A DNA stretch of 52,263 nucleotides from Dehalococcoidia bacterium. GTDB lineage: Bacteria; Chloroflexota; Dehalococcoidia; DSTF01; JALHUB01. Within the stretch, counting starts at the first letter, position 1. Every line of letters starts with the position of its first letter. Positions 1 through 52,263 of the stretch are shown piece after piece. Under the pieces are notes generated by a model, which searched no databases, had not been told where the DNA came from, and saw only the letters and a program-made list of their open reading frames with translations. Made by a program: the position numbers and the translations under genes. The DNA lies in the NCBI GenBank assembly GCA_030018455.1, contig JASEFU010000011.1:1-52263 (forward strand), in the 5' to 3' direction.

Positions 1-1
1 G

Positions 2-28
2 CTCAAGAAACAAGCGGAAAGGGGGTGA
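2..28 (+). CDS. possible 3' end of a transposase (partial)
   Basis: An open frame of eight codons enters from the left edge and stops at TGA 26-28. Too little remains to identify the protein by itself. It is listed because the 27 bases after it closely match, in mirror orientation, those just after the transposase fragment at the right end of the window. By position it should be the last codons of a related insertion-sequence transposase reading into the window. It could equally be the tail of an unrelated gene. Confidence 0.3.
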   Translation, partial: LKKQAERG

Positions 29-55
29 GTGTACGGAATGTACCGGACGAGTACA
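29..55. mobile_element. putative IS terminal inverted repeat, left end
   Basis: Read from outside inward (minus strand) this begins TGTACTCGTCCGGTACATT. The right end of the window, read the same way, begins TGTACTCGTTCAGTACATT, 17 of 19 identical. The TG...CA ends and the position directly after a transposase-like stop fit an IS481/IS3-type terminus. The repeat contains its own short palindrome (TGTAC...GTACA). A target-site duplication cannot be judged because the rest of the element lies outside. Confidence 0.55.
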
Positions 56-122
56 GCGTCTTGAACGTAACAGATTTCACATATAGTATGAGTCGTGGTC
101 ACAGGCCTAGAAAGAAGCTTCG

Positions 123-626
123 TTGACTCTGGAAGCCGCCGAAGTCGAGCAGCTAATCTCCGAGTTCAAGCCCAACGACGGCGACCTGCTGGGGGCATTG
201 CACAAGCTCCAGGAGCATTACGGCTACATCCCCGTTGACGCCGTCCCCGCCATAGCGCGACGCTTCCGCACGACGCCCGCTCGCGTCTACGGCATGATCA
301 GCTTCTACGTTGAGTTCCGCACGACCCCGCCGCCCGAAGTCGCCATCGGCTGGTGCAGCGGCCCCGCCTGCCGGTTGAAGGGCAGCGCCAACATGCTGGC
401 CGCGCTGGAGGCCGTGCTCGGCATCAAACTGGGCGAGGACACTCCCGACGGCAAGATCGGCCTGCGCGAGGCGCAATGCGACGGTAGCTGCGTTGCCGCG
501 CCGCTACTCTACGTGAACGGCAAGGTGCGCGGACCGCTCACAGTCAGCGATGTCATCCGGTTGGCCAGAGAGCTCAAGCGCGACGGCGCGACCGGACGCG
601 GATCGCGGAAGAAGGCGGAATCGTGA
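123..626 (+). CDS. nuoE: NuoE-like thioredoxin-fold [2Fe-2S] subunit
   Basis: This is the 24-kDa-type [2Fe-2S] subunit of NADH-linked dehydrogenases (complex I NuoE, or the equivalent in NAD-linked hydrogenases and formate dehydrogenases). It pairs with the FMN/NADH-binding subunit and carries electrons from FMN. The N-terminal half has the helical NuoE pattern (LLGALHKLQEHYGYIP). The four cluster cysteines are C78, C83 (CSGPAC), C119 and C123 (CDGSC), the usual spacing. Length 167 aa is typical. The TTG start at 123 is the only credible one, because an in-frame TAG lies at 108-110. It overlaps the next gene by 4 bp (ATGA), so the two are translationally coupled. No other complex I genes are present, so the catalytic partner must be outside the window or elsewhere. 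Confidence 0.85.
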   Translation: MTLEAAEVEQLISEFKPNDGDLLGALHKLQEHYGYIPVDAVPAIARRFRTTPARVYGMISFYVEFRTTPPPEVAIGWCSGPACRLKGSANMLAALEAVLGIKLGEDTPDGKIGLREAQCDGSCVAAPLLYVNGKVRGPLTVSDVIRLARELKRDGATGRGSRKKAES

Positions 627-2488
627 TGGGCTACCAGGAGCTGCGGAAGGCGGCAGAAGAGGCCTGGAAAGCCGTCGAGGCGCCGGCGCGACCCCGCGTC
701 ACCGTTTCCGTCGCCACGTGCAGCATCGCCGCCGGCGTCGAGGACACGCTCGCTGAGCTGCGGGGCGAGATCAAGCGTCGAAAGCTTGAGATCGACATCG
801 GCATCACCGCCTGCAACGGGCTCTGCTACGAAGAGCCGCTTATCCGCATCACGAAGCCCGGCGGCAGCAGCGTGCTCTACGGCCGGGTCACCGCCGAGAG
901 GGTCGCGCAGCTTGTGGAGGAGGCGCTGGCGAAGGACGGGGTCTGCCGCGATCTGGCGGTAGCGGTCGTATCGGGGCCGGGCGCCGATAGCATTCCTTCC
1001 CTCGACGAGCTGCCCTTCTGGATACCCCAGGAGCGACGCCTCATGGCGCGGACCGGCGTCATCGACCCCGAGAACATCGACCACTACATCGCTAACGGCG
1101 GCTATTCGGGACTCGACGCCGTCCTGAGGGGCATGTCGCCGGAGGACGTGATCAAACAGGTGCTCGATTCGACCCTGCGCGGCCGCAGCGGCTCCGACTT
1201 CCCGACCGGACGTAAGTGGGAGTTCCTACGCACCGCGAAAGGCTCGCCGAAGTACCTCATCTGCAACGCTGACGAGGGCGACCCGGGCGCGTTCGTGAAC
1301 CGCGTGCTGCTTGAGGGCGACCCGCACGCTATTATCGAGGGCATGGCTATTGCCGCCCACGCTACGGGCGCGAGCTACGGCTTCATGTACCTGCGTCACG
1401 AGTACCCCCTCGCCTACACACGAGTGTGGACGGCGATCCGCCAGGCGCGGGAGCGCGGCCTGCTGGGCGACAACATACTGGGCAGCGGCCTCTCGTTCGA
1501 CATGGAGGTGGTGCGGGGCGCCGGCAGCTACGTGTGCGGCGAGGAGACGGGCCTGATCGCTTCCATCGAGGACTCGCGGGGCATGCCGAAGATCAGGCCT
1601 CCCTTCCCGGCGCAGTCCGGCGTCTTCGCGAAACCGACAAACGTCAACAATGTCGAGACCTACGCCGACGTCAGCCTCCTCTTCCGCAACGGGCTGGATG
1701 CGTACTGCTCCGTCGGGACGGAGCGCAACGCCGGCACCAAGATGTTCAGCCTCTCCGGCCACATACAGCGGGTCGGCGTCGTGGAAGTGCCCCTCGGCAC
1801 GCCCGTGGCCCGCCTGATCTACGAGATGGGCGGCGGCCTGCCGGCAGGCCGCGAACTCAAAGCTATTCAGCCCGGCGGCCCCCTGGCGGGAATCCTGCCT
1901 GCGGAGCTGACGCAGGGTCTGCCGCTGGAGCCGGAGGAGTTTCGACCCCACAACGTCCAGATGGGCGGCGGCGGCATCGTCATGGTCGACGATTCCGCCT
2001 GCATCGTCGACCTGTGCCTGCACTTCGAGCGCTTTGCCGAAGAGGAATCGTGCGGCCGCTGCACGACCTGTCGCGGCGGCACACAGCGGCTGGTCGATAT
2101 CTTGCGTCGCATCGCCAGGGGAGAAGGGCGCCCCGACGACATCGACAAGATGCGCCTCCTCGGCGACACGATGCGCTACGCCAACTGCGTCCACGGGCAG
2201 GCGGCGCCGACGGTGGTGATGAACACGCTCGAATTCTTCATGGACGAGCTCAAGGCGCACATCTTCGAGAAGCGCTGCCCGGCCCGAGTGTGTCGCGGCC
2301 TCATCCGCTACGAAGCGGCGGGCGAGAGCGACAAGCTGCCGGAGGCGGCGGCCATATGCCCCACCGAGGCCATCCTCAAGAGCGAGACCGGCAGCTATCA
2401 CATCAGCCAGGAGCGCTGCATCAAGTGCGGCGCCTGCCGCGAAATCGCCCCGGACGCTATACAGCTCGTCGACCAGCTCCCCTGCTGA
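623..2488 (+). CDS. nuoF: NuoF-like NADH/FMN subunit with extra ferredoxin domain
   Basis: A 621-aa FMN- and NADH-binding subunit of the NuoF/HoxF/HydB type. Order: N-terminal thioredoxin-like domain (TCSIAAG near 32, CNGLC near 68); the FMN/NADH domain with GRSGSDFPTGRKWEF (about 187), NADEGDPGAF (about 214) and GAGSYVCGEETG; the N3-type [4Fe-4S] site ESCGRCTTC (about 475) with the distal Cys in CVHGQ (about 522); and a C-terminal bacterial ferredoxin domain. The N-terminal domain has only three of four cysteines, as in other TCGIAAG-type proteins. The ferredoxin domain keeps CPTEA and CIKCGAC but has lost the other four cysteines, leaving ligands for one [4Fe-4S] cluster. The domain set is commoner in NAD-linked hydrogenase or formate dehydrogenase modules than in classical complex I. 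Confidence 0.87.
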   Translation: MMGYQELRKAAEEAWKAVEAPARPRVTVSVATCSIAAGVEDTLAELRGEIKRRKLEIDIGITACNGLCYEEPLIRITKPGGSSVLYGRVTAERVAQLVEEALAKDGVCRDLAVAVVSGPGADSIPSLDELPFWIPQERRLMARTGVIDPENIDHYIANGGYSGLDAVLRGMSPEDVIKQVLDSTLRGRSGSDFPTGRKWEFLRTAKGSPKYLICNADEGDPGAFVNRVLLEGDPHAIIEGMAIAAHATGASYGFMYLRHEYPLAYTRVWTAIRQARERGLLGDNILGSGLSFDMEVVRGAGSYVCGEETGLIASIEDSRGMPKIRPPFPAQSGVFAKPTNVNNVETYADVSLLFRNGLDAYCSVGTERNAGTKMFSLSGHIQRVGVVEVPLGTPVARLIYEMGGGLPAGRELKAIQPGGPLAGILPAELTQGLPLEPEEFRPHNVQMGGGGIVMVDDSACIVDLCLHFERFAEEESCGRCTTCRGGTQRLVDILRRIARGEGRPDDIDKMRLLGDTMRYANCVHGQAAPTVVMNTLEFFMDELKAHIFEKRCPARVCRGLIRYEAAGESDKLPEAAAICPTEAILKSETGSYHISQERCIKCGACREIAPDAIQLVDQLPC

Positions 2489-2552
2489 TCGCTCTCCACG
2501 TACGACCCCGCTTGATGTAAAATGACGCCGACTCCATCGGCGAGGGAGCGCT

Positions 2553-5165
2553 TTGACCCCCATCCGGCGTCAGTACCTCGACATCAAGCGGCGGTATCCC
2601 CACGCGATCGTTCTCTTCCGTCTCGGGGACTTCTACGAGACGTTTGACGATGACGCGAAGCTGTGCGCGCGCGAGCTCGACATAACACTCACCTCCAAGC
2701 CGATGGGGAAGAACCTGCGTGTGCCGCTCGCCGGCATACCGTATCACGCGCTGGACACTTACCTCGCAAGGCTGGTGGGCAAGGGCTACAAGGTGGCGAT
2801 CTGCGAGCAGATGACCGACCCCGCGACGTCGAAGGGGCTGGTGGAGCGGGAGGTCGTGCGGGTGGTGACGCCGGGAACCGTGCTTGAAGGCCACATGCTC
2901 GACGAGCGGGCCAACAACTACCTCGTGGCGCTCGCGCGCGAGAGCGGCGACGAGAAGAGACCGTCGCGAGGAGCAACGCGGGGAGGGCGCGGTCCGGAAC
3001 AGGCGGGGATAGCGTACGTTGATATAAGCACCGGCGAGTTCGCGGTGGCGCAGCTCGATGCCGACGATGTGGCCGCCGAGCTTGCCCGCCTGCGTCCCGC
3101 CGAGCTGCTGCTGCCGGAGGGCGCGGAACCCGTCGCGTCGCCGGCGGCCGTCACCTACCTCGAGCCGTACTGGTTCGAGGTCGAGAACGCGCGCAGGGAG
3201 TTGATCGAGCACTTCCGGGTGGCGTCGCTGGAGGCGTTCGGGTGCGAGCGCCTGCCGCTGGCCGTCGCCGCCGCGGGCGCCGTGATCCACTACCTCAAGG
3301 AAAACCAGAAGGCGGCTCTTTCCATCGTTCACTCCCTTTCCACGTACAACGCGAGCGGGTCCATGCTGCTCGACGCTCAGGCGGCGCGCAATCTGGAGCT
3401 GTTCGAGGGAGGGCGCGACCGGCGGCCGGAGAACTCGCTCGCGGCGACGCTCGACCTGACGCGCAGCCCCCTGGGCGCCAGGCTGCTGCGTCGCTGGATA
3501 GGGCAGCCGCTACTAGACATAACACTGCTGCGCCGGAGGCAGGACGGCGTGGCGTGGTTCCACGAGAGCGCCCTCCGCCGGAGCAAGGCGGCCGAAGCGC
3601 TGGCGAAGATGCCGGACATCGAGCGCCTGGTGGCCCGCATAGGAAGCGGACTGGCAAGCCCGCGCGACCTGGTCGCGCTCAGGCGGGGACTCGAGCTCGT
3701 GCCCGAACTGCGGCAACTGCTTGAGGAAGGGGAAGGCGAGAGCGTCGTGGGAGAAATGCGCGAGCGCCTGCGGCCGCTTCCGGAAACCGCGGGGCTGATC
3801 GCGCAGGCGATAGAGGACGACCCGGCATCGACTTTCGACGAGGGCGGCGTCGTGCGGCGCGGCTTTTCCCCTGAGCTGGACCGCCTGAGGTCGGCGCTCG
3901 CCGGCGCCCGCGAATATCTGGCGGGCATGGAGTCGCGGGAAAAGGCGCGCACGGGGATTAAATCGCTGAAGGTGGGATACAACCGGGTCTTCGGTTACTA
4001 CATCGAAGTCAGCAAGGCAAACCTGGGCCTCGTGCCCGAGGACTACCAGCGGCGGCAGACGCTGGTGGGCGGCGAGCGCTTCGTGACCGACGAGCTGAAG
4101 GAGTACGAGAGCCGCGTGCTCGACGCCCGCGAGCGGATCAGCGAGCTGGAGTCGGCGGTCTTCCGTCAGGTGTGCAGCCAGGTGGCAGCCGCGAGCGAAC
4201 AGGTCCTCGCTGTGGCGCGCGCTATCGCCGAGACCGACGTTTGGATGGCGCTCGCCGAGGCGGCGGCCAGGTACGGCTATTGCCGGCCCGAGCTCACAGA
4301 AGGCGATGAGATCGTTATCCGGGACGGGCGTCACCCCGTGGTCGAGCGGGCGCTTGCTGCGGGCGCCTTCGTCCCCAACGACGCCGAACTCTCGAACAGC
4401 GAGACGCAGATCGTCGTCCTGACGGGCCCCAACATGGCGGGCAAGTCGACCTACATACGACAGGTGGCCCTCATCGTGCTCATGGCGCAGACCGGCAGCT
4501 ACGTGCCCGCCGCCTCCGCGCGCATAGGCCTGGTCGACCGCATCTTCACGCGCGTGGGTGCGCAGGAGGACATCGTCTCTGGCCAGTCGACCTTCATGGT
4601 GGAGATGCTGGAGACGGCCAATATCCTCAACAACGCGACGCCCCGGTCGCTTGTCGTCCTCGACGAGATCGGGCGCGGCACGAGCACGTACGACGGCCTC
4701 GCTATCGCGCGCGCCGTAGTCGAGCACCTGCATAACGTCGGCGCGCGGGCGGCGAAGACGCTCTTCGCGACCCACTTCCACGAGATGGTGGAGCTTGCGT
4801 CGTCGCTGCCGCGGGTGAAGAACTACAACGTGGCGGTAACGGAAGAAGGCGGCCGCGTGGTCTTCCTGCACCGGATCTTGCCCGGGGGCGCCGATAAGAG
4901 CTACGGCATTCACGTGGCGGAGTTGGCGGGACTCCCGAAAGCAGTACTGCAGCGGGCGCGCGAAGTGCTCGCGGCCCTCGAGTCAACCGACGGGCGTTCG
5001 CCCGTGGAGGGACGGCGCCGCCGCGAAGAGAGGCAGCAGTTGCCCCTGCTGGCGCCGCCCTCGAAGCTGCTGGAAGAGCTGGCAGACCTGGATATCGATT
5101 CGATGACTCCGCTGGAGGCGATTGCGCGACTTTACGAGCTGCGCGGACGGGCGCGGGAGGGATAG
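2553..5165 (+). CDS. mutS: DNA mismatch repair protein MutS
   Basis: MutS recognises mispaired bases and starts mismatch repair with MutL. The 870-aa protein has the N-terminal mismatch-binding domain with the Phe-x-Glu wedge (F27-Y28-E29 in GDFYE), connector, lever and clamp domains, then the ABC-type ATPase with Walker A TGPNMAGKST (about 624-633), Walker B VVLDEIGRGTS (about 700) and the FATHFHE switch. A charged Gly/Arg-rich insert (about 131-150) lies between domains I and II. Start is TTG 2553, supported by AGGGAG 8 bp upstream and by the conserved MTPxxxQYLxIK beginning. mutL lies 1.5 kb downstream on the same strand but is separated by an inverted protease gene. Confidence 0.97.
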   Translation: MTPIRRQYLDIKRRYPHAIVLFRLGDFYETFDDDAKLCARELDITLTSKPMGKNLRVPLAGIPYHALDTYLARLVGKGYKVAICEQMTDPATSKGLVEREVVRVVTPGTVLEGHMLDERANNYLVALARESGDEKRPSRGATRGGRGPEQAGIAYVDISTGEFAVAQLDADDVAAELARLRPAELLLPEGAEPVASPAAVTYLEPYWFEVENARRELIEHFRVASLEAFGCERLPLAVAAAGAVIHYLKENQKAALSIVHSLSTYNASGSMLLDAQAARNLELFEGGRDRRPENSLAATLDLTRSPLGARLLRRWIGQPLLDITLLRRRQDGVAWFHESALRRSKAAEALAKMPDIERLVARIGSGLASPRDLVALRRGLELVPELRQLLEEGEGESVVGEMRERLRPLPETAGLIAQAIEDDPASTFDEGGVVRRGFSPELDRLRSALAGAREYLAGMESREKARTGIKSLKVGYNRVFGYYIEVSKANLGLVPEDYQRRQTLVGGERFVTDELKEYESRVLDARERISELESAVFRQVCSQVAAASEQVLAVARAIAETDVWMALAEAAARYGYCRPELTEGDEIVIRDGRHPVVERALAAGAFVPNDAELSNSETQIVVLTGPNMAGKSTYIRQVALIVLMAQTGSYVPAASARIGLVDRIFTRVGAQEDIVSGQSTFMVEMLETANILNNATPRSLVVLDEIGRGTSTYDGLAIARAVVEHLHNVGARAAKTLFATHFHEMVELASSLPRVKNYNVAVTEEGGRVVFLHRILPGGADKSYGIHVAELAGLPKAVLQRAREVLAALESTDGRSPVEGRRRREERQQLPLLAPPSKLLEELADLDIDSMTPLEAIARLYELRGRAREG

Positions 5166-5170
5166 TCTCA

Positions 5171-5190
5171 CGTTTGCTGCGCCGCAAACG
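5171..5190. terminator. hairpin between convergent genes
   Basis: A perfect 7-bp stem CGTTTGC/GCAAACG with a 6-nt loop lies between the convergent mutS and protease stops. There is no good T-run on either side, so the call as a bidirectional terminator rests on position and symmetry. Confidence 0.45.
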
Positions 5191-5206
5191 GTCCGGGGAC
5201 GAGGCG

Positions 5207-6622
5207 TTAGTTCCTGGTTATGCCGCCCACGTTCACGCGGTAAGTGATCGGCGTCAAAGCTTTCGCGGCCTGGACGCGGCCCGCGCCGTCCCAGTTCGCG
5301 TAAATGCCGTCCGGCAGGTCTTGGGCGGTTCGGGTCAACTGCCCGGCAACTTGGTCAGGCAGGAGGTGCGGGTTCTTCGAGATGATGAGCGCCGCCGTGC
5401 CCGATACGAGCGCGGCCGAAAAAGAAGTGCCGCTGGCTGAGGCGTAAGGCTGGCTGCTGAGACAGGCGAAGATCTCGCCGCAAAGCTGTGACGGTATCGT
5501 GCTCACTATGTCGACGCCGGGCGCTGTCACATCCACTTCGGGTCCCCAGTTGCTGAAGGGCGCCTTTGTGTCGGGATTCCTGCGGTCGCTGGCGGAGACG
5601 GCGATGACGTTGTCGAGCCGGGCAGGGAAAGTGGTGCGCGAAGTGGCGGTGTTGCCGGCGGAAGCGACGATGACGACGCCATAGGTGTCGTGCGCCTCTG
5701 TCAGGGCGTCCTTCATCGTCAAAGATTCACTTTCGCCGCCGAAGCTGATGTTGATGACGTCGGCCCCCATCCTGGCTGCATACAGCACTCCCGCCGCCGC
5801 CGCCGAAGTGCTTCCCGCGCCGGTGCAGTCGAGCACCTTGACCGGCATGATCTTGACGCCGGGGGCGACGCCCGTGATCCCCAGACGGTTATCGCCCTGG
5901 CCGGCGATTACCCCTGCCGCAAAGGTGCCGTGCCCCGTGTCGTCGTCGATGTCGTTGTTTGGGGTAGCCCGGTAGCGACAGGACGGGCTGGTGCTGACGG
6001 CAAAGCTACAGCCATGAACGTCATCGACGCAGCCGTTGTCGTCGTCATCGCGGCGGTTCCCTTCGGTCTCGTCGGGGTTCGTCCATATGGCGGCGGCGAG
6101 ATCGGGGTGTTCTATGCCTACTCCCGTGTCGAGAACGGCGACGGTGACCGTGGGACTGCCGAGGGCGACGTCCCACGCCGCGGGTGCCTCTATCAGGTCG
6201 TAGTACCACTGCTGGCGCGTGGCGAAGAGCGGATCGTTGGGCGTGAGATCGGTGCGCACTATGTAGTTCGGCTCCGCGAACTCGACGCCGGGCAGCCTTT
6301 CGTACACTGCGATGGCTTCCCCAATGTTCGGTACACCCACGCGGGCAATCCCCAGCTCATCGATGCGGCCCAATTGCTGGTGACCGAGCGCCAAGTGCAC
6401 CGGGGCGTATGCCGCGGCCCTGACCGGCTCGCGGAATTTCACCAGTATCTCGCCGGGCACGGCATCGGAGGCGTCGAGAGCGAGGGCCGTCGAGGCGCCG
6501 GGGGCTCTGAGGATGTCGTGCGTGGCACCCCACAGTGATTCCGTCAGGCAGACTGCAAGAAAGAGAACCAGGAAGAAAAAGCGGCTCCTCGCGCGCGCCT
6601 TCACGCCTTTACCGTCTTCCAT
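5207..6622 (-). CDS. secreted S8 (subtilisin-like) serine protease
   Basis: A secreted subtilase of 471 aa. An N-terminal hydrophobic signal (about 13-31) is followed by a propeptide-like domain (GEILVKF to FAEPNYIV, about 57-122), as in fervidolysin-type subtilases, then the peptidase domain. The catalytic triad is complete: D165 (AVLDTG), H231 (TGHGT) and S400 (SGTSF), with oxyanion Asn N324 (SAGN). An Asp-rich loop (about 183-201) looks like the calcium-binding NPxExxxNxxDDDxNGxVDD segment of this family. There is no C-terminal anchor, so the enzyme is probably released. It is convergent with mutS and divergent from mutL, with no evident functional tie to repair. Substrate unknown. Confidence 0.93.
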   Translation of the reverse strand: MEDGKGVKARARSRFFFLVLFLAVCLTESLWGATHDILRAPGASTALALDASDAVPGEILVKFREPVRAAAYAPVHLALGHQQLGRIDELGIARVGVPNIGEAIAVYERLPGVEFAEPNYIVRTDLTPNDPLFATRQQWYYDLIEAPAAWDVALGSPTVTVAVLDTGVGIEHPDLAAAIWTNPDETEGNRRDDDDNGCVDDVHGCSFAVSTSPSCRYRATPNNDIDDDTGHGTFAAGVIAGQGDNRLGITGVAPGVKIMPVKVLDCTGAGSTSAAAAGVLYAARMGADVINISFGGESESLTMKDALTEAHDTYGVVIVASAGNTATSRTTFPARLDNVIAVSASDRRNPDTKAPFSNWGPEVDVTAPGVDIVSTIPSQLCGEIFACLSSQPYASASGTSFSAALVSGTAALIISKNPHLLPDQVAGQLTRTAQDLPDGIYANWDGAGRVQAAKALTPITYRVNVGGITRN

Positions 6623-6692
6623 TTCCGATCTGCTCGTACCATAACGTTCTCAGGGCGATTGCACAAGCGCGGCGTGCTACAATTGGCGGAAA

Positions 6693-8432
6693 ATGAGCAA
6701 GTCACTGCCCATCCGCAAACTCTCTCCCGAAACGGTGGCGAAGATCGCTGCTGGCGAAGTGATCGAGCGACCGGCCTCGGTGGTCAAGGAGCTGGTGGAG
6801 AACGCGCTCGACGCGGGGGCACGGCAGATACGTGTGGAGATCGGGCGCGGCGGCATCGATTTCATCAGGGTGAGCGACGACGGTTGCGGCATCGCCGCCG
6901 GCGACTTGCCCCTCGCCTTCGAGCGGCACGCCACGAGTAAGCTGCTAAGCGAGAGCGACCTGGAGCAGATAGCGACTCTCGGCTTCCGCGGGGAAGCGCT
7001 GCCGAGCATCGCCGCCGTCGCCGACGTGGAGATGACGTCGCGTCCCGCCATCGCCGATGCGGGGGCCGTCTTGCGGGCGACAGATGGAAGCGTCGTCGCG
7101 TGCGAGCCGGTCGGAACTCCGCCGGGCACGACCGTCACCGTAAGAGGCCTCTTTCGCCGCCAGCCGGCCCGCCTCAAGTTCCTGCGGTCGCCGCAGTCGG
7201 AGGCGGGGCAGATAGCGAACCTGACGGGCCACTACGCGCTCGCCTATCCGGAGGTGCGCTTCTCGCTGCTCACGGACGGCCGCCTGACGCTAAGCACCCC
7301 GGGCAGCGGGCGCCTCATCGAGGCTGCCGCAGGCGTTTACGGCTACCAGGTGGCGGAGCAACTGCTGCCGCTGCAAGACGACGAGCCAGACGAGGAAGCG
7401 CGGACTGCAGCCATCAGCGGCCTCGTCAGCCCGGCGGGCCTTTCGCGCGCCACCCGGAGCTACATCAGCCTCTTCATCAACCGCCGCTGGGTGCGGAACC
7501 GTCCCCTCGCCTTCGCCGTCGAGGAGGCGTACAGGGGCATGCTTATGGCAGGCCGCTACCCCATCGCCGTAATCGACCTTCGTATCCGCCCCTCGGAGGT
7601 GGACGTCAACGTGCACCCCGCGAAGACGGAGGTACGGCTGCGGCGCGAACGCGACGTTTTCTCGACGCTGCAGCGCAAGGTCCGGCGCACGATCTCGAAG
7701 TACTCGCCCATCCCCGACGTGTCGACCAAGGCCTGGTCTCCTTCCTGGCCGACGCGCGTGTCGCTGACCGAAGGCGAAGCGCGGCAGGAACGGATGCTTG
7801 ACGGGAGCCCAGAGGCGCGCGCGATGGGCGCGGGCCCGGCTGAACAGCCCGCGTTGACGCGTCAACTTCCCGTTCTACGCGCACTCGGACAGGTGGGGCT
7901 GACGTACGTCGCGGCAGAAGGGCCGCAGGGACTCTATCTCGTCGATCAGCACGCTGCCCACGAGCGCATCCTTTTCGAGCGCTTTCTCGCCGCCGGCAGC
8001 GTCCCTCCAGACAAGCAGGCCCTCCTCGAACCCGTCGCCGTCGAACTCTCCCTCAGACAGCGAGCGCTGATCTCGGAGCTGGCCGAGGCGCTGACCGAGC
8101 AGGGGTTTGTCATCGAGCCGTTCGGCGACAAGACCTGCCTGGTGCGCGCTGTGCCGGCAGCGCTCGGCGACAAAGACATCGCCGCTGCGGTGCTGCGGTT
8201 CCTCGACCTCCTGGAGGCTGAGGACAAAGCGGCAGACGGCCGCGAGCGGGTCGCGATGTCGCTTGCCTGCCACGGCGCCGTGCGGGCGGGGCAGGCGCTC
8301 AGCCCGGATGAGATGCGGGAGCTGCTGCGGCAGCTCGAAGAGACGCAATCGCCGGGGACGTGCCCGCACGGGCGTCCGACAATGATCCACCTCAGCGCGG
8401 ACGCCCTCGCGCGCGAGTTCCGCCGCCGCTAG
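6693..8432 (+). CDS. mutL: DNA mismatch repair protein MutL with endonuclease motif
   Basis: MutL couples mismatch recognition by MutS to strand incision. The 579-aa protein has the GHKL ATPase N-terminus (ENALDAGA about 36-43, DDGCGI about 62-67, GFRGEAL about 97-103), a variable linker (about 340-390) and the C-terminal dimerisation domain. The metal-binding endonuclease motif DQHAAHERILFE begins at D418, and the supporting ACHGAV (about 525) and CPHGRP (557-562) motifs are present. This is therefore the nicking type of MutL used by bacteria without MutH/Dam. ATG 6693 follows a purine-rich GGCGGAAA; a TACAAT box at 6678-6683 may belong to its promoter and would give a very short leader. Confidence 0.96.
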   Translation: MSKSLPIRKLSPETVAKIAAGEVIERPASVVKELVENALDAGARQIRVEIGRGGIDFIRVSDDGCGIAAGDLPLAFERHATSKLLSESDLEQIATLGFRGEALPSIAAVADVEMTSRPAIADAGAVLRATDGSVVACEPVGTPPGTTVTVRGLFRRQPARLKFLRSPQSEAGQIANLTGHYALAYPEVRFSLLTDGRLTLSTPGSGRLIEAAAGVYGYQVAEQLLPLQDDEPDEEARTAAISGLVSPAGLSRATRSYISLFINRRWVRNRPLAFAVEEAYRGMLMAGRYPIAVIDLRIRPSEVDVNVHPAKTEVRLRRERDVFSTLQRKVRRTISKYSPIPDVSTKAWSPSWPTRVSLTEGEARQERMLDGSPEARAMGAGPAEQPALTRQLPVLRALGQVGLTYVAAEGPQGLYLVDQHAAHERILFERFLAAGSVPPDKQALLEPVAVELSLRQRALISELAEALTEQGFVIEPFGDKTCLVRAVPAALGDKDIAAAVLRFLDLLEAEDKAADGRERVAMSLACHGAVRAGQALSPDEMRELLRQLEETQSPGTCPHGRPTMIHLSADALAREFRRR

Positions 8433-8540
8433 TCCACCCTTTCTTCCGGCTTCCCCTTCAGACACATACTTCCCACAGATAGGGTGACGGCAGAATCTGC
8501 ATTCGCTCCCGTCGGGCATCGCTATGACGAGAATCCCTCT

Positions 8541-8570
8541 CCCTTAAGGGTTCTCCCCTAAAGGACTCCC
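8541..8570. promoter_or_regulatory. CTTAAG palindrome plus CCCCTAAAGGACT element
   Basis: The 197-bp gap before the CAP-domain gene contains the perfect palindrome CCCTTAAGGG, followed by CCCCTAAAGGACTCCC. A very similar arrangement (CTTAAG, 6-7 bp, then CCCCTTAGGGACTACC) occurs upstream of the ECF sigma gene near 18314. Two copies with the same order and spacing ahead of surface-related genes suggest a shared regulator site. No matching factor is recognised. Confidence 0.35.
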
Positions 8571-8629
8571 CTGATCCGGTCGACAATTCCTAGGAAGCGG
8601 AACACGGAGAGGCGAAGGGAAGGGTGTCA

Positions 8630-9586
8630 ATGTCAAGAGGCTCGAGTTTCGACGTGACCGGCGGCGTTAGTCTGGGGCGAGGGCTCCTGAGTTCGCTTCT
8701 TATCGCCGCCGGCATAACGCTCCTTGTCGTCTCCTCCGCCTTCTTCCTTGGGGAATCGACCACATCCGCGGGCGGGCCGTCGGCTGTCGGGGCCTCATCT
8801 GCCCGGCCCGGCGCCGACAGGGTATCGACCGCAAGCGGTGAGGTCGATTTGCAGACGTTCGACTTCCGCCTGGCGGGGAGCGGCGCCGATGCCTTTGCGC
8901 TGGAGGCGCCGTATCCCGCGCTGCTAACTCCGTCCGGCGCTCCGCCGCCCGAACTCGTGGCTGCGGCAGCGCCGCCGGAGGGCGGAAGCGGTGATCGGGA
9001 AGGCGGTGTCGATGGCGGTGTGACTGCCCCCCGGCCGACGGCTGCGGTCGTTGAACCGCCACCTCCCGCGCCTGCGGCTGCGACCCCGGTGCCGCCTCCT
9101 CCGCCCACCGCCACGCCTGTTGCGCCGCCACCGGCTCCCACCGCGACTCCGGTCCCGCCTCCTCCTCCGCCTCCTCCTCCCGCCACGCTCACCGCGTTCG
9201 AAGCAGACATCCTGGCGGGAGTGAACGCTCAGCGACAGGCGGCGGGACTGGCGCCCCTTCAGCTCGACGGACGACTCGTCGGAGTCGCGCGCGAGCGTTC
9301 CAACGACATGGCTGCGAACAACTACTTCTCCCACACCAGCCCGACGGGGGACACGGCTTTCACGATAATGGACCGCTACGGGATACCCTACGGCTGGGCG
9401 GGCGAAAACCTTGCGCGCAACAACTACCCGGACAGCGAAGCGGTGGCCGTGGCCCTGCAGGACTGGATGGCGAGCCAGGGGCATCGCGAGAACATCCTTA
9501 GTCCCCACTACAGCCTGATCGGCGTCGGCGCTGCCGTCGATGCCGCAGGAATGAAGTACTTCACCCTGATATTCGTGGGCTACTAG
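8630..9586 (+). CDS. membrane-anchored CAP (SCP/PR-1) domain protein
   Basis: A 318-aa extracellular protein. A short cytoplasmic N-terminus precedes one transmembrane helix (about 24-44, LLSSLLIAAGITLLVV), then a low-complexity Pro/Thr/Ala-rich stalk (about 140-190), then a C-terminal CAP/SCP domain with the family signatures FSHTSPTGD, GENLA and GHRENIL. Bacterial CAP proteins of this YkwD-like form are common and mostly uncharacterised; some bind or cut cell-wall or lipid targets. The ATG at 8630 is preferred over the GTG at 8624, because GAAGGGAAGGG sits about 6 bp before the ATG. It stands alone, convergent with the ATPase gene downstream. Confidence 0.88.
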   Translation: MSRGSSFDVTGGVSLGRGLLSSLLIAAGITLLVVSSAFFLGESTTSAGGPSAVGASSARPGADRVSTASGEVDLQTFDFRLAGSGADAFALEAPYPALLTPSGAPPPELVAAAAPPEGGSGDREGGVDGGVTAPRPTAAVVEPPPPAPAAATPVPPPPPTATPVAPPPAPTATPVPPPPPPPPPATLTAFEADILAGVNAQRQAAGLAPLQLDGRLVGVARERSNDMAANNYFSHTSPTGDTAFTIMDRYGIPYGWAGENLARNNYPDSEAVAVALQDWMASQGHRENILSPHYSLIGVGAAVDAAGMKYFTLIFVGY

Positions 9587-9664
9587 AAGCCGCTCTCTGA
9601 GGAGAATCGAGGGCGCCGGCGTCTTCGGCCGCCGGGCGTTGCCGCTCGTCGTTGTCGCGTCGCG

Positions 9665-11017
9665 CTAGAGGTCGACGAAGTAGAAGCTGCAGGCGAGATC
9701 GACGAGTTCGCGGGTCAGGCTCGGCGGCTCATCGCGGTAGTTGGCGATCGATTCCACCAGCTCGAGGATGTCCCGCGGGTGGCAGCCGCGGAAACCGCGG
9801 CCCTTGTTGATGTAGTGGTGCTCCAGCAGATAGTCCAGCGTCCCATCCTGCGAGGGGATGTTCTTCGACTCGCAAACCTGCTGGAAGATACGGATAAAGT
9901 TCTCCTGCGAGGGGTCCGGCAACTCGATCTTGTGACGGATGCGCCGGAAGAAGGCTTCGTCGCCGAGCTGGCGCGGCGGCAGGTTGGTCGAGAAGACGAG
10001 CAGGAGATCGAACGGGATGACGATCGTGTCGCCTGTGTGCAACGTGAGGTGGTCGACGCCCTGTTCTAGCGGCAGGATCCAGCGGTTCAGCAGCTCTTTG
10101 GGCTCGATGAGTTGCCGCCCGAAGTCGTCGATAACGAGGACGCCGCCGTTCGCCTTCACCTGCAAGGGGGCGACATAGAACTTCGACACGTCGGAGTAGC
10201 GGAGCTCCAGGTCCTGCAGGCTCAGTGAGCCGCCCGCCATCACGACCGGCCGCAGCGCCTTCACCCACCGGCGATCGCGGCGGCGCTCGTTGCCTTCCGC
10301 CAAATGATTGCCGTTCTCGGCGATGCGTCTGTCGGGAAGAAGATCGTCGGGGACCTCCACGTGAACGCGCGGATCGAACACACGGATGATGTGGCCGTTG
10401 TATTCGAACGCGTACGGGATCAGTACCTGGCCCGGGAGCATCCTGCCGATGGTGGCTGCGGCCGTGCTTTTTCCGTTTCCCGAGTTTCCGTACAGCAGGA
10501 GCGAACGGCCGGAGTTCACCGCCGCGCCGATGGCGTAAAGGGTGGTCTCGTCGAGGATGAGGTGCGACAGCTCCCGCGTGATGACCTCTTTGCTGATGTG
10601 CAGTCCGCGCACCGACTGTCTTTTCTGGATGTCAACGTACTGCTCGAAGGAGACGGGAGCGGGGCCGTTGTACTGCCCGCGATGAAGCACCTCCTCCGCC
10701 TTCTCCATGCCCTTGACGGTCAGCGCGTACTTGTATTGCTGCTCTCCGGCGCCGGCGCTTCCCACTACCTCCGTGAACTGCTCTCGCTTCAGGAAGTCGA
10801 GCAGCTCTTCCACGATCGGGAAGGGCAGCGCCATGTGGTTCGCGATCTGGCGTCCGGTGGGACGCCCGGCGAAATAGACGCATTTGATGCATAGATCAAG
10901 AAGGAGGCCGGAGTGGAGTCCCGTCTCCTCGACAGTCTGCGGCTGAGGGGCGAAGACGACCGGCGGACTACCGCGGTCATTTTCGGCGACGCCCCGTCCC
11001 AGTTCGATTGTTTGCAT
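9665..11017 (-). CDS. AAA+ ATPase with N-terminal winged-helix-like region
   Basis: A 450-aa cytoplasmic P-loop ATPase. Residues about 35-115 resemble a winged helix (ETGLHSGLLLDLC ... GMEKAEEVL). The AAA+ core follows, with Walker A GNSGNGKS (177-184), Walker B VLVIDDFG (about 294), a sensor-1-like Asn (FSTNLPP) and an arginine-rich stretch FFRRIRHKI. It shows broad similarity to MoxR/RuvB-like ATPases, but no specific family function is recognised. The upstream minus-strand gene (11186-11626) is 168 bp away and may be co-transcribed. ATG 11017 has a weak GGA-type ribosome site. Its place beside the surface-protein and Tad genes hints at a regulatory or assembly role; this is inference only. 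Confidence 0.8.
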   Translation of the reverse strand: MQTIELGRGVAENDRGSPPVVFAPQPQTVEETGLHSGLLLDLCIKCVYFAGRPTGRQIANHMALPFPIVEELLDFLKREQFTEVVGSAGAGEQQYKYALTVKGMEKAEEVLHRGQYNGPAPVSFEQYVDIQKRQSVRGLHISKEVITRELSHLILDETTLYAIGAAVNSGRSLLLYGNSGNGKSTAAATIGRMLPGQVLIPYAFEYNGHIIRVFDPRVHVEVPDDLLPDRRIAENGNHLAEGNERRRDRRWVKALRPVVMAGGSLSLQDLELRYSDVSKFYVAPLQVKANGGVLVIDDFGRQLIEPKELLNRWILPLEQGVDHLTLHTGDTIVIPFDLLLVFSTNLPPRQLGDEAFFRRIRHKIELPDPSQENFIRIFQQVCESKNIPSQDGTLDYLLEHHYINKGRGFRGCHPRDILELVESIANYRDEPPSLTRELVDLACSFYFVDL

Positions 11018-11185
11018 GGTCGTGTTCCTATCGTTTCCCGCCGGCGGATTCGTAATGCCCTCCGCCGACGAGCCGAGTCTCGTAAACTGCCGTATTCACA
11101 ACGTAAACGCTGGACCAATCCGCCACCCCTCCCGCTTCATAAACACCGCGGTCCGGCCCTCCATCGGCGAGCGTCCTCCGGCTTC

Positions 11186-11626
11186 TCAGCCGGCCAGAAG
11201 CAGCTCACGCGTTATATCGCCCCAACTGAATATGACAGCGGACAGGTCGGACGCACGCTCGAAGTGGCCCGCAGTCAGCCACGCGCGGACGGCTTGGTCG
11301 ATTCTCTGGACGGCTGCGCCTTCGTTGTAGAAATCGGCCGGGCGCAGTACGCCGAAACTCATGCGCGCGAGCTCCTGGTTGTTCTCATCGAGCAGAGCGA
11401 GAGCGAAAGTAACGTAGTCGAGCCCATAGGGGCGGCGCATCCGGGCCATCGTGTGGCGGCACCACTCGAGAGCGGTCCGGCCCGCTTCCTCCGGTCGTAG
11501 ACCGCCCTGCTCCTGCCCCTTGAGGTCCCAGTGGTTGTGGTAGAGTCCGATTCCCGCCTCCAGGGCTTCACGCACGCGCGAGTCCATCGATTGCTGGCGG
11601 AGGCGACGCATGAGCGGTCGCAGCAT
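11186..11626 (-). CDS. conserved-looking hypothetical protein
   Basis: A 146-aa soluble protein with no signal or membrane segment. The N-terminus is basic (LRPLMRRLRQQ), and the middle has an amphipathic helix and an aromatic strand pattern (YGLDYVTFALALLDENNQEL) ending in a Trp-containing C-terminal helix. ATG 11626 is the start: AGGAGG stands 5 bp before it; a TTG one codon earlier is less likely. The strong ribosome site and coding-like GC3 support a real gene. The family is not recognised. The AAA+ ATPase lies downstream on the same strand, so the two may work together. Confidence 0.65.
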   Translation of the reverse strand: MLRPLMRRLRQQSMDSRVREALEAGIGLYHNHWDLKGQEQGGLRPEEAGRTALEWCRHTMARMRRPYGLDYVTFALALLDENNQELARMSFGVLRPADFYNEGAAVQRIDQAVRAWLTAGHFERASDLSAVIFSWGDITRELLLAG

Positions 11627-11776
11627 CAAGACCTCCTGCTGTCAACGAGCGGGGTGCCCAGCGTGACATTTGCTGCCGGCACCAAGCACCCCTGTCTTAT
11701 GGAAGTATCGGCAAGAAGGCGTCCTATCCTGAAGGATCGTGAGGAATCAGCGGCTTCAGGGCGGGCGGACAGGAAG

Positions 11777-11803
11777 GAGGAGGGCCCTCGTGGAGCCCTC
11801 CTC
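11777..11803 (-). terminator. hairpin after the vWA surface-protein gene
   Basis: A perfect 9-bp stem GAGGAGGGC/GCCCTCCTC with a 9-nt loop lies 29 bp after the vWA gene's stop on the minus strand. A C/T-rich tail (CTTCCTGTCC) follows rather than a pure T-run. It probably ends the transcript that starts at the tandem riboswitch. Confidence 0.5.
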
Positions 11804-11831
11804 AACGGATCAGTTCAGGTGCTCGCGGGGC

Positions 11832-13643
11832 CTAGCGTTCCTGCCTGCGCCGCCAGGCGTTGCCGAGGAGCCAGAGGCTGCCCATCACGGCAACAACCGC
11901 CGTGGCCGAAGCTGTGCCGGCCAGGCCCGACCATGGCGAACCATTGGAACCCGTCCCTGTCGTGGGTAGGGCGCGCGCACCCGGCGACGGTCGGGGTGTA
12001 GGCGTCGTCTGCAGCGGCAGCGTTTCCCTCACCGGCGTCGACGTGGGCGCGCTCGTCGCCGTCGAGGTCGGTCGCGGCGTGCTGGTGGGCCGAGGAGTGT
12101 CCGTGGGTTCCTCGGGCGTGTGCGTCCTTGTCGGCGTGGCCGTTGCCGTCGCGGTTGGGCTGGGCGAAGACGTCGCTGTGGGTACGGGCGTGTCCGTTGC
12201 CGCGGGCGAGGACGTAGCGGTGGGTGGAGGAGTCGATGTGCTCGTAGGAGGAGGCGTGGCCGTGCCCGTGGGAGTAAATGTCGCCGTTGCTGTCGGGACG
12301 GGCGTGCCCGTCTCGGTGGCTGTGGGCGTGCTGGTGGCTGTTGAGGTGCTGGTCGCGGTCGCCGTGGGCGTGGCCGTCGCCGTCGCCGTCGACGTGGGCG
12401 TTCTCGTGGCAGTTGGCGTCGCAGTAGGGGTCCGCGTCGCGGTGGCGGTAGGTGTCGATGTCTTCGTGGCTGTCGCCGTAGCCGGCGGCGTGTTGGTGGC
12501 GGTTGCCGTGGGAGTCGTGGGGCAAAGCTCCCAGATTAGCTGCTCAAAGGCTTCCTCGATGTCTTCGGGGTCGGGGACGGAGATGAAGTGGGCGGGAGAA
12601 GATGCAAGCTGCTGCAAGAGCGCCTCGTTTTGCGACGTGCCTATGTCGTAGCCAAGGACAAAGATTGTTGATCCGGCGTACTTGGCCTGAGAGGCGTGGT
12701 AGCGGTGGTAGGCGTCATTGCCGTTGTCGTTGCCGTCCACGCTGCCGTCGCTATTAATGAGCACGGCATCGATCACGTTATCGCCGTTGCTGTCCACGCG
12801 GACGAGCGCGTATCGAATCTCGAAGTTGGGCGTTATGCCGGGACCTATCTGTGACGCGATGTCACTGTCGAAACTGTAGTTGTCAGAAGAAGTTGGCCAG
12901 CAGGGCCCCGTGCTATCGACGTCGATGACGCTGCACCACGAGTTATCGGGGTCGCCATCGTCGATAATCAATTTGCCGTTCTGCACCACGAAGTCGGGCT
13001 TGTCAGGGCCTGTATCCCTTTCCCCCGGATAGTCGACGCTGAGGTCATCGGCGCTGTTCACCACGCCGTCATCGTTCACGTCCAGGTAGACGTCGTTCTC
13101 GAGGCCGGGGAGCTTAACGTTGAGCGGGCGGTTTCCGGCGCCGTCGGACATGAGGACGATGTAGTCCGGTACCGCCGGGCTTGAACCCGCAAGCTGCGCC
13201 TGCGCCCGCCATATCGCTTCGCCGATGTTGGTGTGGCCGCTGCCGCTCGTGAAGCCATCAAGGGTGCTCTTAAGAAGAACGGCGTTATCGGTCAGCGTTC
13301 TATCCACCGACGCGTAGCCGTCGTGGAAGCTAACGATCGCCATGTGATGCGGCGATATGGAGCCGTCGCCGTCCGCGTCCAGCACGTCGACCAAGTGTTT
13401 CGCCGCTTCGCGGGCGAGTTGCAGCTTGTTGCTGTCGCTCATGCTGCTCGTTCGGTCGAACACGAGGGCGATGTCGATGGGAACGGGGCAAAGCTCGGCG
13501 TTAGAGGGCATGAGCGGCTCGATGGAGTTTCGAGCCGCGGCACCTCTGCCCGCGAGAAACGACAGCGATAGCGCGAGCATCAGCGCCCCCGCTACGAAGA
13601 GAGCGTTCAACCAGAGCGGGCTAGAAATCCGTGCTTTGCTCAC
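11832..13643 (-). CDS. vWA-domain, Thr-Pro-repeat, LPxTG-type surface protein
   Basis: A 603-aa exported protein. A signal/anchor helix (about 12-31) is followed by a von Willebrand A domain with a MIDAS-type motif DRTSSMS (D63, T65, S67), which in this fold binds a divalent ion and protein ligands. A long Thr-Pro-Ala stalk (about 374-535) leads to a sorting-signal-like tail: LPTTG at 559-563, a hydrophobic helix and a final RRRQER. This layout matches a sortase substrate covalently fixed to the cell wall, so it is probably an adhesin. GTG 13643 has GAGGGAG 6 bp upstream. It lies 166 bp after the Thr-Pro protein gene and may share its riboswitch-controlled transcript by read-through. No sortase gene is visible here. 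Confidence 0.85.
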
Positions 13644-13731
13644 CCCTATCTCCCTCGATTTTGAGCTTGCGATGTGAATCTCGGCGGCGGCATGGCAGCG
13701 GGCGCGATGCCGCAGCCTGCCCCTTTCTCAA

Positions 13732-13765
13732 GGCTGGCCGCCCGTTACTACGCGGGCAGCCAGCC
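13732..13765 (-). terminator. strong hairpin between the two surface-protein genes
   Basis: GGCTGGC-x-GCCCG pairs with CGGGC-x-GCCAGCC around an 8-nt loop. It lies 45 bp after the stop of the Thr-Pro protein on the minus strand and before the vWA gene. On the minus strand it is followed by TTGAGAAAG. It may be a partial terminator or RNA-processing barrier that lowers expression of the second gene. Confidence 0.5.
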
Positions 13766-13809
13766 ACTTGTTCTACTCAACCTTCCTCAGCCTCCCCAGG
13801 AGGCGACTT

Positions 13810-15228
13810 CTAGCTTCGCCGGCGCGGGTTCCCCCGGAGCCTGAGCCCGACCAGCATCAGCGAGATGCCGGACAGCGCGGTCACAACGCCGGCCGCGCTG
13901 CTCCAGGCAAAGCCTCCGCCATCGCCGGCCCCGGCCCCCGGCAGCCTCTCGACAGGGATGACCTCCCGTACGAGCGTGGGCGTGGCCGCGGGCGGGACGA
14001 TGGTCGCGGCCGGTGTCGCCGTGAAGGCAGGCGTGGACGTGCGCGTGGGCGTTGGCGTCCGTGTGTCGCGCTCGGGCGGCGTGGACGTCTTTGTGGGCGT
14101 GCTGGTGCTTGTTGGAGTGGCGGTAGGCGTATCGGTGGCAGTCGGCGTCGCCGTGGGCGTAAGAGTCCCGGTAGGCGTTGCCGTCGGCGTGCTGGTTTCT
14201 GTCGGCGTTGCCGTGTCCGTAGGCGTGGGCGTCGCCGTGTCCGTAGGCGTAGGCGTCGCCGTGTCCGTAGGCGTAGGCGTCGCCGTGTCCGTAGGCGTAG
14301 GCGTTGCCGTGTTCGTGGGCGTAGGCGTTGCCGTGTTCGTGGGCGTAGGCGTTGCCGTGTTCGTGGGGGTAGGCGTCGCCGTGTCGGTCGGTGTGGGCGT
14401 CGCCGTGTTCGTGGGCGTGGGCGTCGCCGTGTTCGTGGGCGTCGGCGTCGCTGTGTCCGTGGGCGTGGGCGTTGCCGTGTTCGTGGGCGTGGGCGTCGCT
14501 GTATCGGTCGGCGTGGGTGTTGCCGTATCGGTCGGTGTGGGAGTGTTAGTCTCGGTAGGTGTAGGGGTATTGGTGACGGTCGGAGTTGGTGTCAAAGGAG
14601 TCAACTGATTTACGGGCAGCGGCACTTCTTTGTTGCCAATGCTCTCACACTCTATGCCGCGAACGAGCCGCACGTGCAAGCTAGCGCCGTTCCAGAGATG
14701 GGCCTCCGGCCCCAGTTGCGCGTTCCAGTCGAGTTGGACGGTCGAAGCCAGCGCGGTGAAGACAACGTCATAGGTGATAACCGTACGGCCTCCGCCCCCT
14801 GGAGACTCGCCGAGAGAGGCAATGCTGATGGCGCTGGCTGATCCGTCTCCGCTACCAATCGAGTTGAAGTTGTCGTAGCCGACGACTCCAACATTGTCTT
14901 TGTAGTCGTGCTGGATTTGAAGGCAACCGCTATACGTGCTCCCGGCCGTTAACCCTTTCATGGTCAGCCGGTGCGGCACGTTGTCGCCGTCGTGCCAGCA
15001 GTCTCCAGAGCCGGTTCCAGCGCACAGGTTTCCTGTCGTGTAACCGTCTCCGTATATCTGGCCCTCGAGCGTGTACTGGATGTTGCCCGGCGAGGCAGCA
15101 GCCCTTTCAGCGGACCCGCCCAGTATCCCAGAGAGGATCAGCGAGGCGACCGCCGCGACGGCAAAGATTGCGGCCAGTGACGCTGCCCATGCCAGCGTTA
15201 GCCGCCCCATCTGTAATCTGTCCTTCAT
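13810..15228 (-). CDS. Thr-Pro-repeat cell-surface protein with sortase-like tail, riboswitch-controlled
   Basis: A 472-aa exported protein of unknown family. A signal peptide (about 10-35) leads to a globular domain of about 160 residues with two Cys pairs ([25 protein letters not shown]). Then come about 200 residues of eight-residue [16 protein letters not shown] repeats, and a tail LPGAGAG (429-435), transmembrane helix and GNPRRRS. The tail resembles an LPxTG signal with the Thr position changed, so anchoring could be by a variant sortase or simply by the helix. ATG 15228 is chosen because GGAGGG stands 7 bp before it. Two tandem c-di-GMP-I-like aptamers lie upstream in the leader. The likely role is a stalked surface adhesin switched by c-di-GMP. 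Confidence 0.85.
14190..14560. repeat. 24-bp tandem repeat tract encoding the TPTPT(D/N)TA stalk
   Basis: About fifteen near-perfect 24-bp units (for example GTAGGCGTCGCCGTGTCC and close variants) run through the stalk-coding part of the minus-strand surface protein. Neighbouring units differ at single positions that swap Asp for Asn, and runs of identical units appear. Such tracts change copy number by slippage, always by 8 codons, so the frame is kept. Confidence 0.85.
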
Positions 15229-15251
15229 CTTCACACCCTCCCCGACTCGAT

Positions 15252-15305
15252 AACAAAAGCCGCCGGCTTCAGCCCTCTCTTTTCAGAGACGCGAAGACGA
15301 CGGCT
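15252..15305 (-). terminator. terminator/expression platform of the gene-proximal aptamer
   Basis: On the minus strand AGCCGTCG (15305-15298) can pair with CGGCGGCT, directly followed by TTTGTT, which makes a terminator-like hairpin. An overlapping alternative, TTCAGCC with GGCTGAA, uses some of the same bases. Mutually exclusive pairings just after an aptamer and 18 bp before the ribosome site fit transcriptional control by the riboswitch. Confidence 0.6.
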
Positions 15306-15308
15306 GAA

Positions 15309-15495
15309 CCCTCCGAAGCAGCTCTTCGGCAGCCCGGCGACCCTAGTTCCAGCTCTGCCCAATGCGTCCCTTCTTGGACGGAGAGACCGTCTCTCCAGAT
15401 TGCCGCCCGATGCGTCCCTTCTCGGCGGGGAACCGTAGACCCGTAGCTTTGCGCCGGCCGGTTTCCCGGCCTTTGCCCTTTCGGAGACGTATTCT
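15309..15495 (-). promoter_or_regulatory. c-di-GMP-I (GEMM-I)-like riboswitch, copy 2 (gene-proximal)
   Basis: The minus strand carries the conserved GEMM-I core in order: GGGCAAAGG, a stem closed by a GAAA tetraloop (CCGGGAAACCGG), CGCAAAGCTACGGGTCTA, and the 3' arm GGGTCGCCGGGCTGCC. P1 can form from TCTCCGAA with TTCGGAGG. The second stem is enlarged by an insert of roughly 100 nt. The last arm, CTTCGG, can also pair with the adjacent CCGAAG, a possible switch that competes with P1. It heads the leader of the Thr-Pro surface gene. The class is assigned from memory of the consensus; a covariance search would settle it. Confidence 0.8.
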
Positions 15496-15501
15496 TCCTG
15501 T

Positions 15502-15532
15502 AAAAGGGGCCAAGGGACCGGCTTAGGGCCCC
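15502..15532 (-). terminator. terminator of the gene-distal aptamer
   Basis: On the minus strand GGGGCC pairs with GGCCCC (with inner AAG/CTT pairing), and TTTTA follows at once. This intrinsic terminator lies between the two aptamers, so the first can stop transcription before the second is made. Confidence 0.65.
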
Positions 15533-15643
15533 GCCTCCCCCGCTCCGGGTCCCTCAGCCCCTAGAAGCCGGCCCGCCGTCCTTCGATTGAAGCGGCGGGC
15601 TGAAGGACTTCCCAAGCTAGCCCTTCGATAGTCCGGCCGTCAT

Positions 15644-15765
15644 ACCCCCGGTAACCCGTAGGGGGGCTTAGACCCGTGACTTTGCGCTCCCCCTGAGGGG
15701 GAGGCAGGCCTGATATCGCCTGCTGGCACAGTTTCCCATGCCTTGCCTTTTCGGAGGCGTATTCT
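15644..15765 (-). promoter_or_regulatory. c-di-GMP-I (GEMM-I)-like riboswitch, copy 1 (gene-distal)
   Basis: The minus strand begins AGAATACGCCTCCGAAAAGGC, nearly the same as copy 2 (AGAATACGTCTCCGAAAGGGC). It continues with AAGGCATGGGAAAC and an enlarged stem, then GCGCAAAGTCACGGGTCTAAG and the 3' arm CTACGGGTTACC. P1 can form from CCTCCG and CGGGGG. The shared opening bases show the two aptamers arose by duplication. The 5' stem is less regular than in copy 2. A T-rich/A-rich step (AAAAAAAGAATAC) at its 5' edge may mark the region just after the promoter. Confidence 0.72.
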
Positions 15766-16074
15766 TTTTTTGAGGTGCCTGAGGCTGCTTTGCTGGGGGC
15801 CTATCCTGGCCCCGGCTGCCGCCTTACCCCGCTTCCGCAAGGTCCCTGTTTCAGGCCCCTACGCCTCCTTGCGAGTTACAGGCCGATGGAAAAAAGTCGA
15901 GAATATTAGTGGAACGGTGTGTTGCTCGCCAACCAGCCTTCCAGTGGGTAGAAACTAATGTCATGTTGTCACAGAACCGATAGGTTGTCAAGTACACCCG
16001 CTGGCACCGTTCATCAAAACTCAAACGCAGCCTACCTGCGTTCGTTACAGGCGCAGGTGAGACGGGGGGTAGGG
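15766..16074. other. divergent intergenic region between riboswitch leader and pilin gene
   Basis: No gene is supported here. It must hold the promoter for the minus-strand riboswitch transcript and probably one for the plus-strand pilin. A 7-bp stem CGCAAGG (15836-15842) / CCTTGCG (15867-15873) encloses a CCTG(AAA)CAGG-type inner hairpin. The stretch 15885-16030 is AT-richer, as in promoters, but no convincing -35/-10 pair was found. Confidence 0.5.
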
Positions 16075-16236
16075 ATGGTCCGGGATTTGGACAGAATTGA
16101 CGATGAAAGCGGCCAGGCGCTCGCTGAATATAGCCTCATCCTTAGCTTGGTGTTCCTCGTGGTCGTGGGCACCGTTGCGTTGTTGGGAGACAGCGCGTTC
16201 GCCCTTTTCGACCGCGTGGCGCATGCATGGCCATAG
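16075..16236 (+). CDS. Flp-type (type IVb) prepilin 1
   Basis: A 53-aa prepilin for a Tad pilus. The start is ATG 16075, with GGGGGG 6 bp upstream; longer upstream readings look non-coding. A charged leader (MVRDLDRIDDESG) is followed by the processing site G13/QALAEY, the classic G-xxxxEY motif, and a hydrophobic helix YSLILSLVFLVVVGTVALLG. Mature pilin would be about 40 residues. It sits apart from the main tad genes, facing away from the riboswitch leader, and upstream of the vWA/FHA-like gene. It may be a minor pilin or an alternative to the pilin at 19353. Confidence 0.82.
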   Translation: MVRDLDRIDDESGQALAEYSLILSLVFLVVVGTVALLGDSAFALFDRVAHAWP

Positions 16237-16354
16237 GATAGAGCCACTGCCCAGCGGCGTCAGACGACAATACGATCGCCGGTAGACGACCTGGCGACCG
16301 GCTGAATGCGTCTGGAGAGAGACGGATACTGTAAGCAAGAATGGGTCTTATGGC

Positions 16355-18190
16355 ATGACGCTGAGACGGAGACGCGTCCTTTTGCTCGCCAACGTGCTGC
16401 TTGTCGCGCTCGCTTGCGTGCTGCACGCTGCGCCCGCTTCCGCCGACGAGTATTCGGTCGACATCGTTAGCCTTGACGAAAGCGCCTTCCCCGCGCTGGG
16501 CGCCGTCGTCAACGTGCTCGACGCCGCCGGCCGTCCGGTGCCGGGCCTCACCGGCGACTCATTCCAGGCGCGCGTCGGCGGGGAGCCCGCCCGCATCGAC
16601 GACCTGCGGACCGCTCTCGACTCCGACGTTTCCCTGGCCGTCGCGCTCGTCGTCGACGTGAGCGGCAGCATGGAGGGCGAGCCGCTTGCGCAGGCGCGCC
16701 TCGCCGCCGCCGAGTTCGTACAGGGCCTGTCGCCGCAGGACAGCGTCGCCGTCATCACCTTCAGCGACAGCGTTTCCCTCGTGCAAGACTTCACCGCCGA
16801 TAAGGAAGCCGTAATCCGCGCCATCGACGGCCTGACAGCGCTCGGCAACACCGCCCTCTATCAGGCGGCCGCGGACGCCGCAGCCAGGGCCGCCGCTGCG
16901 CCTTCACCGCGTCGCGTCATCATCCTGCTCAGCGACGGCGTCGACTACGGCGGCATGAGCAGGGTCACCCGCGACGACTCGATTGCCGCCGTGAGCGCCG
17001 CTGGCGTTCCCACCTATACGATAGGCCTCGGCACGGAGATAGACCGAGAGTACCTGACAGCGGTAGCACAGGCCAGCAGGGCGCGGTTCCTCGAGACGCC
17101 GACGGCGGAAGGGCTCAGTCAGCTTTACTCTGAGATCGGCAACGTTCTGCGGAGCCAGTATGTGCTGCGTCTCACTTCTCCCGTCTCGGACCGCAGCAAG
17201 CCGCTGTCGCTGGAGCTCTCGGTCGTCGTGAACGGGGCCTCGGTTTCCACCACGGCGACGCTGACGGCTGTCGAGACCCCGCCGCCTGCGCCGCCGTCGG
17301 TCTCCCTGTCGGGACTCGCCGAGGGCGACGAGATCGATTCGGCGATCTCGGTGGCGGCCGTAGTGGACACCGAGGGCGAGCTGGAAAGCCTGGTCTTCCT
17401 CGTTGACGGCGCGGTGGTCGTCGAAAAGACATCGCCCCCCTACGAGCTTTCGCTGGACCCCGCGTCGCTCGTCGCCGGGGGGCACGTGCTGGCAGTAGAG
17501 GCGAGGGCCGCGGGCGGCGTGAGCCGCGCCGAGGTGGCCTTCAGCGTCGTTGCGCCCCCATCAGGCGGGGGGCAGCCCGTGCTGCTGCTGGCCGCTGCCG
17601 GCGTCCTGCTCGTCCTGGGAATCGCTGGCGGCTTCGTGTTCCGGCGGCGGCATCTTCGCCGCATTCCCAAGCGCGCCGTCGAGGTTCGTCTGCGTCCGTG
17701 GTCGACGGCCTCACACGGCGCCAGTTTCGGCGACTGGACGCAGCTCGATGAGCCAGAGCCGGAACCGGAGGCGGAGACCAAAGAAGAGCGGCTGGGAAGG
17801 ATTGTAGTTGTGTCAGGCGGGCAGCAGCAGGAGTACCTCATCGGCAGCAGGCCGGTGAGCATCGGCAGCGCTCCCTGGTGCACCATCGTCTTGCCGGAGG
17901 ACGACGGCCGGATCGGGCCCGAGGAAGCACGAGCCTGGCTGCACCAGAGCCGGAAACTGATCTTCCACAAGCTGACGCGACTCAGCGTCATCGCCTCCGA
18001 GGGGACAAGCGGCGGCTGGCTCGTCCTCGAGGACGGTGACGAGGTCACGCTCGGCTCTCACCGCCTTATCTTCACACTCGTGGTGCCCCAGACAGAGGAG
18101 GAGCGGGCCACGGACGCGGCGATAGGCGAGGCGCTACGGGGCTTCGGCGCTTCCTGCTCCGACATCAGCACGATGCGTGAATCGGCCTGA
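16355..18190 (+). CDS. signal peptide-vWA-Ig-like-TM-FHA-like membrane protein
   Basis: A 611-aa bitopic protein. Signal peptide (about 8-30); extracytoplasmic vWA domain with perfect MIDAS DVSGSMEG (D101, S103, S105) and downstream TxALYQA and LSDGVDYGG segments; an Ig-like domain (about 310-395, SVSLSGLAEGDEI); transmembrane helix about 407-427; basic stop-transfer RRRHLRR; then a cytoplasmic C-terminus (about 485-595) with an FHA-like beta pattern (LIGSRPVSIGSAPWC, GDEVTLGSHRLIF). The usual FHA phosphothreonine residues are not clear, so binding may be lost. The layout suggests a surface sensor or a pilus-assembly partner, since it lies between the two pilin genes. The ribosome site at ATG 16355 is weak. 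Confidence 0.82.
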   Translation: MTLRRRRVLLLANVLLVALACVLHAAPASADEYSVDIVSLDESAFPALGAVVNVLDAAGRPVPGLTGDSFQARVGGEPARIDDLRTALDSDVSLAVALVVDVSGSMEGEPLAQARLAAAEFVQGLSPQDSVAVITFSDSVSLVQDFTADKEAVIRAIDGLTALGNTALYQAAADAAARAAAAPSPRRVIILLSDGVDYGGMSRVTRDDSIAAVSAAGVPTYTIGLGTEIDREYLTAVAQASRARFLETPTAEGLSQLYSEIGNVLRSQYVLRLTSPVSDRSKPLSLELSVVVNGASVSTTATLTAVETPPPAPPSVSLSGLAEGDEIDSAISVAAVVDTEGELESLVFLVDGAVVVEKTSPPYELSLDPASLVAGGHVLAVEARAAGGVSRAEVAFSVVAPPSGGGQPVLLLAAAGVLLVLGIAGGFVFRRRHLRRIPKRAVEVRLRPWSTASHGASFGDWTQLDEPEPEPEAETKEERLGRIVVVSGGQQQEYLIGSRPVSIGSAPWCTIVLPEDDGRIGPEEARAWLHQSRKLIFHKLTRLSVIASEGTSGGWLVLEDGDEVTLGSHRLIFTLVVPQTEEERATDAAIGEALRGFGASCSDISTMRESA

Positions 18191-18312
18191 TCCGGCCGCT
18201 TCGAGTCCCAACCGCAACGCGGAAGACCCCCGCTTGGGCCGGCGTCCGCTTTCGTTCGGCGCCTCGTTCATTTCATCGGTCTGCCACTACAGACCTCGCC
18301 CTAGCTGCCGAT

Positions 18313-18350
18313 ACTTAAGTGGAACCCCTTAGGGACTACCACTTAAGGGG
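18313..18350. promoter_or_regulatory. overlapping inverted repeats upstream of the ECF sigma gene
   Basis: CTTAAGTGG (18314-18322) and CCACTTAAG (18339-18347) form a perfect 9-bp inverted repeat with 16 bp between. A second pair, CCCCTTA and TAAGGGG, overlaps it, so two alternative cruciforms or operators are possible. It lies 40 bp before the sigma gene's start. It resembles the element near 8541. It may be an operator for autoregulation of the sigma operon. Confidence 0.45.
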
Positions 18351-18391
18351 TAGGACTAACGGCATACCTGTTAGCCTGCGAGGAGCGCGCC

Positions 18392-18958
18392 GTGCTAAAG
18401 CTGGACAAGCCGCCTGTGACCGATGAGCGGCTGCTGATACGACGGGCGATAACGCGCGACACGGAAGCGTTCGCTGAGCTTTACGACCGCAACGTGATAC
18501 GCGTCTACCGCCACATCTACTACCTCGTGAATCACACCAAGGAAGCGGAAGACCTTACAGCGCAGACGTTCCTCCAGGCCTGGGAAGCGATCGACCGCTT
18601 CCAGCTGAGAGGGGCGCCGTTCGCGTCCTGGCTGCTGCGCATAGCGCACAACCTGGCGGTAAGCCATCTCCGCAGCAGGAAGGGGGACACCCCGCTTTAC
18701 GAATCGATAGTCGACGAGGGGCTGCCGCGCAATCCGGAGGCGGTTGCCGAGCGCCAGGCGGAGGAGGAGAAGGTGCGCCAGGCGATCCTGCGTCTCGGCG
18801 ACGACCAGCGTCAAGTCATAATCCTTCGCTTCGTCGAGGAGCTGGATTACCGGGAAGTAGCGGAGATCCTCGGGAAGAGCGTACCCGCCGTTCGGGTCAT
18901 TCAGCACCGCGCGCTCTGCGCGCTGCGCAAGATGATGAAGGTGGACGAAGTTGCCTAG
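18392..18958 (+). CDS. ECF-type RNA polymerase sigma factor
   Basis: A 188-aa sigma-70-family protein of the extracytoplasmic-function class. Region 2 is at about 15-85 (FAELYDRNVIRVYRHIYYLV ... DLTAQTFLQAWEAIDRF) and region 4 at about 128-183 (LGDDQRQVIILRF, with helix-turn-helix YREVAEILGKSVPAVRVIQHRA). Region 3 is absent, as expected. GTG 18392 has GAGGAG 6 bp upstream. The next gene overlaps by 8 bp and probably encodes its partner. Position inside the Tad locus suggests it directs expression of the pilin genes downstream, though the target promoters cannot be named from sequence alone. Confidence 0.92.
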   Translation: MLKLDKPPVTDERLLIRRAITRDTEAFAELYDRNVIRVYRHIYYLVNHTKEAEDLTAQTFLQAWEAIDRFQLRGAPFASWLLRIAHNLAVSHLRSRKGDTPLYESIVDEGLPRNPEAVAERQAEEEKVRQAILRLGDDQRQVIILRFVEELDYREVAEILGKSVPAVRVIQHRALCALRKMMKVDEVA

Positions 18959-19214
18959 CATCGTGGAAGCCTTGGCGGACTGCCTGGAAGCGATGAGGAG
19001 AGGAGAAGACATGGAAGCGTGCCTGGCAATCTACCCGCACTACCGGGAAGAGCTGAAGGCGCTGCTGGAGATAGCGGCGATGATACGGCCGCTGCCGCCG
19101 GAGAGAGTGCCATCGCCGGCGTTCCAGAGGGAGACGCGCCGCCGGTTGCTGGAGCGCTCTTCCGCGGCAAGGGAGTATGCCGCGCCGCCGGCCGAGGGGC
19201 ACGAGGACTTATAG
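18951..19214 (+). CDS. small protein coupled to the ECF sigma factor (putative anti-sigma)
   Basis: An 87-aa soluble, helical protein. The N-terminal part (ALADCLEAMRRGEDMEACLAIYP) and the pattern HYREELKALLEIAAMIRPLPPERVPSPAFQRETRRRLL match a short protein or domain often found just after ECF sigma genes in Chloroflexota and Actinobacteria, where it begins larger anti-sigma-like proteins. Here only this cytoplasmic part remains and there is no transmembrane segment, so it cannot be a classical membrane anti-sigma factor. It overlaps the sigma gene by 8 bp (TTG 18951; GTG 18963 is an alternative). A sigma-binding role is inferred from family and position. Confidence 0.7.
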   Translation: MPSIVEALADCLEAMRRGEDMEACLAIYPHYREELKALLEIAAMIRPLPPERVPSPAFQRETRRRLLERSSAAREYAAPPAEGHEDL

Positions 19215-19352
19215 CATTCAAGAGGCTCTAGCTGGCGGAGGAGGTGAGAGAAGAAAAGAGAAACCGAGTTGGGTCGAATCGGGGGTCCTTGAAGAGGGGA
19301 CCCGCCGCGAGACGGAATATGAATTCTGCCAAACGAACAAGGAGGAAACAAG

Positions 19353-19532
19353 ATGAGTTTCGTTCACAGACTGGTTAGCTGGCTTCGCGAAGAGACTGCC
19401 CAGACGATGGCCGAGTACGGCCTGATCCTGGCGCTCGTCTCCATCGTCGCCATCGTGGCCCTGCTCGCACTCGGGCCGGAGATCAAGGACGCCTTCACCG
19501 CGGTCGCAGACGCGATCGGTGGTGTGGCCTAG
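19353..19532 (+). CDS. flp: Flp-type (type IVb) prepilin 2, likely major pilin
   Basis: A 59-aa Flp pilin. It starts with a 16-residue basic/acidic leader, then the processing region A16/QTMAEYG, then the long hydrophobic helix LILALVSIVAIVALLALG and a short tail (EIKDAFTAVADAIGGVA). The -1 residue is Ala instead of the usual Gly. The ribosome site AAGGAGG is the strongest in the locus, as expected for a major pilin. A 138-bp gap separates it from the sigma-partner gene and may hold its own promoter. It is followed by TadE and TadG genes. Mature pilin would be 43 residues. Confidence 0.9.
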   Translation: MSFVHRLVSWLREETAQTMAEYGLILALVSIVAIVALLALGPEIKDAFTAVADAIGGVA

Positions 19533-19633
19533 CGGCACTCGTGTTGCTGGTGCCCACGAAGTAGCTGAAACCAGGGTGGTGGAGAGAGCCGGGTGCCCTC
19601 TCCGCCACCCACAATAGGTTGGTGGTGATAACG

Positions 19634-20110
19634 ATGAAGAGGATGACAGCGAAAACAGGCCGCCGGCTGCTGAGAACACATGGGGGCCAGAGTCTGGTCG
19701 AGTTCGCGCTCGTTCTGCCTATCTTCCTCGTCGTCGTCTTCGCGATTGTCGACTTCGGCATGGGGCTGCGTGGCTGGATCACTATCACCAACGCCGCGCG
19801 AGAAGGTGCGCGCGTAGGCGCCGTCTACGCCGAGCCGGGCACCGCCGGCACCCTGGCGAGCCCCGCCTCCTGCGCGACCGTGGACCCGGCTGACAAGTCG
19901 TCCATAGCTGGCCGCAGTTGCAGCACCGCGTCCGGTCTGCCGAGGGCGGACCTCGCGGTTGGCGTCGAGGGCGCGGGCGGCGATACCGGCGACCCCGTGC
20001 GAGTCAAGATGACGTATGACTACGACTACATCACGCCCCTGGGTGCGTTTGTGAGCGGCATAGCGGGACCTCTTCACATGGAGACGGTAGCGGACATGCG
20101 GCTGGAGTAG
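19634..20110 (+). CDS. tadE: TadE-like pseudopilin
   Basis: A TadE-family minor pilin of 158 aa. A basic leader ([17 protein letters not shown]) precedes [25 protein letters not shown], the typical TadE prepilin-like motif with Glu in the hydrophobic helix, then a periplasm/exterior-facing domain with two Cys (SCATVDP, RSCSTA). ATG 19634 is preferred because GGTGGTG lies 7 bp before it; an upstream start at 19619 lacks a site. In Tad systems TadE and TadF or TadG are minor pilins needed for fibre assembly. It is 10 bp before the TadG-like gene. Confidence 0.9.
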
Positions 20111-20120
20111 GGGGTGGAAC

Positions 20121-21278
20121 ATGCGCTATTTAAGAGGAATGCGCTCGCTGATTAGAAAAGGACTGCGCCGAGAGCGCGCTCAGATCCTTACGTTGACCGC
20201 CGTGCTTGTCACGGCGGTTATGGGCTTCACGGCGCTGGCTGTGGACATGGGCATTTTCATGAGAGACCTGCGAGACGCTCAGAACGACGTCGACGCCGCC
20301 GTACTGGCCGGCGCCCAGGAGCTCCTTAGCGACCCCCCGAATACTGCTGCCGCCGCCGATAAGGCGCGCGAATGGGCGACAAGAAACGGTGTACAGCCGG
20401 AGCACTTCGATTGCTGTACTTTCAGCGACGCGAATGGTGACGGCGTCACCGACACCATCTCTGCCCGCGTCGATCGCTCCTCCGGGACGTTCTTCGCCCG
20501 GGTTCTCGGGCTTACCAGTCTCCCCGTGGAACGGGAGGCGACGGCGAGAGTGGTTCATTCGGCCGGCGGTCCCATCTGCCCCTGGGGCATCCTCGGCGAT
20601 CCGAACGATCTCGACCCCAGCGACGGGACCTATCTGGGTGTTGAGCCCGGCGAGGTCTACGTCATGAAAACGATGACGGGCCTCCAGGTGGAGGGCAACT
20701 TTCGCATCCTCGACCTGGGGCAAACGGGCACCAACGGCTATGTGGCGCTGATCATGGCCGGGTGCGTGACGGAGGACGCAAACGTCTGGCGGGAGGGGGA
20801 CGACATCGTTACGAACACAAAGCCCGGAAATGTCGGCCAGCCCACTCGCAAGGCGCTCAATGACTACTACGAATACGAAAAGAGCGACGGCATCAGCGAT
20901 CCGATGGGCTACGGCTGGTGCGACGTGGAGTTCGAGCTTGACCCGACTGATCCGACGAGAGGCACCGTGACGGGCGCCTACAACCCTTACGAGGACGGTG
21001 TGCGTGAGGGCTGCGACCGCAACCCGATAACCAACGGCATGGGGCGCGTCGCCATGATCCCGATCATCGATCACCTGCCCAGCGGATCGAGCGAGCCGGT
21101 CACGATCATCGGCATCGCTTCGATGTACGTCGCTTTCTGGGACCGCACGGGTCCTCCTTCCGATACGCAGGTCTACGGGGTGTTCCTTGAGCATGCTACA
21201 GTCACTCCGGCGAACCTGGTGGGGGAGAGCGACAACGTGCTGGCGCCGCTCAGGATCAAGCTGGTCCAGAATGATTAA
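20121..21278 (+). CDS. tadG: TadG-like putative pilus assembly protein
   Basis: A 385-aa membrane-tethered protein. The N-terminal segment RERAQILTLTAVLVTAVMGFTALAVDMGIFMRDLRDAQNDVDAAVLAGAQEL is the standard beginning of TadG/TadE-N-domain proteins. It is followed by a large exported region with paired cysteines (FDCCTF, GPICPWG, GWCDVE, GCDRNP). There is no vWA domain, which many TadG proteins do have, so this is the shorter type. RBS GGGGGTGG before ATG 20121. It follows tadE by 10 bp and is separated from cpaB by about 300 bp. Confidence 0.85.
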   Translation: MRYLRGMRSLIRKGLRRERAQILTLTAVLVTAVMGFTALAVDMGIFMRDLRDAQNDVDAAVLAGAQELLSDPPNTAAAADKAREWATRNGVQPEHFDCCTFSDANGDGVTDTISARVDRSSGTFFARVLGLTSLPVEREATARVVHSAGGPICPWGILGDPNDLDPSDGTYLGVEPGEVYVMKTMTGLQVEGNFRILDLGQTGTNGYVALIMAGCVTEDANVWREGDDIVTNTKPGNVGQPTRKALNDYYEYEKSDGISDPMGYGWCDVEFELDPTDPTRGTVTGAYNPYEDGVREGCDRNPITNGMGRVAMIPIIDHLPSGSSEPVTIIGIASMYVAFWDRTGPPSDTQVYGVFLEHATVTPANLVGESDNVLAPLRIKLVQND

Positions 21279-21581
21279 GGATTGGGGCGGGAGTCGATCG
21301 CGCGCCTACGGTTGTCGACCTATGCCGCCGGTTAGATGAGTGGCTCGCCGCGGCAAGGTTCAAGACAACTTTGCCTCAGGGTCGTCCCTCGGTCACGCGA
21401 AAAGCCATTCCGGAGGCGATACGCGCCGAAGGGCGACAGACTGGTGAAAACATCGACCGACGGGGTTCAAGGGGAGGTGGTTGCGGCCGATACTTTTATA
21501 GGTCTGGCCGGCGAGATGTCCGGCCTCGCGTCTGCCACAAGAAATACGGCATGACATCCATCCAAGACTGGAGGTAGTCCC
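21279..21581. other. 303-bp gap before cpaB with hairpins, possible leader
   Basis: No gene is supported. A 9-bp hairpin GGCAAGGTT/AACTTTGCC (21352-21375) and a perfect GGCCGG/CCGGCC stem (21506-21525) lie here, the latter just after an AT-rich CTTTTATA that could be a -10 region. This looks like the end of the tadG transcript and a separate promoter and leader for the cpaB-tadC genes. It was compared with the c-di-GMP-I core and does not match. Confidence 0.45.
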
Positions 21582-22442
21582 ATGGCTAGAGCAGGAGCCG
21601 GTGCACCAGGAGGCCGGATCAACCGTCGGTTCCTAATGCTGGCCTTGGTCTCCGCGGCCCTTAGCGCCGTCCTTGTCTACGTGGCGCTCAATCAAGGCGG
21701 CACGACCGATAAGGCCAGCTCGGAAACGTCCGCGGAGATCGTCGTCGCAGCCGTCGAGATCCCTGCGCGAACGCAGATCACGGCCGAGATGGTGAAACTC
21801 AAAAGCGTCCCTGTCAGCGCCAAGATGACGACGGTGTATGAAGACCTTGAGGACGCGGTCGGCAGGGTCACGCGCTACCCCATCGAGATCGACGAGCAGG
21901 TGACCTCCGCCAAGACGGTCTCATTACGCGGAGAGCAGGAGACGGACGCCCTCGCCTTCGTCATACCGAGCGGGATGCGCGCCATTTCCATAAAGGCCGA
22001 TCAGGTGCTGAGCGCCGGCGGCCTAGTCCTCCCTGGCGACTACGTGGACATTCTGGCCGTCTTCAATGTGGAGGACCAGAAGGGCGAAGAACGCGAAGCG
22101 TACCTAGTGCGCACTATCCTTCAGAATGTCGAGGTGCTTGCCGTCGCGCAGACGATAGCCGACGTGCCGCCGGAAGAAGACACGAACGGCGCTGCAAACG
22201 CCTCCGCGAACCAGGGACAGCGCGCCCGCGCCTCCGAGGCGGAGCCCGACCCCGAGGCGACCACGCTGACTCTCCTGGTGCAGCCTGAGCAGGCGGAATG
22301 GCTTTTCCTCGCGGAAGCGAACGGGACTCTGCGGGCTATCGTCCGCGGTTTTGGCGATTCTGAAACGCCGGACGTTCGGCCGATCATCGAAACGGAGCTT
22401 CTGCCGGCCGGCTTCGTGCCGCCGCCCCCGAGGGCGCAGTAG
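21582..22442 (+). CDS. cpaB: CpaB/RcpC-like Tad pilus assembly protein (SAF domain)
   Basis: A 286-aa protein with an N-terminal membrane anchor (about 13-36, RFLMLALVSAALSAVLVYVAL), a SAF domain (about 50-115, VVAAVEIPARTQITAEMV ... RYPIEIDEQV) and a C-terminal RcpC-like region (AISIKADQVLSAGGLVLPGDYVDILAVF, TLTLLVQPEQAEWLFLAEANGTLRAIVRG). A low-complexity linker (about 195-225) separates the two halves of the latter. CpaB helps assemble the pilus channel. In diderms it works with a secretin; none is encoded here. ATG 21582 has GGAGG upstream. It is followed by cpaE after 58 bp. Confidence 0.92.
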   Translation: MARAGAGAPGGRINRRFLMLALVSAALSAVLVYVALNQGGTTDKASSETSAEIVVAAVEIPARTQITAEMVKLKSVPVSAKMTTVYEDLEDAVGRVTRYPIEIDEQVTSAKTVSLRGEQETDALAFVIPSGMRAISIKADQVLSAGGLVLPGDYVDILAVFNVEDQKGEEREAYLVRTILQNVEVLAVAQTIADVPPEEDTNGAANASANQGQRARASEAEPDPEATTLTLLVQPEQAEWLFLAEANGTLRAIVRGFGDSETPDVRPIIETELLPAGFVPPPPRAQ

Positions 22443-22500
22443 CCCGGACGGGGGCCAGCAATCATCGGTTTGGTTCGGTCTGGAGGGATCTGGGGGGCAG

Positions 22501-23688
22501 ATGGCTAGGACTCCGGAGTGCTTGATTGTAGACGCCGATCTTGGCGCTCGCGCCGACACCAAGCGGGCGCTTACCCTGGCGCATTTCGCGGTCGTCGGTG
22601 AAGCGGGCTACGGCATCGAAGCGGTAACCGTGGCGAAAGAATCGCCGCCCGACATCTTCCTCGTCAGCGTAGAAGAGCCGGTAGCGCGCGCCCTTCAGAC
22701 AGTGGAATCGCTCATCGACGCCATCCCTGATGCCCCCGTCATAGTCTACTCGTCTCTGGCCGATGCGGCCTCCGTAAGACGGGCAATGGTCGCGGGAGCC
22801 AGGGACTATATCATCAAGCCGCTGAAGCCGGAGGAACTCACGCGCGCCATCTACGGCGTCCTCGAACAGGAGGAGAAGAGGCGCCTCCGGTTTTCGGGGG
22901 AGCATAGAGCTGCGCCGGCCCGGGGGACCGTTATAACCGTGTTCGGCGCCAAGGGCGGGATCGGCAAGACGACCATCGCGACGAACCTGGCCACGGCCCT
23001 CCTGAAGGCGACAGGCAGCAGCGTTACCCTTGTCGACATGGACACGCGGTTCGGCGACGTCGCCATCATGATGGACATCGCGGTGGAGCAGAGCATAGCC
23101 GACCTGGCACGGCACATCAATGAGATGGACAGGGACACGGTACGGGACTATCTTGTCCGGCATCACACGGGGGTCATGATCCTGCCGGCGCCGCTGCACC
23201 CGACGGAATGGCGCAACGTCACGCCGCCGCAGATTACGAAGATCATCGATTTGCTCGCGCAATCGCACGATTACGTGATCGTCGACACACCGGGCACGTT
23301 CAACGAGATCGTCGCGGCCGCTCTCGAGGCCGCCGCACTTATCCTGCTGGTGACGAGTATGGATATCGCCAGCATAAAGGACACGGCGCTCGCCCTGGAG
23401 ATGCTCCAGAGCGCCTCCGTGTCCGAAGACAAGGTCAAGTTGACGGTCAACCATTCGACAGCCGCCAACACACTGCGGGAAGAGGACGTCGAGCGCGTGC
23501 TCGAATACCCGGTGTTCTGGCGCATCCCTCACGACCTCAACGTGGCCACCAGCACCCAGCTTGGCCAGCCCGTAATCGTCACGAAACCGTACGCGCGCGT
23601 CTCGCGAAGCATTACCGATCTTGCCTACGCGTTAAGCGGCGCTGCTCCGGAGAAGAAGGGCTTCCTCGAGAAGTTCCTGGGACGGTAG
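22501..23688 (+). CDS. cpaE: CpaE/TadZ-like localisation ATPase with degenerate receiver domain
   Basis: A 395-aa protein that places the Tad machinery in the cell in related systems. The N-terminal receiver-like domain (1-125) keeps D11/D13 and the KPL lysine, but the phospho-acceptor Asp is Ser56 (DIFLVSVEEP), so it cannot be phosphorylated normally. The C-terminal MinD/ParA-type ATPase has the deviant Walker A KGGIGKTT (about 149-156) and switch segments DMDTRFGD and VIVDTPG. The start is ATG 22501, preceded by GGGGGGCAG. It is followed after 36 bp by cpaF. Confidence 0.93.
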   Translation: MARTPECLIVDADLGARADTKRALTLAHFAVVGEAGYGIEAVTVAKESPPDIFLVSVEEPVARALQTVESLIDAIPDAPVIVYSSLADAASVRRAMVAGARDYIIKPLKPEELTRAIYGVLEQEEKRRLRFSGEHRAAPARGTVITVFGAKGGIGKTTIATNLATALLKATGSSVTLVDMDTRFGDVAIMMDIAVEQSIADLARHINEMDRDTVRDYLVRHHTGVMILPAPLHPTEWRNVTPPQITKIIDLLAQSHDYVIVDTPGTFNEIVAAALEAAALILLVTSMDIASIKDTALALEMLQSASVSEDKVKLTVNHSTAANTLREEDVERVLEYPVFWRIPHDLNVATSTQLGQPVIVTKPYARVSRSITDLAYALSGAAPEKKGFLEKFLGR

Positions 23689-23724
23689 TTTCAGCATTCA
23701 ATAACAGAGAGTCGGGGACGGGCC

Positions 23725-25086
23725 ATGACACAGTTTCAGTGGCAGCCAAGAAGAACAGGCGCAGATGAGGAACGAGGCGCCCAGCGCGGCAGCACCTCCT
23801 CGCGCCTGATGCAGACCAACGAAGCCCTCACGGAATTGAAGTACAAGCTGCACCAGCGGCTCATAGAAGAGCTCGATCCGAGCCGCCTTGACGGGCTGGA
23901 CCCGGTGAAGGCGCGTGAGTCGGTGGAGAACGCTGCCCGCACTCTCATCGCTCAGGAGATGCCCGGCATCGTTGGCATGACCCGCGACGAGCTTGTGACT
24001 GCCGTCGCCGATGAGGTCCTCGGTCTTGGGCCTATCGAGCCCCTTATCAAGGACGCCGCCGTCTCGGAAGTCATGGTCAACGCGCCGGACACTGTCTTCT
24101 ATGAGAAAGAGGGCCGCCTCTACCTGAGCCCCGTGCGGTTTCGCGACAACAATCACATCCTCCGCATCGCCGAGCGCATAATCGCGCCTTTGGGCCGGCG
24201 AGTCGACGAATCGTCTCCTATGGTCGACGCCCGGCTCGCAGATGGCTCTCGTGTGAACATCATCATTCCGCCCGTGGCCCCGCGCAGCCCCACCATCACC
24301 ATTCGAAAGTTCCGCCAGGACAAGATGACAATAGAAGACCTCATCGCTACCGGCACCCTGACGAGGGAGCTGGCCGAATTCCTGCGCGCCTGCATCCAGG
24401 TGCGGCTGAACATCGTCATATCAGGCGGGACGGGCAGTGGAAAGACGACACTGCTCAACGCTCTCTCCGCTTTCATCCCTGACAGCGAGCGCATCATTAC
24501 TATCGAGGACCCGACGGAGCTGAAGCTGCAACAGGGACACGTGGTGAGCCTCGAGGCGCGCCCGCCGAGCCTCGAGGGGAAGGGCGAAGTGACTCAGAGA
24601 GACCTTGTCCGGAACAGCCTCCGCATGCGCCCCGACCGCATCCTCATAGGTGAGGTCCGCGGGTCTGAGGCGTTCGACATGATGCAGGCGATGAACACGG
24701 GCCACGAGGGCTCTCTGACCACGATCCACGCCAACTCTCCTCGCGACGCGCTCGCGCGCATCGAAAACATGATCCTGATGGCCGGGTTGGACCTGCCCAT
24801 ACGCGCGATACGTGAGCAAATGTCGTCCGCCCTTCACGTCGTCGTCCAGATCGCGCGCCTTCCCGACGGATCGAGGAAGATCACCTCCGTCTCGGAGATA
24901 ACGGGGATGGAGGGGCAGGTGGTGACGATGCAGGAGCTCTTCCGCTTTGAGCAACGGGGTATCGACGGCGAGGGTCGGATCGTGGGCGACTTCCGGCCGA
25001 CAGGGATAAGGCCGCAGTTTGCGGAGAAGTTCGCCATCGCCGGGATTCAGCTTCCGCATGACATATTCGGCGCAGGAGAGTGGTAA
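23725..25086 (+). CDS. cpaF: CpaF/TadA secretion ATPase
   Basis: The hexameric ATPase that powers Tad pilus assembly. The 453-aa protein has an N-terminal helical region, the [10 protein letters not shown] segment, Walker [11 protein letters not shown] (about 233-242), Asp box [11 protein letters not shown], Walker B-region [12 protein letters not shown] and the His box [14 protein letters not shown]. All motifs of the PilT/VirB11 superfamily CpaF branch are intact. ATG 23725. It is 3 bp before tadB, so the two are tightly coupled. Confidence 0.96.
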
Positions 25087-25089
25087 AGG

Positions 25090-26085
25090 ATGAACGTGTT
25101 GCCCGCTATGGCCGCCGTTTCGGTGATGGTCACCGTCCTGCTCTTCTTCATCATGTTGCACGAAATGGTGATGGAGAAGAAGGACCGCAAAGTGCGGCGG
25201 CGCCTTGACCACGTCGTTAACCGCGCGCCTCTTGCTGGATCGTTCGTTTCTTCGGCGCTGAGGCGCACCGAGCTCAGCAGGTTTTCGTTCATCGCCGACC
25301 TTCTCTCGGGCAAAGAGTGGGTGGACTCGGTAGCGCGGGACCTGGAGCGCGCCGATCTGAAGCTGAGAGTGGGCGAGTACCTCAGCCTCCGAGTAGCGGC
25401 TGCCCTCGTGCTGTTCGCGGCTGTGCTTGTTTTGATGGGGAGCGGCGGCGTCAACCTCGTCATCGCCCTGGGTGTGGGCGCGGTCGGTTACATGCTCCCC
25501 AAGTTCTATCTGTCGCGGCGAATAGAGAGCCGCCTGTCGAAGTTTAACGACCAGCTTGTGGAGGCGCTCGGTCTCGTCTCCAATTCGCTTCGTTCCGGGT
25601 TCGGCCTGCTGCAGAGCCTCGACCTAGCCGCGGAGCAGCTCGCGCCGCCTCTCGCGACGGAATTCAAGCAGACGATCAACGACGTGAACGTGGGCGCGAG
25701 CTTCGAAGAGGCCCTTATCGCGCTGAACGACCGCGTCAAGAGCAACGACCTTGATATCGTGGTCACCGCCATCCTCATTCAGCGCACGGTCGGCGGGAAC
25801 CTGGCGGAAGTCCTGGATACGGTCGCGCACACTATGCGAGAGAGGGCGCGCATCAAGGGAGAGATACGCACCCTGACAGCGCAGCAGCGCATGTCGGGCT
25901 ACATAGTGGGCGGCCTGCCGGTGGCAATCATCGGCATACTCACGTTAGTCGGCAGCATGATGGGCGAGAGCTACGTTGCGAGTCTCTTCACCACGAACGC
26001 GGGCCGGATAGCGCTTGTGGCGGCGGGAGTGCTGGAGGGAATGGGAATACTTCTCATCCGCCGCATCCTGAAGATTGAGGTATGA
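25090..26085 (+). CDS. tadB: TadB-like inner-membrane platform protein
   Basis: A 331-aa type II secretion F-domain membrane protein. Hydrophobic segments lie at about 5-22, 100-118 and 125-145 and near the C-terminus (about 270-292 and 302-325), around the cytoplasmic T2SSF domain (LVEALGLVSNSLRSGFGLLQSLDLAAEQL ... RERARIKGEIRTLTAQQRMSG, given here only as its ends). TadB and TadC form the membrane platform driven by CpaF. Ribosome site AAAGG close to ATG 25090. Its stop overlaps the tadC start (ATGA). Confidence 0.92.
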   Translation: MNVLPAMAAVSVMVTVLLFFIMLHEMVMEKKDRKVRRRLDHVVNRAPLAGSFVSSALRRTELSRFSFIADLLSGKEWVDSVARDLERADLKLRVGEYLSLRVAAALVLFAAVLVLMGSGGVNLVIALGVGAVGYMLPKFYLSRRIESRLSKFNDQLVEALGLVSNSLRSGFGLLQSLDLAAEQLAPPLATEFKQTINDVNVGASFEEALIALNDRVKSNDLDIVVTAILIQRTVGGNLAEVLDTVAHTMRERARIKGEIRTLTAQQRMSGYIVGGLPVAIIGILTLVGSMMGESYVASLFTTNAGRIALVAAGVLEGMGILLIRRILKIEV

Positions 26086-26996
26086 CCGGAGGAGTCATGG
26101 CGATAATTGCTGCAGCGTCGGTCTTCGTGAGCGTTTACTTGCTGGTCATGGCGTTCGCTGGCCCGGGCCATGATGCGGTCCGCGCCCGCGTGGCGCTCAT
26201 CGGCCTTGGACGGGCCAGTGGTGAAGCCAAGGTGCCTTCCTTCGGCGAGCGTATCATCGGCCCAATACTCGACGTCGCAGCCGAGAGATTCTTCGCCCTG
26301 CTTCCGCAGTCCTTCGTGATGCGGCTGAGGGCGAGGCTGGAGCGCGCGGGCGAACCGACGACGCTGGAAGGATACCTGATCATCACCGCGCTGGCGGCGG
26401 CCGTGCTGTCTGGCCTCGGCCTCGCGGTCGGCATCGCCATGTACGGCGGAGTCGACTCGAAGGTCCTCGGCATCGCCGTTGTGATGGCCGGCGTGGGCGT
26501 GTTCCTGCCCACGCTCTGGCTGAAAAACCGGATAAACCAGAGGCGCACCGCTATCATCAAGGCTCTGCCTGACTCGTTCGACCTGATCACCACCTGTGTC
26601 GAGGCGGGGCTGGGATTGGACGCCGCTCTGGCGCGTGTGGCCGAAAAGGTCGAGGGGCCGTTTGCCGAGGAGCTCTCGAAGACGCTGCGTGAGATCGGCA
26701 TGGGCCGCTCGCGCGCTGAGGCGCTGCGCGACCTCGCGGAGCGCACCGCGATCCCCGACCTCTCCATCTTCGTCAATGCTATAATCCAGGCGGAGCAGAT
26801 GGGCACGAGCATCGGGCAGGTGCTGCGCGTTCAGTCGGAGCAGATGCGTACGCGGCGCCGACAGCGGGCGGAAGAGCTGGCGAACCAGGCGCCGGTGAAG
26901 ATGATCTTCCCGTTGGTGCTCTGCATCTTCCCGACGCTGTTCATCGTTATCCTCGGGCCGGCCGTCATCCAGCTCTACGAAACCTACATGCAGTGA
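26082..26996 (+). CDS. tadC: TadC-like inner-membrane platform protein
   Basis: A 304-aa second platform protein of the Tad system. An N-terminal helix (about 6-25), two central helices (about 100-120 and 128-148), the T2SSF domain (IKALPDSFDLITTCVEAGLGLDAALARVAEK) and a C-terminal helix (about 268-295, IFPLVLCIFPTLFIVILGPAV) match TadC. Start ATG 26082 overlaps the tadB stop by 4 bp; ATG 26097 has a GGAGGAG but only 2 bp away, so it is less likely. The stop overlaps the next gene's GTG (GTGA). Confidence 0.92.
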   Translation: MTGGVMAIIAAASVFVSVYLLVMAFAGPGHDAVRARVALIGLGRASGEAKVPSFGERIIGPILDVAAERFFALLPQSFVMRLRARLERAGEPTTLEGYLIITALAAAVLSGLGLAVGIAMYGGVDSKVLGIAVVMAGVGVFLPTLWLKNRINQRRTAIIKALPDSFDLITTCVEAGLGLDAALARVAEKVEGPFAEELSKTLREIGMGRSRAEALRDLAERTAIPDLSIFVNAIIQAEQMGTSIGQVLRVQSEQMRTRRRQRAEELANQAPVKMIFPLVLCIFPTLFIVILGPAVIQLYETYMQ

Positions 26997-27364
26997 TTAT
27001 CCCCCACGCCCGCTACGTCAGGGTCGAGAACAAGGGCAAGGGACGAACGCTTGCGGCGCAAGCGCGGCTGGCGGACCGCTTCCTGAGCCGGATGATCGGC
27101 CTGCTGGGGCGAGGCAGCCTGCCCGAGGGCGATGGTCTGGTGATTGCCCCCGGGTCGAGCATCCACACGTTCTTCATGCGCTTTCCCATCGATGTCGTGT
27201 TCGTGAGCAGGGAAGGCGTCGTTTTGAAGACGGCGGAAAACGTGAAGCCGTGGCGGCTGGCGTTTTCTCCACGTGGGACGCGCTATACGATCGAGCTGCC
27301 GGTGGGCGCCATCGGAGCGTCGCAGACGGAGCGCAGCGACCGGCTCGAATTCTCCGCCGCGTAG
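26993..27364 (+). CDS. DUF192 family protein
   Basis: A 123-aa DUF192 protein. The family core is present: RFLSRMIGLLGRGSLPEGDGLVIAPGSSIHTFFMRFPIDVVFV and, later, PWRLAFSPRGTRYTIELPVG (quoted as two signature ends). DUF192 proteins are small, usually exported or surface-exposed beta-barrel-like proteins of unknown role; one often follows tadC in tad operons of Chloroflexota and others. This one has no signal peptide. GTG 26993 overlaps tadC's stop by 4 bp, so it belongs to the operon. A terminator-like hairpin lies 37 bp after its stop. Confidence 0.88.
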   Translation: MIIPHARYVRVENKGKGRTLAAQARLADRFLSRMIGLLGRGSLPEGDGLVIAPGSSIHTFFMRFPIDVVFVSREGVVLKTAENVKPWRLAFSPRGTRYTIELPVGAIGASQTERSDRLEFSAA

Positions 27365-27400
27365 CTCTTCGCCGTCTAGCTGTCAGCGCGAGAACATAAA

Positions 27401-27431
27401 GAGAGGCCTGCGCTGCAGCAACAAGCCTCTC
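27401..27431. terminator. bidirectional terminator after the tad operon
   Basis: A perfect 7-bp stem GAGAGGC/GCCTCTC with a 17-nt loop lies between the convergent DUF192 and thiolase stops. On the minus strand the stem is followed by TTTATGTT, a fair terminator tail. Confidence 0.6.
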
Positions 27432-27456
27432 CCGGAGCGTTTCCGGATTGTGTCGC

Positions 27457-28623
27457 CTAGTCGTTGCGGCCGAGGATGGTGACGGAGCAGACTGATGCGG
27501 GCCCGCCCAGGTTGTGCGCCAGCCCCAGCCGCGCGTCCTTCACTTGCGCCCCGTCCGCGCGACCCTGCAACTGCTTCGTCACCTCGTAGATCATCCGGCA
27601 GCCGGTCGCTCCGATGGGGTGCCCAAAGCACTTCAGCCCGCCGCTGGGGTTCACCGGCAGTGTCCCGTCAACCTCCGTGTGGCCCTCGGCGACGAACGAC
27701 GCCCCTTGTCCTTGCTCGCAGAACTGGAGGTCCTGGCAGTTCAGTATCTCCGTGATCGTGAAGCAGTCATGCACTTCAGCGAAGCTTATTTCCTTGGCCG
27801 GGTTTTTCACCCCCGCTTCCTCATAGGCCAGCCTTGCCGCCGCCTGCGTGGCCGGGAAGCCCAGGTAGTCGAAGGAGTTGCGGAACATGGGCTGCACGCT
27901 CGCAAGGGCGAGGGCGTTCGCCTTTACGAGAACGTAGTCGTCCTTGTGTTTGCTCGTCTTTGCAAGCTCGGGCCGCGTTATTACTACCGCCGCCGCGCCG
28001 TCCGACATGGCGCAGCAGTCGAAGCGTCCCAGCGGCCAGGCGATCATGGGGGCGTTAAGGGCGTCCTCCATTGTGATCGGGCGGCGGAAGTGGGCTTTCG
28101 GATGCAGCGCGCCGTTCTTGTGGTTCTTTATCGCCACCCGCGCCAGGTCTTCCTTCGTCCAGCCGTACTCGTGGAAGCAGCGCGTCGCCGCCAGCGCGAA
28201 GAGGCCGGGAGCGCTGATGCCGCCGATGACCGGGTGCCCGAAGTCGCTCATGGGCAGGCCGGAGCTGCCGGTGTCCATCAGCTTCTCGACGCCGCAGGCG
28301 ACCACGATGTCGTACACTCCCGAAGCGACGGCGTAGCAGGCGTTGCGGAAGGCGTCCATTCCCGAGGCGCAGAAGTTCTCGACCCGCGTCACCGGCTTGC
28401 CGAAGAGCTTCATCGGCTCGCCGAACGTGCTGCCGCTGATGCCTGTGAAGTTGTAGAGCACTCCCACCCACGCGGCCTCGATATCATCGACGGTAATGCC
28501 GGCGTCGTCGAGGGCCTCGTGCGCCGCCTCGACCATTAGGTCCTCGACGTCCTTCTCCCAGAGCTCGCCGAACTTGGTGCAACCGACGCCGATTATCGCC
28601 GCCTTGTCTGCAATGCTTCCCAT
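27457..28623 (-). CDS. thiolase-family acetyl-CoA acyltransferase (SCP-x type)
   Basis: A 388-aa thiolase of the SCP-x/lipid-transfer type, which cleaves 3-ketoacyl-CoA or makes the reverse bond. The nucleophilic Cys is present (NFCASG, C85), and the C-terminal active-site loops HDCFTITE and CFGHPIGATG are intact. ATG 28623 follows GAGGAGAG. It lies 37 bp after the HMG-CoA-synthase-like/DUF35 gene, in the same minus-strand operon. Thiolases of this type often act with DUF35 partners on side chains of sterol-like or aromatic acyl-CoAs; the substrate here is unknown. Confidence 0.92.
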   Translation of the reverse strand: MGSIADKAAIIGVGCTKFGELWEKDVEDLMVEAAHEALDDAGITVDDIEAAWVGVLYNFTGISGSTFGEPMKLFGKPVTRVENFCASGMDAFRNACYAVASGVYDIVVACGVEKLMDTGSSGLPMSDFGHPVIGGISAPGLFALAATRCFHEYGWTKEDLARVAIKNHKNGALHPKAHFRRPITMEDALNAPMIAWPLGRFDCCAMSDGAAAVVITRPELAKTSKHKDDYVLVKANALALASVQPMFRNSFDYLGFPATQAAARLAYEEAGVKNPAKEISFAEVHDCFTITEILNCQDLQFCEQGQGASFVAEGHTEVDGTLPVNPSGGLKCFGHPIGATGCRMIYEVTKQLQGRADGAQVKDARLGLAHNLGGPASVCSVTILGRND

Positions 28624-28660
28624 GAGAACTCTCCTCTCTGAGAAAAGCTATCCGGCACCC

Positions 28661-30070
28661 CTACGATTGGGGCAGAGGCCGGGCCTTCCAGTAGTAGTTG
28701 TGGAAGTTGGCGCCCTCATGCAGACGCCGGAACGTCACTTCCACCGGCAGGCCGATCTTGACTTCCTGTGGGTCGCCGTCCGTCATCTCCAGGAAGACGC
28801 GGCCCCCTCCCTCGAGGTCGATGACCAGGCGGGGGATGGGAACGTTGAGGTACTGGCCTTCCGAGAGGTGATCCAGCGTGAACGTGAAGACGCTTCCTTT
28901 GCGTGACAGCTTCACGTCCTCAAACTTGTCCTTGGAGTGGCACTCGCCGCAGATGCGCGGCGGTGGGTATTGGATGACGCCGCAGCTCAGGCAGCGGGCT
29001 CCGTGAAAGTTGAGCTCCTGGCGCGTGTCACGCCAGTAGGTGACAGGCGACCCGCCGGGTACGCGGATGTCGCGTTCCATCAGATGGCGAAAGTGAGCGT
29101 ACGAAGTGTATGCGGGCAGCTCGCGCCGCTGAAAAATGTGGCCGATGAGGCCCTTCCTGCCAGGGGCTGCCGGTATTTCGCCGGTCACTTCCAGCAGCAG
29201 GGCGTCGGCGCCGTCGCCGTGGTTGACCACCAGCAGCTTCTCCCCCGCCTTTGCCTGCTCGAGCGCTCCGGCGAGCATGAGGAGCACGAGGGCCGCCCCG
29301 GGGCTGCCCACGGAGAGGAAGAGTGTGTCCTGGAGTTGCTGCGGCTGGAAGCCGAGCGTCCGTCCGACGGTCATGTGGCTACGGGGATCGGCGGCGGTGA
29401 TGACAGCCTTCGCGATATCGCCGGCGGCCACCCCCTGTTTCTCCATCAGCGACCTTCCGGCTTCGATGACGGCGGCGGCGTATCCGTATTGCGTTTCCGC
29501 TTTCGCCTCGAAGGAGCGGATGTAACGGTCTTCGCTGCGCCGCCAGGGCCCGATCTGCTCGCCGGCAAGCGAGTATGATGCGGCGATCTTTACCGGACCG
29601 CTCTTGCTGATGAGGACAGCGCCCGCGCCGTCACCAAGGAGCTGCTCCCACATCGACTCCGGCTCGCCGAGACGGCAGTCGGCGGCAACGACGAGTATGC
29701 TGCCCGCCGAGCCGCTATCGACGGCGTCGATGGCGGCTCGCACGGCAGTCGTGGCGGCCCTCAGCGAGCCCGTGAAGTCGGCGGTGTTGATATCGCGCCG
29801 CAGGTCAAGGGCCTGCGCGATGACGCCCGCCGACTGCTTTTCCACGTAGGGCGCGGTCGTGGTCGCGAAGAAGACGCCGTCGACGCTCGTCAGGTCGACA
29901 CCCGCGAGGCAATCGAGCCCGGCAGCGGCGGCCATCGTGATGCTGTCTTCGTCGGCGTTCGCGACCGCCCGCTCGCCGGGCACAGCCGGTATGCCCCAGG
30001 CGTCACCGATCTTCTGGCGGGGAAGGCGATAGAGGGGCACGTAGGCGCCGAATGATGCGATGTTGGCCAC
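28661..30070 (-). CDS. HMG-CoA-synthase-like protein fused to a DUF35 OB domain, catalytic Cys lost
   Basis: A 469-aa two-domain protein. Residues 1-330 have the thiolase/HMG-CoA synthase fold (IASFGAYVPLYRLPR, GVFFATTTAPYVEKQSA). Residues about 345-465 form a DUF35 domain: a zinc ribbon (C-x2-C ... C-x2-C in CLSCGVIQYPPPRICGEC) and an acyl-CoA-binding OB fold. The segment ADFTGSLRAAT (97-107) lines up with the active-site loop (EFACKAGT-like) of archaeal HMG-CoA synthase, but the Cys is Leu103. It is therefore unlikely to make an acyl-enzyme and may be an aldol-lyase, as known for Cys-less Ltp2-type thiolase folds, or a non-catalytic partner. It is co-transcribed with the active thiolase downstream. 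Confidence 0.85.
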   Translation of the reverse strand: MANIASFGAYVPLYRLPRQKIGDAWGIPAVPGERAVANADEDSITMAAAAGLDCLAGVDLTSVDGVFFATTTAPYVEKQSAGVIAQALDLRRDINTADFTGSLRAATTAVRAAIDAVDSGSAGSILVVAADCRLGEPESMWEQLLGDGAGAVLISKSGPVKIAASYSLAGEQIGPWRRSEDRYIRSFEAKAETQYGYAAAVIEAGRSLMEKQGVAAGDIAKAVITAADPRSHMTVGRTLGFQPQQLQDTLFLSVGSPGAALVLLMLAGALEQAKAGEKLLVVNHGDGADALLLEVTGEIPAAPGRKGLIGHIFQRRELPAYTSYAHFRHLMERDIRVPGGSPVTYWRDTRQELNFHGARCLSCGVIQYPPPRICGECHSKDKFEDVKLSRKGSVFTFTLDHLSEGQYLNVPIPRLVIDLEGGGRVFLEMTDGDPQEVKIGLPVEVTFRRLHEGANFHNYYWKARPLPQS

Positions 30071-30114
30071 TGAAGCCTCCTTTCGTTAGAGGAACGCTGA
30101 TCGATGAATGCGGA

Positions 30115-30312
30115 TCATCGGATGGTGCAGCACGTCCTCAGCGTCGGGTCGTAGTATGCCGCGAACACCTCGTCCCAGTAGGGATCGAAGAGAAAGCCTT
30201 TCTCGCACGCGGCCTCCGGTTGGGCTTCGGCCTTGCGCTCCTGCTTCTGGGCACGGCGCGGGCCTGCGCGAGGCCGGCGCTGCCGGGGACCGGCGCGTTT
30301 CTTCACCGCCAC
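30115..30312 (-). CDS. small basic protein at the head of the thiolase operon
   Basis: A 65-aa protein of unknown family. The first 30 residues are very basic (KKRAGPRQRRPRAGPRRAQKQ), and the C-terminal part is aromatic and acidic with three Cys (CEKGFLFDPYWDEVFAAYYD, then CC near the end). GTG 30312 has GGGAGGTGA upstream, a strong ribosome site, and the gene runs into the HMG-CoA-synthase-like gene 44 bp later. The ribosome site and position support it as a real gene. A basic tail followed by a defined C-terminal segment suggests a nucleic-acid- or enzyme-binding adaptor, but this is a guess. Confidence 0.6.
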   Translation of the reverse strand: MAVKKRAGPRQRRPRAGPRRAQKQERKAEAQPEAACEKGFLFDPYWDEVFAAYYDPTLRTCCTIR

Positions 30313-30443
30313 GTCTCACCTCCCGTTGCGACTCTCTGGCCAGATCGTACTCTGCAAACGCGAAGCAGACAATTCCGTTCTGAATTTCCGGCATTGTGGA
30401 GCGGACACTCAGAACCGACCCGCTGGACGCGCCTTCAGCGGCG

Positions 30444-31676
30444 CTACTCGTAGACCTTCTCTTCCGGCAGCTCCGCGTCCGGGGCGTCCGCCTCCACGTT
30501 GCGCACGGGGGCAGGCGACCCCAGCTCGCGGTAGTACTCGTGCTGGATGAGCAGGTTCATAATCTCGTTGGTGCCCGTCCATATCGTCAGCAGGCGGCCG
30601 TCGCGCAGCATCCGTTCGATAGGGTAGACGTTCGTGTAGCCGATGCCGCCCATTATCTGCATGGCGTTGTTTATCACCTGCCACGAAGCGTCGGTGCAGA
30701 ACTTCTTTGCCTCCGACACGAGGCGCCGCACGCGGCCCGGGTCGTCGCCGTTATCGATGGCGTGCGCCGCCGCGTAGACGAGGGCGTGCGCGGCATCGAG
30801 CATCGTAATGCTGTCGGCGATCTTGAAGCTGACGCCCTGGAAGCGGCGGATCTTCTCCCCGAAAGCCTTCCTGCGGTCGGCGTAGCGGGCGGCGATGTCG
30901 AGGGCCGCGCGAGCGCCGCCAAGGGCGCCGGCCGCGCTCGTCATGCGTTCCGGTATCATCATCTGGTTGAAGACGAGCGCTCCGCCGTGTTCGGGCCCGA
31001 TGAGGTTTTGCAGGGGCACTTTCGCATCGCGGAAGTAGACGCGCCCCGTGCCGCCGCCGCGCATGCCCATGAGACCGTACACGTGGTGGACTTCGACGCC
31101 CGGGCCGCGCTCAACGATGAACGAGCTGAGCGATTCGTGAGGGGTGGCGTCCTGCCGGCTGCGCGCGTACACGAAGAAGTAGTCAGCGCCTTCGGCGCCG
31201 ACGATGAAGCGCTTCTGTCCGTTGAGGAGCCAGAAGTCACCGTTCTTCTCCGCCCTCGTCGTCGCCCCGAAGAAGTCGGAGCCGCCGCGGGGTTCTGTCA
31301 GCGCCTCGGCGACACCGAGTTTCCCCTCGAGGACGGGGCGCAGCCAGCGCTCCTTCTGCTCCTCCGTGCCGAAGACATTCAGCCCTTCGCCGACGATGCT
31401 CACGAGGCCGTAAAGGCAGGGGAGGCTCGTGCTGAGGACGCCTATCTCCTCCAGCGCGATGATCTCGTCCGTCCACTTGAGGCCGCGGCCGCCATACTTC
31501 TCGGGGAAGCGCAGTCCCAGAAGGCGGTGGCGCGCCGCCGCCTCCAGGAACTCGCGCGGGTACGATACCTTGCCCGCGTCCATGTCGAGGATGAGCTGGC
31601 GAGGCACCTCATCGCGCACGAAGGCCCGCACCTCATCCCGAAGCTTCCGTTGCTCCGCCGTCAACAAGCTTTCCAT
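30444..31676 (-). CDS. acyl-CoA dehydrogenase
   Basis: A 410-aa flavoprotein of the acyl-CoA dehydrogenase family, which oxidises acyl-CoA to 2-enoyl-CoA and passes electrons to ETF. Present are the N-terminal helical domain, the FAD/substrate segment ([15 protein letters not shown]), the middle beta domain and the C-terminal helical domain with [22 protein letters not shown] (two overlapping signatures) and WTGTNEIM. The residue at the usual catalytic-base position of short/medium-chain enzymes lies in TGTNEI and may be Glu. ATG 31676 follows AGGAGGAG. It sits 22 bp after the Crp-type regulator gene, which suggests control by it. Confidence 0.93.
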
Positions 31677-31698
31677 GATCTCCTCCTGCCCGTCAGGG

Positions 31699-32376
31699 CT
31701 AATAGACCTGCTCCTGCAACGCGCTCATGTTCAGGACGGTGATCTTTCCCTTCTTGAGGTCCACCCATCCTTTCGAGCTGAAGTATCGGAGGTACTTGTT
31801 CACGCTCTCCCGCGTCACGCCGATGGTGCTCCCGAGCTCTTCCTGAGTCAAGCGTATTTCTACGGGACGGCCCTGCGGCGTCTCGCGGCCGTAGAGTTCC
31901 GCCAGCTCCAGCAGCTTCTTCGCCAGCCGGCCGGGCACGTTCAGGAACGCCGTGTCGCCCAGGAGCTCATCGGAGCGCCTCAGGCGGCGGCTCAGCACGC
32001 GCAGAAGGGCGATGGCTGCCGATGGCCTGCTCGTAAGCCACGACACGAAGTCATGCTGGCTCACCGTTAGCGCCCAGACGTCTTCAGCCGCCGTAGCCGT
32101 CGCCGAACGCGGCTCGCCGTCCAGCAAGGAGAATTCCCCGAACAGTTCGCCCGACCCGAGGATGGCGAGGGTTATTTCGTCGCCCTGGGGAGAAGGGAAG
32201 GAGATGCGCACCTTCCCTTCGAGGACAAGGTAGAAGTGCGTTCCCGGGTCGTCCTTGTGGAAGATGACCTGGCCCGAGCGGAAGCGGCGCCGTTGCGCCT
32301 TCTCTGCCAGCGCCTGCAGGTCGTCCTTCGACAGCTGGGCGAACAGCGGTACCCGGGAGATGGCGCTAACCGTCAT
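31699..32376 (-). CDS. Crp/Fnr-family transcription regulator
   Basis: A 225-aa regulator. It has an N-terminal cyclic-nucleotide-binding domain (phosphate-binding cassette [21 protein letters not shown]), a long dimerisation helix, and a C-terminal winged helix-turn-helix ([24 protein letters not shown]). It lacks FNR-type cysteines, so oxygen sensing by an Fe-S cluster is unlikely; cAMP or another small molecule is more likely. ATG 32376 is chosen because AAGGGGG lies 7 bp before it; longer upstream readings have no site. The acyl-CoA dehydrogenase gene follows 22 bp later in the same direction. Confidence 0.93.
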
Positions 32377-32522
32377 GTGCTGCCCCCTTCGCATGTCCTG
32401 TAGCACATCCTACTCCCTTTTTCTTTAATGTGAAGCGCTTGACCCATCGCGGGTGGACTGCCTCACAGAGCAGCGCGCCTGTTGGCCCTATATTAAGGTG
32501 ATAAGGTCTGAGGAGGAGACGA

Positions 32523-32699
32523 ATGTTTGAGGAAATGCTTGCCATGGCGCGCAACGCTGAGTTGCAGCGCGAAGTGGACTCGATTCAGAGGCGGATAGAG
32601 ACGTTGGAGCGGGCAAAGAAAGCGTCGTCCTTGGAGGGGAACGGTAGTAGACATAATACTCTAACGCGGGTGTGGCGCACTGCGTTCGGTCTGCGATAA
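32523..32699 (+). CDS. small coiled-coil protein (58 aa)
   Basis: A 58-aa protein of unknown family, below common length cut-offs. The first half is a charged amphipathic helix likely to form a short coiled coil (EMLAMARNAELQREVDSIQR, then RRIETLERAKK), and the second half is a basic tail. The ribosome site GAGGAGGAG lies 4 bp before ATG 32523, among the best in the window, and the upstream TATATTAAGG region is promoter-like. It precedes the lone CNBD gene by 39 bp and may be in one operon with it. Confidence 0.6.
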   Translation: MFEEMLAMARNAELQREVDSIQRRIETLERAKKASSLEGNGSRHNTLTRVWRTAFGLR

Positions 32700-32738
32700 G
32701 ATTGTCCTCTACAGGGAGAGAGAGGAGATAGGACGACG

Positions 32739-33161
32739 ATGAGCGTCGAGGACACACTTGCCGAGGTGCCCCTCTTTTCAGAGATGAGCAGACGCGACCT
32801 CAAGCGCCTCGCGTCAGCGGTCATAGTGCGGCCGTACAAGAGGGGCGAGATGATCGTCAAGGAAGGCGAGATGGCGGTTGCATTCTACATTATCCGCTCC
32901 GGGAGCGTTGACGTGGTCCGGAACGCGGACTCAGGAGAGAAGATTATCGCCACGCTGGGCCCAGGCGAGTTCTTCGGCGAAATGGCGATCCTCGACTCGT
33001 ACCCCCGTTCCGCCAGCGTCCGGGCGGTCATGGACACGGAGTGCCTGGTCCTCTCACGCTGGGACTTCCTTGCGGAGCTGCGAAGCAACCCCTACATCGC
33101 GGTGCAGATGCTGCCGGTCCTTAGCCGCCGGCTGCGAGAGTACCAGTCACCAGCGCTTTAG
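32739..33161 (+). CDS. stand-alone cyclic-nucleotide-binding domain protein
   Basis: A 140-aa protein consisting only of a cNMP-binding domain: conserved glycine turns (RGEMIVKEGEMAVAFYIIRSG) and a phosphate cassette GPGEFFGEMAILDSYPRSAS that keeps the Glu and Arg which hold cyclic nucleotides. There is no DNA-binding or catalytic domain, so it must act through a partner, perhaps the small coiled-coil protein upstream. ATG 32739 has AGGAGATAGGA upstream. It is transcribed divergently from the Crp-type regulator. Ligand unknown. Confidence 0.88.
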   Translation: MSVEDTLAEVPLFSEMSRRDLKRLASAVIVRPYKRGEMIVKEGEMAVAFYIIRSGSVDVVRNADSGEKIIATLGPGEFFGEMAILDSYPRSASVRAVMDTECLVLSRWDFLAELRSNPYIAVQMLPVLSRRLREYQSPAL

Positions 33162-33325
33162 GCGTTCCCCGGCCCGGCTTTGACGCCGCACTGCAGGGCC
33201 GCGTCATTCTTTCATGAGGCATCCTGTTCCGTCCCACAGCCGTTTGTCGGGCCGTCAATGACTCGCCTCCTCCCGCCCACTTAAACTGACCTCAGTCAGG
33301 AATCTCTGTGGAGGGAGGCGCCGTC

Positions 33326-33691
33326 ATGGCTCACCAGATGCAGACGAGCATGGAGATGGAGCGGGCGATCAACGATTCCCTGGATTGTTACAGGGCCTGC
33401 TCCCAAACGATTTCCCACTGTCTGGAGATGGGGGGAAAACACGTCGAGCCGGGCCACATCAGGCTGCTGATGGACTGCGAGAACATCTGCGCCCTGAGCG
33501 CGCTCTACATGGCCCGCGGCTCGCAGTTCCATCCCGAGATCTGCGGCATCTGCGCCGACATTTGTGACAGGTGCGCGCAGAGCTGCCTCGAGGTCGACCC
33601 CAACGATTCGATGATGCAGCAGTGTGCGGACGCATGCCGGACGTGCGCGCAGTCGTGCCGCGTCATGGCGAGGATGCGCCGCGCCGCCTAG
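33326..33691 (+). CDS. four-helix-bundle Cys-rich copper-binding protein (DUF326/Csp-like)
   Basis: A 121-aa helical protein with about 14 Cys in the DUF326 pattern: DCYRACSQTISHC, DCENICALSA, CGICADICDRCAQSC and QQCADACRTCAQSC. Proteins of this family are four-helix bundles that bind many Cu(I) ions through cysteines lining the core (Csp-type copper storage) or relatives. No export signal is seen, so it is the cytosolic Csp3-like type. ATG 33326 is chosen: GGAGGGAGG lies 7 bp before it, while the GTG at 33308 would put that site inside the coding region. It stands alone. Confidence 0.88.
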   Translation: MAHQMQTSMEMERAINDSLDCYRACSQTISHCLEMGGKHVEPGHIRLLMDCENICALSALYMARGSQFHPEICGICADICDRCAQSCLEVDPNDSMMQQCADACRTCAQSCRVMARMRRAA

Positions 33692-33745
33692 GGCAAGGGG
33701 GACCGCAGTCTCGCGTGACGGCGACGGGGTGGTACGTACTGTGAA

Positions 33746-33775
33746 GCAGCCGCTCCGGGCTGCCGGAACGGCTGC
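33746..33775. terminator. hairpin between the DUF326 gene and ssrA
   Basis: GCAGCCG/CGGCTGC forms a 7-bp stem around a GC-rich loop that can itself fold (GGGCTGCC). It lies 14 bp beyond the 3' end of the minus-strand tmRNA and after the plus-strand DUF326 gene, so it could end both transcripts. T-runs are poor on both sides. Confidence 0.45.
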
Positions 33776-33788
33776 GCGTATTTGAAAT

Positions 33789-34142
33789 TGGTGGAGACGG
33801 GGGAGAATTGAACTCCCCGTCCAGAAGAAGAACGCCCTGAATCTCCTACAAGCTTAGCCGGCTCTTTGGTCTTGCCTGGCGGGCTCCTGCCGACCGGATT
33901 CCGCCCGGCCAGTCGATTAGTCTTGAGCGGCCCTTATCGACGTCCGGGCCGCAGCACCTCGACTAGTCGGCGCTTGTCCGCGGCCCATCGAGGAGAGGCT
34001 GCGGAAAGCGTCGCTGCCTCAGTTAGGCAGCGAGGGCAAACTCACGTTCGCCGGTTATTTTTCTGCCACCTGTTTTTCGAGGGTGATGGCACCTCGGCTT
34101 GCAATCCAGGTCCGTCGTTCCCTGTCGAACCCTTTCGTCCCC
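33789..34142 (-). ncRNA. ssrA: transfer-messenger RNA (tmRNA)
   Basis: tmRNA rescues stalled ribosomes with SmpB and tags the protein for degradation. On the minus strand the 354-nt RNA begins GGGGACG, which pairs with CGTCTCC before the encoded CCA end at 33789. The T-arm with GTTCAATTC (34-nt 3' segment) and the early GGGTTCGAC are typical. The tag reading frame (34052-34023) encodes GEREFALAA then TAA, followed by a TAA-proximal GGCAGCG stem. The Ala-Ala end fits ClpXP recognition. A TATAAT box lies 6 bp before the first base. smpB is 32 bp upstream on the same strand. Confidence 0.95.
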
Positions 34143-34148
34143 ACGAAT

Positions 34149-34154
34149 ATTATA
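34149..34154 (-). promoter_or_regulatory. -10 element of the ssrA promoter
   Basis: A perfect TATAAT reads on the minus strand and ends 6 bp before the tmRNA's first base. No good -35 hexamer is seen 17 bp upstream, so the promoter may depend on the extended -10 or on read-through from smpB. Confidence 0.65.
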
Positions 34155-34174
34155 CTCGACTGCAACTGCGTTTG

Positions 34175-34627
34175 CTAGCGTCGATGGCGCAGCGCCCGCT
34201 CGATCTGCCGCTCCGCCTCGCGCTGAGCGATGCGCTCCCGCTTGTCGTGGACGCGCCGGCCGCGCACAAGCGCCAGTTCCAGCTTCGCGCGGCCGTTCTT
34301 TAGATAGAGGCGCAGCGGCACCAGCGTGAGCCCCTTCTCCTCGACGGCGCTGCTCAGCTCTTCGATCTGCCAGCGGTGGAGGAGCAGCTTCCGCTTGCGG
34401 CCCGGCTCGTGATTGAAGCGTCCCGCCGGCGGGTACTGGGCAATGTGCGCGCCGTGCAGCCACATCTCGCCGTCTTCGGGGCGGGCATAGGCGTCGCGGA
34501 TGTTGACGCGCCCCTCGCGAATCGACTTGATCTCGGTGCCGGTGAGGGCAAGCCCGGCCTCGTATGTGTCGAGGACGTGGTACTCGTGGAGCGCTTTGCG
34601 GTTGAAGGTGATGACCTTCTCTGCCAT
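34175..34627 (-). CDS. smpB: SsrA-binding protein SmpB
   Basis: The 150-aa tmRNA partner that brings ssrA to stalled ribosomes. Family landmarks are NRKALHEYHVLDTYEAGLAL (start), GTEIKSIREGRVNIRDAYA (middle) and a basic C-terminal tail (HDKRERIAQREAERQIERAL). The length is typical. It is encoded directly before ssrA on the minus strand and 27 bp after the S41 protease gene, so the protease, smpB and ssrA may be partly co-transcribed. Confidence 0.97.
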   Translation of the reverse strand: MAEKVITFNRKALHEYHVLDTYEAGLALTGTEIKSIREGRVNIRDAYARPEDGEMWLHGAHIAQYPPAGRFNHEPGRKRKLLLHRWQIEELSSAVEEKGLTLVPLRLYLKNGRAKLELALVRGRRVHDKRERIAQREAERQIERALRHRR

Positions 34628-34654
34628 GGCTGCCGCTCCGCTGAAAAGGGAGAG

Positions 34655-35875
34655 CTACTCGCCGCGGAGGTACTCGATGGCCGCCAGGAGCTGGCCGTCG
34701 CGCCGCATATCGATGTCCTCGTCAGACAGCGTCACCTCGATGTCCGGCCGGATGCCGACGCCGTCGATGAGGATGCGGTCGGGTGTGAGCCAGCGGGCGA
34801 CGGTTACGAAGAGCGCTCCCCGGTCATCGCTGAGTTCCTGAGGGATGTTCACTGTCCCCTTGCCGAACGTTTTCTCGCCCAGAAGGGGAGCGCGGCCGTT
34901 GTCCTGGAGGGCGGCGGCGAGAACTTCGGCGCCGCTGGCGCTGAACCGGTTGACGAGGACGACCATCGGTATCTTTGTCGCCGGTCCGCCGGGCTCGGCC
35001 TCGAACACCTTCTCTTCTTCCTCCTGTTCCACCTGCACCAGTATGATGCCGCCGTCGAGGAACATATCGGCCACGTCTACCGTCGCTTCGAGCAGGCCGC
35101 CGGGGTTGCTGCGCAGGTCGAGAATCAGTCCTTTGTAGCCGCCGTCGCTTATCTCCTGCAGGATCGGTTCGAGCTGCGATTGCGTGAGCGACGTGAACTC
35201 GCGGATGTGCACGTAGGCCAGGTCGGTGACTTCGTTGCCGTTTGCGTCCCTGAACACGCCGGCGGGAGGCTCGCGGGACACGCTCTCGATCTTGATCTCG
35301 TCGCGGGTCAGCTCCAGGTCCTCTATGACGCCGTCGCTGTGCTCCACCTTCAACCTCACGGTAGTGCCGCGCGGCCCTCTGATGCGCATCACTGCCTTCT
35401 CGACCGTCCACCCCTCCGTGGACTCGCCGTCGACTTCGAGGATGGCGTCGCCGGAGCGGATGCCGGCGCGCTGAGCGGGGGTATCAGCGATGGGCGCCAC
35501 GATGATGATCTTGCCCTGCTGCTCGGCAACCGTTGCCCCTATACCTTCGAAGGTGCCGGAAGGCATGACGTTGATGTTGTAAGTCGTCGGGTCGACATAG
35601 TAGGTGCCGGAGTCGGAGAGGACCTTGAGCATGCCGTTGATCGCTGCCTCGTAGAGCGTCTGGTTGTCGAGGATGTCCTGGTCGACATAATGCCGGCGGA
35701 GGAGGCCGTAAATCTCGTAAAGGGCGTCGAAGTCGGGCGCGTCCTCCGGCGTGCTTACCGCCGCACCGGAATCATCGCCGGCCTGCCGTTCGACGGCGAT
35801 GCCGAGGCCGAAAGAGAGTCCGACGAGGGCGATAACAAGAAGGGAGACCAGGATGGGCCTGAGGGCTTTTGACAT
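34655..35875 (-). CDS. C-terminal processing protease (S41 family, PDZ)
   Basis: A 406-aa membrane-anchored or secreted S41 protease. An N-terminal helix (about 7-27) is followed by a leader domain, a PDZ domain (about 105-190, GIGATVAEQQGKIIIVAPI) and the peptidase core. The Ser/Lys dyad is S314 (SASGAE) and K335 (GEKTFGKG), as in CtpA/CtpB-type enzymes, which trim or degrade proteins at the outer face of the membrane. AAGGAG before ATG 35875. It lies upstream of smpB and ssrA on the same strand. Confidence 0.94.
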   Translation of the reverse strand: MSKALRPILVSLLVIALVGLSFGLGIAVERQAGDDSGAAVSTPEDAPDFDALYEIYGLLRRHYVDQDILDNQTLYEAAINGMLKVLSDSGTYYVDPTTYNINVMPSGTFEGIGATVAEQQGKIIIVAPIADTPAQRAGIRSGDAILEVDGESTEGWTVEKAVMRIRGPRGTTVRLKVEHSDGVIEDLELTRDEIKIESVSREPPAGVFRDANGNEVTDLAYVHIREFTSLTQSQLEPILQEISDGGYKGLILDLRSNPGGLLEATVDVADMFLDGGIILVQVEQEEEEKVFEAEPGGPATKIPMVVLVNRFSASGAEVLAAALQDNGRAPLLGEKTFGKGTVNIPQELSDDRGALFVTVARWLTPDRILIDGVGIRPDIEVTLSDEDIDMRRDGQLLAAIEYLRGE

Positions 35876-36118
35876 GGGCGGGCGCTCCTTCTTACTGCGG
35901 GCTTTCTCTCGGCTCAGTCAAGTCTAGCATCTGGCGATCGCGGTGACAATTTCGTTTTCGGCCGCTTTTGCCGCGCGGCGCAGTATTCGCCCCCGGCAGC
36001 CCGGTCGGAAGGGAAGGGCCAGACTCGCGTCGCTGACGGTGGGCAGGGGAGACTTGACATAATCGTGCATACTGCGCGCCCCTCCAGTACTGCTCGAGTC
36101 GAGGGGACGGGCACAAGG

Positions 36119-36964
36119 TCAAGCCGATTTGCGCCTGCGGGTCGATGGCAGCGGGGTCCTTCTCAAAGGCAGTGACCTGGATGCATAGAGCGCGCGGTCG
36201 GCGTGGACGAGGAGGCCTTCTACGGTGGTAGCGTCTCCGGGGTAGGTGGCGACGCCGTAGGAGACCTGTAGCGCCACCTTCTGCAGCAGTCCGCCACCCC
36301 AGTCGCGGCGTTTGGATATCATCTCGGCGAGCTTTGCGGCCGTCATCCGGGCCGACGGGCCATCAGTCTCGGGAAGGATGATGGCGAACTCGTCCCCTCC
36401 ATACCGAGCCGCCGTGTCCGAGACCCTCACGTTTTCCAGGATCAGGCGCCCAAGGAAGGTCAGAAGCTGGTCGCCCATCAAATGGCCGTAGCGGTCGTTG
36501 ACCTCCTTGAAGTGGTTGACGTCAAGCATCACGATCGACAGCTCGTGGCCGTATCTCGACGCTCGTTCGAGCTCATGGGGGAGCTGTTCGTGGAAATAGC
36601 GGTGGTTGTAGAGGCCGGTGAGGCTGTCATGGTAGGCAATGTGCCGAAGGCTGTCGCTGAGCTTTTCTAGATGTTCAGAATAGGCTCTCTCCAACGTCAC
36701 GTTCGCTCTGCCCGAGCGCGCCGCGAGCATCGCGGTGAAGGCGGCCGCCGTGAGCACCAGCGCCGCTTCGACCGCGTGGTCGACGACGCCCGAAAAGTAA
36801 TGGCCTCCGAGCTGTGACCAGACGAGGAGGAGCGCGAACACCAGCAGGCCGCCGGCCTTTGTCGCCCAGGCGGCCGCCGGCGCCGGAAAATTGCTCTCAG
36901 GAAGGTCGGCTTCGGCAGGCAGCGGTTGCGAGCGCCACTCGTCTTTGCTGCCTGAAATCGTCAT
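36119..36964 (-). CDS. membrane diguanylate cyclase (GGDEF)
   Basis: Makes c-di-GMP from two GTP. The 281-aa protein has two membrane helices (about 37-58 and 65-83) followed by a coiled linker and a GGDEF domain (about 105-270). The active site is intact (RYGGDEFA, GGDEF at 189-193), and the inhibitory product site RxxD is R180-V-S-D183, exactly five residues before GGDEF. The enzyme should therefore be active and feedback-inhibited. It lacks a soluble sensor domain; input may come through the membrane helices. ATG 36964 has GGGGGGC 6 bp upstream. It is the only c-di-GMP enzyme in the window, 20 kb from the riboswitches. Confidence 0.95.
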   Translation of the reverse strand: MTISGSKDEWRSQPLPAEADLPESNFPAPAAAWATKAGGLLVFALLLVWSQLGGHYFSGVVDHAVEAALVLTAAAFTAMLAARSGRANVTLERAYSEHLEKLSDSLRHIAYHDSLTGLYNHRYFHEQLPHELERASRYGHELSIVMLDVNHFKEVNDRYGHLMGDQLLTFLGRLILENVRVSDTAARYGGDEFAIILPETDGPSARMTAAKLAEMISKRRDWGGGLLQKVALQVSYGVATYPGDATTVEGLLVHADRALYASRSLPLRRTPLPSTRRRKSA

Positions 36965-37315
36965 CGTTTCGCCCCCCGGGGGTTCATCTTGAGCGGTCCG
37001 CGGACGTATGGAGGAGAGTCTTCGCCGCTCGGCCGCCGTCGGTCCTGGAATGCAGGCCCAACGATTGTCTCGCTCCTGGACGGAGACGCTTTGTTGACGC
37101 CCTCCGCAGGTTCCGCTCCCAATAGAGTATCGACCGCGCGACCCCTCACCTTGACGGCGGGAGGGGCTTTCAGCGGGAGTCTAATGATCGGTATGGAGCG
37201 TTATGTAGACTTACATGCAGCGTCAATCAGACATAACTACAATAGTGCGATCACCTGAACACGAAAGGCGAGCGATTTCCCCGGCCCCTTCTCCGGGGCA
37301 CAGAGGTCGCCTCTT
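36965..37315. other. intergenic region upstream of the GGDEF gene, with inverted repeat and terminator
   Basis: No gene is supported in these 351 bp. GTTATGT (37200-37206) and ACATAAC (37231-37237) form a perfect inverted repeat around 24 bp, in an AT-rich stretch with a TACAAT box (37238-37243); this could be an operator-promoter. CCCCGG/CCGGGG (37279-37298) and GAGG/CCTC (37303-37313) are hairpins that probably end the minus-strand J-like gene's transcript. Confidence 0.5.
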
Positions 37316-37963
37316 CTAAAGGTCTATGTGATCGCGCGGATTGGCGGAGGCTTGGTCGAGGCCGAGACGCGACGGTGTGAGCGGGTCTTGCGGACGCGAG
37401 GCCGTCTCCCTCCAGCGCGCGACTACTGCCGCCGTAGACCTCTCCAGCTCGAGCGCTATGAGTTCACGCTCCCCTCGTGAGGACCAGGCTTCGTGCTTGC
37501 TGGCAGACGGCTTCCACTCGTCTCTCATGGGGAGCAAAGCGGCCGTCACCGTCACTGCCGCCAGGGCCAGTGTCGCCGCGGGCGAAGCGCCGGCGAGAAA
37601 GGCCAGTGCTGCGAGCGCGATACCTCCGGTGGCTGCCATCACACCCTGCCACGCCGGCAGACGCCAGTAGGATACCTCGATGCTCACCCGCTTCTGGTGC
37701 GTTATGCGTTCCCTGTCGCGTCTTGCCTCGGCGGCGCGTGCGGCGTCATACGCTGCCCTCTCGAGCGGATTGCCGAGCACCGCAAATGCCCTGTTGAGCT
37801 CCTCCAGACGTCTCTTCGCGCTGGGGTCTTCGTCCATCTCCGACTGGTACTTGCGCGCCAGGTGCCAATACGTCTGCCCTACCATCACGTGGTCGGCGCT
37901 GGGCGCCAGCCGCATAACTGCGTAGTAGTCTTCCCCGCTCATTTCCTCGCTCCCAAGGGTCAC
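37316..37963 (-). CDS. J-like domain membrane protein lacking HPD
   Basis: A 215-aa protein. Residues about 11-72 match the J-domain pattern (EDYYAVMRLAPSAD, TYWHLARKYQSEMD, LEELNRAFAVLGNPLERAAYD), but the HPD tripeptide needed to stimulate DnaK is QSE here. A basic linker is followed by two hydrophobic segments (about 105-122 and 128-147) and a hydrophilic C-terminal tail. It is therefore a membrane-tethered J-like protein that probably binds other proteins without driving Hsp70. Start is GTG 37963 or ATG 37942; the ribosome sites do not decide it. Its gene follows the selenoprotein gene by 87 bp on the same strand. Confidence 0.75.
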   Translation of the reverse strand: MTLGSEEMSGEDYYAVMRLAPSADHVMVGQTYWHLARKYQSEMDEDPSAKRRLEELNRAFAVLGNPLERAAYDAARAAEARRDRERITHQKRVSIEVSYWRLPAWQGVMAATGGIALAALAFLAGASPAATLALAAVTVTAALLPMRDEWKPSASKHEAWSSRGERELIALELERSTAAVVARWRETASRPQDPLTPSRLGLDQASANPRDHIDL

Positions 37964-38050
37964 GTTCGCTTCTCAAAAGAGAAGAACGTGCGCTGGAGCG
38001 GAAAGTTTCAGCCCTGGCGGAGAAGAGACCCCATTAGAGGGCATACAGCG

Positions 38051-38317
38051 TTATGTCAACAACGGCCGCACTTTCCCCTGGATCTCGGAAAGCTCGGGGA
38101 ACCGCCCCGTGGCCGCCTTCGAGTACACCACTTCTCCGTTCACCGACACCTCGAACCTGCCTCCTCCCGACGGCACCAGCCGCAGCGAGTCCACCCATTC
38201 GCCCATCTCCGCCAGCAGTTCCGCCGCCATCCAGGCGGCCCGCAACAAATAGTTTCAAGGTCTGCAATACTCGATTTCGATCGTCAGTCTCTCCTTTTCG
38301 GCCGTCATCTTGTCCAT
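38051..38317 (-). CDS. SelW/Rdx-family selenoprotein with in-frame UGA (CxxU)
   Basis: An 88-aa thioredoxin-like protein of the SelT/SelW/SelH (Rdx) family, thought to act in thiol redox control. Read from ATG 38317 (GAGAGGAG upstream), the frame gives IEIEYCRP, then TGA at 38257-38255, then NYLLRAAWMAAELLAEM and, to the TAG-free end, the Rdx core GGRFEVSVNGEVVYSKA and GRFPELSEI. Cysteine-type relatives have CxxCNWLLRAAW at this place, so the TGA stands exactly where the second redox Cys lies and must encode selenocysteine. A 6-bp hairpin with a UGGAU loop follows 15 nt after the UGA, as bacterial SECIS elements do. Standard gene calling stops at the TGA and misses the gene. Confidence 0.87.
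38223..38239 (-). promoter_or_regulatory. putative bacterial SECIS element
   Basis: On the minus strand GCCGCC-TGGAT-GGCGGC forms a perfect 6-bp stem with a 5-nt loop. The loop begins 22 nt after the Sec UGA and has G as its second and third bases, within the range and G requirement of known bacterial SECIS hairpins bound by SelB. Confidence 0.72.
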
Positions 38318-38428
38318 TTCTCCTCTCTGTGTGTTAATAGGCTGAGTCCTCTCGCAGGAAATGATAGGCCGGAGAGGGGCCTTGTCAATCGGGGCCGCAT
38401 CGTCGGCGAAATGCAGGGAGAGCGTTTC

Positions 38429-39202
38429 TTGAAACATCCTGTGCTGCCGCTCCTGCTGCTTATTATCTCTGTCCCCATCTTGGCCGGCTGTCCTACGACC
38501 GAAAGGCGCGCTTACGTGGCGCTGGGCGGCAGCTACGCCGCGGGCGCTGGGGGCGGCGATTATGAAAAGAGCTATGCCTCCCTCTTCCACGCCTTTCTTC
38601 AAGAAGAGACGGAAGAGCAACTGTCCCTGCGTAGCCTCGCCGTCGAGAACGAGACCACGGCGTCGATGATCGGCGATGGACAGCTCGCCAAGGCTCTGGC
38701 GGAGCTGAGGTTCCGCAATCAGGATGAATCGCCAGACAATGACACCATTGCCATCACGCTCCAGATCGGCGGCGAGGAGGCGATGTCGCTTCTGCTGGAA
38801 GATGGGCCCTGCCGCCCGCCCGCGACCCTGGACGACCGTGAGTGCGAGGCGGCCTTCCACGGGATGTTGAACGAAGCGCGCCTGAACGTCCCCGCAGTCC
38901 TGAGAGCCCTGCGCGTGGCCGCCGGTCCGGAAACGGACGTCCTGGTCATCAACTACTTCTACCCCTTCCCGACGGCAGAGCGTAGTGAGACGGGAGAGGA
39001 ACTTTATTCGGCTCTCAACGAAATCCTCGAAGAGGCAGCGCGTATGCCGGGCGTCGATGCCACGCTTGTCGACATCGCCGGCGAATTCAGGGGAAGAACG
39101 CAGGAACTGACGGCGCCGCTCGATGAGGGAGGCGGCCGCGCCCCAAATGAGGCCGGTCACGCCCTGATCGCGTCCCTGTTGGAGCGGGCGCTGGAAAAGT
39201 AG
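38429..39202 (+). CDS. SGNH-hydrolase-like lipoprotein
   Basis: A 257-aa lipoprotein. TTG 38429 is preferred (GGGAGAG 6 bp upstream): it gives MKHPVLPLLLLIISVPILAGC, a perfect lipobox with Cys as the lipidated residue. ATG 38411 is possible. The SGNH fold is suggested by VALGGSYAAG (block I, usually GDS), TLQIGGEEA (block III, usually GxND) and APNEAGHALIA (block V). The nucleophile Ser and the catalytic His remain, but the block I Asp and block III Asn are changed, so catalysis may be altered or lost. It is divergent from the selenoprotein gene, and an amidase-like gene follows. Confidence 0.72.
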   Translation: MKHPVLPLLLLIISVPILAGCPTTERRAYVALGGSYAAGAGGGDYEKSYASLFHAFLQEETEEQLSLRSLAVENETTASMIGDGQLAKALAELRFRNQDESPDNDTIAITLQIGGEEAMSLLLEDGPCRPPATLDDRECEAAFHGMLNEARLNVPAVLRALRVAAGPETDVLVINYFYPFPTAERSETGEELYSALNEILEEAARMPGVDATLVDIAGEFRGRTQELTAPLDEGGGRAPNEAGHALIASLLERALEK

Positions 39203-39298
39203 AAACAGGCCCCTCCTGGGTTGACATTCGATGGTCGGGCGGCTAAGGTAACGGCGACTAGCAGGAGGCTGAGACAGGGAAGCGCTGCGGAGGCTGAG

Positions 39299-41044
39299 GT
39301 GACTGAGGGGTTCTGGCAGAGGAAAGTCTCGCGGCGCCGTCTGTTGGGGGGTGCTGCATCTGCGGTGGCCGTCGGCGGAGGGACGGCCCTCATGCTCCCC
39401 TGGCGCCGCAGCCCCGCCGGAGCAGGCAGCCCCTCGAGCGCTCCGGTTGTTGCCGAAGACGTGGTCCACTCCCCCTCTCAGCTTGCCCAGGGGGACTTGC
39501 GCGCCCTCAAGTGGTCGAGCGCGCAGGGGGCCCCCGTCCTGAGGGCCGCAGCAGCTTCCGTCGAAGGCACTCTGACTTCCCCAATCGCAAGGACGAACAT
39601 AGCGCCGACGCACGTGGGCATTCACTGGAAAGGCGAAGGCGATCCGCAGGCCCTCAGCTTCGAGATCAGGAGCTCCTCGAACGGAAGCGACTGGTCGCCC
39701 TGGCAACCGCTGTGGATCGAGGCCACGCCGGAGGAAAACCCGCGGGGCGAGACATTCCTCGCCCTCGCCTCCGTCGACCGGGCCCGTTATCTCCAATACC
39801 GCGCCCGCTTCGACCCGAGCAGCGCGTCGCCCCCCGTTCTGAATCGCGTCGTCATCACCGCCATCGACGTGTCGTCGTCGCCGGAGTACAGCATCGCGGC
39901 CTTGCGCACCCGCACCCCCACACCCACGACGCGCGCGCCCGCGACCAGCAGCGAAGCCTGGAAGCTGGAGGCGCCATTCGACGCCGAACAGCTCCTCTCG
40001 CGAGAGGAATGGGGAGCGTACGACGGCTACCGCTTCGACCGCTACGGCACCGAGGTCTGGCCCCGCATGTACGTCCCCACCAAGAAAATCGTCGTACATC
40101 ATACGGCAACGCTCGCTACCGGCACGCAGGACCCTAATTATCCTTACCCCGTCTACACGCCCGACCAGGCTGTGCAGGATGTGCGCGCCATCTACTACTA
40201 CCATGCGATTACGCGTGGTTGGGGCGACATCGGTTACAACGCGCTTATCGACCGCTTTGGGCGCGTGTATGAAGGGCGGCGCGGCCGCGACAGCGGCATA
40301 GGCGACGGAAGGGAGATAATCAGTCCTGACGTGGTCGCGGGCCATGCCTATAACGTCAATGAGGGCTCGGCTGGCGTGTCCCTTATCGGCAACTTCGACG
40401 TTAACGCCTTTGGGACGACGGAAGAGCAGAACATGGTGAAAGCGCTTATCGACTTCCTCGTCTGGTCGTGCCGGCGCCACTACATTTTCCCCACCGAGCG
40501 GTCGGATTTCCTTATGGTGAATTACGGTAAGGTCGTGAACATGCCGAACATCGCCGGCCACTGCGAGTGTGGCCAGACGGCCTGTCCCGGACGCTACGCG
40601 TACGCGCGGCTGCCAGAATGGCGCGAGACGGTGGCGAGCGAGATCGCGTCGCAGGCGAAGGTGCCGCCGCTGGCACAGATAACGCGGGTGCCCACCGCCG
40701 CGGAGATAGAGAGCGGCAGCGTCTCTTTCACCTGGAAGCCCTACGAGGCTTCCTCGGCGGTCTTCTCCTACTATCTCGAAGGGTGGGTCCCCAATCTCGA
40801 CACTGATGAGGTGTACTACATCAGCGGGTTCACGTCCGACAAGCGCCCCGATTGGTCCGCATTTTCTTCCGATACCTCCGCCACCTTCAGGCTGACCAAA
40901 CCGGGCCGCTACACCTTCCACGTGCGCGCGAAGGACCCACGCACCGGCAACGAGGGCGCCTTCGAGAGCAACCACACTTTCGTCTCTTCGGTAACGCCGC
41001 CTACGAAGCGGATTATCGGCGTGCCCGGCGTCACCAAGAACTAG
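39299..41044 (+). CDS. Tat-exported peptidoglycan-recognition/N-acetylmuramoyl-L-alanine amidase protein
   Basis: A 581-aa exported protein. Twin-arginine signal SRRRLLGGAAS (about 11-21) with a hydrophobic stretch; a beta-rich N-terminal domain with a WSPWQPLW strand; a short Thr-Pro linker (RTRTPTPTTRAP); then a PGRP/amidase_2 domain (about 225-435) with zinc-ligand candidates in VVHHTAT and GHCECGQTACPG, and the family signature WGDIGYNALIDRFGRVYEGR. Zn-dependent cleavage of cell-wall stems is expected. A C-terminal fibronectin-like region follows (about 440-560). GTG 39299 is chosen: GGAGG lies 5 bp before it. The role is cell-wall turnover or defence. Confidence 0.85.
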   Translation: MTEGFWQRKVSRRRLLGGAASAVAVGGGTALMLPWRRSPAGAGSPSSAPVVAEDVVHSPSQLAQGDLRALKWSSAQGAPVLRAAAASVEGTLTSPIARTNIAPTHVGIHWKGEGDPQALSFEIRSSSNGSDWSPWQPLWIEATPEENPRGETFLALASVDRARYLQYRARFDPSSASPPVLNRVVITAIDVSSSPEYSIAALRTRTPTPTTRAPATSSEAWKLEAPFDAEQLLSREEWGAYDGYRFDRYGTEVWPRMYVPTKKIVVHHTATLATGTQDPNYPYPVYTPDQAVQDVRAIYYYHAITRGWGDIGYNALIDRFGRVYEGRRGRDSGIGDGREIISPDVVAGHAYNVNEGSAGVSLIGNFDVNAFGTTEEQNMVKALIDFLVWSCRRHYIFPTERSDFLMVNYGKVVNMPNIAGHCECGQTACPGRYAYARLPEWRETVASEIASQAKVPPLAQITRVPTAAEIESGSVSFTWKPYEASSAVFSYYLEGWVPNLDTDEVYYISGFTSDKRPDWSAFSSDTSATFRLTKPGRYTFHVRAKDPRTGNEGAFESNHTFVSSVTPPTKRIIGVPGVTKN

Positions 41045-41144
41045 CCCCGCGTATCCCGCATACCCCCGCGTCACGTTGAACACTTGAGTTGCGCGAAGGT
41101 CGAATTGCGCCCACCATTGTCGCAGCAAGGCAACGGGACATCAC

Positions 41145-42605
41145 ATGAAGAAGCTGCAGCGAACACCGGAGACAGCGGCCGTTGTCTGGGGCAGGCGCGC
41201 TTTCCTTTTCTCCCCGGCGCTGTTCTTCGCCGTTGCCCTCGCCACTTACTGGCCGCACATCGACGACTTCTTTGCCCTGGACGACTACGTCTGGCTTCAG
41301 GCTGCGGACACCGGGAACGTTCCCCAATTCCTCAAGCAGGCGTTTTCCTTTCCCGCGGGCACGGTTCTTGACTATCCGACGCCCTTCTGGCGGCCCCTTA
41401 TCGACGTGTACTTTCTTGTCGCCTGGCGTCTCTTCGGCCTTGGTCCGGAGCCCTATCACGCCGTCAACATCGTCCTCCACGCGACGAACGCTGCCCTGCT
41501 GATCGTGCTGATGCGGCAGATCGGCGCCTCGCGGGCGACGGGCCTGACGGCTGCCCTCCTGTTCCTCGTCCTTCCCGCCTACGGTTTTGCAGTGACGTGG
41601 ATATCGGGGGTGACGGAGTTGCTGGCGGCGTGCTTCTACCTCATTTCCCTCGTGGCGTTTGTCGCCTATCTGCGCGGCACGCAAAGGGCGGCGCTATTCT
41701 ATGCGGCCGCTCTGCTGGCGTTCCTCCTCGCGCTGCTCTCGAAGGAGTCGTGCGTCACTCTTCCGGCGATACTTGCGGGTCTGGCGCTGGCGCTGCGTCC
41801 GCCGCGGTCCGTTGGCGACCTTCGGCGCCGGCTCTGGGAGTTAGGGCCATTCGTCAGCCTCGCCGCCGCGTACTTCGTGTTCCTCTACGTCCAAGAGTAC
41901 GAGGCTGCGGCAGAGGGCGGGCTGTACCGTTTCGGGTGGCATTTCTTTGAGAACATGTGGGGCTACCTGCGCTGGATTACGTTTCCCTTCCCGGAGGCTG
42001 AGATCGAGTGGGCGCGGGAGTTGCAGGTGGCAACCGCGTTGGCGTTCATTGCGCTCGGCGTCTGGACGCTAGCTGCCCGAAAGCGTGTCCGCGCCCTCTT
42101 CTTCACCTGGGTCATCGTCGCCCTGCTGCCATACTCCTTCTTCGAGTCGGGCATCGAGGCGCGCTACACCTATGCCGCCTCCATTCCCCTCGCCGGGTTC
42201 GCCGTCCTCATGCTATCGCCCGTGTTCGGGGAGATGAGGGACCGTCTCGGGCCGCTGCCGTCGTTCACCTTTGCAGCCGGAGTCCTGATTGTTGGGGGCG
42301 TCTTCCTGGCGGGCGAAGTCCGCAACAACCAGGCCTGGATCGGCAGGCAGGCGAACGAGTACAGCAAACTGTTCCACGAAACGCCCCTACTGTGTGGGCG
42401 CTCCTCGCCGGGACAGATCTACCTGATCGAAAGCCCTCTCTTCGACTACCACGGCAGTTCGACCAGGATGACGCTGAACCTGCTGTACGATGACGTCGCC
42501 GTCCATCTCCTCGAGCGGCGAGATCCCATCCCCCCCGACGTCTCGACCGACGACTGCGTCCTGAAATACTCCAGCGGTCGGTACGTGAGGATTCGCGGGC
42601 CGTGA
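41145..42605 (+). CDS. GT-C-type multi-pass membrane glycosyltransferase-like protein
   Basis: A 486-aa membrane protein with about ten hydrophobic helices. The first extracytoplasmic loop has the acidic pair in FALDDYVWL, as in GT-C enzymes that use lipid-linked sugars, and a later LLSKESCVTLPA segment resembles Tmtc/PMT-like proteins. A hydrophilic C-terminal domain (about 405-486) follows the last helix. The likely role is transferring a sugar to a surface glycan or protein such as the Thr-rich stalks made here; this last link is inference. The ribosome site at ATG 41145 is weak. Confidence 0.78.
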   Translation: MKKLQRTPETAAVVWGRRAFLFSPALFFAVALATYWPHIDDFFALDDYVWLQAADTGNVPQFLKQAFSFPAGTVLDYPTPFWRPLIDVYFLVAWRLFGLGPEPYHAVNIVLHATNAALLIVLMRQIGASRATGLTAALLFLVLPAYGFAVTWISGVTELLAACFYLISLVAFVAYLRGTQRAALFYAAALLAFLLALLSKESCVTLPAILAGLALALRPPRSVGDLRRRLWELGPFVSLAAAYFVFLYVQEYEAAAEGGLYRFGWHFFENMWGYLRWITFPFPEAEIEWARELQVATALAFIALGVWTLAARKRVRALFFTWVIVALLPYSFFESGIEARYTYAASIPLAGFAVLMLSPVFGEMRDRLGPLPSFTFAAGVLIVGGVFLAGEVRNNQAWIGRQANEYSKLFHETPLLCGRSSPGQIYLIESPLFDYHGSSTRMTLNLLYDDVAVHLLERRDPIPPDVSTDDCVLKYSSGRYVRIRGP

Positions 42606-42692
42606 AATGCTCCCCCCAACGCGGTGCAAGATTCCCGCCCGACGCGCGTTTTGATCTTGGCAGGCAGCGGCGGTTCTTGAGGAGGAGACACG

Positions 42693-42914
42693 ATGCCCGT
42701 CCGCGACTATCGATCAGAAGGCATTCTCCTCGACGCACGGGGACTTCCCCTGTTTTGCTGCCGCGCCTGCCAACGTCCTCTCACGCGGCGCGACTTCGCG
42801 GAGCTCGGGCTCCGTCTTCCCGACCCCGGCGAGACGGCGGGCGAGTACTGCGACGAAGAGCTCATCGATGACCTGACGCACTTCGATTGTCCGGTGGCCG
42901 CCCGCGCTGGCTGA
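42693..42914 (+). CDS. small Cys-containing protein, possible zinc knuckle
   Basis: A 73-aa soluble protein of unknown family. CCRAC (residues 22-26) and two later Cys (EYCDEE, FDCPV) could form one zinc site. The rest is acidic. The ribosome site GAGGAGGAG 7 bp before ATG 42693 is strong. It follows the GT-C gene by 87 bp and may be in its transcript. Function not recognised. Confidence 0.65.
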   Translation: MPVRDYRSEGILLDARGLPLFCCRACQRPLTRRDFAELGLRLPDPGETAGEYCDEELIDDLTHFDCPVAARAG

Positions 42915-43229
42915 GCCTCGGGTTTGATCCACTTTCGCCTCCAACGGCATCGACAGCACCATCCCAGCTTCGAGGCGCTCCCCTTGTTCCGACGGGCAAG
43001 CAGCCGTGATTCTTCCCACCCTCCCACCCTAGACGAGTCAATCTGGAATCTCAAGGGGACACCCCTTGAACCCCGCCAGAGGGGGCACCCCTCTGGACTC
43101 CCCCAAAGGGGTGCCGTGTTATGTCAACAGCCTCCCCTGCCCTTGACACTGCCGCGCCCACACATATCATGAAGCCATCGGCCCTGTCTTGAGGACGCGG
43201 CAGGAGTCCGCCTAGAAACGGGAGCCCCC
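42915..43229. other. intergenic region with a triple-hairpin repeat
   Basis: No gene is supported in these 315 bp, apart from the hairpin repeat listed separately at 43051-43111. The last 90 bp hold TGTTATGTCAACAG and CCTTGACACTGCC, which could provide a -35-like TTGACA for the DapB-like gene, but no good -10 was found at the right spacing. Confidence 0.5.
43051..43111. repeat. paired-hairpin intergenic repeat, copy 1
   Basis: Three short perfect hairpins in a row: TCAAGGGG/CCCCTTGA (loop ACA), CCAGAGGGG/CCCCTCTGG (loop GCA) and CCCC/GGGG (loop AAA). The same design of two 3-nt-loop stems separated by GGCGGGGT-like bases occurs in opposite orientation at 46256. Such units look like dispersed REP-type elements. 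Confidence 0.6.
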
Positions 43230-44210
43230 TTGACCGAGCAGTACCGCACTATCCACTTCGGGCTGGGACCCATCGGACTGGAGATACTGCGCCTGACCGC
43301 GCGACGCCCCTCGCTGCGGCCGGTGGGCGCCATCGATATCGCCGACGGTCTCGTCGGCAAGGACATCGCCGCGCTGGCCGGCCTCGACTCGCCTCTCGGC
43401 ATCACCGTCGCGCCCGATGCCCCGTCCGTCCTTGCGTCCACGCCCGCGGACGTCGTCCTGCACTCGACCGCGTCTTGGCTGGAAGAGGTGCGCCCGCAGC
43501 TGCTCGACATCGTTCGCGCGGGCAAGAACTGCATCTCCACCTGCGAGGAGCTTGCCTGCCCCTGGGACAACTACCCCGGCCTCGCCGCCGAGCTCGACAG
43601 TGAAGCGAAGGCGAACGGCGTCACCGTCGTCGGCAGCGGCGTCAACCCCGGCTTCGTCATGGACACGCTGGTCCTAGCCCTCACGGCCGCCTGCCAGGAG
43701 GTGCGCCGCATCGAGGCGTGGCGCGTCGTCGACGTCAGCAAGCGCCGGCTGCAACTCCAGCGGAAGGTCGGCGTGGGCATTACGCTCGACGAGTTCCGCC
43801 GTCGACAGGAAGCCGGACACTTCGGGCACGCCGGCCTCCGCGAGTCGGCGCAGCTCATCGCCCGCGGCCTCGGTTGGCAGCTCGATGTCGTCGAGCAGAC
43901 GCTGGAGCCTGTCATCGCCCCCAACGGCCTCGCCGCCGGCGTCCACCAGGTAGTGAGCGCCTGGGTCAAGGGCCGCGAAGTGATCCATCTCGACCTGCAG
44001 ATGGCGAAGGACGCGCTGAACGCCCGCGACGAGATAATCATCGACGGCCGCCCGCCCGTGCGCGCCGTCCTTCCCGGCGGCGTCCAGGGCGACCTCGCCA
44101 CCGCGGGCGTCGTCGTCAATGCTATTCCCGCTGTCGTTCGCTCCGCGCCCGGCCTCGTCACCATGGCCGAGCTGGCGCTGGTGACGGCCTTCGATACGCC
44201 GCCGGAATGA
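43230..44210 (+). CDS. DapB-like NAD(P)-dependent dehydrogenase
   Basis: A 326-aa protein with the dihydrodipicolinate-reductase-like N-terminal Rossmann fold (HFGLGPIGLEILRL) and a longer C-terminal domain. DapB proper has a KxGKx catalytic motif that is not obvious here; the relatives it most resembles are 2,4-diaminopentanoate dehydrogenase-type enzymes. TTG 43230 has GGGAG upstream. An aminotransferase gene begins 36 bp after its stop, so the pair may act on the same amino-acid-derived substrate. Confidence 0.78.
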   Translation: MTEQYRTIHFGLGPIGLEILRLTARRPSLRPVGAIDIADGLVGKDIAALAGLDSPLGITVAPDAPSVLASTPADVVLHSTASWLEEVRPQLLDIVRAGKNCISTCEELACPWDNYPGLAAELDSEAKANGVTVVGSGVNPGFVMDTLVLALTAACQEVRRIEAWRVVDVSKRRLQLQRKVGVGITLDEFRRRQEAGHFGHAGLRESAQLIARGLGWQLDVVEQTLEPVIAPNGLAAGVHQVVSAWVKGREVIHLDLQMAKDALNARDEIIIDGRPPVRAVLPGGVQGDLATAGVVVNAIPAVVRSAPGLVTMAELALVTAFDTPPE

Positions 44211-44245
44211 CCGGCCCGCCCGACGTTAGCGAAAGAGAGGGGCGC

Positions 44246-45604
44246 ATGACGAGCACTGTCGAACGTTACCGCGCGCTGCACCCGCGTTCCGCCGCCCTGC
44301 ACGAGCAGGCGCTGCGCGAGTTCCCCAACGGCGTCACCCACGACATCCGCTACTTCGAGCCGTTCCCCATCTACGTCGAGCGCGCCGCCGGCTCCCGCAA
44401 GTGGGACGTCGACGGCAACGAGCTCATCGACTACGTGATGGGCCATGGCGCCCTGCTCCTCGGCCACGCCCATCCCGTGCTCGTCGAGGCCGTCACGCGC
44501 CAGGTGCAGAGGGGCACCCACTACGGCGCCTGTCACGAGCTGGAGATGGAGTGGGCGGGCTGGATCAAGCGCCTCGTTCCCTCCGCGGAGACGGTCCGCT
44601 TCACCACATGCGGCACGGAGGCCACCATGATGGCCGTGCGACTCGCCCGCGCCTTCACGGGACGAAACAAGTTGGTGCGGTTCGCCCTCAACTTCCACGG
44701 CTGGAACGACAGCGTCGTCGGCCTCACGTCGCCGGAGGAGACGGTGCCCCGCTCGCCCGGCGTGCCCGACGCCTTCCTCGGACAGCAGGTCATCCTGCCC
44801 CAGAACGGACGCGAGGAGCTGGAGCGGACGCTCGCCTCCGACCCCGATATCGCCGCCGTCATCCTCGAGCCCACGGGCGCCTCCGCGGGCACGATACCCA
44901 TCGACCCCGACTTCCTCCCCTTCCTGCGCGAGCAGACGCAGCAACACAACGTCGTTCTCATCTTCGACGAGGTGGTGACCGGCTTCCGCGTCTGCCCCGG
45001 CGGCGCCCAGGCCTACTTCGGCGTCACGCCCGACCTGACGACCCTGGGGAAGATAGTCAGCGGGGGCATTCCGGGGGCCGCCGTCGTCGGCCGCGAGGAC
45101 ATCCTGGCGCGCATCGAGTTCCGCGACGACCCGGAGTGGAACCTGCGGCGTCGCATCAGTCATCCGGGCACGTTCAATGCGAACCCTTTGTCGGCGGCGG
45201 CGGGCGTCGCAATGCTGTCGCACATCTGCGATGGGGACGCCCAGCAGCGGGCGGCCGACCTGGCGAAGCGGCTGTGTCAGGAGGCGAACCACATCATGCG
45301 GCAGGCGGGCGCGAAGGGCGTCGCCTACACGTTCTCATCGATGTTCCACATTACGATAGGCGTGGACTGTCCGGAGCCCATCGACGGGTACCTGTGGAAC
45401 TGGGAGGAACGCCCGGGCGCGACGGTGCCGCAGACGCCGGGGCCGGTGGCGACGGCGTTCCGTCAGGAGATGATCAATCGAGGGGTCGATTTCATGCGGA
45501 CGGGGGGCATGATGTCGGCGGTGCACACGGAGTCAGACATCGACGCCACCCTCTCCGCCCTGGAGGCGACTTTGGGAAATCTGCGACTCGAAAGGCGGCC
45601 TTAG
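44246..45604 (+). CDS. class III aminotransferase / glutamate-1-semialdehyde aminomutase-like
   Basis: A 452-aa PLP enzyme of aminotransferase class III. PLP-related motifs are GTEATMMAVRLARA (phosphate-side helix), FHGWND, IFDEVVTGFR (pyridine-binding Asp) and K269 in TLGKIVSGG (Schiff base). It resembles HemL but is less likely to be the haem enzyme, since it follows a DapB-like dehydrogenase and no haem genes are near. ATG 44246 is chosen (GAGAGGGG upstream). Substrate unknown. Confidence 0.88.
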   Translation: MTSTVERYRALHPRSAALHEQALREFPNGVTHDIRYFEPFPIYVERAAGSRKWDVDGNELIDYVMGHGALLLGHAHPVLVEAVTRQVQRGTHYGACHELEMEWAGWIKRLVPSAETVRFTTCGTEATMMAVRLARAFTGRNKLVRFALNFHGWNDSVVGLTSPEETVPRSPGVPDAFLGQQVILPQNGREELERTLASDPDIAAVILEPTGASAGTIPIDPDFLPFLREQTQQHNVVLIFDEVVTGFRVCPGGAQAYFGVTPDLTTLGKIVSGGIPGAAVVGREDILARIEFRDDPEWNLRRRISHPGTFNANPLSAAAGVAMLSHICDGDAQQRAADLAKRLCQEANHIMRQAGAKGVAYTFSSMFHITIGVDCPEPIDGYLWNWEERPGATVPQTPGPVATAFRQEMINRGVDFMRTGGMMSAVHTESDIDATLSALEATLGNLRLERRP

Positions 45605-45875
45605 TACACCCAAGTGGCTGGCACGCGGACGTCTAGAGCACCGAGTAATGGTCTGCGATCATTGATTCAACCACTAGCAAACCAAGAACTAGTACGCGCA
45701 AAGTGGGGCCATACCGTGTCAGCGAGTATTGGCCGTCAAGCACCCCATAACCCTGACTCCAAACAACCGTTCTGGGTGGGCGGGTGGGAAGAAGAGCGCT
45801 CATGTTGCCAGCAGCGGCAGCGCCGACTATTGCGCGTCTCGCCCCGCATCCTACAATAGAGGCGGGAGGAGAGAG
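45605..45875. other. intergenic region before the zinc-ribbon gene
   Basis: These 271 bp are lower in GC than their surroundings and contain no supported gene. A TACAAT box at 45852-45857 lies 15 bp before GGGAGGAGAG and is the likely promoter of the zinc-ribbon gene. ACTAG and AACTAGT near 45677-45692 form short repeats of unknown meaning. Confidence 0.4.
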
Positions 45876-46133
45876 ATGACGGAGAGACGGCGCACACGCA
45901 AACCCTCGTCGCGGGCCGACAGGCAGCGCCTCATCGAGCGCCTCGACGAGTTCCACCGCTTCATCCAAGAGTGCGCCGAATGCCAGTCGGAGGCGCCAGC
46001 GCACTGGCAGTTCTGCGCCAATTGCGGCGCCCGGCTCTCAACCCAGTGCCCCGGCTGCGGGCAGCCCCTGCCGCCGACGGGCGCGCGCTTCTGCCCCCAC
46101 TGCGGGGTGGAGATACCGCGCGCGGAGGGGTAG
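45876..46133 (+). CDS. double zinc-ribbon protein
   Basis: An 85-aa protein. The N-terminal half is a basic, helical segment (TRKPSSRADRQRLIERLDEF) followed by a lone CAEC. The C-terminal half has FCANCGARL, QCPGCGQPL and FCPHCGVEI, four CxxC knuckles in all, enough for two zinc ribbons. Such proteins usually bind nucleic acids or act as adaptors. ATG 45876 has GGGAGGAGAG upstream. Its 3' end has been duplicated just downstream (see 46134-46238). Confidence 0.78.
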   Translation: MTERRRTRKPSSRADRQRLIERLDEFHRFIQECAECQSEAPAHWQFCANCGARLSTQCPGCGQPLPPTGARFCPHCGVEIPRAEG

Positions 46134-46238
46134 CGCCATCGATGGCGGCGCCGGGGCTGGAAGCCCTGGCTACGTGATGTGAAGGGCGCGCGCTTCTGCC
46201 CCCACTGCGGCGTCGAGATACTTCGCAAAGAGGCGTAG
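46134..46238 (+). pseudogene. in-frame duplicated zinc-knuckle remnant after the stop codon
   Basis: Directly after the TAG of the zinc-ribbon gene the same frame stays open for 34 more codons and ends with a second copy of the gene's last segment, GARFCPHCGVEI then LRKEA and TAG. The DNA copies (46079-46139 and 46185-46243) are about 85 per cent identical. This is a partial tandem duplication, either a lost extension of the protein or a product of amber read-through. Confidence 0.7.
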
Positions 46239-46255
46239 CGCCGGCCGCCGGGGGT

Positions 46256-46299
46256 GCAGGGGGCAGCGCCCCCTGCCGGGGGTCTGGGGGTGTCCCCCA
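46256..46299. repeat. paired-hairpin intergenic repeat, copy 2
   Basis: GCAGGGGGC/GCCCCCTGC (loop AGC) and TGGGGG/CCCCCA (loop TGT) in a row. It is the reverse-orientation relative of the unit at 43051-43096. The rest of the gap 46239-46427 before glcD holds a TAGACT box (46386-46391) that may be a -10 element and no further gene. Confidence 0.6.
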
Positions 46300-46427
46300 A
46301 CCCCAAAAGAAAGGCCGCGAGCCGCCGCCGCAGGCAGCGTGCGACGTGGCCGCCGCTACGCGAATAGAAGCTAACGTTCCCCCGTGCTAGACTGGCCCCA
46401 GGACCGCGAAACGGGTCGAGGGGCGTC

Positions 46428-47807
46428 ATGCTCGATAAGCAGGCCGTCAAAGAACTGAAGCAGATCGTCGGCGACGACGCCGTCTTCCACGCGCCCGAAG
46501 ACCTCATCACCTTCGAGTACGACGCCACTATCGAGACCGCCCTCCCCGACGTCGTCGTCCTCCCCAAGACGCCGCAGCAGGTCGCCGCTATTATCCGGCT
46601 CGCCGCCCGGCTCAATGTTCCCATCGTGCCCCGCGGCGCCGGCACCGGGCTTAGCGGCGGCTGCGTCCCCGTCGAGGGCGGTATCGTTATCGTGCTCACC
46701 CGCATGAACCGCATCCTCGAGCTCGACGCCGTCAACCGCCTCGCCGTCGTCGAAGCGGGCGTCATCAACTTCCAGCTCGACCGCGCTGCCCGCAAGCGCG
46801 GCCTCTTCTTCGCGCCCGACCCGTCAAGCTACCGCGTCTGCACCATCGGCGGCAACGTCGCCGAGAACGCGGGCGGGCCGCACTGCCTCGCGTACGGCGT
46901 CACCACGAACCACATCCTCGGCCTCGAACTCGTCCTCGCCGACGGCTCTATCGTCGAGGTCGGCGGCAAGACGCGCGACATCCCCGGCTACGACCTCACG
47001 GGCCTGGTCACCGGCTCCGAGGGCACCCTGGCGATGGTCACTAAGGCCACTGTGCGCCTCATGCCCGTCCCCGAGACCGGCTATACGCTCGTGGCCCAGT
47101 TCAAGGACGTGGTCGACGCGGCGGGCGCCGTCTCACAGATGATCGCGAAGGGGATCGTGCCCCAGTGCATGGAGATGAGCCACTTCGAGGCGCTGGCGCG
47201 CCTGCTGGCCGGAGGCGGCGAGCCCGCGGTCACCGCTAGCCTCATCGTCGAGGTCGAAGGGCTGGAGGAGAACGTGGCCGTGCGCGGCCCGGCGATACGC
47301 GAGGTGCTGGAAGCGAGCGGCCCGGCGGCGATAACCGTCGCCACCGAGGCGGCGGAGCGAGCGGTCATCTGGGAGGGACGCCGCGCCGCCCTCGGGACCG
47401 TGGGGCGCATCGCCCGCAACTACTACGTCCTCGACGGCGTCAGCCCCCGCTCGAAACTGCCACAGGTGCTGCGGCAGGTGGGCGAGATCAGCCAGAAGTA
47501 CGGGCTGATGCACTCCAGCTCCTTCCACGCCGGTGACGGCAACCTTCACCCCACCTTCGTCTTCGACGGCTCGCAGCCGGAGACGGTGCAGAAGGTGATG
47601 GCCGCCGGCGAAGAGATCATGCGCCTATGCGTCGAGGCGGGCGGCAGCATCACCGGCGAGCACGGCGTGGGCCTGGAAAAGCGCGAGTTCATGCGCTTCC
47701 TGTTCGACGACGCCGACCTCTCGCCCATGCTGCGGATGCGCAAAGCGTTCGGCGCCGAGATGTTCAACCCGGGCAAGATATTCCCCACGAAAGCGGCGGC
47801 TGAGTGA
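46428..47807 (+). CDS. glcD: FAD-linked oxidase, GlcD-like subunit
   Basis: A 459-aa flavoprotein of the glycolate oxidase GlcD / D-lactate dehydrogenase family. The PCMH FAD-binding domain has PRGAGTGLSGGCVPVEGG (about 77-94), and the C-terminal FAD-oxidase domain ends with HAGDGNLHPTFVF and GEHGVGLEKREF. It oxidises 2-hydroxy acids (glycolate, D-lactate) and passes electrons through the Fe-S subunit encoded two genes downstream. ATG 46428 has GAGGGG upstream. It overlaps the GlcE-like gene by 1-4 bp. Confidence 0.95.
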   Translation: MLDKQAVKELKQIVGDDAVFHAPEDLITFEYDATIETALPDVVVLPKTPQQVAAIIRLAARLNVPIVPRGAGTGLSGGCVPVEGGIVIVLTRMNRILELDAVNRLAVVEAGVINFQLDRAARKRGLFFAPDPSSYRVCTIGGNVAENAGGPHCLAYGVTTNHILGLELVLADGSIVEVGGKTRDIPGYDLTGLVTGSEGTLAMVTKATVRLMPVPETGYTLVAQFKDVVDAAGAVSQMIAKGIVPQCMEMSHFEALARLLAGGGEPAVTASLIVEVEGLEENVAVRGPAIREVLEASGPAAITVATEAAERAVIWEGRRAALGTVGRIARNYYVLDGVSPRSKLPQVLRQVGEISQKYGLMHSSSFHAGDGNLHPTFVFDGSQPETVQKVMAAGEEIMRLCVEAGGSITGEHGVGLEKREFMRFLFDDADLSPMLRMRKAFGAEMFNPGKIFPTKAAAE

Positions 47808-49144
47808 TGGCCGAAGAATCGCTGCTCGATGCTATGCGCTCGCTCCTGCCCGCCGACGACGTGCTGACGGGGGGGCTCGAACGGTACGCGGTCGACGGCG
47901 TGACGCCGCAGCTCGCCGTCCTGGCGCGCGACGACCACGGAGTCGCGTCGGTGCTCGCGGAAGCGACGCGCCTGGACGCGGCGGTCATCCCCTGGGGCGG
48001 CGGCACGTCGATGGCGCTGGGCAACGTCCCCCGCCGCTACGATATCGCCCTCGACGTCACCCGCCTCAATGCCATCGTCGACCACGCGCCGGAAGACCTC
48101 ACCGTCGTCGTCCAGGCAGGCATGCGGCTGGGCGACCTTCAGGACCACCTGGCGAAGAGCGGCCAGTACCTCCCGTTCGACCCGCCGCAGCCGGAGACGG
48201 CGACCATCGGCGGCATACTGGCGTCCAACGCGGGCGGGCCGTCGCGTCACGCTTACGGCTGGCCGCGCGACTGGACGCTGGGGCTGCGGGTCGCCCTCGC
48301 CGACGGCAGCGTTACGAAGACGGGCGGGCGAGTGGTCAAGAACGTCGCCGGCTACGACATGACGAAGCTCTACCTCGGCTCCTTCGGCACGCTGGGGGTG
48401 ATCGTCGAGGCCGCCTTCAAGGTTACCGTCCTCCCTGAGAGCAGGGCCACGCTCGCCGCCTTCTTCCGCGGGCACGGCGCTGCCTGCAAGGCCGCCCTAG
48501 CGCTGTACCAGCGGAATCTCGCGATCGAGGCGCTGGAGGTCGCCGGTCCCGGCCCCGTTGACTTGTTCGAAGGGACGGGCGTCCGACAGAAGGGATGGGC
48601 GGTGCTCGCGGCGGCTGCGGGTGTCCCGGCCGCGGTCGAGCGCTCGCTCAGGGAGGCCACGCAACTCGCGAGCGACAACGGCGCGGCCTCGACCGAACGG
48701 CTCGAGGGCGAGGGCGAGGAGTGTCTGTGGCGCAACGTGCGCGCCTTCATCGCACCGCCCGCAAACGGCGACGGGCTTCTCACGCGCGCGGCGCTCCTGC
48801 CTTCGCAGACGGACGCTTTCCTCGACGAGGTCGAGGCGCTGGCGGCGCGTCATCGCGTGAAAGGGCAGTCGGTGGCGCATGCGGGAGTCGGCGGCGTGTA
48901 CATTCTCTGGCAGGCCGGCAAGCGGAGCCTCTCGGAGCGCGGTGCCCGCCTCCTGGCCGAGCTGCGGAGTGCTGCCTGGGAGTGGGACGCGCCCCTCGTC
49001 ATCGAGCGCTGCCCGGTTGCGCTCAAGGGCGAGGTCGACGTGTGGGGGGAGCCGCGAGGCGATTTCCCCCTGATGCGCAACGTCAAGGGCCAGCTCGACC
49101 CGAAGGGCGTCCTGTCGCCGGGCCGTTTCCTGGGGAGGATGTAG
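47807..49144 (+). CDS. glcE: FAD-binding oxidase, GlcE-like subunit
   Basis: A 445-aa second FAD-binding protein. It has a PCMH domain with WGGGTSMALGN (about 58-68) and TIGGILASNAGGP. The usual GlcE length is shorter (about 350 aa), so this one has an added C-terminal region. In GlcDEF complexes GlcE pairs with GlcD. The start is ATG 47807, sharing its A with the glcD stop (TGATG); GTG 47804 is an alternative. The next gene begins directly after the TAG. Confidence 0.9.
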   Translation: MAEESLLDAMRSLLPADDVLTGGLERYAVDGVTPQLAVLARDDHGVASVLAEATRLDAAVIPWGGGTSMALGNVPRRYDIALDVTRLNAIVDHAPEDLTVVVQAGMRLGDLQDHLAKSGQYLPFDPPQPETATIGGILASNAGGPSRHAYGWPRDWTLGLRVALADGSVTKTGGRVVKNVAGYDMTKLYLGSFGTLGVIVEAAFKVTVLPESRATLAAFFRGHGAACKAALALYQRNLAIEALEVAGPGPVDLFEGTGVRQKGWAVLAAAAGVPAAVERSLREATQLASDNGAASTERLEGEGEECLWRNVRAFIAPPANGDGLLTRAALLPSQTDAFLDEVEALAARHRVKGQSVAHAGVGGVYILWQAGKRSLSERGARLLAELRSAAWEWDAPLVIERCPVALKGEVDVWGEPRGDFPLMRNVKGQLDPKGVLSPGRFLGRM

Positions 49145-50458
49145 GTGAGCGTTTTCGGACCGGGCAAGAGCTTCGTCGACGCTCCCGACCCGCAGGACAT
49201 GGGGCGATGCACCCGCTGCGGCTACTGCCTCACTGAATGCCCGACGTTCGTCATGTCGGGCCTCGAGATGGAATCACCGCGCGGCCGCATCCAACTCATC
49301 CAGGCCGTCGCCGACGGGCGCATGCCGGCGACCGCGGGCCTGCTCGCGCACCTAGACCTCTGTATACAGTGCCGCGCCTGCGAGCCCGCCTGCCCGTCCG
49401 GCGTCCCCTTCGGCAGGGTCATGGAACGCAGCCGGGCCATGGTGCTCGAGCAGAAGGGAGCGGCGCCCTGGAGCTGGCGCCTGCGAAAGCGCCTCGCGGC
49501 GTTCTTCCTGGCCCGCCCGCAGCGGCTTCGCTTCGCCGTCCGCCTCCTCCGACTGTACCAGCGTGTGGGGCTGCAGAGGCTCGTCCGCAGCACCCGCCTC
49601 CTCAAGTTGTTCCCCTGCCACCTGTACGACATCGAGCTCTTCCTGCCGCCGCTTGCCGATAGCTCCGCCGAGATGCAGCCTTCGTATACCCCGGCGCACT
49701 CGAGCGCGCCCGCGCACCGGGTGGCGCTGCTCGTAGGATGCGTTACGCCGCACCTTTATCCCAACCTTAACGAGGCGACCGTGCGCGTTCTCCAGCGGAA
49801 CGGCTGCGAGGTCATCGTGCCGCCGGAGCAGACGTGCTGCGGCGCCCTCCACGTCCACGCCGGCGACCTCAACGGCGCGCGGGAGCTCGCCCGCCGCAAC
49901 ATCGACGCCTTCTTGCCTCTGAGCGTCGAGGCGGTGGTCGTGAACGCGGCCGGCTGTAGCGCTGCGATGAAGGACTACGCCCATCTGCTGAAGGACGACC
50001 CCGCGTACGCGGAGAAGGCGGCGCAGTTTTCGGCCCTCGTTAAGGACATCAACGAGTTCCTCGTCTCTCTACCTTTCGACTCAAAGATGGGACAGGTGAA
50101 GGGACGCGTCACTTACCAGGACTCGTGCCACCTGACGCATGCGCAGGGCGCGAAGGCGCAGCCGCGGGCGGTCCTGCAAGCGATCCCCGGCCTGGAGCTG
50201 GTGGAGATGGAGACGCCGGAACGCTGTTGCGGCAGCGGCGGTGTGTACAACATCGTCCAGCCGGAGATGTCGTGGCGTTTGCTGAAGGAGAAGATGGCGG
50301 ACATCGCCGGGACGAAGGCAAGAATCATCGCGACGGCGAACACGGGCTGCATGATGCAACTCGAGGCGGGAATCCGCCGCTACGGACCGAAAGGGGCGCA
50401 CGTTGCGCATGTCGTCGAGCTGCTGGACGAGGCGTACCGCGCTCTCGACGGGGACTAG
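49145..50458 (+). CDS. glcF: Fe-S oxidoreductase, GlcF-like subunit
   Basis: A 437-aa iron-sulfur subunit. Two [4Fe-4S] ferredoxin motifs, CTRCGYCLTECP (about 20-31) and CIQCRACEPACP (about 75-86), are followed by two CCG-type domains (CCGALHVHAGD and CCGSGGVYNI, quoted as signatures) typical of GlcF/LldE/HdrB-type proteins. It takes electrons from GlcD and hands them to quinone or a soluble carrier. GTG 49145 comes directly after the glcE stop. Together the three genes form a compact glycolate/lactate dehydrogenase operon. Confidence 0.95.
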   Translation: MSVFGPGKSFVDAPDPQDMGRCTRCGYCLTECPTFVMSGLEMESPRGRIQLIQAVADGRMPATAGLLAHLDLCIQCRACEPACPSGVPFGRVMERSRAMVLEQKGAAPWSWRLRKRLAAFFLARPQRLRFAVRLLRLYQRVGLQRLVRSTRLLKLFPCHLYDIELFLPPLADSSAEMQPSYTPAHSSAPAHRVALLVGCVTPHLYPNLNEATVRVLQRNGCEVIVPPEQTCCGALHVHAGDLNGARELARRNIDAFLPLSVEAVVVNAAGCSAAMKDYAHLLKDDPAYAEKAAQFSALVKDINEFLVSLPFDSKMGQVKGRVTYQDSCHLTHAQGAKAQPRAVLQAIPGLELVEMETPERCCGSGGVYNIVQPEMSWRLLKEKMADIAGTKARIIATANTGCMMQLEAGIRRYGPKGAHVAHVVELLDEAYRALDGD

Positions 50459-50477
50459 CCAGGCTCTCTTCCGCCGC

Positions 50478-52067
50478 TTACCTCTTGGAACACAGCTCCG
50501 CCGCCCGCTCTTCCGCCATGTCGAGTTGCCGCGAGAGCGGCAGGCTGGTGTCGACCGTGAGGCGCGCCTTGTCCCCCAGCTCCGACGGGGGTTCCGCCCG
50601 CGACCGTTGCGCCTCGTATATCTCCCAACGTCCGTCTGAGGGGCTCCACGGCTGCGTCTCCCGCTGCCGCAGCCTCTCATGGACCAGCGCTTCCGGCAGC
50701 AGGCACTCGATCGCCAGGAACGGCACGCCCATGTCCTCTGCCATCCTCCGCGGGCCCTCCCGCTGCTCGCGCCGCAGGTACGTGGCATCGAGGATTACCG
50801 GGTGGCCGTGTTCCAGGAAGGCGCGGGCGCGCCGCAGCATCTCGTCGTACGTCCGGGCAGTGGACTCGGGCGAGTAGATGCCGGAGCCGACCGGCTCGAT
50901 CCGGGGCAGCGAGGGGTCGATTCCCGCCAGCTCCTTGCGGATGACGTCGGACGATATCACGGCAGCGCCCAGGCGGCCGGCAAAGGCGTGCGCCAGATAG
51001 CTTTTTCCGCTTCCCGTCGCGCCCACCATCATCATGAGCAGCGGCGGACAGGACCGCCCGCAGTACTCTGCCGCCAGGTCAAAGTAGCGGCCCGCCGCTG
51101 CTGCCGCTTCCTCCCGCTGCGACGCCGGAATCTCCGGCTCGTCGATCTGGAAGCCGTCCACCTTCCCCCGGACGAACGCGCGGTAGCACTTGTAGAAGTT
51201 GAGCACGAGGGGAAGCGTCGTGTCGCGCGACTGGGCGAGATACAGGCCCACCATCTCATCCGAGAGCGCGCGGTTCCCCTTGAAGTCCATGTCCATGGCA
51301 AGAAACGCCACGTCGGAGGCGACGTCGGAGTAGCGGAAGCGCTCGTTGAACTCGATGCAGTCGAAGACGCAGACGCCGTCGACGAAGCAGACGGCGTTCG
51401 TCCGCAGGTCGCCGTGACAGTCGCGGATGCGCCCCTCCCGTACGCGGCGCTCGAGCAGGCGCCTTTCCCGCCCCAGGAACGACTCGACCCAATCTCTTAT
51501 CGCCTGCCAGCGCTCCCTCGATATCGTGCGGCCTACGTACGGCCCCGTCTGATCGAAGTTCTCACGCCAGTTGAACCTGATCGTCTCTTCGCTGCCGAAC
51601 GAGTCTATGTAGCCGCTGCGCTCCGACGTGCGATGAAACTCGACGAGCTTGCCCGTGAGACGCGTCAGCATCTCGCTGCTCACGGCGCCCTCATCGAGCA
51701 GGACGTCCATCATCCGTTGCTGCGGCAAACGGCGCATCTTGACCGCGTACTCTACGGCTTCGCCGCCTCCTCCGATGATGACGCGATCGCCGGAAGCGGC
51801 GATCGGCTCGACCCCAAGGTAGGTGTCGGGGCAGAGGCGGCGGTTGAGGCGAACCTCTTCCTGACAGTACAGGCGGCGCTTTTCGAGGGTCGAGTAGTCG
51901 AGGAAGCCGAAATTCACGGGCTTCTTGACCTTGTAGACGTACTCCCCGGCGAAAAGGACGTAGGAAATATGAGTCTGGATGAGATCGACTTGCTTCACCG
52001 GGTGCGGATACGCGGACGGCAACAGGAGGGATTCGATGAGCCGGGGAAGGCTTCCTTGCGTCATCAT
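50478..52067 (-). CDS. phosphotransferase-like / P-loop kinase fusion protein
   Basis: A 529-aa two-domain protein known in many bacteria but of unclear function. The N-terminal half (1-330) is an aminoglycoside phosphotransferase/protein-kinase-like fold with YKVKKPVNFGFLDYS (ATP Lys) and the catalytic DCHGDLRTNAV (about 216-226) and DCIEFNERFR. The C-terminal half is a P-loop kinase with Walker A GATGSGKS (about 356-363) and SSDVIRKELAG. It converges on glcF with a 19-bp gap. Substrate not known; antibiotic resistance is not implied by the family. Confidence 0.9.
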   Translation of the reverse strand: MMTQGSLPRLIESLLLPSAYPHPVKQVDLIQTHISYVLFAGEYVYKVKKPVNFGFLDYSTLEKRRLYCQEEVRLNRRLCPDTYLGVEPIAASGDRVIIGGGGEAVEYAVKMRRLPQQRMMDVLLDEGAVSSEMLTRLTGKLVEFHRTSERSGYIDSFGSEETIRFNWRENFDQTGPYVGRTISRERWQAIRDWVESFLGRERRLLERRVREGRIRDCHGDLRTNAVCFVDGVCVFDCIEFNERFRYSDVASDVAFLAMDMDFKGNRALSDEMVGLYLAQSRDTTLPLVLNFYKCYRAFVRGKVDGFQIDEPEIPASQREEAAAAAGRYFDLAAEYCGRSCPPLLMMMVGATGSGKSYLAHAFAGRLGAAVISSDVIRKELAGIDPSLPRIEPVGSGIYSPESTARTYDEMLRRARAFLEHGHPVILDATYLRREQREGPRRMAEDMGVPFLAIECLLPEALVHERLRQRETQPWSPSDGRWEIYEAQRSRAEPPSELGDKARLTVDTSLPLSRQLDMAEERAAELCSKR

Positions 52068-52144
52068 TCGTCCTTCGCCTCACTGAGATGGAGCTACGCA
52101 GTCTCCCACCATGATAGTGACAGCGGGCCGAGGCGTCCAGGAGC

Positions 52145-52170
52145 TGTACTCGTTCAGTACATTGGTGACA
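52145..52170. mobile_element. IS terminal inverted repeat, right end
   Basis: It begins TGTACTCGTTCAGTACATT, reads inward to the transposase stop at 52171, and matches the left-end repeat (17 of 19). It has the same inner palindrome. The flanking 52068-52144 shows no gene. Confidence 0.65.
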
Positions 52171-52263
52171 CTATGCCGTCCGTAGTTGTCGTTCTTCACA
52201 CACTACCTGCCATGGCGTCTTGTAGTTCAGCGCCTGATGAGGGCGCACGGTGTTGTAAATGCG
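52171..52263 (-). CDS. transposase C-terminus (IS481/IS3-type integrase core), partial
   Basis: Thirty codons and a TAG on the minus strand, cut by the window edge. The peptide contains YNTVRPHQALNYKTPWQ, the hallmark end of DDE integrase-core transposases of the IS481/IS3 group. The element continues beyond the right edge, and its terminus lies just inside the window. Confidence 0.9.
   Translation of the reverse strand, partial: RIYNTVRPHQALNYKTPWQVVCEERQLRTA

Follow-up and report, generated by a model that had tools for sequence, protein, structure and literature searches.

The window (the whole 52,263-nt stretch of DNA that we analysed, from a genome labelled Dehalococcoidia bacterium) carries on its minus strand, from 38317 to 38051, a reading frame that runs MDKMTAEKERLTIEIEYCRP-UGA-NYLLRAAWMAAELL...RPLLT-TAA and in which the single UGA is codon 21. 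The features of the locus are as follows.

38051..38317, minus strand: predicted coding sequence of a SelW-like (Rdx family) selenoprotein, 88 aa, motif CRPU, TAA stop
38255..38257, minus strand: in-frame UGA, predicted selenocysteine codon (residue 21 of 88), based on the second Cys of CxxC in Cys homologues
38223..38239, minus strand: predicted bacterial SECIS hairpin, 6-bp stem GCCGCC/GGCGGC, loop UGGAU
38051..38308, minus strand: alternative and perhaps likelier coding sequence from the second ATG, 85 aa, suggested by the sister gene in genome G001
38318..38331, minus strand: Shine-Dalgarno-like run of purines GAGAGGAGAA upstream of the first ATG

The product of the downstream gene (37316-37963, minus strand) is J-domain-like, apparently without the HPD motif, and likely has a membrane part, and the divergent gene on the other side (38411-39202, plus strand) encodes a GDSL-type lipase-like lipoprotein. 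In G001, too, a J-domain-like gene follows selW and the lipase-like gene adjoins it.

If its UGA is translated as Cys, the frame matches Pfam Rdx over residues 12-84 (2e-24, 86 bits against a cut-off of 22.6) and the NCBIfam model TIGR02174 'CXXU_selWTH' (5e-17, 61.9 bits against a cut-off of 34.2). The initial annotation had proposed that a UGA replaces the second redox Cys of an Rdx protein, that Rdx sequence continues beyond it to a normal stop and that the 88-aa product should align with the Rdx/SelW families. All of this is borne out: CRPU aligns with the motif of 57 CxxC relatives, the Pfam match extends well past the UGA in a frame that ends in TAA, and both family models score above their cut-offs. 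The gene thereby carries the defining marks of Rdx/SelW (PF10262), namely a domain over cut-off, CxxU at the second Cys and family sequence through to a normal stop. With NF041051 (SelTWH_Campy) the protein reached 76.4 bits, under the 88-bit cut-off, and it is therefore not a SelTWH_Campy equivalog. A six-frame search of the genome (2.38 Mb, 97.7% complete) returned this locus as the only Rdx match, with '1 TGA' inside. Nearly full-length matches to solved Rdx structures (Atu0228, 2fa8; 2p0g; 2ojl; 2obk; 2oka; E 8e-17 to 7e-13) lead us to expect a thioredoxin-like fold; they are deposited under names such as hypothetical protein or selenoprotein W-related protein. In the protein from the window, the second motif residue is a predicted Sec.

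Where translation begins is less certain. A ribosome site had been proposed before the first ATG, and the purine-rich stretch GAGAGGAGAA is indeed present, but its assignment to that ATG is doubtful: the spacing is at most 2 nt to the first ATG (38317), which is short, and about 11 nt to the second (38308), which is long. The sister gene in G001 has GGAGG 8 nt upstream of its only nearby ATG, and its protein begins MSEKLTIEIEYC, so that its start, M-S-E-K-LTIEIEYC, falls roughly in line with M4 of the window protein. Since the sister start lies near the second ATG, the start in the window is uncertain and the product may have 88 or 85 aa.

If the UGA were a true stop, the locus would yield either a shorter downstream protein (e.g. 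from the TTG at 38248, 65 aa) or a 20-aa peptide alone. A mechanically called ORF does exist at 38051-38248, but translation of this kind would lose both the CxxC/U redox motif, though it is kept in every relative, and the IEIEYC strand that is conserved upstream of the UGA, and we consider it very improbable.

Cys or Sec had been expected at position 21 in close relatives, and every motif-bearing relative has one or the other codon there: after removal of copies, 150 distinct Rdx loci carry a CxxC or CxxU motif, 57 with Cys and 93 with UGA, the latter always at the second position. An Rdx gene is present in all 18 genomes of the order. The window's own family (two genomes) has the UGA form alone, another family has a single copy of each form, Cys and UGA, and two more have only Cys copies. 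Across the class, 121 of 294 genomes have an Rdx match, and the stops inside these matches, among the matches listed, are all single UGAs and never UAA or UAG. Another 42 loci come from named public genomes of Chloroflexi, Gemmatimonadota, Latescibacterota, Planctomycetota and others. The nearest named relative, 'Dehalococcoidia bacterium Baikal-deep-G119', is 54% identical and has Cys at the UGA position, and no SelA match was found in its genome. That genome (G045) belongs to the class in which the window is listed, so the window most likely stems from an uncultured member of the Chloroflexota in the class that bears this name, a name given by the depositor. A tree of the 150 sequences over 74 columns lacks the resolution for a count of Sec/Cys switches: its minimum is 8 changes, only 1 of which is required by branches with good support. 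Four genomes, which we label G270, G119, G196 and G232, have Cys-type and UGA-type SelW genes next to each other (L114, L118, L143 and L148), and in the tree such neighbours are distant copies, not recent duplicates.

The sister gene (L024 in G001, from the same family) is 79% identical in protein sequence to the window gene and keeps the UGA, and its genome also has a tRNA-Sec. After the UGA, the two genes differ by 14, 5 and 35 substitutions at codon positions 1, 2 and 3, respectively. Counted by codon, 28 of the changes in these 68 codons are synonymous and 14 non-synonymous, whereas identity over the initial 120 nt of the 3' flank is 31%. The third-position bias indicates that selection acts on the protein encoded beyond the UGA.

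The initial annotation had described a SECIS-like hairpin that follows the UGA, with its loop 22 nt after the UGA and a G in the loop, which agrees with the predicted structure: the hairpin begins 15 nt after the UGA, 21 nt separate the UGA from the loop, and the loop begins at nt 22. The bSECIS model specifies a loop of 3-9 nt with a G in its first two bases, at 16-37 nt from the UGA, and an MFE of at most -7.5 kcal/mol (PMC13188914). The window hairpin lies inside these limits (21 nt, loop UGGAU, 6-bp stem, and -19.6 kcal/mol for the 54-nt stretch). As a single sequence set against shuffles it is only weakly unusual (z -2.1 for the 54-nt post-UGA stretch against dinucleotide shuffles; p about 0.16 for the hairpin against synonymous shuffles), and the longer post-UGA region is predicted to fold differently as a 54-nt and as a 66-nt stretch.

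It is the comparison with relatives that makes the hairpin significant. In 58% of UGA forms and 0% of Cys forms, 5 bp or more of stem can pair in the register of the window hairpin around a loop that contains a G; a CVPU group pairs in a neighbouring register, where the bases compensate (GGGCCG/CGGCCC and GCGCCG/CGGCGC). When only proteins matched for the residues AAW are compared, 29 of 30 UGA forms, as against 3 of 17 Cys forms, have 4 bp or more of stem in either of the two registers (Fisher 3e-8, uncorrected for kinship). Because these proteins share the same AAW residues, the hairpin goes with the UGA and is not a by-product of the encoded protein. The position-specific hairpin likewise separates Sec from Cys forms (p = 1.5e-10, kinship not corrected); post-UGA free energy relative to synonymous shuffles did not separate them (p = 0.49).

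These comparisons also bear on whether the gene is a pseudogene or a sequencing error, in which a Cys codon (TGC or TGT) became TGA and the gene is dead or misread. Such a change needs only one base, and the assembly is a draft of 26 contigs. Nevertheless, the sister genome and 93 distinct relatives share the UGA, in every case at this codon, a SECIS-type hairpin accompanies it, and the substitutions beyond it bear the mark of protein selection, all of which leaves this explanation with a very small chance of being correct, smaller than that of a true stop.

The initial annotation had made its reading depend on selenocysteine machinery in the genome, and the bacterial Sec-decoding gene set proved complete: selA, selB, selC (tRNA-Sec, UCA) and selD are all present. 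SelA lies at C1:232993-234327 (2.8e-170) and SelB on C2 (318.5 bits for the main piece and 339 joined, cut-off 242). The tRNA-Sec is at C3:61175-61267 (74.7 bits against a gathering threshold of 47), and ARAGORN gives its anticodon as TCA (UCA). SelD, at C7:76281-77216 (L018, 5.4e-106), has one in-frame UGA in LASCAGUAGKAG (CAGU), the known Sec site of SelD. This UGA makes selD a second gene of the genome that needs UGA read as Sec. Genome-wide reassignment of UGA (e.g. to Trp) or its reading by another suppressor, in favour of which we found nothing, is as remote an explanation as a pseudogene or sequencing error, given that selA, selB and the neighbouring genes are open under table 11, that selD has its single UGA at its Sec site, that Trp is not seen at the UGA position in relatives and that a tRNA-Sec with a UCA anticodon is present.

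At the level of the class, SelA scored over cut-off in 196 of 294 genomes. It is present in 54 of the 62 UGA-bearing genomes among the matches listed versus 142 of 232 others (Fisher 7e-5), the 54 being near-full copies, with a fragment in two more. selA presence alone is a weak marker, however, because many Cys-only genomes have it as well. Seven of the eight UGA genomes without a full SelA (again among the matches listed) have a strong tRNA-Sec (66-82 bits), the exception being G010 (about 90% complete, 240 contigs). In four Cys-only genomes without SelA, the tRNA-Sec score does not exceed 47.4 bits, which is what ordinary tRNAs reach by cross-matching. One genome, G015, has two strong tRNA-Sec matches (C81:821-913 and C25:10-102), which may reflect a duplicated contig end.

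Judged from the sequence evidence, it is very likely (probability about 0.96) that the window gene is a genuine SelW-like selenoprotein gene, with its UGA decoded as Sec by SelB and the SECIS element to give a CxxU redox product. Sec-tRNA(UCA), made by SelA and SelD, would be loaded on SelB; SelB would bind the hairpin just 3' of the UGA, and the Sec-tRNA would then decode the UGA as selenocysteine. The product, to go by its family, would be small and thioredoxin-like, with a Cys-x-x-Sec pair, and it probably acts as a thiol/selenol oxidoreductase.

Bacterial genes of this kind have been on record since 2005, and the window gene adds a member. SelW-like selenoproteins were described from the Sargasso Sea (PMC1088965) and, in several bacterial phyla, from sequenced genomes (PMC1794560), and the family is catalogued as PF10262, CxxU (PMC13188914). 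A 2006 survey gave Chloroflexi three selenoproteins from three families. Our literature search turned up no SelW paper for this lineage, although this does not prove that none exists. The window gene resembles bacterial SelW-like (SELENOW-like, PF10262) genes in its family, its Cys-x-x-Sec motif, its small size and the position of the SECIS directly after the UGA, but differs from the catalogued ones in being a new sequence from an uncultured lineage with motif residues CRPU. Although it leaves the general picture of selenoproteins unchanged, the gene suggests that selenium is used by an uncultured lineage of the class in which the Dehalococcoidia-labelled Baikal genome is also placed. It is also easily missed, since standard gene callers would cut or drop it, as happens with many selenoprotein genes.

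A broader, tentative reading, which we hold to be somewhat less probable than its negation, is that the SECIS hairpin constrains the SelW-like protein in this class and that Sec and Cys forms do different jobs, not replacing each other. Its first part would account for the Met or Thr after AAW, the fixed Ala codons and the G-containing loop of Sec forms, as against the Leu that most Cys forms with AAW have at that place, without a hairpin. Its second part follows from the old Cys copy that stands beside a Sec copy in some genomes, which might indicate different jobs. With so many matched Sec and Cys relatives, the sequence changes that a SECIS demands can be tested cleanly.

Elsewhere on the minus strand of the window, two tandem matches to the c-di-GMP-I riboswitch (15325-15487 and 15624-15757; 62.2 and 42.5 bits) lie 136 nt apart, and a tmRNA gene (33789-34142) adjoins smpB (34175-34627).
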